Source: Lewinellaceae bacterium (GTDB lineage: Bacteria > Bacteroidota > Bacteroidia > Chitinophagales > Saprospiraceae). From it: a stretch of 46,511 nucleotides of DNA. Every line of letters begins with the position of its first letter. The stretch's first letter is position 1. A model generated the notes under the pieces. The model saw only the letters and a program-made list of their open reading frames with translations, had not been told where the DNA came from and did no database searches. The stretch lies in NCBI GenBank assembly GCA_947459655.1, contig CANHEE010000008.1, positions 1 to 46,511 of the forward strand, read 5' to 3'. The position numbers and the translations under genes are program-made. This document shows, one piece after another, positions 1 through 46,511 of the stretch.

Positions 1-230
1 ATGACTGCCTCTCCCTTATCGTATTGTTCCATAGCGGAGTAGCTGTCAATCAACTTCTCAAAATACATCTCAACTCCGGGCTGGTTTTCCCAGAGTTTTT
101 CGTAAAGCGCAGCAGCCTTGCCGTATTCACCGTCTGAAAAGTACTGCAATGCGAGATTAGGATCCTGCGCTTTCGCAAGAGCAGCACATAAGGTAAGTGA
201 AAAGAAGAATATAAATCGTTTCAGAGACAT
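1..230 (-). CDS. Secreted TPR-like protein, 5' part only
   Basis: The gene starts with ATG at 228-230 and runs off the left edge, so only the first 76 codons are visible. The N-terminus is a clear signal peptide (short basic start, then a Phe/Leu/Ala-rich core) with a likely cut after AKA, before QDP. The mature part has the spacing of a tetratricopeptide repeat: a helix with ALQYFSDGEYGKAAALYEKL followed by a second helix with YFEKLIDSY. A periplasmic or outer-membrane TPR role is inferred. The C-terminal domains are outside the window, so no specific function can be given. It lies about 100 bp downstream of the M23 peptidase on the same strand and could be co-transcribed with it. Confidence 0.7.
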   Translation of the reverse strand, partial: MSLKRFIFFFSLTLCAALAKAQDPNLALQYFSDGEYGKAAALYEKLWENQPGVEMYFEKLIDSYSAMEQYDKGEAV

Positions 231-332
231 TTTTTCAGGTTGTGCAATCAATAACGCAAAATCAGGGTGAATTGATGCGGTCCGACAAGTCAATCGCAAC
301 TTTTTTTGCAAAATCCAACCGGTTTACCGCAC

Positions 333-1343
333 TTACTTGAATGCAATGTATTCCGTCGGATCGACACACTTACCGTTCTGCCATAGTTCGAAGTGTAGAT
401 GCGGACCGCTAGTCAGGGTTCCTGTATTGCCAATAATCGCTATTGCCTCACCTGCACGTACAAAAGAGCCTTGTTTCTTGAGCAGTGAAGAACAGTGCTT
501 GTAGGAAGTAAGCACCCCGTGCTGGTGCTGTATAACCATTGTAAAACCGGTTTCAACGGTGTAATCTGCCGAAACCACATAACCATCCATGGCCGCTTTT
601 ATCGGCGTATTCTTTGGCGCCACAAGGTCTATTCCAAGATGACTTTCTCTTGGTTTTAAGCCCCTAATAATCTGTCCGTCAATGGGAGGGGTAAAATAAA
701 GTTGCTCCAACGCCACATCCTTCATGTTGACCGGTGCCGGCCGCGGATTGTTGTCTGTGCCATTGATGATGCTGGCTACACCATTGTTGCGCTCGTACTG
801 TTCCCTGAGTTGACGTTCCTCCTCAATTGTTGGAATATCCATCAAACTATCCGGAATCTGATTGACCGCTTCCTTGGGAATTTCTTTTTTTGTCTCCACA
901 TCCTCCGTCAGCATCTTTTTGAAATAGTCCATGTATGTTTGATTGGACTCCACCTGTCCTTCAAGGTCATCTATTTTATCCAGCAATTCGTAGTATTCAG
1001 CAGCGTCGCCGTAACCAGGCAAATAACTCTTTAGAGGTGTAAATGCGAGCAATGCGATGACGATGAGGGTTACGCCTACAAAAAAGGAGCTGAAAAGTGT
1101 GTAAACACTCATCAGGGATAGGTTATAACTGCCAACCTCCTCGAAGGTCTCCGGGTTCATGATGGTCATGCGGTAGGTGTCCTTCAATCTCTCCCGAAGA
1201 GACCTCTGGGGTTTGTTGGTTGCCGCCGGATCCATCAGATTGGGAAATGCGACCTGCTTTTTCTTAAAAGGACGGGTTACCGTTTCTTTCAGACCCCTCC
1301 ACATGGCAAGACCCGTATCCCTTAAAAGACTTTTTAAACTCAT
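333..1343 (-). CDS. Membrane-anchored M23 (LytM-type) peptidase
   Basis: A 336-residue protein with a basic cytoplasmic N-terminus (1-75), one membrane segment (about 79-103), a short coiled coil (about 115-135), a linker and a C-terminal M23 domain (about 220-336). The zinc-binding signatures are visible: HxxxD as H235/D239, and HLH at 315-317 followed by FE. H235, D239 and H317 are the expected zinc ligands, so the enzyme looks competent. Family members cut peptide cross-links in peptidoglycan or, when degenerate, activate amidases. The periplasmic domain is tethered to the inner membrane, as in many Bacteroidota cell-wall M23 proteins. It is transcribed divergently from the PorW-like gene across a 183-bp gap. 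Confidence 0.9.
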   Translation of the reverse strand: MSLKSLLRDTGLAMWRGLKETVTRPFKKKQVAFPNLMDPAATNKPQRSLRERLKDTYRMTIMNPETFEEVGSYNLSLMSVYTLFSSFFVGVTLIVIALLAFTPLKSYLPGYGDAAEYYELLDKIDDLEGQVESNQTYMDYFKKMLTEDVETKKEIPKEAVNQIPDSLMDIPTIEEERQLREQYERNNGVASIINGTDNNPRPAPVNMKDVALEQLYFTPPIDGQIIRGLKPRESHLGIDLVAPKNTPIKAAMDGYVVSADYTVETGFTMVIQHQHGVLTSYKHCSSLLKKQGSFVRAGEAIAIIGNTGTLTSGPHLHFELWQNGKCVDPTEYIAFK

Positions 1344-1526
1344 TCCTGTTTTTTTGTAAAATAATGCACTAAAATATAATAATTTGCCTCATTTTCAGTT
1401 ATTTCTGTGGTGTTCGGGAAATCTCCTGATACACAAAGAACAATATTCCAGTCTCCGGCAATTCCATAAACGCAGATTTTAACTTTTTAGTAGTTTTTGC
1501 GTATTAATCGAGAAAATATCAAGTAA

Positions 1527-4466
1527 ATGAATAGAATTTACCGGGTGGGTATCAGTTTTCTGATCACCACTTTACTGTGTGCCTGCGTTACGACGAAAAA
1601 GAAAGGAGATGTGCCCTGGCTAAAACGCAACTATCACAGTCTCACCACGAAATACAATTATTTTTACAACGCAAATATACTTCTGCAGGAGGGCATTGCC
1701 AAATTAAATCAGCAACACAGCGATAATTATAACCAGATTCTGGCAATGTATCCCTATTCAGATATGGAAAACGTTGAATCTGTAACGGCAGATATGGATA
1801 AGGCCATTCAAAAAATGTCGACCGCTGCCGCAATTCATAAATACGGGGACTGGGTCGGAGATTGTGCCCTACTGATGGCAAAGGCGCAATATGTCAAAAG
1901 AGACTATGAATCAGCAGAGGAGACCCTCATTTACCTCACGGAGGAATTCAAACCGAATGCAAAACGCAAAAGTGTGCGGGACAAAAAAAGGGAGGCAGAA
2001 ATAAAGAAAGCACTGGCAAAAAAGAAAATCAAGGAGAAAAAGAAACTGGCAGAGGAACGAAAAAAACAGGCTGAGCAACGCAAAAAAGCCAACGAGAGAA
2101 AAAGAAAGGAGGCCGCGAAAAACAAAAAATCAAGTGGAAAGAGTAAAAAGCCGACAGCAAAAACTGAACCGGCTCCGGTAGTTGTTCCTGAAGTCAAAAA
2201 AGAAAAAATAAAAAAAGAGGAAGCCAAACTGGCCTTCGAACCAAAGGATGAAGGTCAGGAAAAACCCAAATCTTATTTCCTCCGCCACCGCCCCGCATAC
2301 CAGGAGGGAATGGCATGGCTGGGAAGAACGCTTACGGAGAGACAAAAATATTCAGAGGCTGAAGAAGTACTTATTTCTCTGCTGAAACAAAAATCAACGT
2401 TCAGAAGCGTGCGCCGACTTGCAGCACAGTTTTATGCCTACAATTTTCTGAAGCAAAAAGAATATGCTAAAGCCGTTCAACCCCTTGAGCGCGCTATAGA
2501 ACTCACCGTCAACCGCCGCGAGAAAGCGCGTTTCTACTTTATCCTCGGACAGATTCAGGAAAAATTATTGCGGGATGCCGAGGCACTTGCAGCATATGAG
2601 AAGGTACTGGATTACAAGAGCATTCCATACGATATGGAATTCAGCGCCCGAATGAATGTCGCACTTTTTGCCTATACCAAAGGTCAGGGATCCGCAGAAA
2701 ATGCACTGAAATCACTACAAAAAATGGCTCGTGAATCCAAGAACGAGGATTATCTCGACCAGATTTATTTTGCCATGGCACAGATTGCCCTTAAAAATAA
2801 CGATAGGAAACTGGCCATAGAAAACCTCCAGAAATCACTCCGCTTCAGCAAAAAAAATCCTGCACAGAAAGGCGAATCCTATCTGTTGATGGCACAGCTC
2901 TACTACTCCTCTGAAAATTTCGTGGCCGCTAAAAATTACTACGACAGTACCATCACCGTGCTTCCAAAAAGCGATGATCGTTATGACGAAGCCAAACGCC
3001 TCGCCATTGGGCTGACAGAGATCTCCAAAAACCTGAAAATTATTCAGGCCAAGGACAGCCTACTCAGAATCGCCTCCATGAGTCCTGAAGACCAGAAGGC
3101 TTTTTGCCTGACCCTCAAACAGAAAGAAATAGAGTCTCAGGAAAAAGCGGAAGCTGCAGCTGCAGCCGCCGCAACTGCAAAAAACGCAGCTGCAGATTTC
3201 AACATTGTGTACGGACCGGGCGTAACACCAAGCACATTTTTTGCCTACAACCCAAAGGGGCTGGTGCAGGGGGCAAGGCAGTTTCAGCAAAAATGGGGTA
3301 AAAACCGAAAACTGGAGGATGACTGGCGTCGCTCCGGAAAGAAAAACAGCAATACGGGTGATAATGTAACTGATGCGGGAAAAGACCAGCAGCAAAAGTC
3401 GCGCAGGGACAGATCAAGCATAAGTGAAGAAGAATTCGGCAAGATGATGACGGCAGTTCCTCAGAACCCCAAAGATATCGATGCCATGAATAACGATGTC
3501 GCCATCGCTTACTATGGCCTTGGCCGCGCATTCCGCGAAGCCGTCCAACGCAATGATAAGTGCATCGTAACCCTGGAAGAATTGCTAAAGCGATTCCCCG
3601 ATACGCCGAAAGAGCTTGAAGCACTTTACTATCTTTATGGTGCATATTCAGATACCGGCAATACAGCTAAAGCCAAGGAATGCTACGACAAAATTGTCAG
3701 CAAATATCCGAACACTACCTATGGTAGAATATTGACAGATCCGGACTTCGCAAAAAAATCAAAAAAGGAAGGACAGGAAATCGAGGATTATTACACCTCA
3801 ACATATACCGCATTCAAAAAGGCGCAGTACCAGATTGCGCTGGACAGGTGCCGGCAGGCTGATACGCTTTTCAAAGCAAAAAACCCATATAAGGCAAAAT
3901 TTGCACTGCTTGCAGCAATGAGCACAGGTTATGTTGCGGGAAAAGAAAAGTACATCCTGGCTATCAAAGAGGTCATCGCCAAATTCCCTGAAACACCGGA
4001 GCAAAAGAGGGCCAAAGAAATTCTCCGCCTGCTTGACGGCGGTGAAGCAGCATACAACGAAATATCAGGGACAGATCCCGGCAAGACCGGTGCGTATAAG
4101 AGGGAAGATGAATCAGTTCATTACATTGTTGTTATATTAAACGATAAGGATGCCAAAATTGAAGATATCAAGACCAAAATTTCTGATTTCAATCAAGACA
4201 ACTACAAGGTTAAAAACCTAAGAGTAGCCAATGTCTTCTTCGGAACAGATTCAGATATTCCTATGCTGGTCGTCAGAAAATTTGAAGAACGCAATGATGC
4301 AATGAAATACTACGATCATCTACAAAAGGTCAGATCGTCAGTAATGCCGGATAAGGTGTCTTTTGACATCTACGCTATCTCTCAAAACAACTACAAAGAG
4401 CTGCTTAAAGATAAAAACGCCGCTGTTTACAATGCTTTTTTTGACTTCGTATACAAACAGAAGTGA
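1527..4466 (+). CDS. porW: PorW/SprE-like T9SS lipoprotein with TPRs
   Basis: A 979-residue protein starting with a lipoprotein signal; the lipobox-like LCAC places the lipidated Cys at residue 20. Just after it, residues about 30-75 carry the conserved opening of the PorW/SprE family (NYHSLTTKYNYFYNA, then a YNQILAMYPY-like block). Residues about 150-260 are an extremely Lys/Glu-rich charged segment. TPR-like helical pairs fill about 260-530 and 650-850, separated by an Ala-rich/polar linker. The last 110 residues form the conserved C-terminal domain (begins VHYIVVILND). PorW/SprE is an outer-membrane lipoprotein of the type IX secretion system that links the translocon to the PorK/N ring. 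The family call rests on architecture and recalled motifs. The long charged insert is the main oddity. A strong terminator follows at 4489. Confidence 0.82.
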   Translation: MNRIYRVGISFLITTLLCACVTTKKKGDVPWLKRNYHSLTTKYNYFYNANILLQEGIAKLNQQHSDNYNQILAMYPYSDMENVESVTADMDKAIQKMSTAAAIHKYGDWVGDCALLMAKAQYVKRDYESAEETLIYLTEEFKPNAKRKSVRDKKREAEIKKALAKKKIKEKKKLAEERKKQAEQRKKANERKRKEAAKNKKSSGKSKKPTAKTEPAPVVVPEVKKEKIKKEEAKLAFEPKDEGQEKPKSYFLRHRPAYQEGMAWLGRTLTERQKYSEAEEVLISLLKQKSTFRSVRRLAAQFYAYNFLKQKEYAKAVQPLERAIELTVNRREKARFYFILGQIQEKLLRDAEALAAYEKVLDYKSIPYDMEFSARMNVALFAYTKGQGSAENALKSLQKMARESKNEDYLDQIYFAMAQIALKNNDRKLAIENLQKSLRFSKKNPAQKGESYLLMAQLYYSSENFVAAKNYYDSTITVLPKSDDRYDEAKRLAIGLTEISKNLKIIQAKDSLLRIASMSPEDQKAFCLTLKQKEIESQEKAEAAAAAAATAKNAAADFNIVYGPGVTPSTFFAYNPKGLVQGARQFQQKWGKNRKLEDDWRRSGKKNSNTGDNVTDAGKDQQQKSRRDRSSISEEEFGKMMTAVPQNPKDIDAMNNDVAIAYYGLGRAFREAVQRNDKCIVTLEELLKRFPDTPKELEALYYLYGAYSDTGNTAKAKECYDKIVSKYPNTTYGRILTDPDFAKKSKKEGQEIEDYYTSTYTAFKKAQYQIALDRCRQADTLFKAKNPYKAKFALLAAMSTGYVAGKEKYILAIKEVIAKFPETPEQKRAKEILRLLDGGEAAYNEISGTDPGKTGAYKREDESVHYIVVILNDKDAKIEDIKTKISDFNQDNYKVKNLRVANVFFGTDSDIPMLVVRKFEERNDAMKYYDHLQKVRSSVMPDKVSFDIYAISQNNYKELLKDKNAAVYNAFFDFVYKQK

Positions 4467-4488
4467 TTCCATTTGATTTGACATGAAA

Positions 4489-4526
4489 AACGAGCGACAG
4501 CACAATCTCTGTCACTCGTTTTTTTT
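4489..4526 (+). terminator. Intrinsic terminator after porW
   Basis: Two 12-nt arms (AACGAGCGACAG and CTGTCACTCGTT) pair with one internal mismatch around an 8-nt loop and run into an uninterrupted T tract. It lies 22 bp after the porW stop codon. Confidence 0.9.
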
Positions 4527-4624
4527 ATGCTAGTATATGCCAACTTTATTACCCAGTCCCATCAATGGGCCGTTCACAAATATCATACAGAATAAAGCAA
4601 CTTTCTCCCTTGCACACAAGTGGG

Positions 4625-5770
4625 TCAGCCCTTCTGCTCTATAGTTCCGTCCGCATGTCGGGCAAAACGGCCCTTCGCCCTATCATGAACCTGATCGTAT
4701 CTTGGCCATGGCCAACCTCCGAATCTGGTCTGATGATACTCTTCAAAGGCCTGATTGATCTCTTCCTTTGTGTTCATTACAAAAGGACCATACTGTATCA
4801 CCGGTTCATTGATTGGTCTGCCCTGGAGTATTAAAATACCAACGTTTTCTGCACCTGCCTTAATCTGAACCATCCCATCGGGCTCAAGTTCAACGGCACT
4901 ATAACGCGGGATAAGCTGATCGTTGAGCGAAATGGAGTTTCCTTCGTAAAAATACATGGTCCTATTGATGCCTGCAGACGCCGGTGGCATAGACCATTCT
5001 GCACCCGCTTCCATCTTAATGTTCCAAACTGCGACTTCGTTGGCTTCATCAGCAGCCCAAGAGTCGGGCGGTGGCGCAGCAGCTTTGATACCATGCAGTT
5101 TCCCGGCAATAACTTCCACTTCAGTTATCAGGTTGGCAGCATCGTTGTAGTGGTATTTCGGGATAACTTCTTTCCACATCATTTTGAAGTGAGGCTCTAC
5201 CAGTTTTTGCTTTGCAGGAAGATTCAACCAGATCTGGAATAGTTCAAGCGGATTGTCCTGCTCGGTGTTGAGCAAGGGAAACATCTCGGCGTGCTGCACT
5301 CCTTTTCCGGCAGTCATCCACTGCACATCTCCATCACCATAACGACCAGCAGCTCCCATTGAATCGGAATGATCTACCATCCCTTTGCGAACGACGGTAA
5401 TGGTCTCAAAACCCTTGTGCGGATGCCCTGGAAAACCAGGGACAACCTTGCCATGGTACATTCGGAATCCGTCCTTAATGATAAAATCATCACCCAGATG
5501 TCTGTCTTTCAGGAAATTCATCTCAGGTCCCATCTGATCATTTCCACGCGGAAAAAAATCTTCATGATGTACGCAAAATAAAAAAGGATCTGCTGTCTCC
5601 CACTGGAAACCAAGTGGTTTGATTTTTTTTATTGGATTAGCCATCTGCTGTGGTTTTTTAGGTGATTTTCTTATTGCTGCAGCAAAATTGTTAAAAGGCA
5701 TTGCCATACTCGCTGCAATCCCAAGCGAAAGACGGGATATAAAGTCTCTTCTTTTAATATTTTTATCCAT
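4625..5770 (-). CDS. Pirin-family protein with Tat signal
   Basis: A 381-residue bicupin of the pirin family. The N-terminus has a twin-arginine export motif (KRRDFIS at 6-12) followed by a hydrophobic stretch ending near residue 33, so it is probably exported folded with its metal. The pirin metal ligands are all present: H116 and H118 in GHPHKGFE, and H160 and E162 in VQHAEM, with spacing nearly the same as in characterised pirins. Some pirins are quercetin 2,3-dioxygenases and others are transcription cofactors; the substrate here cannot be read from sequence. Usual pirins are about 230-300 residues and cytoplasmic, so the extra N-terminal region and Tat signal are notable. It converges on porW and lies downstream of the Fn3 cargo gene, whose terminator separates them. 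Confidence 0.88.
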   Translation of the reverse strand: MDKNIKRRDFISRLSLGIAASMAMPFNNFAAAIRKSPKKPQQMANPIKKIKPLGFQWETADPFLFCVHHEDFFPRGNDQMGPEMNFLKDRHLGDDFIIKDGFRMYHGKVVPGFPGHPHKGFETITVVRKGMVDHSDSMGAAGRYGDGDVQWMTAGKGVQHAEMFPLLNTEQDNPLELFQIWLNLPAKQKLVEPHFKMMWKEVIPKYHYNDAANLITEVEVIAGKLHGIKAAAPPPDSWAADEANEVAVWNIKMEAGAEWSMPPASAGINRTMYFYEGNSISLNDQLIPRYSAVELEPDGMVQIKAGAENVGILILQGRPINEPVIQYGPFVMNTKEEINQAFEEYHQTRFGGWPWPRYDQVHDRAKGRFARHADGTIEQKG

Positions 5771-5821
5771 TGGGAAATACTTTCTAAAAAAACAACGCTG
5801 AATAAAAAGAGTTTACGAAGT

Positions 5822-5858
5822 AAAAAAAATGGCTGCAACGGTTTCCCGAGCAGCCATT
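5822..5858 (-). terminator. Intrinsic terminator after Fn3 cargo gene
   Basis: On the minus strand a perfect 9-bp stem (AATGGCTGC with GCAGCCATT) closes a 13-nt loop and is followed directly by a run of T residues. It begins about 20 bp after the stop codon at 5878. Confidence 0.9.
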
Positions 5859-5877
5859 AAAAACAATCTAAAAATGT

Positions 5878-8574
5878 TTATTCTTTTATCCAGCGCTGAA
5901 CATCGTGCTGAACACCGTTCACTTTAAGTACGACAAAGTACATTCCGGAATTCAGATCACTCTCTTCCATGTTAAACACGTTGTCTCCTGAGTAAACAAG
6001 TCCTGCATCAAATTGTCTGACCAGACGACCCTGGATATCTATAATATCAAAAGTCACTTTTGCTTCTGATTCCAAGGTATAAAATACATTGAACTGCGTA
6101 CCCGGATTAGGAGAAATGACAAGAGACTGCTGCTTTGGACAACCCAGTGTTCCAAAAACTTTGATATCACTCCAAGACGACCATACACTATTGGTGCACA
6201 ACGCCCTTACTTGCCAGATATAACGGGTACAATTGGTTAAGTTGCCAATCGAAAGCGTCTTTGTAGTGATGCTGTCCACTACAGTCCATACTGCATTCAG
6301 ATTAGTGCTTTTTTTGTATCTGACCTGGTACATCAGACCATTTCCTGCCCATGACAGCACGACGCCATTTTGAGTTGACGTATTGTTCAAGTTATAAGGC
6401 TTTACACAAACTGCTGTGACAGGACATCCCTTTGTTACCACTCCCCTAGTCGAACTCCACGCACTTGAAGAAGTAGCAGAACAATTGGCCTTTACACGGA
6501 AAACATACTCTTTGCAACTGAGTAGTCCTGTAGCAGTAAAAGTGTTGCTACTTACGGTTGCTGATGTCCATGTACTACCTGAACTCACCGGAGAAGGTGT
6601 ATACTCAACGGTATATCCAACAGGCAAAGAATTGACACTTGCCCAACTGATGGTAGCGGAAGTACTGTCAGAACTTACATTGCCTATTACAGGCTTGCTA
6701 CAAGTAACAACAACTGCACAGCCTTTGGTTTTGGTATCTCTGATACTGCTCCACGCACTTGAAGAAGTAGCAGAACAATTGGATTTTACACGGAACAAAT
6801 ATCCGGTACACATTTGCAAACCAGTGATGGTCACGCTGTTTGTTGTACTACTGACTGCAGTCCAAACAAGAGGAGTAGTTTGTTGCGAGATGGTGTACTC
6901 AACAGTGTAACTACCAGCACCCGTTGTACCTGAAGTAGACCAGTTTATCGTCGCTTTGGTACTGTCGGCAACTATCGTTCCGATGATAGGTGTTGCACAT
7001 GGAACGATTACAGGACAACCCTTCGTTTTGGTATCTCTGACACTGCTCCATGCACTAGAGGAAGTAGCAGAACAATTGGCTTTTACACGGAACGCATAAC
7101 CTGTACACATCTGCAAGCCGGTGATGGTTGCAGTGGTTGTTGTACTGTTGACTGCCGTCCAGACACTTGTATTTGTAATTGGAGTTGTGGTATATTCCAG
7201 CGTAAAGTTCCCTCCTGCTCCCAGAGTGGAGGAAGACCATGCAACGATAACTTTGGAACTGTCGGCTAGGATATTTCCGATAACGGGCGCGTAGCATGGA
7301 AGAGCACAACCCTTTGTTGTTGCGTCTTTGACACTACTGTAGGCACTTGACTGGGTAGCAGAACAATTCGCCTTTACTCTGAAAAGATATCCCTTACACA
7401 TTTGTAATCCCGTAACTGTTGCACTCAATGAACTGCTGTTAATTGCAGCCCAGACACTTGATGTGCTTAGTGGAGAAGGTGTGTACTCGAGGGTGTAACT
7501 GCCTGCCAATGTGGTGCTGTTACCTACCCATGTGACAGTGGCTTTTGTGCTGTCCGTTGTTACGCTGGTAATACTTGGCGCATAGCAAGGTAAAACGACT
7601 ACGCAACCTTTTGTTTTAGTATCTCTTATGCTACTCCATGCACTTGATGAAGTGGCAGAACAATTTGCTTTTACTCTAAAAACATAACCAGTACACATCT
7701 GCAATCCAGAGATGGTTGCTGAGGTTGAACTGGTATTTACTGCAGTCCACACGCTCGACGAAGACTGTGGTGCAGCAGTATACTCAAGTGTATAGGTAGC
7801 CGTCGCTGCAGTATTGTTGCTAACCCATGAAACTGTGGCCTTGGTGCTGTCAGCAGAAACACTACTAATGTAAGGTGCATTGCAAGGTGTCACTACAACG
7901 CAACCTTTGGTCTTTGTATCACGCACGGAAGAATAAGCACTTGACGATGTAGGGGAACAAACGGATTTTACCCTAAACAAGTAACCCGTACACATCTGAA
8001 GGCCATTGACTGTCAAAGTTGTATTTGCTGTGCTCACAGACTGCCAAATGCTGGAGTTGCTTAGTGGTGAGGGTGTATACTCCACAACATAGTTACCAAC
8101 AGCCGGTGGTGCTACGGTAGCGTACCAGCTCACGGTTGCTTTGGTACTGTCTGAAACGATAGTATTGATGACCGGAGTCGCGCAAACAGTTGCGGTTGCG
8201 CAACCAAGTGTCTTAACATCCTTGTAGGAACTGTAAGGACTGATGGTATTTGAACTACAATTGGTTCTCATCCTGAAAATATAGTTTTTGCAGGAAGTGA
8301 GGCCGTTAATGACAAAAGAAGTACCAGGTGTGTTCACCAAGACGCTTGTCCAGGAACTTGAACTACTAACAGGTGAGGTGGTGTATTCAATCAGGTTGAC
8401 CGTTGACACAGTTCCCATGTTGTTGTTGATCCAGTTGACAGTAACTTTGTTGCTGTCAGGCATCAAAGTAGTGATGGAAGGCGCAAGGCAAGACCCCGGA
8501 TTTTGTGCAATTGACCCGAAGCTGAATGCAGCAAAAAACAGGACAAACAATCGGTGTAACAGGTTCTTTTGCAT
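5878..8574 (-). CDS. Fn3-repeat surface protein, T9SS type A cargo
   Basis: An 898-residue secreted protein with a signal peptide (1-24, cut after SIAQ). Residues about 29-812 are eight tandem fibronectin type III-like repeats of about 95-100 residues. Each starts with a Cys-x-x-Pro block, carries DSTKATVSW and EYT strands, and ends in TKGC. Repeats 1-7 are closely alike; repeat 8 is diverged. The conserved Cys pairs suggest one disulfide per repeat. The last 80 or so residues are a T9SS type A sorting domain (SPNPG start, then FDIIDIQGRLV and SGMYFVVLKV). The protein is therefore expected to cross the outer membrane by T9SS and be anchored or released at the surface. No catalytic domain is seen; an adhesive or structural role is inferred. 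It is monocistronic, with its own terminator. Confidence 0.9.
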   Translation of the reverse strand: MQKNLLHRLFVLFFAAFSFGSIAQNPGSCLAPSITTLMPDSNKVTVNWINNNMGTVSTVNLIEYTTSPVSSSSSWTSVLVNTPGTSFVINGLTSCKNYIFRMRTNCSSNTISPYSSYKDVKTLGCATATVCATPVINTIVSDSTKATVSWYATVAPPAVGNYVVEYTPSPLSNSSIWQSVSTANTTLTVNGLQMCTGYLFRVKSVCSPTSSSAYSSVRDTKTKGCVVVTPCNAPYISSVSADSTKATVSWVSNNTAATATYTLEYTAAPQSSSSVWTAVNTSSTSATISGLQMCTGYVFRVKANCSATSSSAWSSIRDTKTKGCVVVLPCYAPSITSVTTDSTKATVTWVGNSTTLAGSYTLEYTPSPLSTSSVWAAINSSSLSATVTGLQMCKGYLFRVKANCSATQSSAYSSVKDATTKGCALPCYAPVIGNILADSSKVIVAWSSSTLGAGGNFTLEYTTTPITNTSVWTAVNSTTTTATITGLQMCTGYAFRVKANCSATSSSAWSSVRDTKTKGCPVIVPCATPIIGTIVADSTKATINWSTSGTTGAGSYTVEYTISQQTTPLVWTAVSSTTNSVTITGLQMCTGYLFRVKSNCSATSSSAWSSIRDTKTKGCAVVVTCSKPVIGNVSSDSTSATISWASVNSLPVGYTVEYTPSPVSSGSTWTSATVSSNTFTATGLLSCKEYVFRVKANCSATSSSAWSSTRGVVTKGCPVTAVCVKPYNLNNTSTQNGVVLSWAGNGLMYQVRYKKSTNLNAVWTVVDSITTKTLSIGNLTNCTRYIWQVRALCTNSVWSSWSDIKVFGTLGCPKQQSLVISPNPGTQFNVFYTLESEAKVTFDIIDIQGRLVRQFDAGLVYSGDNVFNMEESDLNSGMYFVVLKVNGVQHDVQRWIKE
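6139..8490 (-). repeat. Eight tandem Fn3-coding repeats
   Basis: Repeat units of about 285-300 bp lie head to tail inside the Fn3 cargo gene. Blocks around 6720-6780, 7020-7080, 7320-7380 and 7620-7680 are nearly the same at the DNA level (the part encoding CSATSSSAWSS and TKGC). This implies recent duplication or gene conversion among units. Confidence 0.85.
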
Positions 8575-8834
8575 AGAATTGATATTTTGGTGAAAAATAA
8601 ATGTTCTTTTTCAGAGTTATACAACCGTGTTTCGGATCTGAAAAAACAATTGTAATGAATATAGCGTTCCGATAGGATGCTTACACAGAAGTCAATTTTG
8701 AGAGGAGAAAGGTTGCAGGCAATGTCGTAATTTCTGTGATGACTCCGCAAATATATGCTTTTTAAGCTTGATTTCAAAATTTTCAGCGGTATATCTTAAG
8801 TCCGTCTGATTTTTAATAATTTTACAGAAAAAAC

Positions 8835-9473
8835 ATGCCGCTGAAATACATAAAATGGCACTCGGACCTCACCCGACTCGGAATCTGGAAGATGGAGGAG
8901 CCTGATGAATGGTATGAAAACCAGCTCTTACTTTCGGCTTCTGAAACAGATGAATTGAACAGCCTTTCGGCAAAAAAAAGAAGGGAATGGCTCGCCTCCA
9001 GATGGCTGCTGCAGTATTTAATAGGAACAAATCATCGAGTGTATACACAACGTGACGAGTTCGGCAAACCTCATCTTTGTGATTCCGGACTTTTCATTTC
9101 TTTGAGCCATTCTTCAGATTTGGTAGCGGTAATTGTTTCCTCAGTTGCATGCGGGATTGATATACAGCACTTTACACCGAAAATTGAAATAATTGCAGAT
9201 AAATTCATGAGCGTAGCTGACAAAAACGCAATGAATGAACACAATAAGAGAACACTTCTGACAGTTTTCTGGGGGGCAAAAGAAAGTCTCTATAAAGCTT
9301 ACGGAAAAAAAGAGCTGGATTTCAGGGAAGACATACGCATCCAAACCTTTGATTTTGACCCTCTTGAAGGTTGTTTTGGCGGACAAGTCACTAAGGGTCA
9401 ATTTGTGGCAGATTACAGGGTGTACTACCTAAACACCGAATCATACGCATTATCTTACTGCATGAAAAACTAA
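8835..9473 (+). CDS. 4'-phosphopantetheinyl transferase (Sfp-type)
   Basis: A 212-residue member of the phosphopantetheinyl transferase superfamily, which moves the phosphopantetheine arm of CoA onto a carrier-protein serine. Visible motifs in order are KRREWLASRWLL (48-59), DEFGKPHL (74-81), ISLSHSSD (88-95), GIDIQ (107-111, with Mg-binding D109), and WGAKESLYKAYG (146-157, with K149, E150 and K154). The length fits the Sfp/HetI class rather than the short AcpS class. The residue after the GID motif is Gln instead of the usual Glu. The carrier substrate (fatty-acid ACP or another) cannot be inferred because no synthase gene is nearby. The yraN gene follows 15 bp downstream, so the two are probably an operon. 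Confidence 0.9.
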   Translation: MPLKYIKWHSDLTRLGIWKMEEPDEWYENQLLLSASETDELNSLSAKKRREWLASRWLLQYLIGTNHRVYTQRDEFGKPHLCDSGLFISLSHSSDLVAVIVSSVACGIDIQHFTPKIEIIADKFMSVADKNAMNEHNKRTLLTVFWGAKESLYKAYGKKELDFREDIRIQTFDFDPLEGCFGGQVTKGQFVADYRVYYLNTESYALSYCMKN

Positions 9474-9488
9474 ACAACAAATATAAGC

Positions 9489-9845
9489 TTGAAAACTCAT
9501 ATTGAACTTGGTAAAAAGGGCGAAGAACTGGCTGTTCAATTCCTTTTGCTCAAAGGCTACCAAATTGAAGAACGCAACTGGCGTCATGGTCGCGCCGAAA
9601 TTGACATCATAGCCAGAAAAAATGAAAAACTGATATTCATTGAGGTAAAGACACGTTCTACAGATTATTTTGGCAATCCTGAAGCATCTGTTGATCGTCG
9701 AAAGCGTGAATTGATCGCAAGTGCAGCCGGAGCATACATTATTCTGCAGCACCACGAGTGGATGATTAGGTATGACGTGGTAGCCATTGTTATGAAACCT
9801 GAAGGCAGATACAGCATATCACATTTTGAAGATGCTTTTTTTTAG
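9489..9845 (+). CDS. yraN: YraN family (UPF0102) nuclease-like protein
   Basis: A 118-residue protein starting at a TTG codon. That start is supported because the family begins with a KxHxELGKxGEELAVxF-like helix that starts right there, and no ATG fits. The restriction-endonuclease-like core shows AEIDIIARK (residues about 36-44) and IEVKTRS (about 54-60), giving the D...ExK pattern of that fold. The family is widespread and conserved; its cellular role is not settled, although a DNA-related function is often suggested. It sits 15 bp after the phosphopantetheinyl transferase gene, which suggests co-transcription. Confidence 0.88.
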   Translation: MKTHIELGKKGEELAVQFLLLKGYQIEERNWRHGRAEIDIIARKNEKLIFIEVKTRSTDYFGNPEASVDRRKRELIASAAGAYIILQHHEWMIRYDVVAIVMKPEGRYSISHFEDAFF

Positions 9846-10084
9846 CGCGCTGATTTTTATCACTAATTTTCGAACACAAGTTAGCCGGATTTCTTTGTGA
9901 TGAAAACACCAATAAATGGAGAATATTTTTCGTTAAATTGGAAATAATATTTATTATTGCTCTTGAAATAACGGACGAGGCAATAGCAATTATTACTATA
10001 TTACATTGTAATGCGTAAGTTACAGACAACCAGTCACAAACCATTTTAATCATTTTACAACTCCGGCCTTGAGCCCAAACAAGT

Positions 10085-11392
10085 ATGTCCGAAATTCAAG
10101 AACTCAAAGAAAAAGCCAATTCTCTTCGAGCATCCAAGCAATTTTCCGAAGCACTATCTATCTACGAACTTTTATGGGGTAACCACCGGGAAATTTGTGA
10201 TGAAACAGACGGCTGGAGTTATGCAGTATGCCTTCAGAAACTTGGGCGACATGCAGAAGCACTGGCACTGGCTGAGGAAATTCTCCCGCTAAAACCTGAA
10301 TATTCCAATATCCGTAATGTGTATTGCTGGTCAATGTATTTCCTAAGAGTCAAAGTTGACCGTGTCACTGATGAGGCTGACTTTCTGGATGCTGCTCTAA
10401 AAATTACTGAGAACTCACGTCAACAGGACAAAAATTACCCCTACCTCTATACTGTATTCAAAGTGCTGGACTATCTGGACCGGAAGTTTCCGTCTGATCC
10501 GGAAAAGATGATTGAATGGACAGAGAAACTTGATCCGACCATTCTTGAAGATGCTCCGCAAACCATAACGCTTAAAGACGGCAAGGAGAAGGAATTTCCT
10601 TCTGACAAGGAAAAATATTATGCGTTCCGTACAAAGGCCCTTTTTGAAATGGGCAGACTCGACGAGTGCACAGCGCTCTGTGATGAGGCTCTTGAGACCA
10701 TCAAAGTATTTCACTTTGACAATGATGTATGGATCCGCAGAAGGAAAGCAATGGTCAAAGCCAAGCAGGGTGATATCCCGGGTGCAATTTTGCTGATGCA
10801 AAATGTACTGAAAAGAAAATCTGACTGGATGATCCGTCTTGATCTCGCCAAACTACAGCTCAAGATTGGTGAAAAACGAAATGCGATGCTCAATTGCGTC
10901 GAGGGCGCTTTGGAACATGGCGACTTTGAAAAAAAGTCCAGCCTATTCAAGTTTATGGCAGAAATGCTGGAAGCAGACAACCGCACCGATGACGCAAAAA
11001 AACATATTGCATACGCATACACTATGCGTAAAGAGGCCAACCTAAAGCCGGACGATGAGTTGATGACCCTTGTAGGCAAGTACGGAATCGATGTCGACAC
11101 CCTATATGAGGGAAAAAGACAAGCCGGTGCGATAAGACGGTTGTGGGAAGATATCAAGTATGAAGACCAGGAACAACTTACAGGAACCATCAAGTCCATA
11201 TTGCCAAATGGTAAAGCTGGCTTCGTAGAATCTGAGCCACGCAAATCCTATTTCTTTACACGAAAAGATTTCAAGGGAAAGGACGAGCAATTTGCCCCAG
11301 GTACTGTAGTGACCTTTTACCTGGTAGATGGTTTTGACACCAAGAAAGGAATTGCCACCAGAAACGCAGTTAATCTCAGGTTAATACGCTGA
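10085..11392 (+). CDS. TPR protein with C-terminal cold-shock-like domain
   Basis: A 435-residue protein without a signal peptide, so probably cytoplasmic. Residues about 1-350 are helical TPR-like pairs (for example EALSIYELLW, YAVCLQKLGRHAEALALAEE, ALFEMGRLDECTALCDEAL). Residues about 365-435 look like a cold-shock/S1-type OB fold: GTIKSILPNGKAGFVES, then YFFTRKDFKG, PGTVVTFYLV and a final strand ending in RNAVNLRLI. This is the usual order GxIK...GFI...dvFfh...G..V.F. In cold-shock domains the aromatic patch binds single-stranded nucleic acid, so RNA or ssDNA binding coupled to TPR protein contacts is inferred. I do not recognise a named family for the full chain. A strong terminator lies 20 bp after the stop. 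Confidence 0.75.
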   Translation: MSEIQELKEKANSLRASKQFSEALSIYELLWGNHREICDETDGWSYAVCLQKLGRHAEALALAEEILPLKPEYSNIRNVYCWSMYFLRVKVDRVTDEADFLDAALKITENSRQQDKNYPYLYTVFKVLDYLDRKFPSDPEKMIEWTEKLDPTILEDAPQTITLKDGKEKEFPSDKEKYYAFRTKALFEMGRLDECTALCDEALETIKVFHFDNDVWIRRRKAMVKAKQGDIPGAILLMQNVLKRKSDWMIRLDLAKLQLKIGEKRNAMLNCVEGALEHGDFEKKSSLFKFMAEMLEADNRTDDAKKHIAYAYTMRKEANLKPDDELMTLVGKYGIDVDTLYEGKRQAGAIRRLWEDIKYEDQEQLTGTIKSILPNGKAGFVESEPRKSYFFTRKDFKGKDEQFAPGTVVTFYLVDGFDTKKGIATRNAVNLRLIR

Positions 11393-11411
11393 GGTGTATT
11401 TTCATCATGAC

Positions 11412-11443
11412 AAAAAAGCCAGCCCCGCGGGACTGGCTTTTTT
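11412..11443. terminator. Bidirectional intrinsic terminator
   Basis: Perfect arms AAAAAAGCCAG and CTGGCTTTTTT enclose a 10-nt GC-rich loop, so a T tract follows the stem on both strands. It ends the TPR/cold-shock gene on the plus strand and can serve the PorP/SprF gene ending at 11593 on the minus strand. Confidence 0.92.
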
Positions 11444-11592
11444 GTTTCAGCAACCCAACTCACTGGTTTACAGGACGCTAAAATTGGGAAGCCCCCCTCC
11501 AACTTTTCGGAGAGAGGCCATCCCAAAAACCAATTATCATTACTACACCGGTGAAGGTGCATTTACAGTTTCAAAAACTACAGGAACCAGGC

Positions 11593-12513
11593 TTACTTCA
11601 TTTCAGGTTTGGAAACCAGTTTTTTCTGATCGATTGAGTAACCTATTGTCAGCTCATGTGCACCTCCGGAGTACTGCTGAAAACGCTGCATACCATAATC
11701 ATAGGAGTATGCAAAAGTCAGGCCATTAATTTTGGTTCCAACCATGACACCAATACCTCCACCTGTTCCCGCCCGGTATCCAACCGCACCGATTACACGC
11801 TCGTTCAAGAATGAGCCTTTCAGATTAAGATCAACCCTGAATGGTGCATCAATCATCTTTTGGAAAAAAAGTGACGGTTCAATTTTCACCGCACCAACCT
11901 GCTGTTTGAGACCCATCATCACATTGAAATAACGAAGTCCACCCCTCGTGGTGCTGTTGCCGGCAATGTCAGATAGGCGAGCCTGAATCAGGTTGGGCAT
12001 GGCAACGCTAAAAATAAACTTGTCCATGTACACACCATAGGCACCCATGGTTGCATCAAAGTAGCTCTGGCCAGCGAGCGACTGCTCAGCAATGTTGTCA
12101 CCGGGTTTGTACAAACCATTGTTCAGAACACTTGCATTCAGGCTGAGTCTTTTGAATTCCGTGGAAAGACCAAGACTTCCTTTCAGGTCGTTAATTTTGA
12201 ATTTGAAAGCGTAGGACAGCAAGCCCCTAAAACGGCTTAGGTTTGCTGCGTTTTCGTTGCTTGCAAAAGCACCAAATCCCAGCTTCTCGCCTATCGGACC
12301 GTTATAGTTGAGTCCCACTGTTCTTGGAGCTCCATCAAAGCCGGTCCACTGGTTTTTATAGTGTACCAGGAAATTGTGCTCGTTGTTAAATCCTGAAGCA
12401 GCAGGATTGATGAGAACAGGGTTCATGATGTAATGAGAAAATATCATTTCATCCTGTGCCTCAGCACTAAGCGTTGCAAAAGCAACAATTATGAGTATGG
12501 CTATTCTTTTCAT
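11593..12513 (-). CDS. PorP/SprF family T9SS membrane protein
   Basis: A 306-residue outer-membrane protein. The ATG at 12511-12513 is preferred over a further upstream start because it begins a clean signal peptide (MKRIAILIIVAFATLSAEAQ) and has a GGAGG-like stretch upstream. After the signal comes the family hallmark: FSHYIMNPVLINPAASG, then HYKNQWTGFDGAPRTVGLN. The remainder is alternating beta strands typical of a small barrel, ending in a strand near ELTIGYSI. PorP/SprF proteins act with type B T9SS cargo, for example SprF with SprB. The giant type B adhesin lies directly upstream on the same strand, 128 bp away, so the two are very likely a partner pair in one operon. Confidence 0.92.
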   Translation of the reverse strand: MKRIAILIIVAFATLSAEAQDEMIFSHYIMNPVLINPAASGFNNEHNFLVHYKNQWTGFDGAPRTVGLNYNGPIGEKLGFGAFASNENAANLSRFRGLLSYAFKFKINDLKGSLGLSTEFKRLSLNASVLNNGLYKPGDNIAEQSLAGQSYFDATMGAYGVYMDKFIFSVAMPNLIQARLSDIAGNSTTRGGLRYFNVMMGLKQQVGAVKIEPSLFFQKMIDAPFRVDLNLKGSFLNERVIGAVGYRAGTGGGIGVMVGTKINGLTFAYSYDYGMQRFQQYSGGAHELTIGYSIDQKKLVSKPEMK

Positions 12514-12641
12514 TTCAAGAGATTTACACCTCCATAAAATCACATTTTTCTGCAATGGAAACGATCCATTGCTTTAAAATATGGTTTTCGGTTGGGATAT
12601 TTTGTGATAGTTTAAAATTTCGGTTATTGGATTTAGCAGAT

Positions 12642-15600
12642 TTATTCACCGCTGATGATGGAAAATGAACCTTTGTATCTTGTATATTTTCCGGTATCAA
12701 GCAATACTTCAATCACGTAATAATATGGGCCATCAGGAAGCGGATTACCTTTTGAATCTAGCCCCAGCCAGGTCCTGTTTTCATAGTTTTGCTTACTGAA
12801 TACCAATTGACCCCATCTGTTGAAAATTTCCAACGTGTTGTAGTTCTTTCCAATCTGGATATACTTCTCGAGACAGAAAATTTCGAATTCATCATTGTAG
12901 CCATCTCCATTCGGTGTTATAACCGGTGTTGCTTTCAGGCAGTCCAGATTACTTGGATCACCCAGATAGCCATCAGCAAAGCTTTCACAACCATTTGCGT
13001 CAGTAACATTCACGAAGACGCGCCCCTCAGGAAGGTTGGTTAACTTCGGAGTGGTCATATCATTGTGCCACCTGTAGAAATATGGAGAGGTCCCACCAAT
13101 TACAACCGCCTCGGCACTCTTGTCTGCTGCATCAATGACTACAGTGGTTGTCAATTTTTCCGGGCCCAAAAGCGTAACAATACCCTCAAAATTTTCATTG
13201 TTTGCATCCGTAACTGTCACACGCTGTACTCCGGCACAAAGACCCTTCGCTATTCTGGAGGTATCTCCATTGCTCCATTTGTAACGAAGCGGCGGAACTG
13301 CATCGAAAACACTCTTAACCTCCGCAATTCCATTACAGATACCATAACAACGGATGTTAACACCGTTAAAGAATGATCTTACAGCAATCTCAACTGAACT
13401 TCCCTGACCTAGTTGGAAGGACCTCGTGATCTGACAACCACTTGTGTTGTCGGTAACAGTAACAGTATAAGTCCCCGCTCTTAATCCGCTTGCAGAGGCT
13501 GTAGTGCTGATATTTGAAGGCCATTTGTATGTGTAATCTCCGGAACCGCCACTTACTGTCAAGACCGCAGCACCATTCTTGGCAGTATTCGGTGAGGGAT
13601 CGGTTGTTACGACAGACAACAGAAGTGTAGTTTTTGCAGACAGCTGTATGTTGTCTCTTGAACACGATGCACCTGTTGCGTCGGTGACAGTTACACTATA
13701 CTGCCCCTCTGAAACATTAGTCAGGTCTTTACCCGTCAGTGCAATCACGGCACCGTTTTTAGTCCATTTGTACGTGTAAGGTGATTTGCCCCCGGTTACC
13801 AGCAATTCAATGATACCATCATTTGAATCACTACATGCAGGCTGAACTATTCGGTTTACAACCGGACATGGTCTGGCTGATCGTGCAACTACGATTCCAC
13901 TTTTTACTGAAGTACATCCTTTTGCGTCTGTAAGTGTAACGGTATATGTTCCTTCACAAAGTCCTCCGGGATCCTGAACATCGGGAATCCCCGCAGAGGG
14001 GCCTGACCACTTGTAGGTATAAGGACTTGTGCCACCTGTCACAGATAAATCAATCAAACCTTTGCAGTTGTCTCCTGCATCTGTGACCTGTGAAACTGAA
14101 ATAATCGGTCCGGCACTAGGATCAATAAAAATACTGAAGGTTGTGTTGAGGTTGTATTTCTGGTCGGATACTGTAATTTTATACTCTCCCGTCGCAAGAT
14201 TTCCGGCAGTATTGCTGTTTCCTACCTGAGATGGGCCGCTCCATGCGTAATTGTAAAGAGAGCTACCACCGCTGGCGATGAGCTCAGCAGCACCATTGTT
14301 TTGTCCACAGGACGTATGGATTACAGTATTGCCTTTCAGCTTCACCACAATAGGCTGTACATCAATTTTTTGTGTAGTAGTAAGGGTACAATCGTTTGCA
14401 TCTCTGACTACTACCGTGTAGGTTCCCGGTTCAAGTCCACTAATGTCCTGGGAGGTTGAGCCTGTAAATGGCGGAGGTGTTGGCCAAACGTAGGTCGGTA
14501 CATTTCCAACTCCGGTCCACTGATATGTTTTTGTCCCAGTCCCACCAGTCACCTCGATGTCGATTGATCCGTTCGGTGCGTTTTTTACGGAAGGTGCCAC
14601 TGAGAATGCAAGTGCCGGAGGTGAGGTAATGGAAAATGTTCTGACCGTATTAACCTTATTGTCAGCAGATGTGATGGTTACAATGTATGTTCCAGGAACT
14701 AAGTTATTAAGGTCTTTAGTTGTTTCACCGCCGGGATTCCACTTATAGGATAGTGGTGAAGCTCCTGCACCGGTAATGGTCAGCGCTATGCTACCATTTG
14801 CATTTCCTGCACACTTTACAGTTGTAGGAGCAGTATTTTCAACGCCCAGTGCAAGTATATTTTTAGTGACTGTACAAGCTCCCACCCCAACTGTTGCAAT
14901 ATACTCTACTCCGACCTGCGGACTGGTAAATGTTGCACCTGTGGCAACAACAGTGGTTGGATTGGATGCTGTAGCCCAGCTAACGAAAGAGCTGGTGGCA
15001 TTCATCACAATGCCTATTTCATTCTGAACAAGGCTGGTAATGGAGGGTGCAGCTGATGAAACAACAGTTGTCTCCGCAGTTCCGGTAAGACAAGTTGCAT
15101 TGTCTACAGCCGTAACCTTGTAAAGTCCCTCGGAGGTAACCGTAATGGTTTTTCCCGTTTTGGCACCACCTGGTCCGGACCATTGGTAGGTATAGTTTCC
15201 GGTTGTAGCAACATTTGCTGTTACTGTACCGGTGCCGGCGCACAAACCTGAATTTGTAGCAGTTACCACCGGTGGAATACTGATGCTCACACTTCCATCT
15301 CCCATAGGAACGTTCTCCTGAGGTACACCATTTCTGGTCACCTCGTTACCACCTGTAAATGTTATGGCAGCTGTTGAACCCAGTCCCCCTACCGCCTGGA
15401 AACAAATTGTAAATAGCGCCTTGCCGTCCTCAACAGACAAAGGATTTGAAGACCAATCCAGTGCAAAATTCAGGCGATTGGGTAGAATGAATGCAAAATT
15501 GTTGCCCAGTTCAACAACTGCTGCACCGGACTCAGTACGCTGGTACTGAAGTTTCACATTGTCCCAGGTAATGGCAAATTGCAGACCCTCGACAGCGCTG

Positions 15601-17003
15601 AAGTTTTTTACAACCACACCAACACATACCTCTCCATTCGCAGAAATCGTAACATTTTTAATGTTCAGCAGCTTGTCGTAGTTTGGCTGAACGCAGATAA
15701 CTGGGGGTGGATTTCCTGAGCAAATAGATACTTTGCCGTTTCTGGTATTTATAATGGCAATATCAGTAGACTGGCCATTTATTTCTTTCGCACCACTGAT
15801 TGGTGTTGGGCTTTCTGCAAAGGAAACAACCCCTTCCGCATTACCAATTTTCTTGAAACAAATTTCAAAAAGTACATCTCCGTTGGCTTTTGTCACACCC
15901 TGTCCTGAAGGATCATCCCAGAAAAAACCCAATTTCCCGTTGTCTTTTTGAAGTGCATTGATGTTGGCAGCTACTGTAGCACCGGTAAAATTGATTTTAT
16001 CATCCTTTATTCCTAAGTACTGCAGGTTGGCGGTATTCCAATTGACAGAGAAACTCAAACCTTGAATCAGGTTAAAGTTTCCAACTGCTACACGTACACA
16101 TACCTGGTCATCTGCCTTTGAAACGAACTCTTCGGAGAGCGCGAGTGTAAGATCGCTGCCAATTCCGATAGGAAATGTCCATGTATTGCTACAGTCTACA
16201 GTTGTTTCCTTGACAACCGTTATACTGAATGAACAGGTGGCAGTATTTCCTGCAGCATCGGTAGCACGGTAAACTACCGTAGAAGATCCGATGGGCACAC
16301 ATGCTCCGCTTGAGGGACCTGAAATTTGTGTAACGGTAGGGGTTCCACAACCATCGGTAGCCTGTGGAGTTGTCCATGTAGCCGTTGCGCAGGTGGATGG
16401 TGTTGTTAAATTAATGTTTGTGCAGGCACCAAAAGCAGGAGGCGTAACATCCGGACTACAGGGATTTCCACCCCCGCCGCCGCCGATTGTGTTCAGCACC
16501 GGATCGAATACAAATGCCGCTGTTCCCGATGGAAGATTGTCAACTCCCGGTCCAAATACTTCAGGCGCCAAAGGTGAATCAGAAAAACCGATTCCAACAG
16601 TTCCGCTGACCAGTGATTTGAACACAAGGGTCATAGTGGTAGAATTGTCCGGCAATGACTTTGGAAGTCCATCAGGAGTTCCCCACAATATGGTGATTTT
16701 TCCCGTAGCAAGCAGCTGCGTAGAAACACCCGGGGTTGTACCACCTCCAGAGGGAAGATAGGTTGGGTTATTTACATCGGGACCAAATCCGACAAACTCC
16801 AGTTTCGAGGGATCAAATGCATAGGTGTACTGGTAGCCCTCGATGTTGGTGAATTTAGTCACCTTCACGGCAAAGGACACCTGCGCGTTTGCATTGGCAT
16901 TCTGAGTTTTGGGCGAAATGGAGAATTGAACTTGTGCGGAGGAATTCCACGTGGTAACTGCAATAAACAAGGCAGTAAGCAGGAGCTGGTAGAACCTGTT
17001 CAT
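12642..17003 (-). CDS. Giant cohesin-like/HYR/SprB-repeat adhesin, T9SS type B cargo
   Basis: The ATG at 17001-17003 is chosen because it starts a signal peptide (MNRFYQLLLTALF..., cut after SSAQ), giving 1453 residues. Domain order: a cohesin-like beta-sandwich (about 25-180), an HYR domain (about 190-275, with TDGCGTPTV and YRATDAAGNTATCSF), two more cohesin-like domains (about 280-440 and 440-590), Ig/PKD-like modules (about 590-730), then about eight SprB-type repeats (about 730-1345, with GGxSPYxYKW and GTYTVTVTD signatures). The final 95 residues are a type B sorting domain (TPNGDGYNDEFEI, then IFNRWGQLVF and LPDGPYYYVI). It should be exported by T9SS to the cell surface with help from the adjacent PorP/SprF protein. 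A gliding-type or attachment adhesin role is inferred. Confidence 0.9.
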   Translation of the reverse strand: MNRFYQLLLTALFIAVTTWNSSAQVQFSISPKTQNANANAQVSFAVKVTKFTNIEGYQYTYAFDPSKLEFVGFGPDVNNPTYLPSGGGTTPGVSTQLLATGKITILWGTPDGLPKSLPDNSTTMTLVFKSLVSGTVGIGFSDSPLAPEVFGPGVDNLPSGTAAFVFDPVLNTIGGGGGGNPCSPDVTPPAFGACTNINLTTPSTCATATWTTPQATDGCGTPTVTQISGPSSGACVPIGSSTVVYRATDAAGNTATCSFSITVVKETTVDCSNTWTFPIGIGSDLTLALSEEFVSKADDQVCVRVAVGNFNLIQGLSFSVNWNTANLQYLGIKDDKINFTGATVAANINALQKDNGKLGFFWDDPSGQGVTKANGDVLFEICFKKIGNAEGVVSFAESPTPISGAKEINGQSTDIAIINTRNGKVSICSGNPPPVICVQPNYDKLLNIKNVTISANGEVCVGVVVKNFSAVEGLQFAITWDNVKLQYQRTESGAAVVELGNNFAFILPNRLNFALDWSSNPLSVEDGKALFTICFQAVGGLGSTAAITFTGGNEVTRNGVPQENVPMGDGSVSISIPPVVTATNSGLCAGTGTVTANVATTGNYTYQWSGPGGAKTGKTITVTSEGLYKVTAVDNATCLTGTAETTVVSSAAPSITSLVQNEIGIVMNATSSFVSWATASNPTTVVATGATFTSPQVGVEYIATVGVGACTVTKNILALGVENTAPTTVKCAGNANGSIALTITGAGASPLSYKWNPGGETTKDLNNLVPGTYIVTITSADNKVNTVRTFSITSPPALAFSVAPSVKNAPNGSIDIEVTGGTGTKTYQWTGVGNVPTYVWPTPPPFTGSTSQDISGLEPGTYTVVVRDANDCTLTTTQKIDVQPIVVKLKGNTVIHTSCGQNNGAAELIASGGSSLYNYAWSGPSQVGNSNTAGNLATGEYKITVSDQKYNLNTTFSIFIDPSAGPIISVSQVTDAGDNCKGLIDLSVTGGTSPYTYKWSGPSAGIPDVQDPGGLCEGTYTVTLTDAKGCTSVKSGIVVARSARPCPVVNRIVQPACSDSNDGIIELLVTGGKSPYTYKWTKNGAVIALTGKDLTNVSEGQYSVTVTDATGASCSRDNIQLSAKTTLLLSVVTTDPSPNTAKNGAAVLTVSGGSGDYTYKWPSNISTTASASGLRAGTYTVTVTDNTSGCQITRSFQLGQGSSVEIAVRSFFNGVNIRCYGICNGIAEVKSVFDAVPPLRYKWSNGDTSRIAKGLCAGVQRVTVTDANNENFEGIVTLLGPEKLTTTVVIDAADKSAEAVVIGGTSPYFYRWHNDMTTPKLTNLPEGRVFVNVTDANGCESFADGYLGDPSNLDCLKATPVITPNGDGYNDEFEIFCLEKYIQIGKNYNTLEIFNRWGQLVFSKQNYENRTWLGLDSKGNPLPDGPYYYVIEVLLDTGKYTRYKGSFSIISGE

Positions 17004-17032
17004 GAGGAAATTGGATTGGGATGAACTAATAA

Positions 17033-17065
17033 TCTCGGGCATCATTTTCAATGATGTGTCCGAGA
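17033..17065 (-). promoter_or_regulatory. Hairpin in leader of the giant adhesin gene
   Basis: TCTCGG at 17033-17038 pairs with CCGAGA at 17060-17065, and the stem continues inward with GGCAT/ATG pairing and a small bulge. On the coding (minus) strand it sits 30 nt before the start codon and has no T tract after it, so it is more likely a leader structure than a terminator. On the plus strand five T residues follow it, but no plus-strand gene is present to need a terminator. Confidence 0.4.
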
Positions 17066-17121
17066 CTTTTTACGTTAATTGGTTTTGATACTAATACTAA
17101 TCTGCCGGTTTTCAGTGCAGA

Positions 17122-17928
17122 CTATTGACGGTTTATTATTTTACCGGAGACTGATGAACCTCTTGAATTACTCAGTTGATAGAAGTAAATACCCTCCGAT
17201 GGTATATTATTTTTTTTAATATGTACAAATTGTGTGCCGAATCCATAATAAGCAAGGTCGCTGTATACTTTCTTGCCGGAAATATCAAATATTTCTAGTT
17301 TAATCTCTTGATTTTCAGGAAGATTTAATTGAATAAAAGTCTCATCTGAAAATGGATTCGGAAAAGGTTTTCCAAAAAAACCGGTATCTTGGCCAGACTG
17401 TGCGGATGATGTAGAACCTGAAATTTTAATTTCTCCATTGCCAAATCCGTATTTCACTTCATTGCCGTCTTTATCCAAAAACTCAAAAATGGTGGTTCCA
17501 TCCTGAACAAAGGCGATGTTGCAGCTTTCGTCTTTCTTGCCAATCAACTTCATTTTCAGATTGAATATCGTACCGCCATCGTTAATGGATTGTGGTTTGA
17601 TATCGGGCTCAAACCAAACGAAACGCACCCTGTCAGGATTGGAGAGGTTATAACCAAAATGTGCAGATTCACTTATCGAAGCAATACCAAAGCTATCAAC
17701 TCCCAAATATTGTACACGCGTACTGTCCCATTGCACGATAAACTGCGCAGAAATGAGACCGGAAAAACCGCGGACTTTTACAGGAATATTAATCACCTGG
17801 CCTTCCTTACCTGAACTAATTGCGGGAAAATAAAGATAAACGGAATCCTTCGCGGATTGTGCATTTGCTGAAAGACCGAAGAGAAGAGCAAACACCACAC
17901 TAAGCGACAAGCGACGTAGCGGAGACAT
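17122..17928 (-). CDS. Cohesin-like domain protein, T9SS type A cargo
   Basis: The ATG at 17926-17928 starts a standard signal peptide (MSPLRRLSLSVVFALLFG, cut after ANAQ), giving 268 residues. The mature protein has one cohesin-like beta-sandwich (about 28-170: VYLYFPAISSGKEGQVINIP, then FIVQWDSTRVQYLGV). It resembles the cohesin-like domains of the neighbouring adhesin. The last 80 or so residues are a type A sorting domain (PFPNPFSDETFI, then LEIFDISGKKVY and GIYFYQL). It is therefore a short secreted surface or extracellular protein. It lies 118 bp upstream of the giant adhesin on the same strand and may be co-expressed. Function beyond binding is unknown. Confidence 0.88.
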   Translation of the reverse strand: MSPLRRLSLSVVFALLFGLSANAQSAKDSVYLYFPAISSGKEGQVINIPVKVRGFSGLISAQFIVQWDSTRVQYLGVDSFGIASISESAHFGYNLSNPDRVRFVWFEPDIKPQSINDGGTIFNLKMKLIGKKDESCNIAFVQDGTTIFEFLDKDGNEVKYGFGNGEIKISGSTSSAQSGQDTGFFGKPFPNPFSDETFIQLNLPENQEIKLEIFDISGKKVYSDLAYYGFGTQFVHIKKNNIPSEGIYFYQLSNSRGSSVSGKIINRQ

Positions 17929-18171
17929 GGAATAAACTGGTTTAGGGTAAATAATGTTTGCCAAATGCACCTTAAGAAGGACAACTTGATTAACGAAATA
18001 CAAAGATTGTCCTCTTTTTTGAATGTAGCAAATTTTTCGTCCGGAAATATGGTGGCCGGATTTTTTTTGATTTTCCCGATCTTGTTAAACAGGACAAATC
18101 TTTTTACGAAACGGAGGAGCAAAAGTTTTTAGGGGCAGATTACACACCTAAATAACCTTGCTAATCAACGT

Positions 18172-18657
18172 CTAATCGTATTCAAATGGAAGAATTTTGG
18201 AATCCTTGGCAAGTGAAAGTGTCATCAGCGTTTTTAGTCGCTCTATTTCCTCAATCTGAGAAAGCGTCTTGAACAACAACTGCTCATATGTTGGAATGTC
18301 CCTGCAGACAATCTTCATCAAAAAGTCAGCGTCGCCCGTGATAACGTAACATTCCACAATTTCAGGAATTTCCTGAATCTTTTTCAAAAAATTGTTCATG
18401 GCGTTTGGCTTGTGCCAGGCCAACGTACCCATGACAAACGAAGAAACATGCAGACCAAGGTTGATGGGGTTTATCTTTGCATGATAGCTGGAAATGATGT
18501 CGGTTTGCTCCAGTTTTTTCACCCGCTCAAGAGTGGGCGCAGGTGATAGTCCAATTCTTCTGGATAGGTCCAGATTTGTAATTTTGCTGTTTTTCTGCAA
18601 GATTTGAAGAATTTTGTAATCCAGTTTGTCTAATTTTTCATTTGTTTCGTGTGCCAT
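18172..18657 (-). CDS. Lrp/AsnC family transcription regulator
   Basis: The ATG at 18655-18657 is preferred over a TTG two codons upstream, giving 161 residues. Residues about 10-65 are the AsnC-type winged helix (LDYKILQILQKN, then LSRRIGLSPAPTLERVKKLE). Residues about 75-150 form the RAM/effector-binding domain (VECYVITGDADFLMKIVCRD). Such proteins are homo-oligomeric regulators that often sense amino acids and regulate themselves. An AT-rich inverted repeat at 18751-18790 lies about 95-135 bp upstream and could be its operator. The regulated genes cannot be named from the sequence; the amidohydrolase-like gene lies upstream on the same strand. Confidence 0.93.
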   Translation of the reverse strand: MAHETNEKLDKLDYKILQILQKNSKITNLDLSRRIGLSPAPTLERVKKLEQTDIISSYHAKINPINLGLHVSSFVMGTLAWHKPNAMNNFLKKIQEIPEIVECYVITGDADFLMKIVCRDIPTYEQLLFKTLSQIEEIERLKTLMTLSLAKDSKILPFEYD

Positions 18658-18750
18658 CAGCAATGATTGTGTTTAATAATGTAATATGTTTATTGGTTGT
18701 GCAAGGTAAGAAAAGTAAAAATATTATTCAAGTAAATACGAATTTATCAC

Positions 18751-18790
18751 ACATTTATTTTATCAAACGTTAAAATAAAAAAATAAATGT
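18751..18790. promoter_or_regulatory. AT-rich inverted repeat upstream of lrp-like gene
   Basis: Perfect 10-bp arms ACATTTATTT and AAATAAATGT flank an inner TTTTA/TAAAA pairing. The element is almost entirely A/T and lies in the 277-bp gap between the Lrp-like and amidohydrolase-like genes. Lrp/AsnC proteins favour AT-rich palindromes, so an operator is plausible. No other gene or element is seen in this gap. Confidence 0.4.
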
Positions 18791-18934
18791 TAATTATTTT
18801 AAGTTTTCTACAGAGAAATGCACTTCTCTTAACAATAGTATAACGAGCTCGATAACGATTTAATAACAAATTTCTTCTAATACAAAGTGAACCCATACTG
18901 TCGGAAAATAAATTTACACCATTGTATTTATGCC

Positions 18935-20233
18935 CTATTTCTTACCCTGGCGGTATTTTTCATTGAAACGACGATACAATCCGAGTTGTTTGTCATCCAA
19001 TCCAATTTCCCGGCCTTTTATCAGTGCGTATTCAACTTGGTTACTTTTCATATCCAACGCATCGCCTGAACAGATAAATAATGTGGCATCTTTATCTGCC
19101 TCAATGCTTCCGCAGTTTTGTGCAATTCCCAATATCCTGGCAGCATCAAGCGTTAATGCCTGCACCGCTTTTTCGTAAGGGAGCCCATAAGCAACCGCCT
19201 GTCCAGCCTGAAATGGCAGATTTCGCTGTTGCCAGGCGCCGTCCATACTAAAACAAAATGGAATTCCGGCCTCAGAAAGTTGTCTGGCCTGCTGATATGG
19301 CTGATCCAGATTGTCATCTCCCCTGAGGGGAAGAGATTGAATTCTGTGCAAAACTAGCCTGGTCTTGTTCTCTTTCAGAAAGTCAGTAATCCGCCATGCG
19401 TCCTCCGCACCTACAATTATCGGATTGATTCCATATTTTTTCGCAAACAACACCGCTTCCATAATCGGTTTTGCAAAGGACGCCCTGATATACAGATTTT
19501 TACTGCCATCAAAGAGACCCTTCATGGCTTCCAGGCGGAGGTTTCTGCTTTCCGGACTGGCCTTTCTTGCGTACGCAGCGGCTTCATCGAACAACCTGCC
19601 GATGGATTGCACATTTTCCTTGTATCGATCCTCCCGCTTTATCTCACCGGGCTCGGCCCACCAGCCAGTGTTACTGTACTGGTTTGGCCAGTTCAAAACC
19701 AGACCCTCATCCATCCTGTAGGCAGCATCTTCCCAGTTCCATGCATCCAGCTGAACAACACTTGACTGTCCGCTGATCAGACCGCCTGAAGGAACTATCT
19801 GTGCCATTAGTACACCATTGTTTCGTACTGTTGGCGTAACTTCTGAATCAGTGTTGTACGCTGCAATAGCACGGGCGTTTGGATTCAGAATACCAGTTTC
19901 ATTGAAATCCTGTGTAGCGCGTACGGCGTCAACCTCGACCATACCCAGAAGAGAAAATGGGGCAATAAAACCCGGATAGATGTGCTTGCCCCTGGCATTT
20001 ACAATCTTGCATGGAACACCTGAACGCTTTTCAATGGCCGAAGCATCGGGATTCATCACGATTTTCCCATCAACTACGGCTATGGATTTGCCCTCCAGAA
20101 CATCACCGTTACCAACATGAATGGTAGCTCCGCTAATCAGAATGGGAACCGCCTGAGTAGGAGCTGGTACGGGTTGAGCAAAAGTGCCGGAGAAAGGCAG
20201 AAACAGCAGAAACCGGAAAAAATGGCATTTCAT
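18935..20233 (-). CDS. Secreted amidohydrolase-superfamily protein lacking HxH
   Basis: A 432-residue protein with a signal peptide (about 1-20, cut near TFAQ). The start fits the amidohydrolase superfamily: ILISGATIHVGNGDVLEGKS, then IVVxDGKI-like strands and HIYPGFIAPFS. The end is also typical (ALTLDAARILGIAQNCGSIE, DKDATLFICSGDAL). However, the metal-binding HxH that normally follows PGFID is replaced by APFS. A conserved-looking block DSEVTPTVRNNGVL...SSVVQLDAWNWEDAAY marks a Bacteroidota subfamily that I recall as often occurring beside a canonical amidohydrolase; no such partner is in this window. Whether it hydrolyses anything is unclear. It is upstream of the Lrp-like gene on the same strand. 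Confidence 0.78.
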   Translation of the reverse strand: MKCHFFRFLLFLPFSGTFAQPVPAPTQAVPILISGATIHVGNGDVLEGKSIAVVDGKIVMNPDASAIEKRSGVPCKIVNARGKHIYPGFIAPFSLLGMVEVDAVRATQDFNETGILNPNARAIAAYNTDSEVTPTVRNNGVLMAQIVPSGGLISGQSSVVQLDAWNWEDAAYRMDEGLVLNWPNQYSNTGWWAEPGEIKREDRYKENVQSIGRLFDEAAAYARKASPESRNLRLEAMKGLFDGSKNLYIRASFAKPIMEAVLFAKKYGINPIIVGAEDAWRITDFLKENKTRLVLHRIQSLPLRGDDNLDQPYQQARQLSEAGIPFCFSMDGAWQQRNLPFQAGQAVAYGLPYEKAVQALTLDAARILGIAQNCGSIEADKDATLFICSGDALDMKSNQVEYALIKGREIGLDDKQLGLYRRFNEKYRQGKK

Positions 20234-20359
20234 ATCAGAAAACTTTATAACAAAATCAATTTATTTCGGTAACAAGATAGGCAAAAAACAACGGCCGATC
20301 TTTAATTTCCGACAAAAGTATTAAAATTAATCTACCAAACGGATGTGCATAATACAACG

Positions 20360-20390
20360 AAAAGGGAGGTCATTGAATAAACGACCTCCC
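20360..20390 (-). terminator. Probable terminator of the 20.5-22.4 kb genes
   Basis: A perfect 8-bp stem (GGGAGGTC with GACCTCCC) has an 11-nt loop and is followed on the minus strand by TTTT. It is about 120 nt after the stop at 20509. No T tract follows on the plus strand. The rest of the 275-bp gap up to 20508 shows nothing else I can identify. Confidence 0.6.
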
Positions 20391-20508
20391 GAAAGTAACT
20401 CAAAAAAACAAACTTTATGAATTACAAATGTAGGTATTTTCGGGGAAAGGAAAAGCATTTTGGTAAAAAATCATTCTGGCGCGGTCAAAAACGGGAAGCG
20501 TACAGGCA

Positions 20509-20889
20509 TTACATCCATTTACTAAAAAAACGAATCAGCTCTTTTCTTTGCTCACTGTATAGCTGTTCAAATGTTTCAACATCTTCTCGCTCTCCGGTGT
20601 GATCATCAATGCTCCTGTGATCAACTGCCACCGGGTTGTGCTCTATTTCTTTTTCCACGAGCTTTTCATGTCTGTCGATGGCATGCTTTAATTTCTGAGC
20701 CTCGTTCAGCTGTATGTCCATCAAATTCCGGTAGTGGTCGCACATGGCAGCAACTTCTCTATCGGTATTTTTGGAGGAAATTTCCTCCACCCTTTCGGCC
20801 AGAAATTTAATATCTGCCTTGTAAAAATCAAGCGTGTTGAGCCACTCTCTGTGCTCATTGTGTAATTCGAAAATTTTCTTCTTGTCCAT
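20509..20889 (-). CDS. Hypothetical coiled-coil protein
   Basis: A 126-residue, highly charged, mostly helical cytoplasmic protein. The ATG at 20887-20889 is preferred over a start 22 codons upstream because the upstream part has no helical or family-like character. Heptad-like helices are visible (FELHNEHREWLNTLDFYKAD, LAERVEEISSKN, MDIQLNEAQKLKHAIDRHEK). It is rich in His, Glu and Lys. There is no signal peptide or membrane segment. I do not recognise the family. It follows the Omp85-like gene by 110 bp on the same strand and may be co-transcribed, with the hairpin at 20360-20390 as the common end. Confidence 0.65.
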   Translation of the reverse strand: MDKKKIFELHNEHREWLNTLDFYKADIKFLAERVEEISSKNTDREVAAMCDHYRNLMDIQLNEAQKLKHAIDRHEKLVEKEIEHNPVAVDHRSIDDHTGEREDVETFEQLYSEQRKELIRFFSKWM

Positions 20890-20998
20890 ATACAGTATTT
20901 TTTTTGTACTGCAAAAATCGGAGGAAGCGCCGGCGTTACAAATGAGCGAACTCATTGTTGTCCTTAATTGATATCATTGGCGACGTTCATGAGAAAAA

Positions 20999-22417
20999 TC
21001 ATTCCAGCGGCACCACATAGTGGAAATACCATCCCCATTTACGCAGATGATTCTGGCTGATTTCGAACTGAATCAGATTTGAATTGTAAAAAAGCAGATT
21101 CATTCCTATACCTCTACCCCAAAGAAACCTGCCGGGAAATGTATTTTCCGAGCCGCTTCCGGAAGGCGGTACGTATCCGAAGTCATTGTTCACGCACAAC
21201 CAAAGGTGGGTCGGAAGCACACGCAGAGACGCCGGTACGAAACGGCCAAACCTGATGTCCTTTTTCCATAAATCAAATCGAAAGGCGTTTTTGAGGTAAG
21301 CATAGTTGGGTCCATCAATCACAAAATACTCATAACCACGCAGATAGTCATTGTTGTAGCCTAGCGCCCTACTGTTGAAATAGGGCTGCTTTTTACCAGT
21401 CATTTCAACACGCGTTCTGAAAATTCCCTCGTAATCAATTTTGTCCCTGTACACTGGTAGGTACCGTGCCAAAAAAAACACAACATATAAAGCCTGCACA
21501 TTCTCCCTTTTGCTGAAAACGCCGTCTTTCTGAACACTAAGGCTCAGAAAATGGCCTTTCCGCGGATAGTACCTGTTGTCGCGCAAATCGCTGACCATTT
21601 TTGCAAGAAAACTGAAATAGCGCTGCTCGGTGAGTGTGTCAAGAAAAAAATAGGGGTTTAATGTCCTGGCAACGCGTTCACTTACTTCGTTGTGAAAATA
21701 AGACAACTGAATGCCATAGGTGGTTCGATGGAAAGGACGGTAGGTTAGCCCCCCCATTAACCTTGTCCGGTAAATCTGCGGTTCGCTGTCATCCCTGAAA
21801 AAACGAAGACTGTCACGAGTTGTCGCGAACCAAACCTCTTTGTTTTTGCTGTACAGCGCATTGAGATAAAAACCAATGGTTTTCCTACGGTTTACTCCCG
21901 GGATGGAATAGTTGAGCTCGTATTTGTTACCGAAACCAAAGTCTGCCGAAAGTTTCAGCAAATCCCTGTAGCCCAGAAAATTATTCCAGTTGAGACCTAC
22001 CTGATAATTCAATCTCCGCAAATCACGCTTCTTCTCAAAAAACCATACATTGAAATTCCTGTCGGCTACTGAAATCCACCCAAACGGCGACAGGTAAGTG
22101 CGTTCTTCTACCCTGACCACTACTTCTGCTGTTGCATGAAGTGTATCTACTTTTCCAAGGTCCAGTTCAGCAGCAGAAAACAAGGTACTGTTCATAAGCC
22201 TCTGACGATTGCGTAAAAACCGCAGTTGGATGTCTGACCACAAAATGCTGTCTCCCGCCTTAAAATCCAGTTCACGAAGGACAATATTGACTTTGGTTTT
22301 TCTGTGGCCCTCCACCGTGATACTGACGATTTTCAGATAGCCTGACACGACTTCCTGACCCAACGCCGCTACGCAGCCGAAGAGCAAAAAGCAGCAAAAA
22401 GTCAAGACTTTCAACAT
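20999..22417 (-). CDS. Omp85/BamA-like outer-membrane protein, one POTRA
   Basis: A 472-residue protein with a signal peptide (1-20, cut after ALGQ). One POTRA-like domain is visible (about 27-110: IVSITVEGHRKTKVNIVLREL, then NSTLFSAAELD and VVRVEER). A 16-strand-type barrel follows (about 130-472), containing the SDLRDNRYYPRKGHFLSL block typical of Omp85 barrels and a lid-like FNSRALGYNNDYLRGYEYF segment. BamA normally has five POTRA domains and TamA three, so this is a reduced paralogue rather than the essential BamA. A role in assembly or export of outer-membrane proteins is inferred. It has a good promoter at 22434-22462 giving a leader of about 10 nt. Confidence 0.82.
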   Translation of the reverse strand: MLKVLTFCCFLLFGCVAALGQEVVSGYLKIVSITVEGHRKTKVNIVLRELDFKAGDSILWSDIQLRFLRNRQRLMNSTLFSAAELDLGKVDTLHATAEVVVRVEERTYLSPFGWISVADRNFNVWFFEKKRDLRRLNYQVGLNWNNFLGYRDLLKLSADFGFGNKYELNYSIPGVNRRKTIGFYLNALYSKNKEVWFATTRDSLRFFRDDSEPQIYRTRLMGGLTYRPFHRTTYGIQLSYFHNEVSERVARTLNPYFFLDTLTEQRYFSFLAKMVSDLRDNRYYPRKGHFLSLSVQKDGVFSKRENVQALYVVFFLARYLPVYRDKIDYEGIFRTRVEMTGKKQPYFNSRALGYNNDYLRGYEYFVIDGPNYAYLKNAFRFDLWKKDIRFGRFVPASLRVLPTHLWLCVNNDFGYVPPSGSGSENTFPGRFLWGRGIGMNLLFYNSNLIQFEISQNHLRKWGWYFHYVVPLE

Positions 22418-22433
22418 GAATACCCTACTTTTT

Positions 22434-22462
22434 ACAAAGATATAAAAAACGACCTCCTACAA
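22434..22462 (-). promoter_or_regulatory. Bacteroidota promoter of Omp85-like gene
   Basis: The minus strand reads TATCTTTGT (22434-22442), a full match to the -7 element TAnnTTTG. A TTG sits 17 bp further upstream at 22460-22462, where the -33 element is expected. Transcription would begin about 10 nt before the start codon at 22417. Confidence 0.7.
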
Positions 22463-22668
22463 TCAACAATCGGGTCAAATTAAGATAAAATCACATAGAA
22501 ACAATTTGCCATATGTACAGAGTACGTCACCGAAGGGCAGACAGAACCTTGTACGGGGCAACAAATGTTTAGAACAGGAAACTAAACGGTAACTAATCCA
22601 TCAGGTTTACGTTCTTTAGAGAATATTGATTCTGCGAATCAAACCCGAACTGATCCAATAAACGATTC

Positions 22669-25600
22669 ATGCGCATTTCCATCGTTGCCATTTTAACTTT
22701 AGTCCTTTCAGGTGCTGCAATGTTGTTTGAGCATCTGCATTCTGGCAACTATGGATTAACACACTATGCCTCAATTATTGAGCATGAGTTTCAGCAACGG
22801 GAAGCAGATGGTGAAACATTGACGGAGGAAATCATAAAGAGCCGCACCATAGGTGATCCCGGTCGATTGTCAGATTTTTTGAGCAGTAAAAAGACAGACA
22901 ACCAGAAAATTCAATTGCTGGTGTTTCAGTCCGACTCGCTGATTTTCTGGAACAACAACCAGACTTTCTGCAGTAGGGACAGTTCCGGGGGCATTCACCA
23001 TCTTGACAATGGATTTTACAAAATTATAAAAAAGCAGGTCGATAGTTCGCACACGCTTCTTGCACTGTTGCCGCTGAAATACGAATATCAACTTGGCAAT
23101 CTATCCAAGAAAGAGCACAAATACCTCAAGAATAGTTTCGTCGCGGGGAGTGATATACGAGGCAAAATCAGTCTGACTGCACCTGCAGAAGGGTATGTAC
23201 CGATCCTGAATGCAGACCACTCAGTGGCCTTCTACTTTATTGCGGACGGAGACAACGTCATGAGCAGGGGAGATCAGCAAATACTGTTGCTGCTGTGGTT
23301 ATCTGCCTTTTTTCTCCTCGCAATCCTCATCAACAAATTGACCCTTAGGCTAATCAAAGGAAGTTACCCGAGAGCGGGGATGGTATTTTTTGCCGTCGCA
23401 GTTTTTGCGCTAAAATTTCTGAGCACCTGCCTTAATCCGGGCAATAAATTTGCTGACATTCGGCTTTTTGCATCCTTCGGAGACCCGGAAAAAATGCAGA
23501 ATGCCAGTCCAGGAGAAATGTTTATCAACGTGCTACTGTTGTTGTGGGTGATCGTTTTTTTCTACAAAAACATCAGACCTGTTAATGTCTCCCGCATGAC
23601 GGACACAATGCGGAAAGCAGTTCTGGTGTTGCTCTACACTGCCATCATCTCCGGCATTCTGATGACGTTCGAGTGGCACCGGATGACGATTTCCTCGCCG
23701 CATCTTTCATTTGAATTTGACGATCTGCTTTTCATTGACACTTCAGCAGCACTTATGTTGCTGTGTCTCTTGCTTCTTTGGTTTGCACTTTTTCTGTTCA
23801 ACTTCAAGATAATTTCCAACATTTATAGTTTGGGATTCAGCCGCAGCATGAGAATCAGCTATACACTGATTCTTGGAGCAATGGTTGGCTTGATTTTGAA
23901 CTTTTACAACTTTTTTGACCTCAATCCGCTGGGCATGGCTTTGTTCGTAGTTTTTTACATATTCCTACTGGATATGTTTTACGAAAACTACAATAAGTTT
24001 CACCTCTCCTGGTTTCTGGCCTGGTTGGTTATTTTTGCGGGAACAACGGCATTGTTGCTGTATAAATACAAAAGAGACACAGACGTCAGAAAGCTGACGG
24101 AAGCAGGCAAAGCGCTTGCAGCCGATGTCGATCCCATTGCCCTAAGGGAGATGGAGGAAATCGCATTGAATGTTGTTTCGGAAAAAAATGTACTTCACAG
24201 CAGAGGAGACCTGCTAAAGGCACTCAAACAGGTGTCACACAAAAAAGGCTACCTGCTCGACCACTACGCGCTTTCGCTCAGTGAAGACAGTATTTTTGCA
24301 GGCAATAGTTTGGTAAAACCAGTACTGAACAGCGATAGCATTATCGTTTACACGTGTGCTTTGCCTACGCTGGATAATACCGGTACAGCCAAGTACTACA
24401 GGCTGGAGGCCAGTCCATCAGCAGCGGCTTACCAGTTTGGACCTCGAGAACATTTGTTTGAAACGCCATACCTGAACATTCCTGAAAATCCGCGCATCAG
24501 CTACAGCATTTTCCAAAATAAAAGGCTTGTTAAATGGAATGATTCCTCGTACCCGGCATTGCCTGAGGACGACAAACTTCCTGCGAAGGGAAAAATAAAA
24601 CTTGAAAAAACGCTGGAATATTCGCGGTTGATTGTCAGAACCGACAACGATAAAGTTGTAGTTGCTAACATAGAATATGGAGGCATTTACATCATATTAT
24701 TTTTATTCTCCAACCTGTGTATTTTCCTTTTTGGCATTTCGTTTTGCGTACTCACGCTGAATACCTTTACCAGAATTCTCGACGATCTTTTCGTCTTTCC
24801 GGACAACGGCTCTCTGGAATCCAGGGTTCAGATCAGCGTCATTTCTCTAATAACTTTTGCCTGCATTTTCATCGGTGCAGTCACGATATTACTGATCTGG
24901 AATACTTTTGATAGGAACGAATCCACCAACCTTGCGAAAAAACTGGAGGCCGTTCAGAAAAATATCGAATTTGACCTGCAGGGCAATGAAAACAACATCC
25001 CCTTTCCGCTACTGCTGGCAGCAATTTCAGAGACACATCAGACCGATATCATCGCTTATGATCTTGATGGTAAAATGACGCCGGGTACCCGACACAGCCT
25101 TGTCCGAAACGGCATCATCAGCAATTTGATGAACCCACTTGCATTCAGTACCCTCAGCAATGGATCAAACTGCTATATCAGTGAAAAAACCGGGGAATTT
25201 GAGTACCGCACGGCATATGGTGAGATCCGCAAAAATGACGTACCATACGCCTATTTTGCCATTCCTTATTATCGCAGGGAATGGGATCGCAAGGTGGCCA
25301 TTTCAGAATTTACAGGTCCCTTATTGTCTGTCTACGTATTCCTGCTGATTGCCATGATTATTTTTTCCTACATGGTTGGAGAGAAAATGCTCAGACCAAT
25401 CAGAATTATTGGAGAAAAATTAAAATTGGTGAAGCTCGGACAAACCAGTCTCGATATGGAATGGAAGGGTGACGATGCGCTTGGGGATTTGATCAGGGAA
25501 TTTGACCTCATGCTGAGCAATCTCGGTAAGGAGGCCAAAGCAGAACAGCAGACAGCGCGGGATGAAGCCTGGAAAACCATGGCAAGGCAGGTTGCACACG

Positions 25601-26265
25601 ACATCCGAAATCCGCTGACACCTATGAAACTCAGCATTCAGTATCTTGAAATGTTCACTAAGTCTGCCGATATTGACCAAGATATAAAGCAGCGGGTGAC
25701 CAGGATATCGGGAACGCTCATTGAACAAATAGATACCCTGAACCAAATTGCGAGCAACTTTGCAGATTTCTCCAAAACACAGACTGAGCGCCCGACAATT
25801 GAGCGCGTCGAATTAAATGAATTTCTGGAGCGCAGCTGCGAACTATTTATCAATGATCCCGAGAGCAAAATAGATGTAAAACTGCACCTGCCAGCTGAAA
25901 AGTACTTTGTGAATATTGACAAAACCCAGATGTCGAGAATCATCACAAACCTACTCACCAACGCAAGGCAGGCCATTCCGGACGAAAAGGAAGGGGAAAT
26001 CGATGTTTACCTCAAGCAAAAAAACAGTTTCGCATTGATACTGATCAGTGACAATGGTGTCGGAATTCCTGCTGATCAGACGGAAAAAATATTTCAGCCT
26101 AATTTTACGACCAGATCTTCGGGGTCGGGGCTTGGACTTGCCATTTGCCGCAAGCTTATCGAAGATATTGGGGGTAAAATCTATTGCAGTAGCAGCCCGG
26201 GAAAAGGAGCCGATTTCTACGTGGAAATTCCTGTTGCTGATATCAGGAAAAACGGAAATGCCTGA
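22669..26265 (+). CDS. Large NtrY-like sensor histidine kinase
   Basis: A 1198-residue kinase. It has a first membrane segment (about 3-20), an extracytoplasmic region (about 21-200) and a cluster of about eight membrane segments (about 203-470). A second extracytoplasmic region (about 471-670) and further membrane segments near 675-700, 725-748 and 880-905 follow. A HAMP-like linker (about 905-955) leads to the HisKA domain with phospho-acceptor H977 in AHDIRNPLTPMKLSIQ. The ATPase domain has NLLTNARQAI (N box), DNGVGIP (G1) and GSGLGLAIC (G2). The kinase core resembles NtrY. No response regulator gene is adjacent, so its partner must lie elsewhere. The signal sensed is unknown. Confidence 0.92.
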   Translation: MRISIVAILTLVLSGAAMLFEHLHSGNYGLTHYASIIEHEFQQREADGETLTEEIIKSRTIGDPGRLSDFLSSKKTDNQKIQLLVFQSDSLIFWNNNQTFCSRDSSGGIHHLDNGFYKIIKKQVDSSHTLLALLPLKYEYQLGNLSKKEHKYLKNSFVAGSDIRGKISLTAPAEGYVPILNADHSVAFYFIADGDNVMSRGDQQILLLLWLSAFFLLAILINKLTLRLIKGSYPRAGMVFFAVAVFALKFLSTCLNPGNKFADIRLFASFGDPEKMQNASPGEMFINVLLLLWVIVFFYKNIRPVNVSRMTDTMRKAVLVLLYTAIISGILMTFEWHRMTISSPHLSFEFDDLLFIDTSAALMLLCLLLLWFALFLFNFKIISNIYSLGFSRSMRISYTLILGAMVGLILNFYNFFDLNPLGMALFVVFYIFLLDMFYENYNKFHLSWFLAWLVIFAGTTALLLYKYKRDTDVRKLTEAGKALAADVDPIALREMEEIALNVVSEKNVLHSRGDLLKALKQVSHKKGYLLDHYALSLSEDSIFAGNSLVKPVLNSDSIIVYTCALPTLDNTGTAKYYRLEASPSAAAYQFGPREHLFETPYLNIPENPRISYSIFQNKRLVKWNDSSYPALPEDDKLPAKGKIKLEKTLEYSRLIVRTDNDKVVVANIEYGGIYIILFLFSNLCIFLFGISFCVLTLNTFTRILDDLFVFPDNGSLESRVQISVISLITFACIFIGAVTILLIWNTFDRNESTNLAKKLEAVQKNIEFDLQGNENNIPFPLLLAAISETHQTDIIAYDLDGKMTPGTRHSLVRNGIISNLMNPLAFSTLSNGSNCYISEKTGEFEYRTAYGEIRKNDVPYAYFAIPYYRREWDRKVAISEFTGPLLSVYVFLLIAMIIFSYMVGEKMLRPIRIIGEKLKLVKLGQTSLDMEWKGDDALGDLIREFDLMLSNLGKEAKAEQQTARDEAWKTMARQVAHDIRNPLTPMKLSIQYLEMFTKSADIDQDIKQRVTRISGTLIEQIDTLNQIASNFADFSKTQTERPTIERVELNEFLERSCELFINDPESKIDVKLHLPAEKYFVNIDKTQMSRIITNLLTNARQAIPDEKEGEIDVYLKQKNSFALILISDNGVGIPADQTEKIFQPNFTTRSSGSGLGLAICRKLIEDIGGKIYCSSSPGKGADFYVEIPVADIRKNGNA

Positions 26266-26459
26266 ATGCAATCGATAGCCTGACACGATTGCCACTGTTC
26301 CAATTCCAAAATTGGCCACAAAACAAAAGCTCAGAAGAGAAAAGTTGCCTTTTTCTGATTCCGGTAATTGTATTTTTTCGTTTATTTGAACCTTGTAAAC
26401 TGCAGGTCGGACTTTTCTCAAAAAGTTATCCGTGTCGCGCCTGCACAAGTCCGCAACCT

Positions 26460-29006
26460 ATGTTTCGAAAAAATCTGCTTTCCGGTTTATTCCTATTATT
26501 GTCCTTTTTTTCCGTGCATGCACAGACAGTCAGGGGAACCGTAGTGCTAAAGGGTACAGGAGAAAAGTTGGATTTTGTAACCGTTTTTATTAAAAACACC
26601 GCCATCTCGACAGAAACTGCAGGGGATGGACGATATACCCTAAAGGTAAAACCCAACAGTAAACAGGTCATCGTTTTTCGAAGAGTTGGACTGGAGGAAT
26701 TGTCGCAGACTATTCCCCCTTTGGATGAAAACACCGAATACAAACTCGATGTAGCACTAAGTGAAAACAGCGCGACGGAAGACCTCATCGTTAGGGCACG
26801 CCGCATAGATGAGGCAGGTATGATCAGGGAAAAAGTTGGCAACCTGAAGTTGCTGCCCTCCGCATCTGGTAACTTTGAAAGTGTGCTACCTGCCATTGCA
26901 CTTGGTACAAATGCGGGTTCGGGGGGTGAGCTGAGCAGCCAGTACAACGTAAGGGGTGGAAATTACGATGAGAATCTGGTGTATGTCAATGATTTTGAAA
27001 TCTATCGTCCGCAACTGATTCGCGCAGGTCAACAGGAAGGACTTTCTTTTGCAAACATCAATCTTATTCGGGACCTCTCTTTTTCATCAGGAGGCTTTGA
27101 AGCCAGGTATGGAGACAAACTGTCATCCGTTCTGGACATCAAATATAAGCGCCCCGACTCACTGGCCTCTTCGATTGAGGGAAGCCTACTCGGTGGCTCT
27201 GCACACATCGAGGGCTCCAAAAAGCTTGACAGCACAGGCTATAGGCGCTTCCGCTACCTGATGGGAGCCAGATACAAAACCACGCGATACATACTCGGGT
27301 CACTCGACATCAAGGGCGAATATGTACCTGATTTTGCTGATATCCAGACCTACCTAACCTATGATGTTAACCGTAATTGGCAACTGGCATTTCTGGGCAA
27401 TTACAATGCTTCACAGTACAAATTCAGTCCCAATTCCAGACAGACTACCTTCGGCGGCATCATCACAGCGCTGCGCCTTTCGGCAGAATACCAAGGCGCC
27501 GAACGCGACAATTTTACTACCGGAATGGCCGGGATTTCGCTGACATACATCCCTGAAAAAAGAAAAAATCCACTCTATCTCAAGTTTTTAAGTTCAACAT
27601 TTGCCTCCAACGAAGTGGAGCGGATAGACATCATCGGCGATTATTCACTAGGTGAAATCAAAACAGACTTGGGGAGCGACAACTTCGGGGAGGTCGTCTC
27701 TGAGCTCGGGTCCGGAACGCAACAGACATTCGTCCGTAATAACCTCAACACCCGTGTCAGCAATATCGAGCACAAAGGTGGCTTGGAAATTCCGACTCAG
27801 AAAAGTCCTTCCGTAAGCGCTTCCAATTTTATCCAGTGGGGATTGAAATTCCAGAATGAATACATTAACGACCGGCTGAAAGAATGGGAGCGACTGGATT
27901 CTGCGCTCTATAGCCTCAACTATAGTGAAAAAGACTTGAGGGTTTACCAGTATTTCAGGTCTACCAATAGTCTTTCCAGCAACAGAATAAGTGGTTACCT
28001 TCAGAATACCTACACTTTTAAAAAGACGGACAGACACGAAGTTCAAATCAGCGCCGGACTCCGTGCGGTCTATTGGGGACTCAACAACGACTTCAACATC
28101 ACTCCACGAGTGCAACTATTGTACAGGCCACTGAGCTGGAAAAACGAAACCACTTTCAGATTATCCGGCGGATGGTACTACCAACCTCCTTTCTATCGTG
28201 AACTGAGAAATCTCCAAGGAGTTGTCAATCCAAATGTAATGGCACAAAAATCTGCTCACCTGGTGATGGGATTGTCGCGCGATTTCAAGGCCTTGAACAT
28301 TAAGACGCCTTTCCGTTTCATTATGGAAGCTTACTACAAGAAAATGTGGGATCTCGTTTCCTACGATATTGAAAATGTCAGAATACGCTACGCGGGAAAC
28401 AACAATGCCACGGGTTATGCCTATGGATTGGACTGCCGCATCAACGGAGAATTTGTTCCCGGTGCCGAGTCCTGGATAAATTTTTCCTTTCTGAAAACAA
28501 GAGAGCAATTGGACGGAGTACAGCATAAAATTAGGGATGCTGTTTTCAACAACAATACCGGTAAGTGGGAAATTAGCGACATCAATGTGGGCAATGTACC
28601 AAGACCATCAGACAGATTTTTCAACACATCCATATTTTTTCAGGACTACCTCAGACAAAGAAAAGACACCAAAGTTTTTGTCAACCTGACAGTAGGAACG
28701 GGACTACCCTATGGCATTCCCGGCGACAATATGGTTTACAGAAACACACTGCGTTTTAAACCCTATCACCGGATTGACATCGGTTTTTCCTATGCCCTTT
28801 TCAATCAGTTGAAAAGAGAAAAAAACCCACATCATATCCTCCGCTTTACAAAAAACACCTGGCTGAGTGCCGAAATTTTCAATCTGATGGAAGTAGCCAA
28901 TGTGGCCAATGTAAGCTGGATAAAAACTGCTTTCAGACAGCAATACGCAGTACCCAATTACCTGACGTCAAGAAGAATCAACCTCAGACTGCGGATGGAG
29001 TTCTGA
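26460..29006 (+). CDS. TonB-dependent receptor (carboxypeptidase-like N-domain)
   Basis: The ATG at 26460 is chosen because it starts a signal peptide (MFRKNLLSGLFLLLSFFSVHAQ), giving 848 residues; an in-frame TTG at 26289 would add an unlikely leader. Residues about 22-110 are a CarboxypepD_reg-like domain (TVRGTVVLKGTGEKLDFVTV). Residues about 125-240 are the plug (SSQYNVRGGNYDENLVYVND). The rest is a TonB-dependent barrel ending in a terminal Phe (LRLRMEF). Transport of a siderophore, vitamin, glycan or peptide is possible; the ligand cannot be inferred. It is not SusC-like, because no SusD partner follows. It is 194 bp downstream of the histidine kinase and converges on the second adhesin, with only 24 bp between them. 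Confidence 0.88.
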   Translation: MFRKNLLSGLFLLLSFFSVHAQTVRGTVVLKGTGEKLDFVTVFIKNTAISTETAGDGRYTLKVKPNSKQVIVFRRVGLEELSQTIPPLDENTEYKLDVALSENSATEDLIVRARRIDEAGMIREKVGNLKLLPSASGNFESVLPAIALGTNAGSGGELSSQYNVRGGNYDENLVYVNDFEIYRPQLIRAGQQEGLSFANINLIRDLSFSSGGFEARYGDKLSSVLDIKYKRPDSLASSIEGSLLGGSAHIEGSKKLDSTGYRRFRYLMGARYKTTRYILGSLDIKGEYVPDFADIQTYLTYDVNRNWQLAFLGNYNASQYKFSPNSRQTTFGGIITALRLSAEYQGAERDNFTTGMAGISLTYIPEKRKNPLYLKFLSSTFASNEVERIDIIGDYSLGEIKTDLGSDNFGEVVSELGSGTQQTFVRNNLNTRVSNIEHKGGLEIPTQKSPSVSASNFIQWGLKFQNEYINDRLKEWERLDSALYSLNYSEKDLRVYQYFRSTNSLSSNRISGYLQNTYTFKKTDRHEVQISAGLRAVYWGLNNDFNITPRVQLLYRPLSWKNETTFRLSGGWYYQPPFYRELRNLQGVVNPNVMAQKSAHLVMGLSRDFKALNIKTPFRFIMEAYYKKMWDLVSYDIENVRIRYAGNNNATGYAYGLDCRINGEFVPGAESWINFSFLKTREQLDGVQHKIRDAVFNNNTGKWEISDINVGNVPRPSDRFFNTSIFFQDYLRQRKDTKVFVNLTVGTGLPYGIPGDNMVYRNTLRFKPYHRIDIGFSYALFNQLKREKNPHHILRFTKNTWLSAEIFNLMEVANVANVSWIKTAFRQQYAVPNYLTSRRINLRLRMEF

Positions 29007-29030
29007 GAACCTTCCAAGAGGAAAGAAAAA

Positions 29031-32000
29031 CTACCTCAGGATAGTAATATCTCCCCTGTATGAAAGCCCATCAGGCAGATTCAGATCAAGCAGATAGTAG
29101 TAGGTGCCTTCAGGCAGGTCCTTACCATCACCATTTGTACCACCCCAATTGTTTGTATAGGGTTGGCCCGACTTGTAAACAAGATCACCCCAACGATTGA
29201 ATACCAGCAACTGTGCATTTTTAAACCGCTCAGGCTGATAGTCAATTGCATCAATCATAAACACATCGTTTTTACCATCGCCATTCGGCGTTATGGTATT
29301 TGGAATCTGGATGTCCTGACAGAAATTGGGATCCCTCGCTACAGTGATACGAACCACAGCTGTATCGCATTTTGAGGGACAGATTTCACTGCAAATGCGG
29401 TATTGAAACTCCTGAATTCCGTTGTAGCATGGCCTCGGTAGATAGGCAAGCACACCCTTTGCAGATCCGGTCTCCAATCTGCCCAAAGCAGGTGACTTCA
29501 GTACCTCAATTTTCCAGTCACGAGAAGCTTTAACATTGTCATTAATCATAACGGTCAGCGGAAATGCAGCCCCGTTGTTTGCAAACGAAAAATCATCATT
29601 CACCGCAACGGGTGTTCTCTCTGAAAAAATTTCAATGGTATCAGTCGAAAAATCAGGACAACCTTTGGCGGACAATTTCCACACAAAACGATTTCGTCCA
29701 GGATAAAGCGAATCCACTGTTGTCACATTGCTGTTCACATCAGTTATTGAGGCTCCATCGAGACTGTTCCAAACACCTTTGACGGGCCCCGAGATCGTGC
29801 CTTGCAGAGTAAATCCAGTGCTGTTGCAAAGCAAAGTGTCATTTCCTGCAAATCCTTTTTCGGGAAAGACAAATTTTATCTGATGCGATACACTGTCTGT
29901 ACAACCATTGGAGGCACTCTGAACTTTTAGAAAATAGGTCCCCGCTGTTGTCACAGATGCATTTGAAAGCACTGAACTCGAGGAAAATTTACCATCTGGT
30001 GTAGTCCATTTAAAAACATCTGCCCGGAGGGAGCCCATACCGAAAAGAGTAACAGAATCTGCTCCGCAGGTAATTTCTTTCAACCCGATAATTTTTGCGG
30101 TCGGCCGAAGAAAATCCTCCCTGATATTCAAAGAATCAATAGTGCTGCAATTTGTCCTCCTATCTGTGACCCTCAGGTAATATGTTCCTGCTCCTGAAAC
30201 CAGCGGATTAAGCGTTTTGGCGCCGGAATTAATGGCACCGTTTCCCGTAGACCAGTTCACTTCAAAATCAGGACCTGCAGGTGCGATGCCGTTCAGTTTC
30301 ACCTGTGGATGATAACAGTTGAGCAGGGAATCATTTCCCGCATTTACCCCCTGTGGATAGTTTGGCTGAAAAACGCTTACGGTAGCCTTTGATGCACAAA
30401 AACTTCTCGTATTGAAAACACTGAGTACATAGGTTCCTGCGCGATCGACAACAGGAGAAGAAGTAGCAGAACCACTGATAATTCTTCCCGAACTGCCTGC
30501 CGGAACTTCCCAGCTGAATCGCACATTTGGACCCGTTGTTGAAGATTTTCCGTCAAGGATGGCAGGTCTGCCGTCGCAATTTAATCTCACAGGACTGACT
30601 ACTACTGCCGATACTGTGTCTTTGCTAACATCGTATACAACTACAGTATCCACAGCGACACAGGAAAGGGCATTTGTCACCACAAGTACATATGTTCCCG
30701 CCTTTCTTACTGTTGCACGAACACCAGTATCATCAGTTATCGCATTGTTTTGAACGGAGGTCCATTTGTACGAAACCCCTGCACCTTTGGAAGAGTTGGA
30801 GGCATCCAGAAAAACGAATGAATTTTTGCAATTGATGGTGTCCTGTACCACAGCTTTGGCAAAAGGAGTATTGGCATCGCTGACGACATCCGTTTTTGAT
30901 ACTGCCGCACAGCCATTTTGTGTCAGCGTGACGGTAAGTATGTATAAACCCTTTCCCACAACGAGCGGGTCACATTGGGTAAAATTACTGACAACTTTTC
31001 CGCCGTTCGGCGAGGACCATCTGAAAATCGTCCCGACAGATGTGGATTTGCAACCATCCAGTGTAACTGGTGCTGTAAAATTACAAGGCACAAGAATCTC
31101 AGGGCCGGCATTGGCAACTGGTGCACCAGAAGGCGCAGTAATAATTACCCTGCTGGTATCACTGCAACCATTGCGCAGATCGGTGACCATCAATGCATAC
31201 GGATAGGCACTTAACGCCTTTGCTGTAAGCAGTGTATCGGGACCATCAATCACGCCATTTTCAGATATCCATCTGTAGCGGTAAAAAGGTCCCACGGAAG
31301 AACCGGTACCATCCAAAGCAACGAATGAGCCGGGGCTGCATTCCAATTGACCGGTAGCAGTAGCTCTAACAATTGGTTTGGCAAGATCGCCCGCAAGGTC
31401 AAAAGTGAGGACTAGGAGATTTGGTTTGGGCGCATTGTCTGTTACGGTACAATAATAAATACCGGTTGACAGGTTTCGGGCCTGCTCATTGGTACTGTTG
31501 CCCGCAGCTGCACTCCATTGGTATTTGTAGGGTGGAATGCCTCCATTGATATTAAGGGTTACCATCCCTCCGAATGGCAGTTTACAGTTTGGCTGCACAA
31601 TCAATGCGTTTGATAGCTTGATTCTGCTTTCTACGAGAATCGGACAATTGTCGGCAGTCGCATAGACACCAATATCAAATCCCTGTGATGCCTTGCTGAA
31701 GGCTTCCGCAGGAACAGGAATCGGTGACAATACAATTCCCTGACTCAACCCAACAACACCTTTAGACCTTAGACAAAGCTCAAAAATGACTGTACTGTCT
31801 TTCAGACTTGTATAGTTTATGCTTTCAAACAGAAAAGCGAAAAAACCATTGGCAGTATCAGGATTAAAAGTCCAAATGACATTATTCACGCCCGTTGGCG
31901 GAGTAAGGTTACTGTATTTTAGGTAATCAAACAAGGCAGGATCCCATGAGAGGGTTCCTTTTAGTCCACCGATGCTGTCAAAATCTGCGACATGTACCGG

Positions 32001-33017
32001 AATGCATATTTCATCACCGGCTTTCAGTTGTCTGGTCTTATTTTCATCGCAGAACCACAATTTTACCGGATCTATTTTGGCAGGTATCTGTACGCAACCT
32101 GCGTTGAAAATCAGCCCGACATTCTGACCATTGGATTTGTCCGTGACAATACTTGCTGTCCGAGGTCCCTGCTGAATACAGGTCAGTTCGCCCTCATCAC
32201 CCTTTACATTCAGGCAAATAGTAAAAAGCACCGTGCTATCAGGAATGGAAAGGCTGGAGACAGCAGAAAGATCTGCAGTCCAGTTGATTTGCAATATTCC
32301 TGCATTGACATTTACAGTATAAAATGGCGTGGCGGAACCCTGCGGAGCAAACTGCAGATTAAAATTGCTGAGTTTAACAAAAGTGAGTGAATTGATGTCC
32401 CAGTTCAGATCCAATGCAAATTTTTTAGTTTGTATAAAATCAAAAACCCTGATGGGAAGGCAAATCTCTGTTCCTTTTTTTGCCCTACCCTTATCAACAT
32501 TTAACCTGACAGGTCTGAGCGCTGAGTTTACGATGGCAACTTTATTGCAATCACGGTATTTGAAAGGCAGCAAATCGTTAGCAATATTTGTAAATTCGGT
32601 ATTTATGCCGGTTTCCTGAAATCTGAGGCAGTCAAAATCATTGACCTGCCCTTTGATCCGGAAGCAGATGCTGAAAGCAGTGACATCATCCGGCAAAGTC
32701 TGTCCGGTTGGTGCATCGTACAAAAACCGCAATGTGCCGGTAGCATTGTTAGCGAAAAAATTGTTCGTCTGACTTATTCCGGGTAGAAATCCTTTCTGAA
32801 TTTTAACAAATTCCAGTTTGGATGGCGTAAAACCAAGCGTCCACTGCGCACTCTGAATATCCTTAAAATTTTTGAAGGAGACAGCAACACATACCGTGTC
32901 GCCGGGAGAGCCTGTAATGGCAGAAAGATTGATAAAAACCGTATCTGTCTGCGATGTAGCACGCTCTGAGCAAAACATCGTCAAACAAATGGTCAAAAAC
33001 AAAAGTAATTTTTTCAT
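29031..33017 (-). CDS. Cohesin-like/PKD-repeat adhesin, T9SS type B cargo
   Basis: A 1328-residue secreted protein with a signal peptide (1-22, cut after ATSQ). Three cohesin-like beta-sandwich domains come first (about 23-165, 170-312, 316-465), each with a GDTVCVAVSFKNF- or GDEICIPVHV-like strand and an SICF-type strand. Next is one SprB-like repeat (about 470-545) and seven PKD/Ig-like repeats of about 80 residues with conserved Cys (about 545-1125). A cadherin/VCBS-like module follows (about 1130-1230, with AVNDDFSF). The type B sorting domain ends the protein (about 1235-1328: TPNGDGKNDVFMID, LLVFNRWGDLVYKSG, LPEGTYYYLLDL). It should be surface-exposed through T9SS. The PorP/SprF gene directly upstream on the same strand is the likely export partner. 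Confidence 0.9.
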   Translation of the reverse strand: MKKLLLFLTICLTMFCSERATSQTDTVFINLSAITGSPGDTVCVAVSFKNFKDIQSAQWTLGFTPSKLEFVKIQKGFLPGISQTNNFFANNATGTLRFLYDAPTGQTLPDDVTAFSICFRIKGQVNDFDCLRFQETGINTEFTNIANDLLPFKYRDCNKVAIVNSALRPVRLNVDKGRAKKGTEICLPIRVFDFIQTKKFALDLNWDINSLTFVKLSNFNLQFAPQGSATPFYTVNVNAGILQINWTADLSAVSSLSIPDSTVLFTICLNVKGDEGELTCIQQGPRTASIVTDKSNGQNVGLIFNAGCVQIPAKIDPVKLWFCDENKTRQLKAGDEICIPVHVADFDSIGGLKGTLSWDPALFDYLKYSNLTPPTGVNNVIWTFNPDTANGFFAFLFESINYTSLKDSTVIFELCLRSKGVVGLSQGIVLSPIPVPAEAFSKASQGFDIGVYATADNCPILVESRIKLSNALIVQPNCKLPFGGMVTLNINGGIPPYKYQWSAAAGNSTNEQARNLSTGIYYCTVTDNAPKPNLLVLTFDLAGDLAKPIVRATATGQLECSPGSFVALDGTGSSVGPFYRYRWISENGVIDGPDTLLTAKALSAYPYALMVTDLRNGCSDTSRVIITAPSGAPVANAGPEILVPCNFTAPVTLDGCKSTSVGTIFRWSSPNGGKVVSNFTQCDPLVVGKGLYILTVTLTQNGCAAVSKTDVVSDANTPFAKAVVQDTINCKNSFVFLDASNSSKGAGVSYKWTSVQNNAITDDTGVRATVRKAGTYVLVVTNALSCVAVDTVVVYDVSKDTVSAVVVSPVRLNCDGRPAILDGKSSTTGPNVRFSWEVPAGSSGRIISGSATSSPVVDRAGTYVLSVFNTRSFCASKATVSVFQPNYPQGVNAGNDSLLNCYHPQVKLNGIAPAGPDFEVNWSTGNGAINSGAKTLNPLVSGAGTYYLRVTDRRTNCSTIDSLNIREDFLRPTAKIIGLKEITCGADSVTLFGMGSLRADVFKWTTPDGKFSSSSVLSNASVTTAGTYFLKVQSASNGCTDSVSHQIKFVFPEKGFAGNDTLLCNSTGFTLQGTISGPVKGVWNSLDGASITDVNSNVTTVDSLYPGRNRFVWKLSAKGCPDFSTDTIEIFSERTPVAVNDDFSFANNGAAFPLTVMINDNVKASRDWKIEVLKSPALGRLETGSAKGVLAYLPRPCYNGIQEFQYRICSEICPSKCDTAVVRITVARDPNFCQDIQIPNTITPNGDGKNDVFMIDAIDYQPERFKNAQLLVFNRWGDLVYKSGQPYTNNWGGTNGDGKDLPEGTYYYLLDLNLPDGLSYRGDITILR

Positions 33018-33101
33018 TGTCAGTTTTATATCTGAATGGATTTTCGTCCTGATAGGAACAATTTCCGGAAATTAAAAGAAAATAAAAGCTTACACAAAAT
33101 C

Positions 33102-34064
33102 CTATCTGCCACCAAAAGAGTAACTCACGCTGAATTCGTGCGTAGATCCGGCAAACGGTCCTATTCTGCTGAACGAATAATCAAAGCCATAACCCAGCCG
33201 AAGCAAACCATCCATTCCGGAATCAAAATTGAAGCCGGTTTCCGCGTGAAAATTCCCTCCGCTGGAGGCGCCAAGACCAATCCACAAGGCCTGAATAAGC
33301 TGATACCTTAGATTTAAATCCACATTTACAGGGGTGTTGGGGACATATTTTAACCAAAGCGAGGTCTGTATAAATTTTTCCCTATCCTCAATAGAATGAA
33401 GCCAGCTGAATTGCCCGTAATAATGCTGAATCCTGCGTACAGAAAAAGTCTGGTCATCATTTCTGAACCGCAGATTCAATCCCATTAGTTGCGGAACCGA
33501 AAGTCCTCCCGAAAGCATATCGTCATCAAAGAATCCCGGTACAGAGATTTTTTTCCAGCAGAAAACGCCCATTCCGATATCGGGATAAAGCTGTGTTCTT
33601 CTTCCTGCAGCCAAAAAGTCATCTGCGTCGCGGACTTTTATTTTGTCGGTATCAAGGTGGTATGAAACGAGTCCTCCACTAAAAGCTGCAGAAAAACCGC
33701 CCTCCTCTGCATCATCGCTGAACGCGGCTCCGAATTTGCCGTAAATGCCCGTCATTCCAAGCGGACCGGTAACATCCCTAATTGCAGAGGCTCCGTACAT
33801 GGGAGAAAAAGCGTTCCCGCTATAGGCATCAATGTGCTCGTAACGCAGCACTTGGGTTTCAGGAGCATTGTCAATACCCGTCCACTGCTTGCGGTATGAT
33901 GCACCTGCTGCAGTAGTCAGATTGTATATCAGAAAATCGGAAGAAGGAGCCGCTGGATTGATGACGCCCAGATTATCCCTGTATTGGGTGAACAGAGGCA
34001 GCTGTTGCGCACCGGCAAAATATGTTACAAATATTAACGCAGTAAGCAGCGCTGACTTAGTCAT
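33102..34064 (-). CDS. PorP/SprF family T9SS membrane protein
   Basis: A 320-residue protein with a signal peptide (MTKSALLTALIFVTYFAGAQ). The family opening follows: LFTQYRDNLGVINPAAPSS, then ASYRKQWTGIDNAPETQVL. The rest is beta-rich and ends in HEFSVSYSFGGR, a typical barrel end. It is the second PorP/SprF homologue in the window and lies 84 bp upstream of the second giant type B adhesin on the same strand, so the two are likely co-transcribed. The order is partner then cargo here, the reverse of the first pair. The 289-bp gap on its upstream side holds a bidirectional terminator hairpin. Confidence 0.92.
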   Translation of the reverse strand: MTKSALLTALIFVTYFAGAQQLPLFTQYRDNLGVINPAAPSSDFLIYNLTTAAGASYRKQWTGIDNAPETQVLRYEHIDAYSGNAFSPMYGASAIRDVTGPLGMTGIYGKFGAAFSDDAEEGGFSAAFSGGLVSYHLDTDKIKVRDADDFLAAGRRTQLYPDIGMGVFCWKKISVPGFFDDDMLSGGLSVPQLMGLNLRFRNDDQTFSVRRIQHYYGQFSWLHSIEDREKFIQTSLWLKYVPNTPVNVDLNLRYQLIQALWIGLGASSGGNFHAETGFNFDSGMDGLLRLGYGFDYSFSRIGPFAGSTHEFSVSYSFGGR

Positions 34065-34219
34065 GGTATTATTGGTTTATATGATTATCCATAAAGGTAG
34101 AAGGTATTGAATTCAGACCACTATTTCACTTTTGGGAAACGCTGGGTTTGCACAAAATTCTTGAAAAATGTATCCCAATTGATATTACTGTACCAATGTC
34201 AATATTCAGGGTGTTTACG

Positions 34220-34261
34220 AAAAAAAATTGCCAGCAGATGTGAATCTCCTGACAATTTTTT
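34220..34261. terminator. Bidirectional intrinsic terminator
   Basis: An A-rich run leads into TTGCCAGCAGA, a 6-nt loop, and TCTCCTGACAA followed by TTTTTT. The 11-bp stem has two mismatches. T tracts follow the stem on both strands. It is about 90 nt after the LamG cargo gene stop at 34354 on the minus strand. Confidence 0.75.
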
Positions 34262-34353
34262 AAATAATAACTATTTAACATATATCCTCCAGAAACACCC
34301 TTTTCAGAACGTTCTGCAATCACTAAAAGGCTAGCTCAGAGCATATTTGAGGT

Positions 34354-35595
34354 CTATAAAATTAATACAAAACTACCGATTTTATTTTTTTCAACACCTT
34401 GGCAATTGTACCGGATTCGGTAGAGGTATTCTCCCGGCATCGCCATCGTTCCATTCACTTTCCCATCCCACTGAACAAATGGATCACCTGTGGTAAAAAT
34501 TCTGCCACCCCATCTGTCCTGGATTTCAAATTCAATGAGATTTCCGATGGTGTATGGATTGCTTATTCCGAACAGCTCGTTGTTGTTGTCGTTGTTGGGT
34601 GTAAAGGCATTGGGCATATAAACCTCTCCACAGGGTTGGGTTTTAGGGTCAACCACTGTAATGCGAAGCGTATCATAAGCGGTGCATGACGAGATTGAGT
34701 CATTGAAACGCAGTACATAGTTGTAAATGCCGGCTTTTTCAGGTGTGATGGTAGTATTGCCCACACTGACATTGGCAACGCCTGATGAAGGCGACCAGTT
34801 GAACCGGTTAGAGCATACGCTCTGTACCTCTGTGGCCACTCCTTTGCCCAAGAACAACAATTGATCGTTGGTCTTGATGCGGTCAGGTCTGATGTACAAT
34901 TGTTTGACCTCATCTTCCTTTAGTGCAAAATTTTCGTAGAAACGGAATTCATCAATCAAGCCCCTGAACTGACCGCCTGGAATCGCAGGGTGACAGGCAC
35001 TTTTTCCAATGGAGACAATGCTCTTACTGGTCAGATTGACGCGTTGATTATCGGGACTATAGGCGGCACTTTTAATTTTACCATTGATAAACAAACGCTG
35101 GTAGTTAGATTCCCTTGTCAGTACTACGTGCTGCCAGCATACATCATCGTCGATTCTTCCTGTAAGGGTAATACTTCTCTTTTCATCCTTCATAAGTACG
35201 GTAACCAGCTGCGCGGAGGCGTTGTAAGAGATGGAAAAGACCCGATTTTTGGTACATGAATCGCGGTTACTGACCATTTCCCTGATCCCTGCAGAGCCAA
35301 ATGGTTTGAAATAAAAACTAATGGAAAAATTAGAGGTATTAAACTTGTACGAAATATCCACAAGATTAAGGTACTCATCACCGCTCAAGCGAATTGCAGA
35401 GCCATTTACACCACAGATACAGGAGGGTACTACCGGAGAAACCTGTGCCAATGCAAATTTGCCACTGCAATCGGTTTTGGGATTTTTACAGTCATCAAAA
35501 CAATAAAAGGCCGCCAGCTTGCTTTCCGCCGTTTGTCCCTGTGCGCCAATAGCGAAAAAAAACAGGGCGGAAATGATGAAAAACAATCGCTTCAT
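34354..35595 (-). CDS. LamG-domain protein, T9SS type B cargo
   Basis: A 413-residue secreted protein with a signal peptide (1-20, cut near GAQGQ). Residues about 28-225 are a LamG/concanavalin-like jelly roll: LAAFYCFDDC, NFSISFYFKPFG, WQHVVLTRESNYQRLFINGK, FRGLIDEFRFYENFALKEDEV. Such domains often bind glycans or proteins. A short Ig-like linker follows (about 240-320), then a type B sorting domain (about 325-413: PNAFTPNNDNNNELFGI, FEIQDRWGGRIF, MPGEYLYRIRY). It is small for type B cargo. No PorP/SprF gene is immediately next to it except the one 290 bp downstream at 33102, beyond a terminator. A surface lectin-like role is inferred. Confidence 0.88.
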   Translation of the reverse strand: MKRLFFIISALFFFAIGAQGQTAESKLAAFYCFDDCKNPKTDCSGKFALAQVSPVVPSCICGVNGSAIRLSGDEYLNLVDISYKFNTSNFSISFYFKPFGSAGIREMVSNRDSCTKNRVFSISYNASAQLVTVLMKDEKRSITLTGRIDDDVCWQHVVLTRESNYQRLFINGKIKSAAYSPDNQRVNLTSKSIVSIGKSACHPAIPGGQFRGLIDEFRFYENFALKEDEVKQLYIRPDRIKTNDQLLFLGKGVATEVQSVCSNRFNWSPSSGVANVSVGNTTITPEKAGIYNYVLRFNDSISSCTAYDTLRITVVDPKTQPCGEVYMPNAFTPNNDNNNELFGISNPYTIGNLIEFEIQDRWGGRIFTTGDPFVQWDGKVNGTMAMPGEYLYRIRYNCQGVEKNKIGSFVLIL

Positions 35596-35620
35596 AGATG
35601 ATTTGTATTGTGTAGTAAAC

Positions 35621-35629
35621 GCAAATCTA
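35621..35629 (-). promoter_or_regulatory. Likely -7 element of LamG cargo gene
   Basis: The minus strand reads TAGATTTGC, a full match to TAnnTTTG plus C, 26 nt before the start codon at 35595. It overlaps the last codon of the upstream glycosyltransferase gene. No clear -33 TTG is seen at the right distance. Confidence 0.45.
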
Positions 35630-36406
35630 CTGCAATTTCTTATTCCATCCGCCTATTTTTCTATATTTTAAATAAACCTCCCGTGCTGTAAGATGTGCAA
35701 TTATGAGGCCGTAGTAACCATCTAAAAATCCAAGCCGAAAAAAATAATCTCTAAGAAAACGCCAGGTGGGATTGATGAACTGCTTCAGGAAACCAGACTT
35801 TTTACCCGACTTCAAGGCCTCTGAAGCACCGAGCGAACTGTATTTTTCTGCCTGTCTGCGGTGCTGTTCAATGCTTGTATAACTAAAATGCAGCAGATTT
35901 CCCTGCAGATGTATAATTCGGGCATCTTCAGCCGGGTTGAAGGTCTCATGTACTTCAGTGAGTGTCCAATTGCCCTTTCTTCGGTCATACAAACGCATTT
36001 TAACATCGGGATACCATGCACCATGCCTGATCCACTTCCCGCAGTAATTGTTGAGGCGGTTCATGGTACAGACATCTGCTCTCGAATTCATTTTGAATTG
36101 CAATATGGATGTAACGAGTACATCATCGGGTCGTTCATCCGCATCTATGCTGAAGATCAGATCAAATGTCGCTTGTCCGGCACCAAAATTTTTTTGGGAA
36201 CCATAGCCTCCAAAAGCGTGCTCAATGAATCGGACACCTTTTTCTTCGCAGAACTTTCGGGTATGGTCTGTGGAGAAAGAATCTACAACGAGAATCTCAT
36301 CAGCAATTGCGCTGACAGAATCAATACAGGCTTTGATATGACTTTCCTCGTTGAAAGTAATGATGACAACAGAAAGCTGCTGTGGAATATTGGAGCCCGC
36401 CGACAT
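35627..36406 (-). CDS. Family 2 glycosyltransferase (WaaE/KdtX-like)
   Basis: A 259-residue GT-A enzyme. The start shows QLSVVIITFNEESHIKACID, and the nucleotide/metal-binding region reads FSIDADERPDD (about 88-98, DADE in place of DxD). Downstream motifs RLNNYCGKWIRHGAWYPD and RLYDRRKGNWT resemble the LPS-core branch transferases (WaaE/KdtX group). It would transfer a sugar from a nucleotide-sugar donor to LPS or a surface glycan; the exact donor is unknown. The start codon overlaps the stop of the upstream CxxC protein by one base (TGATG), so the genes are translationally coupled. The LamG cargo gene follows 31 bp downstream. Confidence 0.88.
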   Translation of the reverse strand: MSAGSNIPQQLSVVIITFNEESHIKACIDSVSAIADEILVVDSFSTDHTRKFCEEKGVRFIEHAFGGYGSQKNFGAGQATFDLIFSIDADERPDDVLVTSILQFKMNSRADVCTMNRLNNYCGKWIRHGAWYPDVKMRLYDRRKGNWTLTEVHETFNPAEDARIIHLQGNLLHFSYTSIEQHRRQAEKYSSLGASEALKSGKKSGFLKQFINPTWRFLRDYFFRLGFLDGYYGLIIAHLTAREVYLKYRKIGGWNKKLQ

Positions 36407-36681
36407 CAGTTATCACTAAAATGAAGGTTTTCTGCGATATCTGTAGAATCATCCTCAGCCCTTTTTCTGTTTCTCCACCAGAAAAAAGCAATCACAGCGA
36501 CCAGCAGGTAGGGAAGCGACAACATATAGAAGATGCCGGCGTTCAATCCCCGTCCAGAGGTTCCGCCGTTTTTCATATTGGATTCGGCCGCGATTTTACA
36601 CATGGGACATTGCGCACCAATCTCAGGGATGAACATCAGAATACAGCAGGCAAACAATGCAAAAAACACTATTTTTTTCAT
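36406..36681 (-). CDS. Small CxxC membrane protein
   Basis: The ATG at 36679-36681 begins a signal peptide (MKKIVFFALFACCILMFIPE, cut near IGA), giving 91 residues. Right after the signal is CPMCKIAAESN, a CxxC pair that could form a disulfide or bind metal or haem-like ligands. One membrane helix follows (about 48-67, FYMLSLPYLLVAVIAFFWW), then a charged cytoplasmic tail. The family looks conserved in Bacteroidota beside DUF420 and SCO genes, but its function is not known to me. It starts 4 bp after the DUF420 gene and overlaps the glycosyltransferase start by one base. Confidence 0.75.
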   Translation of the reverse strand: MKKIVFFALFACCILMFIPEIGAQCPMCKIAAESNMKNGGTSGRGLNAGIFYMLSLPYLLVAVIAFFWWRNRKRAEDDSTDIAENLHFSDN

Positions 36682-36685
36682 CACA

Positions 36686-37216
36686 CTAATGGTAGTAAGG
36701 TTTGAGCATAAGATAGCAGAGCGGTCCGGTGATGGCCACATAAAGCCACACCCAGTAAACCCATCTTGCCATTTTCTTGTGCCTGTCAAACTGATTTGTC
36801 AAAGCCCGGATAAGGGTAAATAGGATAAACGGAAAGATGACCGCTGCAGAAAGAATATGGGTCAGAAGCAAGATAAGATATACAACTTTCACGATCCCCT
36901 CTCCACCATATTTGGTCTCCGGAGTAGTAAAGTGGTAGGCAACATAGCAAAGCAGGAACAGCGCCGACAAACCCAGCGCAATAAAATTGAAAATGCGGTG
37001 TCTCTCTACATTTCCACTCTTGATGCCCTGCAGTGAAACCAAAAGTGCTATTGCTGTACAGGTATTCAAAAGGGCATGAACAGGTGGTAAAAAACCAAGG
37101 TCGAGGCCGAGATCGATCTTTACACTACGCATTAGTACCACCAGCAAAATGACCGCAGCGGAAACCACCGAGGCCCAGATGTTTAATTTTTTTTCCAGTT
37201 GCTTGTTTACTTCCAT
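36686..37216 (-). CDS. DUF420 family membrane protein
   Basis: A 176-residue protein with five or so membrane segments. Conserved DUF420 features are the His residues in PPVHALLNTCTAIALL, ERHRIFN, AYHFTT, THILSAAVIFP and DRHKKMARW. The related Bacillus YozB/CtaM protein is needed for maturation of cytochrome aa3 oxidase. A role in assembly of a haem-copper oxidase in the inner membrane is therefore likely. It lies 15 bp after the SCO-like gene and 4 bp before the CxxC gene, which makes a tight operon. Confidence 0.88.
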   Translation of the reverse strand: MEVNKQLEKKLNIWASVVSAAVILLVVLMRSVKIDLGLDLGFLPPVHALLNTCTAIALLVSLQGIKSGNVERHRIFNFIALGLSALFLLCYVAYHFTTPETKYGGEGIVKVVYLILLLTHILSAAVIFPFILFTLIRALTNQFDRHKKMARWVYWVWLYVAITGPLCYLMLKPYYH

Positions 37217-37231
37217 AATAGAAAATGTATT

Positions 37232-37912
37232 TTACTTCTCTTTTTCCCGTCTTATTTCCGGGGTTTCGAATGGATCTATCTTTAGTTTCATGGCAATGTG
37301 CTCAACAAGTTTAGCAAGATGCGCAGTGTCGTTCACATCGTAAAAATTAGCTACCACTCCGTCCGCATTGATGTATACCAGGTACGGACTTTCAGCTGCA
37401 GAAAAATCTCCCTTTTGACCAAGTTTTAAACCCTGCAATAATGCTGATCGGGCAGCATTGCCAATAGCTGCCACACTATAGTTGAGCGCGTGTTTTGGAT
37501 TGTTCACTTCAGAATAGCGCTGTGCCGCAATACTGTCTGCATTACAAAGAAAAGTAATGAGCGCTACGTCCTTTCTGTCTTTGAACTGAACGTGAAGTTT
37601 GTTCATGGTTTCGGTAAGCCTGTTTCCGTGAATACCCGCAGAGTCAATCATCGCAGCAATGGTAATCCGGCTTTTCATGCTATCGGCACTGATGGCCTTT
37701 TGCGGTATAAGTGCAAAGTTAAAATAGTCGAATTGACCATAATTTTGCAATTCCGAAAGCGACTTTTTGCGGTAATCAACACCGCTCTTCAGGTAGTACC
37801 AGGACAGAAATGGCGATACCACCAATATGAAAAGCAGCAACGCTATGACAATATAGCGTTCGGGCTTTCTTTGCACTGACTCATCCAATTGTGAATTGTT
37901 TTCGTTGTCCAT
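37232..37912 (-). CDS. SCO-like thioredoxin-fold protein without copper ligands
   Basis: A 226-residue protein with an N-terminal membrane anchor (about 20-42) and an extracytoplasmic thioredoxin-like domain. Its place next to DUF420, and strands such as DVALITFLCNADS and SPYLVYINADGVVANFYD, match the SCO1/SenC family, whose members deliver copper to cytochrome oxidase. However, where the CPxxC copper site should be, the sequence reads SAGIHGNRLT, and where the copper His (HS) should be it reads ES. The only Cys of the domain is in the FLCNAD strand. It may have a structural or redox-independent role in oxidase assembly. The promoter at 37954-37962 precedes it. Confidence 0.72.
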   Translation of the reverse strand: MDNENNSQLDESVQRKPERYIVIALLLFILVVSPFLSWYYLKSGVDYRKKSLSELQNYGQFDYFNFALIPQKAISADSMKSRITIAAMIDSAGIHGNRLTETMNKLHVQFKDRKDVALITFLCNADSIAAQRYSEVNNPKHALNYSVAAIGNAARSALLQGLKLGQKGDFSAAESPYLVYINADGVVANFYDVNDTAHLAKLVEHIAMKLKIDPFETPEIRREKEK

Positions 37913-37953
37913 AATAGCTTTCCCAACAATCAGGAATCTGTTTTGTTCTCATC

Positions 37954-37962
37954 ACAAAGGTA
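37954..37962 (-). promoter_or_regulatory. Bacteroidota -7 element of oxidase-assembly operon
   Basis: The minus strand reads TACCTTTGT, a full match to TAnnTTTG, 41 nt before the start codon at 37912. A TTG lies 15 bp upstream of it, slightly closer than usual for a -33 element. Confidence 0.6.
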
Positions 37963-38097
37963 AATGATAATAGTCAGCAAAAATAATAAAGCCCGGCCTT
38001 AAATTCCGCACAGTGGGGCTTTTGGTGCAAACATGAAAATTTTATTCTGCAGCCGATTATTGAGCGCTGTATATCTTATCGGTAGCATCTTATTATT

Positions 38098-38106
38098 TAT
38101 ATTTGC
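38098..38106 (+). promoter_or_regulatory. Bacteroidota -7 element of lytic transglycosylase gene
   Basis: TATATTTGC fully matches TAnnTTTG and lies 41 nt before the ATG at 38148. No clear -33 TTG is seen. With the element at 37954-37962 it makes this 235-bp gap a divergent promoter region. Confidence 0.55.
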
Positions 38107-38147
38107 AATAGTGTAGCTATCAAATTGTTCATCACCAAAGTGTTTTT

Positions 38148-39044
38148 ATGTTACTGAAAAATAAACTGCTGCATATCTATTGCGTTGTGGTTACCCTTGC
38201 TTTTGCATGGGTACTGTTTTCATCAGGAAAAACGGACCGCAACGGCGAAGGAAGAAGAATTAGATCTTTCGACTTGTCTAAAAATTTTGAATTTTCCGGC
38301 GAGCGTTTCCCCACCGATATTTTTGACGTCAAAGAACGCCTTGACCGTGAACTGATGGTGAACGCCTATCTCCAATCAACCACTATCCTCAACATTAAGC
38401 TGGCTGCGAGGTATTTTCCGCTCATGGAACAGATACTCAAAGAGGAAGGTGTTCCGGAAGATTTCAAGTACCTTGCTGTCGCGGAGAGTACCCTTCGAAA
38501 CGTAAGTTCAAATGCCGGTGCCAAAGGAATCTGGCAATTCATGAAACCAACCGCCATGCAGTATGGCCTGGAAGTCAACGAAGAAGTCGATGAGCGATAC
38601 CAGATTGAAAAAGCGACCCGTGCAGCCTGCAGACTGCTGAAAGACAACTACCAGCGCTTTGGCTCATGGATACTGGCTGCCGCTGCGTACAATGAGGGGG
38701 CACCGCGACTTGCGAAAGACATGGCCGAACAGAGGGGAAAAGGATATTTTGACCTTCATCTCAATGAAGAAACTTCACGTTACGTGTTCCGAATTATGGC
38801 AATAAAAGAAATTATGCAAAATCCTGAGGACTACGATTTTTATGTAGAAAATGACCACCTCTATGAAAAATTTAGGGACTGCGATGAAATAGCTGTTGAA
38901 GATGCCGTCAGCAACTGGGCGGATTTTGCACAGAACCACAATCTTTCCTACCGAATTTTCAAGGTCTACAATCCGTGGTTGATTGGTTCGGGCTTAACCA
39001 ACAAGACCAAAAAGAAATACCTGGTCAAAATACCAAAAAGCTGA
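38148..39044 (+). CDS. Lytic transglycosylase (SLT domain)
   Basis: A 298-residue periplasmic enzyme with an N-terminal membrane/signal segment (about 7-26). The SLT goose-lysozyme-like domain spans about 90-235. The catalytic Glu is E113 in LAVAESTL. The supporting motifs are GAKGIWQFMKPTA (124-136) and AAAAYNEGAPRL (about 178-190). It cleaves peptidoglycan glycan strands to give 1,6-anhydro ends. It resembles the MltD catalytic part but has no LysM repeats; the C-terminal 60 residues are a short extra region. It is convergent with lspA. Confidence 0.92.
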   Translation: MLLKNKLLHIYCVVVTLAFAWVLFSSGKTDRNGEGRRIRSFDLSKNFEFSGERFPTDIFDVKERLDRELMVNAYLQSTTILNIKLAARYFPLMEQILKEEGVPEDFKYLAVAESTLRNVSSNAGAKGIWQFMKPTAMQYGLEVNEEVDERYQIEKATRAACRLLKDNYQRFGSWILAAAAYNEGAPRLAKDMAEQRGKGYFDLHLNEETSRYVFRIMAIKEIMQNPEDYDFYVENDHLYEKFRDCDEIAVEDAVSNWADFAQNHNLSYRIFKVYNPWLIGSGLTNKTKKKYLVKIPKS

Positions 39045-39098
39045 ATGATCGGAATGGTCACCGCAATTTTTTGCGGCTGGTCTTGATTCGGTTGGGAA

Positions 39099-39821
39099 TT
39101 AATTTTCCGTAGTGGAATTGAGATTGGGTTCCTCAACAAATTGCTCCTCGCTGAGTTCAACCTTATCTGTAGGAGAAACATCGGCCTCTTTCTCAGTGAA
39201 AAATGAGCGCTGAAACAAAATCAAGCAAGCTACCCCCACAGAAATACAGGCATCAGCAAAATTGAAGACCGGACGAAAGAAAAGGTACGGTTCCCCGCCC
39301 CATTGCGGAACCCAGGCAGGAAAGACACCCTCCAGCAGTGGAAAATAAAACATATCAACTACCTTCCCATGTAAAAAGGTCCCGTAACCGCCCTCGGCGG
39401 GAAACAGCGACGCCACATTTTCTGCATGGTAAGAGCTCTCAGAAAAAATAAGTCCATAAAAAGCACTGTCAATAATGTTGCCCAATGCGCCGGCAAGTAT
39501 CATGGAAAAACAGATAATCAATCCGGTAGACTCTTTTTGCCTGATCAATGTGCGGATGTAAGTCATCAGGAAAATAACTGCACCTATCCGGAAAAGGCTG
39601 AGCAGCAATTTGCCGTAGTCGTAATCCCCACCCAAATCAAGTTTCCAGCCGAACGCCATTCCCTCGTTTTCAACAAAATGAATCAGCGCCCGCTCAAAGC
39701 CAAAGAGCTGGATTTCCTGACCTATAAACATGTGGGTCTTCACCCAAACCTTGATGAACTGGTCTGTCAGCAACAATAAAAAAATGACTGCGATGGCTAC
39801 CTGACTTTTTCTGCTTAACAT
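39099..39821 (-). CDS. lspA: Lipoprotein signal peptidase (signal peptidase II)
   Basis: A 240-residue membrane protease with four membrane segments. The catalytic aspartates are D118 in GNIIDSAFYG and D190 in FNFADACISV. The conserved VENEGMAFG and HGKVVDMFYFP blocks are present. It removes signal peptides from prolipoproteins after lipidation, and PorW in this window is one likely substrate. The usual length is about 160 residues; the extra length comes from a loop between the two catalytic segments (about 123-185) and an acidic C-terminal tail (about 207-240). A -7 element lies at 39850-39858. Confidence 0.95.
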   Translation of the reverse strand: MLSRKSQVAIAVIFLLLLTDQFIKVWVKTHMFIGQEIQLFGFERALIHFVENEGMAFGWKLDLGGDYDYGKLLLSLFRIGAVIFLMTYIRTLIRQKESTGLIICFSMILAGALGNIIDSAFYGLIFSESSYHAENVASLFPAEGGYGTFLHGKVVDMFYFPLLEGVFPAWVPQWGGEPYLFFRPVFNFADACISVGVACLILFQRSFFTEKEADVSPTDKVELSEEQFVEEPNLNSTTEN

Positions 39822-39849
39822 CCGGATGTTGAATTGATTGCTAAAGTCC

Positions 39850-39858
39850 GCAAATATA
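39850..39858 (-). promoter_or_regulatory. Likely -7 element of lspA
   Basis: The minus strand reads TATATTTGC, a full match to TAnnTTTG, 29 nt before the lspA start codon. No clear -33 TTG is seen. Confidence 0.5.
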
Positions 39859-39896
39859 CGCGTTTTACTGATTTGTTGAGCTGCGGCCGTCGTTGC

Positions 39897-40178
39897 TCAG
39901 ATGATTGTTTCAAACTCCTCCTTTTCTTCCGGTGGTAAAAACCTCCGAAAAGCCTCTTGACGGATCAGCTCCATCTGACTAAAAATACCGGAGACGCTGT
40001 TAATATAGTCCTGATCTACGAGTTTGCCGATGTCTTCCAGGGTAGAAAGTCCATCAATAGAACGAATCTTGAAGGTCTGCTCAAAAAAACCATTTTCAAA
40101 CTTCACCGAGAATTTATCATCCATTTTAAAAACAGTGATTTTTAACTCGGGGTGGTCAATGTATCCAATTATTCGCAT
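39897..40178 (-). CDS. Small conserved hypothetical protein
   Basis: A 93-residue soluble protein with no signal peptide. The first half looks like a small beta sheet (MRIIGYIDHPELKITVFKM, then FSVKFENGFFEQTFKI), and the second half is helical (DINSVSGIF-like, then MELIRQEAFRRFLPPEEK). It starts 15 bp after the gpmI stop codon, so it is probably part of the same transcript. I recognise it only as a type of short protein found in Bacteroidota; no function can be assigned. Confidence 0.7.
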   Translation of the reverse strand: MRIIGYIDHPELKITVFKMDDKFSVKFENGFFEQTFKIRSIDGLSTLEDIGKLVDQDYINSVSGIFSQMELIRQEAFRRFLPPEEKEEFETII

Positions 40179-40193
40179 AGGGGACTGTTCGAT

Positions 40194-41711
40194 TTATTGT
40201 ATCAGATTTTTACCTGTCATTTCAGGGGGAACTGGAAGACCCATCAGCTTCAGTATGGTAGGAGCAACATCACCAAGCTTTCCGTTGCTCACCGCCTTAC
40301 CTGCAGCTTTATTGCTCACAAAAATAAATGGCACGGGATTCATGGAATGCGCCGTATTTGGTGTTCCGTCATCATTAATCATGTAATCTGAATTGCCATG
40401 ATCAGCAATGATAATGCAATCATAATCCAGAGAAAGAGCTTTTTGAACGAGTTTTTCTGTACAGGAATCGACGGTCTCTGCAGCGGTCATTGCCGCATGG
40501 AACACCCCCGTATGACCAACCATATCTGTGTTAGCATAATTCAGGCAAATAAAGTCTGGCATTGACTCCTGCATGTATGCAAGTATGGAATCTGTAATAC
40601 CAATTGCGCTCATTTCGGGCTTCAGATCGTAGGTGGGAACATCTTTCGCAGAGGGTATCAGAATGCGGTGCTCTCCCGGAAACGCCTCTTCCCTTCCACC
40701 TGAAAAAAAGAAGGTGACATGCGGATATTTTTCAGTTTCGGCAATTCTGACCTGTGTCCTACCCCCATTGGAAATGATTTCTCCCAGCGTATTTTTCAAA
40801 TCATCTTTTTCAAAAATCACCTTGACGTTGCTATAGGTATCATCATATCGCGTCATTGTGACGTAATTCAGGTTCAGTTTTTTCATTCCCAGTTCGGAAA
40901 AATCATTTTGCGAAAGCACCTCGGTAATCTCTCTCGGCCTGTCGGTTCTGAAATTGAAGCAAATTACCGTGTCGCCGTCCTGAATTTTATGCGACTCGCT
41001 TCCAATAACCATCGGCTCGGCAAATTCATCTGTAATGCCATTCTCATATTGCCTGCTCAAGCCGGTCGATGCCGATGCAACGCGCGCTCCCACTCCGTGA
41101 ACGAGTAGATCATATGCTTTTTTTACCCTTTCCCAGCGTTTGTCCCTGTCCATCGCATAAAAGCGCCCGATGACGGAGGCAATTTTTACCGGACTTTCCT
41201 TGATATACGAATCAAGCTGCTCCAAATAGCCTGCACCGCTTTTTGGATCACAATCGCGACCATCTGTAAATGCATGCACAAATACTTTCTTATTGCCCTG
41301 CGCTGTAGCAATGTCACACAGTGCCCTCAGATGACTTATGTGAGAATGAACTCCTCCATCTGAAACCAAACCAATTAAATGCACATTTCTATCGGCGACG
41401 CGGGCTGCTTCAAGTGCATTCAGCAAAACGGAATTGCTGTGCAAAGTTTTTTCCCTTACCGCAACATCGATACGGGTAAGCTCCTGATAGACGATGCGGC
41501 CTGCGCCAATGTTCATGTGTCCGACCTCCGAGTTACCCATCTGCCCCTCCGGCAGTCCAACCTGCTCGCCGTAGGTTACCAGTCTGGAATGAGGATACGA
41601 AGCAAATAAACCGTCCATAAAAGGAGTTTTGGCCTGTGCAATGGCGTCAGCAGATGGCTTCAACCCAAGTCCCCAACCATCCAAAATGGCCAGTAAAACG
41701 CGCTTTTTCAT
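40194..41711 (-). CDS. gpmI: 2,3-bisphosphoglycerate-independent phosphoglycerate mutase
   Basis: The ATG at 41709-41711 is preferred over a TTG one codon upstream, giving 505 residues, the normal family length. The enzyme interconverts 3- and 2-phosphoglycerate in glycolysis with two Mn ions. Visible motifs are LAILDGWG at the start (metal Asp), GQMGNSEVGHMNIGAGR with the phosphorylated Ser at about residue 61, HAFTDGRDCDP, CFNFRTDRPREIT, NYANTDMVGHTG and IIADHGNSDYM with C-terminal metal ligands. All look intact. It shares a transcript with the small hypothetical gene downstream and has a well-formed promoter at 41790-41821. Confidence 0.97.
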   Translation of the reverse strand: MKKRVLLAILDGWGLGLKPSADAIAQAKTPFMDGLFASYPHSRLVTYGEQVGLPEGQMGNSEVGHMNIGAGRIVYQELTRIDVAVREKTLHSNSVLLNALEAARVADRNVHLIGLVSDGGVHSHISHLRALCDIATAQGNKKVFVHAFTDGRDCDPKSGAGYLEQLDSYIKESPVKIASVIGRFYAMDRDKRWERVKKAYDLLVHGVGARVASASTGLSRQYENGITDEFAEPMVIGSESHKIQDGDTVICFNFRTDRPREITEVLSQNDFSELGMKKLNLNYVTMTRYDDTYSNVKVIFEKDDLKNTLGEIISNGGRTQVRIAETEKYPHVTFFFSGGREEAFPGEHRILIPSAKDVPTYDLKPEMSAIGITDSILAYMQESMPDFICLNYANTDMVGHTGVFHAAMTAAETVDSCTEKLVQKALSLDYDCIIIADHGNSDYMINDDGTPNTAHSMNPVPFIFVSNKAAGKAVSNGKLGDVAPTILKLMGLPVPPEMTGKNLIQ

Positions 41712-41789
41712 CAAGTGATATTGTTCAGTGACTGATTTACAAAGTAGAGTACCACTGTTGCGGCCTTTTACCTGAAAAACACGAAGGAC

Positions 41790-41821
41790 GCAAAATTAAT
41801 TCAACGGTGGCCAAATACCAA
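41790..41821 (-). promoter_or_regulatory. Bacteroidota promoter of gpmI
   Basis: The minus strand reads TAATTTTGC (41790-41798), a full match to TAnnTTTG, with TTG 20 bp upstream (41819-41821) at the -33 position. It would give a leader of about 70 nt before gpmI. Confidence 0.6.
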
Positions 41822-41883
41822 TTAACAGCTGACAATTAACAAATTAAATGTATTGTAGGCATGCTCCGTTGTCAATTTTCAGA

Positions 41884-41892
41884 TACCTTTGC
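41884..41892 (+). promoter_or_regulatory. Bacteroidota -7 element of rsgA
   Basis: TACCTTTGC is a full match to TAnnTTTG and ends 12 nt before the ATG at 41905. It lies inside a longer in-frame reading frame beginning at 41848, so it supports 41905 as the true start and predicts a leader of only a few bases. Confidence 0.6.
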
Positions 41893-41904
41893 TGCAATTT
41901 TTAT

Positions 41905-42849
41905 ATGCACAAAGGAACAGTAATTAAATCAACCGGAAGCTGGTATCTGGTGCGGTCTGCAAAAGACACCATCGTGCAATGCCGCATTGTAGGAAAATTC
42001 AGGCTGGATGGGTTAAACCTCACCAATCCGGTGGCCGTTGGGGATGAAGTTGAATATACAGATGAAGGATCCAGCGAAGGCCTGATTAAAAAAATAATGC
42101 CACGCCGCAACTACGTTGCACGCCAGTCCCCGCGTCAGAAACACAATATTCACCTGCTTGCCAGCAATGTCGACCAGGCTGTGCTAATCACCACCATTGT
42201 CGAGCCCAACTTGAAACAGGGATTCATCGACCGCTTTCTGATGATGACCGAACCTTATGGTATACCGACAACCATCGTTTTCAACAAAATCGATATCTAC
42301 GATGAAAATGCAATGGCCATGCTCAGATACATCAGCGACATTTATAAAAAAATCGGCTATCAGGTACTGGCTGTTTCTGCCGTCAAAGGCACCGGGAAAG
42401 AAGCACTGAAAGCATTGCTGAAAGACAAGGTAACGCTGATTGGTGGGCAGTCCGGTGTTGGCAAATCCTCCCTAGTCAACGCACTGCAGCCGGGGATTGA
42501 ACTGCGCACCGGCGATATATCCGACTACTCCGGAAAAGGTCAGCACACAACGACTTTTGCAGAAATGCATTCGCTGGATTTTGGTGGAAACATCATCGAT
42601 ACGCCGGGCATTAAAACACTGGCTTTCAACAACATGGAGCCAAGCCACATCACACAGAACTTCAGAGAGCTGTTTGCAGTGTCTTCGGGCTGCCGATTTT
42701 CGGATTGCACCCATCGAAACGAACCTGGTTGTGCTGTCAAGGAGGCCATTGAAACGGGAGAAATCAGCGAACTTCGCTATGCCAGCTACCTGCAGATTCT
42801 GGAAGAAGTAGAAGACCAAAATTACTGGGAACGGCACAAAGACATCTGA
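41905..42849 (+). CDS. rsgA: Ribosome small-subunit-dependent GTPase A
   Basis: A 314-residue circularly permuted GTPase that helps mature the 30S ribosomal subunit. It has an N-terminal OB fold (about 1-65, MHKGTVIKSTGSWYLV). The permuted G domain reads FNKID (G4), then SAVKGTG (G5), GGQSGVGKSSLVNAL (G1, P-loop) and DTPGI (G3). The C-terminal zinc site follows: CRFSDCTHRNEPGC with Cys-x4-Cys-x-His-x5-Cys. The start at 41905 is supported by the OB-fold alignment and by the promoter just upstream. It is followed after 87 bp by the serA-like gene on the same strand. Confidence 0.96.
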   Translation: MHKGTVIKSTGSWYLVRSAKDTIVQCRIVGKFRLDGLNLTNPVAVGDEVEYTDEGSSEGLIKKIMPRRNYVARQSPRQKHNIHLLASNVDQAVLITTIVEPNLKQGFIDRFLMMTEPYGIPTTIVFNKIDIYDENAMAMLRYISDIYKKIGYQVLAVSAVKGTGKEALKALLKDKVTLIGGQSGVGKSSLVNALQPGIELRTGDISDYSGKGQHTTTFAEMHSLDFGGNIIDTPGIKTLAFNNMEPSHITQNFRELFAVSSGCRFSDCTHRNEPGCAVKEAIETGEISELRYASYLQILEEVEDQNYWERHKDI

Positions 42850-42936
42850 TTGGGCTGCTTCCTCATAGATTGCATTCCCCACAAATGATACCTTTTTACC
42901 GGCAGCATTTATTACAAAACACTTACATCCACTACA

Positions 42937-43905
42937 ATGATAAAAATTTTGGCAAACGATGGCATCCATCCAGAGGGCAAAAAACTCCTGGAAGCTGCCG
43001 GATTTCAGGTTGATGTACAAAAAATAGCTCAGGAAGAACTTATGGCAAAACTGCCCGCTTATGATGCAATCATTGTCAGAAGTGCGACCAGAGTGCGCCA
43101 AGACCTGATAGATGCCTGTCCAGGGTTGAAAATCATCGCCCGCGGGGGAGTCGGACTTGACAACATAGATCTAGATTATGCTGAACAAAAAGGAATAGCT
43201 GTTTTCAATACACCGGCCGCTTCTTCCAGAGCCGTTGCCGAACTGGTTTTCGCACACGCATTTTCATTGGCGCGTATGCTTCATCAGTCCAACAGAGATA
43301 TGCCCATTAAAGGGGCTACAGAATTTAAAACCCTGAAAAACAATTTCTCCAAAGGCTTTCAGCTTAGTGGAAAAACATTGGGCATCATCGGATTTGGTCG
43401 TATTGGACAAGAGGTTGCTAAAATTGGCATCGGAATGGGTATGCGGATCGTTGCTACAGACCCTTACATTAAAGAGGCCAAAATAAGCTTGGGAGCGCTG
43501 GGCTATGAAGACAACCGGATAACCGTCACTATACATACTTCCGGTATGGATGAAGTACTGCAAAACGCAGATATCTTAACACTTCACGTACCATTTTTAG
43601 GTAAAAAACCGATTATTGGAGCCGAAGAATTGGACAAAATGAAAAATGGAGCCATGCTTATCAACACATCAAGGGGCGGAGTCGTAGATGAAACTGCCTT
43701 GATTTTGGCATTGGATAGTGGAAAACTCGCCGGCGCGGGACTGGATGTTTTTAAAAATGAACCCACTCCTGATACATCAATTCTGCAACATTCTAACATT
43801 TCCCTCTCACCACATAGCGGCGCTGAAACACAGGAAGCTCAAGTGAATATCGGAATAGAACTCGCAGAGCAAATTATCGCTTTTTTTGCTTCCGAAAAAC
43901 ATTAA
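42937..43905 (+). CDS. serA: D-3-phosphoglycerate dehydrogenase-like (no ACT domain)
   Basis: A 322-residue D-2-hydroxyacid dehydrogenase. The NAD-binding motif is LGIIGFGRIGQEVAK. The catalytic residues are in NTSRGGVVDE (Arg), DVFKNEP (Glu) and SPHSGAET (His). The N-terminus has VRSATRVRQDLID and ARGGVGLDNID, which favour the phosphoglycerate dehydrogenase branch, the first step of serine synthesis. No C-terminal ACT or ASB regulatory domain is present, so feedback by serine through ACT is not expected. The substrate call is likely but not certain, as related hydroxyacid dehydrogenases look alike. It converges on the HisC-like gene. Confidence 0.85.
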   Translation: MIKILANDGIHPEGKKLLEAAGFQVDVQKIAQEELMAKLPAYDAIIVRSATRVRQDLIDACPGLKIIARGGVGLDNIDLDYAEQKGIAVFNTPAASSRAVAELVFAHAFSLARMLHQSNRDMPIKGATEFKTLKNNFSKGFQLSGKTLGIIGFGRIGQEVAKIGIGMGMRIVATDPYIKEAKISLGALGYEDNRITVTIHTSGMDEVLQNADILTLHVPFLGKKPIIGAEELDKMKNGAMLINTSRGGVVDETALILALDSGKLAGAGLDVFKNEPTPDTSILQHSNISLSPHSGAETQEAQVNIGIELAEQIIAFFASEKH

Positions 43906-43958
43906 AGTGTCCGATTAACCTTCGCGAGGGTCTTGCAATGAGATACATTGGGCTGCAA

Positions 43959-45017
43959 TTAATGAACTTCAAAGCGCTGGAGCTGCTCCAGCAGCAGTTC
44001 GTTTTCCTGCAGAGTACCCACTGTTATCCTTATGCAGTAAGGTAAGTCGGGCACGATGCCTACCAATATTCCGGCTGCCTTCAAAAACCCAATCACCGTC
44101 GCAGCCTGAACACGACATTTGACCAGTAAAAAATTGGCATCAGAAGGATAGACACATTCTATCAGAGGCAGATCCGCCAGTCGATTTGCAAAATAATTCC
44201 GCAAAGCAACAATGTCTTTGATGCGGCTGTTGATCAATTCAAGCTGTTCAATAGCCTGCGATGCAATTGCTATTGCAGGCTGACTGATGCTTGTGTGAAC
44301 CGTACCAAGCTGATTCAGAATTGCTGCAAGATCCCGCTGCGCAATGGCCATGGCAATCCGCAAACCCGCAAGACCCCAGGCGATAGAGAGTGTCTGCAAA
44401 ACAATCAGATTGGGATACTCTTCCAGAGAGCCAACCAGACTACGCTGCCGGGAAAAGTTTATATAGGCTTCATCAACAACCAGAATTCCGTCAAAGTTAT
44501 TCAGCAGCACTTCAATATTGTGAAAATGAGCAGCATTACCGGTCGGATTATTCGGTGAGCAAAGAATGATCGCCTTCGTGAAATAATCAACCTGTTGGGC
44601 AATGGCCTCAATATCCGGTTGAAAAGCACTGTCTAAAGGCACTTTTTTGACCTGCACATTTTGCAACATGGCAACCCTTTCATAAATCGCACTCGTAGGT
44701 GTGCATACAAGAATATTGTCCTCGGCAGGTTCACAAAATGCACTGATGATCCTGGACAATAGCATCTCTGTTCCATTTGCAAGACAAATTTGCTGAGCAT
44801 GCACGCGCTTAACCTGTGCCACTTGTGTGAGAAAACTAACCATATCTTTCTCCGAATAGCGGTGGTAATCCAACCCGGCAGGCGAACCAAACGGATTTTC
44901 ATTGGCATTCAGCAAAATACTGCCATCCTTTTTCACGGCACTCTCAAACGGCTGATCGGGCCTAAAAACAAGTCTTTTCACGTGCTCCCGAAGTAAATTT
45001 TCAAACATCTGAGCCAT
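43959..45017 (-). CDS. HisC-like fold-type I aminotransferase lacking the PLP lysine
   Basis: A 352-residue protein with the histidinol-phosphate aminotransferase layout: SILLNANENPFGSP (about 31-44), LANGTEMLLSRII, CSPNNPTGNAAHF (PLP-contact Asn), GILVVDEAYINF (Asp and Tyr contacts), GLAGLRIAMA (phosphate Arg) and YCIRITVGT (substrate Arg). The PLP-lysine should stand in the TLSKAxGLAGLR block, but here residue 212 is Ile (codon ATC, plus-strand 44382-44384). AAA or AAG to ATC needs two base changes, so a single read error does not explain it. Without that Lys the usual Schiff base cannot form, so the aminotransferase reaction is doubtful. The reading frame is otherwise intact. It starts 11 bp after the UbiA gene and is probably in its operon. 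Confidence 0.85.
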   Translation of the reverse strand: MAQMFENLLREHVKRLVFRPDQPFESAVKKDGSILLNANENPFGSPAGLDYHRYSEKDMVSFLTQVAQVKRVHAQQICLANGTEMLLSRIISAFCEPAEDNILVCTPTSAIYERVAMLQNVQVKKVPLDSAFQPDIEAIAQQVDYFTKAIILCSPNNPTGNAAHFHNIEVLLNNFDGILVVDEAYINFSRQRSLVGSLEEYPNLIVLQTLSIAWGLAGLRIAMAIAQRDLAAILNQLGTVHTSISQPAIAIASQAIEQLELINSRIKDIVALRNYFANRLADLPLIECVYPSDANFLLVKCRVQAATVIGFLKAAGILVGIVPDLPYCIRITVGTLQENELLLEQLQRFEVH

Positions 45018-45028
45018 CTTTCCGGATT

Positions 45029-45898
45029 TCAGTTAAAATAGATATCAACGACAAACAAGCCTCCAAAAATTAGACTGGCAATACCGTTCGTGGTAAAAAA
45101 TGCGACGTCAACCTTTGAAAGGTCGTCGTGACGGACCAATGTGTGCTGATAAACCAGTAGTACAATGAAACAGGCAGTTGCGAGCCAGATGACCCAATCA
45201 AATACCTGAAAGTAGTGGCAGGTCTGATATACCGCATAGGTAAGGATTAGCGCACTGAAAAGATGCATGAATTTAGAGAGCCACAGTGCATTTCGGGGCC
45301 CCAGGACAACCGGTATCGAAAAAAGTCTTTGCGACTGGTCGAAAGCTTCATCCTGCAATGCGTAAATGATGTCAAAACCACCTACCCACAAAAGCACCAC
45401 GGCAGAAAAAAGCAGCGGTATTTCTGCATAATAGCCGGTTACGGCCAGAAATGCACCTATCGGTGCAAGCGACAATCCCAGACCCAGCACCAGGTGACAA
45501 AGGGAAGTGAAACGCTTGGTATAGCTGTAGCCCAAAATCACCAGAAGGGCAACAGGCGAGAGTGAAAAACAAAGAGAATTGATAAAAAATGTTGTTAGGA
45601 TGAATGCCGCTCCATTCAGCAATACGAAAATCAGCGCCCTGTTCGCTCCTATAATTCCGGCCGGAATCTCTCTGCCCCTGGTGCGTGGATTAACCAAATC
45701 AATTTCCCTGTCAAGGTAACGGTTGAATGCCATTGCAGCACTTCGGGCGAATACCATGCACAGTACCACCTTAAGGAGTAAAAGGGAGTCGACAGACTTG
45801 TTTGTGTATAATGTGCCAAGAAAAAAACCCACCAAAGCAAAAGGCATGGCAAATATGGTATGAGAGAATTTGATAAGAGAAAGGTAATTCTTTAACAT
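45029..45898 (-). CDS. UbiA-family prenyltransferase
   Basis: The ATG at 45896-45898 is preferred (289 residues); a longer in-frame start adds 18 residues without family character. It is an inner-membrane enzyme with about eight helices. The first Asp-rich motif is FNRYLDREIDLVNPRTRGRE (NxxxDxxxD) and the second is YALQDEAFDQ; both bind Mg-diphosphate of the prenyl donor. The DIIYALQDEAFDQSQRLFSI form is typical of 4-hydroxybenzoate-type/MqnP-like enzymes used in ubiquinone or futalosine-pathway menaquinone synthesis. In Bacteroidota menaquinone is usual, so MqnP is possible but not proven. The HisC-like gene follows after 11 bp. Confidence 0.9.
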   Translation of the reverse strand: MLKNYLSLIKFSHTIFAMPFALVGFFLGTLYTNKSVDSLLLLKVVLCMVFARSAAMAFNRYLDREIDLVNPRTRGREIPAGIIGANRALIFVLLNGAAFILTTFFINSLCFSLSPVALLVILGYSYTKRFTSLCHLVLGLGLSLAPIGAFLAVTGYYAEIPLLFSAVVLLWVGGFDIIYALQDEAFDQSQRLFSIPVVLGPRNALWLSKFMHLFSALILTYAVYQTCHYFQVFDWVIWLATACFIVLLVYQHTLVRHDDLSKVDVAFFTTNGIASLIFGGLFVVDIYFN

Positions 45899-46008
45899 GG
45901 TTGGTTTGGCTGTTAATTCTGGTGCGAATCTACCAAAAAAACCCGCAAACACAGTAAAGTTTCCTATCTTTACGGCCAGACTGGACGCTTTTATCCCTCA
46001 TTTTTCCT

Positions 46009-46511
46009 ATGAAACGTATCGTGTGCTTCGGGCCCGGCCCAAAATTCAAAGGCGGCATTTCCAACTACAATACTTCCCTGGCCAAAGCGCTGGACGCTTT
46101 TCCGGACACCGAGGTACACATCATCTCATGGACCCAGCAATACCCGGCCATTATTCCAAGGGAATTTGTGGATAAGAGCAGTAAGACTGACCTACTTGCC
46201 GGAACCGATGTTAAGGTTCAATACATCACCAACTACAACAATCCCTTCACCTGGAATGAAACTGTTCGAAGGATTTTAGCACTAAAACCGGACATGGTTA
46301 TTTTTCAGTGGTCCATTGCCATACAGGGCATCCCGTTGGGCTACATCGCCAGACAACTCAGGAAGCAAAGGAGTATAGAAGTCGTTTTTGATCTGCATTT
46401 TGTCGTGCAGAAAGAAAACAGTAGTATAGATCAGCGGTTGACTCGCCTTGGAATAAAATCAGCACACACCTACATCACCCACGCTTTCAAGACTGTTGAT
46501 GAACTGAAAGC
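46009..46511 (+). CDS. GT-B glycosyltransferase (family 4-like), 3' end missing
   Basis: The ATG at 46009 begins MKRIVCFGPGPKFKGGISNY, and the frame stays open to the right edge (167 codons). The GxxKGGISNYN loop near the start, followed by SLAKAL, VHIISW and a conserved-looking VIFQWSIAIQGIPLGYIAR block, is typical of the N-terminal Rossmann domain of GT-B (GT4) transferases. The donor-binding C-terminal domain lies beyond the window, so substrate and specificity cannot be judged. It is divergent from the UbiA gene, with 110 bp between them. No full promoter match is seen in that gap. Confidence 0.82.
   Translation, partial: MKRIVCFGPGPKFKGGISNYNTSLAKALDAFPDTEVHIISWTQQYPAIIPREFVDKSSKTDLLAGTDVKVQYITNYNNPFTWNETVRRILALKPDMVIFQWSIAIQGIPLGYIARQLRKQRSIEVVFDLHFVVQKENSSIDQRLTRLGIKSAHTYITHAFKTVDELK

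Follow-up and report, generated by a model that had tools for sequence, protein, structure and literature searches.

In the HspAT of M. tuberculosis the substrate phosphate is held by Arg337, Arg346 and Asn176, and the imidazole and amino group are contacted by Tyr25, Asn103 and Tyr127 (PMC4703992); by position, Arg337, Arg346, Tyr25 and Tyr127 would correspond to Arg322, Arg335, Tyr20 and Tyr110 of E. coli HisC. PLP-enzyme folds without the PLP lysine have been described in serine palmitoyltransferase, where SPT1/LCB1 lacks the residue and SPT2 carries it (PMC6148460), and in ColD and E1, where a His stands in place of the Lys and PMP is used (PMC8987622). A search of open-access papers, in which absence counts as weak evidence, yielded no lysine-less HisC. 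An aminotransferase that loses its PLP lysine should cease to work; the loss nevertheless recurs in HisC homologues within one bacterial order, for the most part where the genome has no his pathway.

In the 46,511-nucleotide stretch of DNA analysed here (the window), a HisC-like reading frame of 352 amino acids runs along the minus strand from 43959 to 45017 and is a candidate pseudoenzyme, its codon at the Schiff-base lysine position being ATC for Ile212 (44382..44384, minus strand; GAT on the plus strand). The window protein's LQTLSIAWGLAGLR matches LQTLSKAWGLAGLR without a gap, with the Ile opposite Lys214 of E. coli HisC (1fg3), the residue that forms the Schiff base, so that an earlier note's report of an intact frame with Ile instead of the PLP lysine is borne out, as is its count of two base changes from Lys to ATC. 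The 80 closest homologues in a set of genomes from bacteria and archaea, which are 41-46% identical and belong to Chitinophagaceae, Sphingobacteriaceae and other Bacteroidota, all have the lysine, and neither these database homologues nor the genomes of the order held a close relative sharing the Ile. Nor does another lysine take over by alignment: the 11 lysines of the window protein correspond to residues 15, 27, 28, 58, 71, 125, 126, 148, 270, 303 and 315 of E. coli HisC, and none aligns to the Schiff-base site, so the observation withstands that check as well. A search for a relocated lysine gave nothing convincing. Its sole candidate is Lys57 (44847-44849; E. coli 58), which lies right behind the cross-subunit Tyr54 (Tyr55 in E. 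coli) and is alone in being both unusual, with Lys in 0/169 Lys-containing homologues at this position, and possibly near the pocket.

The protein scores 142.1 bits with PF00155 (Aminotran_1_2; cut-off 19.7, E 3.4e-41), and its best named family is TIGR01141 hisC, where 266.4 bits fall slightly below the cut-off of 276.55. An AlphaFold2 model built on a 40-sequence alignment has a mean pLDDT of 90.4, with low confidence in the N-terminal lid, and is predicted to adopt the HisC fold, superposing on 1fg3 with Z 37.9 and an rmsd of 1.6 A over 302 residues; E. coli-type HisC structures together give Z 37-38 and 1.4-1.6 A, and Foldseek likewise returns them as matches. Within this fold, the protein departs from a functional HisC not only at Lys214 but also at Tyr110 and Arg322. 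The substrate-side Tyr110 is replaced by Ser109 (44691..44693, minus strand) at a position that is Tyr or Phe in 165/169 Lys-containing homologues, and the substrate-binding Arg322 (role from PMC4703992), Arg in 164 of the 169, by Gly320 (44058..44060, minus strand). Asp85 has become Glu84, and Tyr20 is not retained either. The earlier statement that the other contacts are kept thus fails for these four residues and holds for Tyr54, Asn156, Asp182, Tyr185, Ser211, Arg220 and Arg330 (E. coli Tyr55, Asn157, Asp184, Tyr187, Ser213, Arg222 and Arg335), among which Arg222 occurs in 168/169 Lys-containing homologues, and Tyr55, Asp184, Tyr187, Ser213 and Arg335 in all 169. Asp182, the pyridine-nitrogen partner (44472..44474, minus strand), and Arg330, the substrate anion anchor (44028..44030, minus strand), are furthermore retained in every orphan homologue examined. 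Overall, 39 of 59 near-invariant positions survive and 20 are changed. Judged by its residues, then, the window protein is damaged on the substrate side, mostly preserved in its PLP cradle and devoid of the lysine. It may perhaps bind PLP or PMP non-covalently, and could be the PLP/PMP carrier suggested earlier, given that the cofactor cradle has largely been spared.

The same residues bear on whether the codon is an assembly or sequencing error in an otherwise ordinary HisC. The genome is indeed a draft, its 175 contigs adding up to 2.99 Mb at an estimated completeness of 99.8%, but an error would have to comprise two base changes and leave the frame intact, and orphan relatives in other genomes show like losses. 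Because the equivalents of Tyr110 and Arg322 are lost from the same gene, and because Arg330, the predicted fold and the greater part of the PLP cradle survive, we regard such a slip as extremely improbable.

HisD, IGPD/HisB and HisG, the three further histidine-pathway enzymes to which our search extended, have no match in the window genome; among 14 control genomes, 13 match them. The bacterium therefore looks like a histidine auxotroph, as far as its gene content tells. The gene lies outside a his operon, as previously described, and the UbiA prenyltransferase neighbour is also real: an MqnP-like gene at 45029..45898 on the minus strand, 11 bp upstream of the HisC-like gene and probably co-transcribed with it. 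Elsewhere the genome encodes two proteins with PF02621, which belong to the futalosine pathway for menaquinone; what ties the HisC-like protein to that pathway is gene position, and nothing beyond position. A conserved pairing with UbiA was considered and rejected, as the neighbour is found in the window genome only. Farther along the window, two very large repetitive surface-type proteins (12642-17051 and 29031-33017) each adjoin a same-strand PorP/SprF-like protein (11593-12555 and 33102-34064), all recognised by eye.

The search for a second, lysine-containing HisC in this genome, proposed as a check, found none, and the next aminotransferase matches reach 23-28% identity over partial length only. 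This bears on the idea that the protein serves another PLP enzyme as an activator or as a subunit that is itself inactive, pairing in the manner of a prozyme with a Lys-bearing aminotransferase. SPT1/LCB1 shows that fold-type I subunits can lack the Lys (PMC6148460), and a relative with an Arg paralogue, G319, still has a Lys HisC; in the window genome, however, no HisC-like partner was found, nor is there an aminotransferase partner gene in the neighbourhood, and we consider this arrangement improbable.

We surveyed 398 genomes of the order, comparing HisC-profile and HisD match tables by eye and counting as strong those HisC homologues with E below about 1e-80. A strong homologue without HisD is present in 13 genomes, and in every one of them the active site is damaged. 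Nine lack the lysine, with Ile in the window protein, His in G032, Arg in G021 and G233, Ser in four g73 species and Tyr in G378; the remaining four (G065, G294, G307 and G373) retain it, and in every one of these Tyr110 and Arg322 are gone. Asp184 and Arg335 persist in all orphan homologues examined. The likely order of erosion is substrate residues first, then the lysine and, in some lineages, the PLP cradle.

These substitutions also inform the possibility of a different chemistry, be it PMP catalysis with another base or a lysine contributed by a different part of the dimer, for example Lys57 of the other subunit. The mostly kept cradle, the unusual Lys57, the His of G032 and the precedent of ColD and E1, which use His for Lys with PMP (PMC8987622), speak for it. 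Yet where those enzymes have a catalytic His the window protein has Ile212, which cannot act as a base, and a ColD-like enzyme, as entertained in the earlier note, is therefore unlikely, His occurring only in the relative G032. Moreover, Tyr110 and Arg322 are gone, the orphans vary freely at the site (I, H, R, S, G, N, Y), the pattern that an unused residue would show, and the cradle itself is broken in the Arg and Ser clades. Together, these points make an alternative chemistry a poor prospect.

Within the window's own family a paralogue clade carries Arg, Gly, Ser or Asn at the lysine site, and some of its genomes still hold a normal his-operon HisC, as does G319 with its Arg paralogue and Lys HisC. 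A Flavin_Reduct (PF01613) gene lies directly 5' of the HisC paralogue in 11 of 15 paralogue-clade genomes, and these flavin-reductase-like proteins are 56-74% identical to that of G021. Such pairs, in which the HisC paralogue is mostly Lys-less, were seen at L178 6075-8186 (G319), L115 6774-8932 (G021), L176 7785-9872 (G400), L175 6072-8169 (G373) and others. An E1/E3-like reading of the clade, with an aminotransferase fold served by a flavin reductase, was dropped because the PLP cradle is mostly broken. The four Ser copies adjoin not a flavin reductase but genes resembling carotenoid genes; by eye, the Ser-bearing paralogues stand beside phytoene desaturase/phytoene synthase-like genes at L174 7513-11960 (G342) and L184 3399-7848 (G331). 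A his-operon remnant is present in G032 and G065, two genomes without HisD or HisG, where a stand-alone gene for a HisB-N-type HAD phosphatase overlaps with the HisC-like gene (L114 7781-9390 with His in G032; L182 7079-8694 with Lys in G065). The phosphatases of the two genomes are 79% identical, the HisC-like proteins only 56%. A corresponding partner for the window protein was rejected, as its genome has only a HAD protein of 25% identity.

On the trees, the Lys-less proteins fall into separate groups, namely the family-f1 paralogue clade, the f21 pair G233/G378, G032, whose neighbour G065 has kept its Lys, and the window protein. The 34-row tree requires a minimum of three changes, and a single loss suffices within the paralogue clade; with at least that one added, about four losses result, and we conclude that the lysine was lost independently at least about four times in the order. 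The branch of the window protein is very long (2.27 changes per site), and its place is therefore unsure. A quick tree joined it and G032 with G065, which would make the Ile and the His a single loss event, but a careful tree did not, and an AU test weakly rejects uniting the two (p 0.038); we have set this event aside. Firm placement beside the HisC of its own family or beside f9 was likewise given up, as both are unsupported yet not clearly rejected (p 0.06), so that the window gene may have been acquired horizontally. Identity reaches 46% to Chitinophaga-type HisC versus 42% to HisC of its own family.

Selection can be measured in some of the relatives. When the Ser copies are compared in pairs, dN/dS comes to 0.04-0.06; for the Arg copies whose dS is measurable, most pairs give 0.07-0.10, a distant one gives 0.12, and a near-identical pair with two differences is uninformative. 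Given these low ratios, these genes of Lys-less relatives are under strong purifying selection after loss of the lysine. For the window gene the genome collections offer no comparably close sequence, so its own dN/dS is not measurable; selection on it is inferred just indirectly, and slow decay is for this reason the main rival. According to that account, the his pathway is gone and HisC lingers under little or no selection with its frame still unbroken, in line with the missing pathway, the very long branch, the 20 altered near-invariant positions, the lack of relatives that would show conservation of the gene and the many further HisD-less genomes of the order that have no strong HisC homologue at all. 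Against it stand the intact 352-aa frame with a normal codon-position composition resembling that of its neighbours, the high-confidence predicted fold and the clear purifying selection on related Lys-less genes. Neutral drift would also probably have broken the frame: in simulation 18%, 2.7%, 0.4% and 0% of frames stayed stop-free at 10, 20, 30 and 40% amino-acid change (0/4000 at the last), an argument weakened by the fact that some of the gene's divergence may predate the lysine loss. We consider a decaying relic unlikely, though a good deal less so than a misread codon, a paired subunit or a new chemistry.

In light of these results, we think it probable that the window gene is a HisC-derived pseudoenzyme, kept without a role in transamination after loss of the his pathway. 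Since the his genes searched for are absent, the substrate residues and the lysine are lost and relatives are eroded alike, with purifying selection on them where it can be measured, the pseudoenzyme is the best supported of the options raised earlier; a regulatory role, which had been attached to it, would go further than these findings. In its favour are the joint loss of Lys, Tyr110 and Arg322 in a fold predicted to be kept, a frame left open on a long branch, the Asp184 and Arg335 common to all orphans, and the conserved pairing of Lys-less paralogues with flavin-reductase-like genes. On the other side, 20/59 near-invariant positions are lost, the UbiA neighbourhood is confined to this genome, close relatives are lacking, loss of the lysine may be a late event on the long branch, and retention of Asp184 and Arg335 could be purely structural.

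As to mechanism, a lineage losing its histidine pathway would have retained HisC alone, for a job without transamination, with Tyr110 and Arg322 presumably lost first and the Schiff-base lysine afterwards, but with the fold, Asp184 and the anchoring Arg335 retained throughout. A protein so altered should not run the normal PLP aminotransferase cycle, and most likely it would have a binding or scaffold role centred on the pocket of the fixed Asp184 and Arg335, its ligand being a carboxylate or phosphate, perhaps PLP or PMP held non-covalently, and would act on a partner; for this particular gene we infer function, binding role and any partner alike. A bolder generalization, which we offer tentatively as somewhat doubtful, is that HisC of this order has an old, catalysis-independent second function, for which it is kept once the pathway disappears, its active site decaying in a repeatable order of substrate residues, PLP lysine and PLP cradle around the fixed fold, Asp184 and Arg335, the window protein being one such independent conversion. 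HisC thus offers a natural test bed for the passage from enzyme to pseudoenzyme, with intermediates that have kept the lysine and lost substrate residues still in existence. The altered, seemingly dead HisC genes of the relatives are held under selection and so probably have a new job, and an automatic annotation of hisC as present is no proof that the pathway step exists.

Close counterparts of the window protein are the order's other orphan HisC-like proteins, with His (G032), Arg (G021, G233, G319b and others), Ser (g73), Asn (G573), Gly (G400) or Tyr (G378), which like it have the lysine replaced, Tyr110 and Arg322 lost and Asp184 and Arg335 kept, and come mostly from genomes without the his pathway; they differ in the residue at the site, in their neighbours and in their separate losses on the trees. 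SPT1/LCB1 is likewise a PLP-enzyme fold without the PLP lysine and is functional in the cell (PMC6148460), but it belongs to a different subfamily and forms a heteromer with the Lys-bearing SPT2, no such partner being found here. The NDP-sugar 3-dehydratases ColD, E1 and SpnQ share the aminotransferase fold and a replaced lysine (PMC8987622), yet they use a catalytic His and PMP on nucleotide sugars, whereas the window protein has Ile and belongs to the HisC subfamily. From HisC itself (TIGR01141; E. coli 1fg3, 1gew and 1gex) it is set apart by Ile for the Schiff-base Lys, the missing Tyr110 and Arg322, a score under the family cut-off and a genome without HisG, HisD and HisB, while it shares with HisC the family, at 41-46% identity to its nearest members, the fold, most of the PLP cradle and Arg335.
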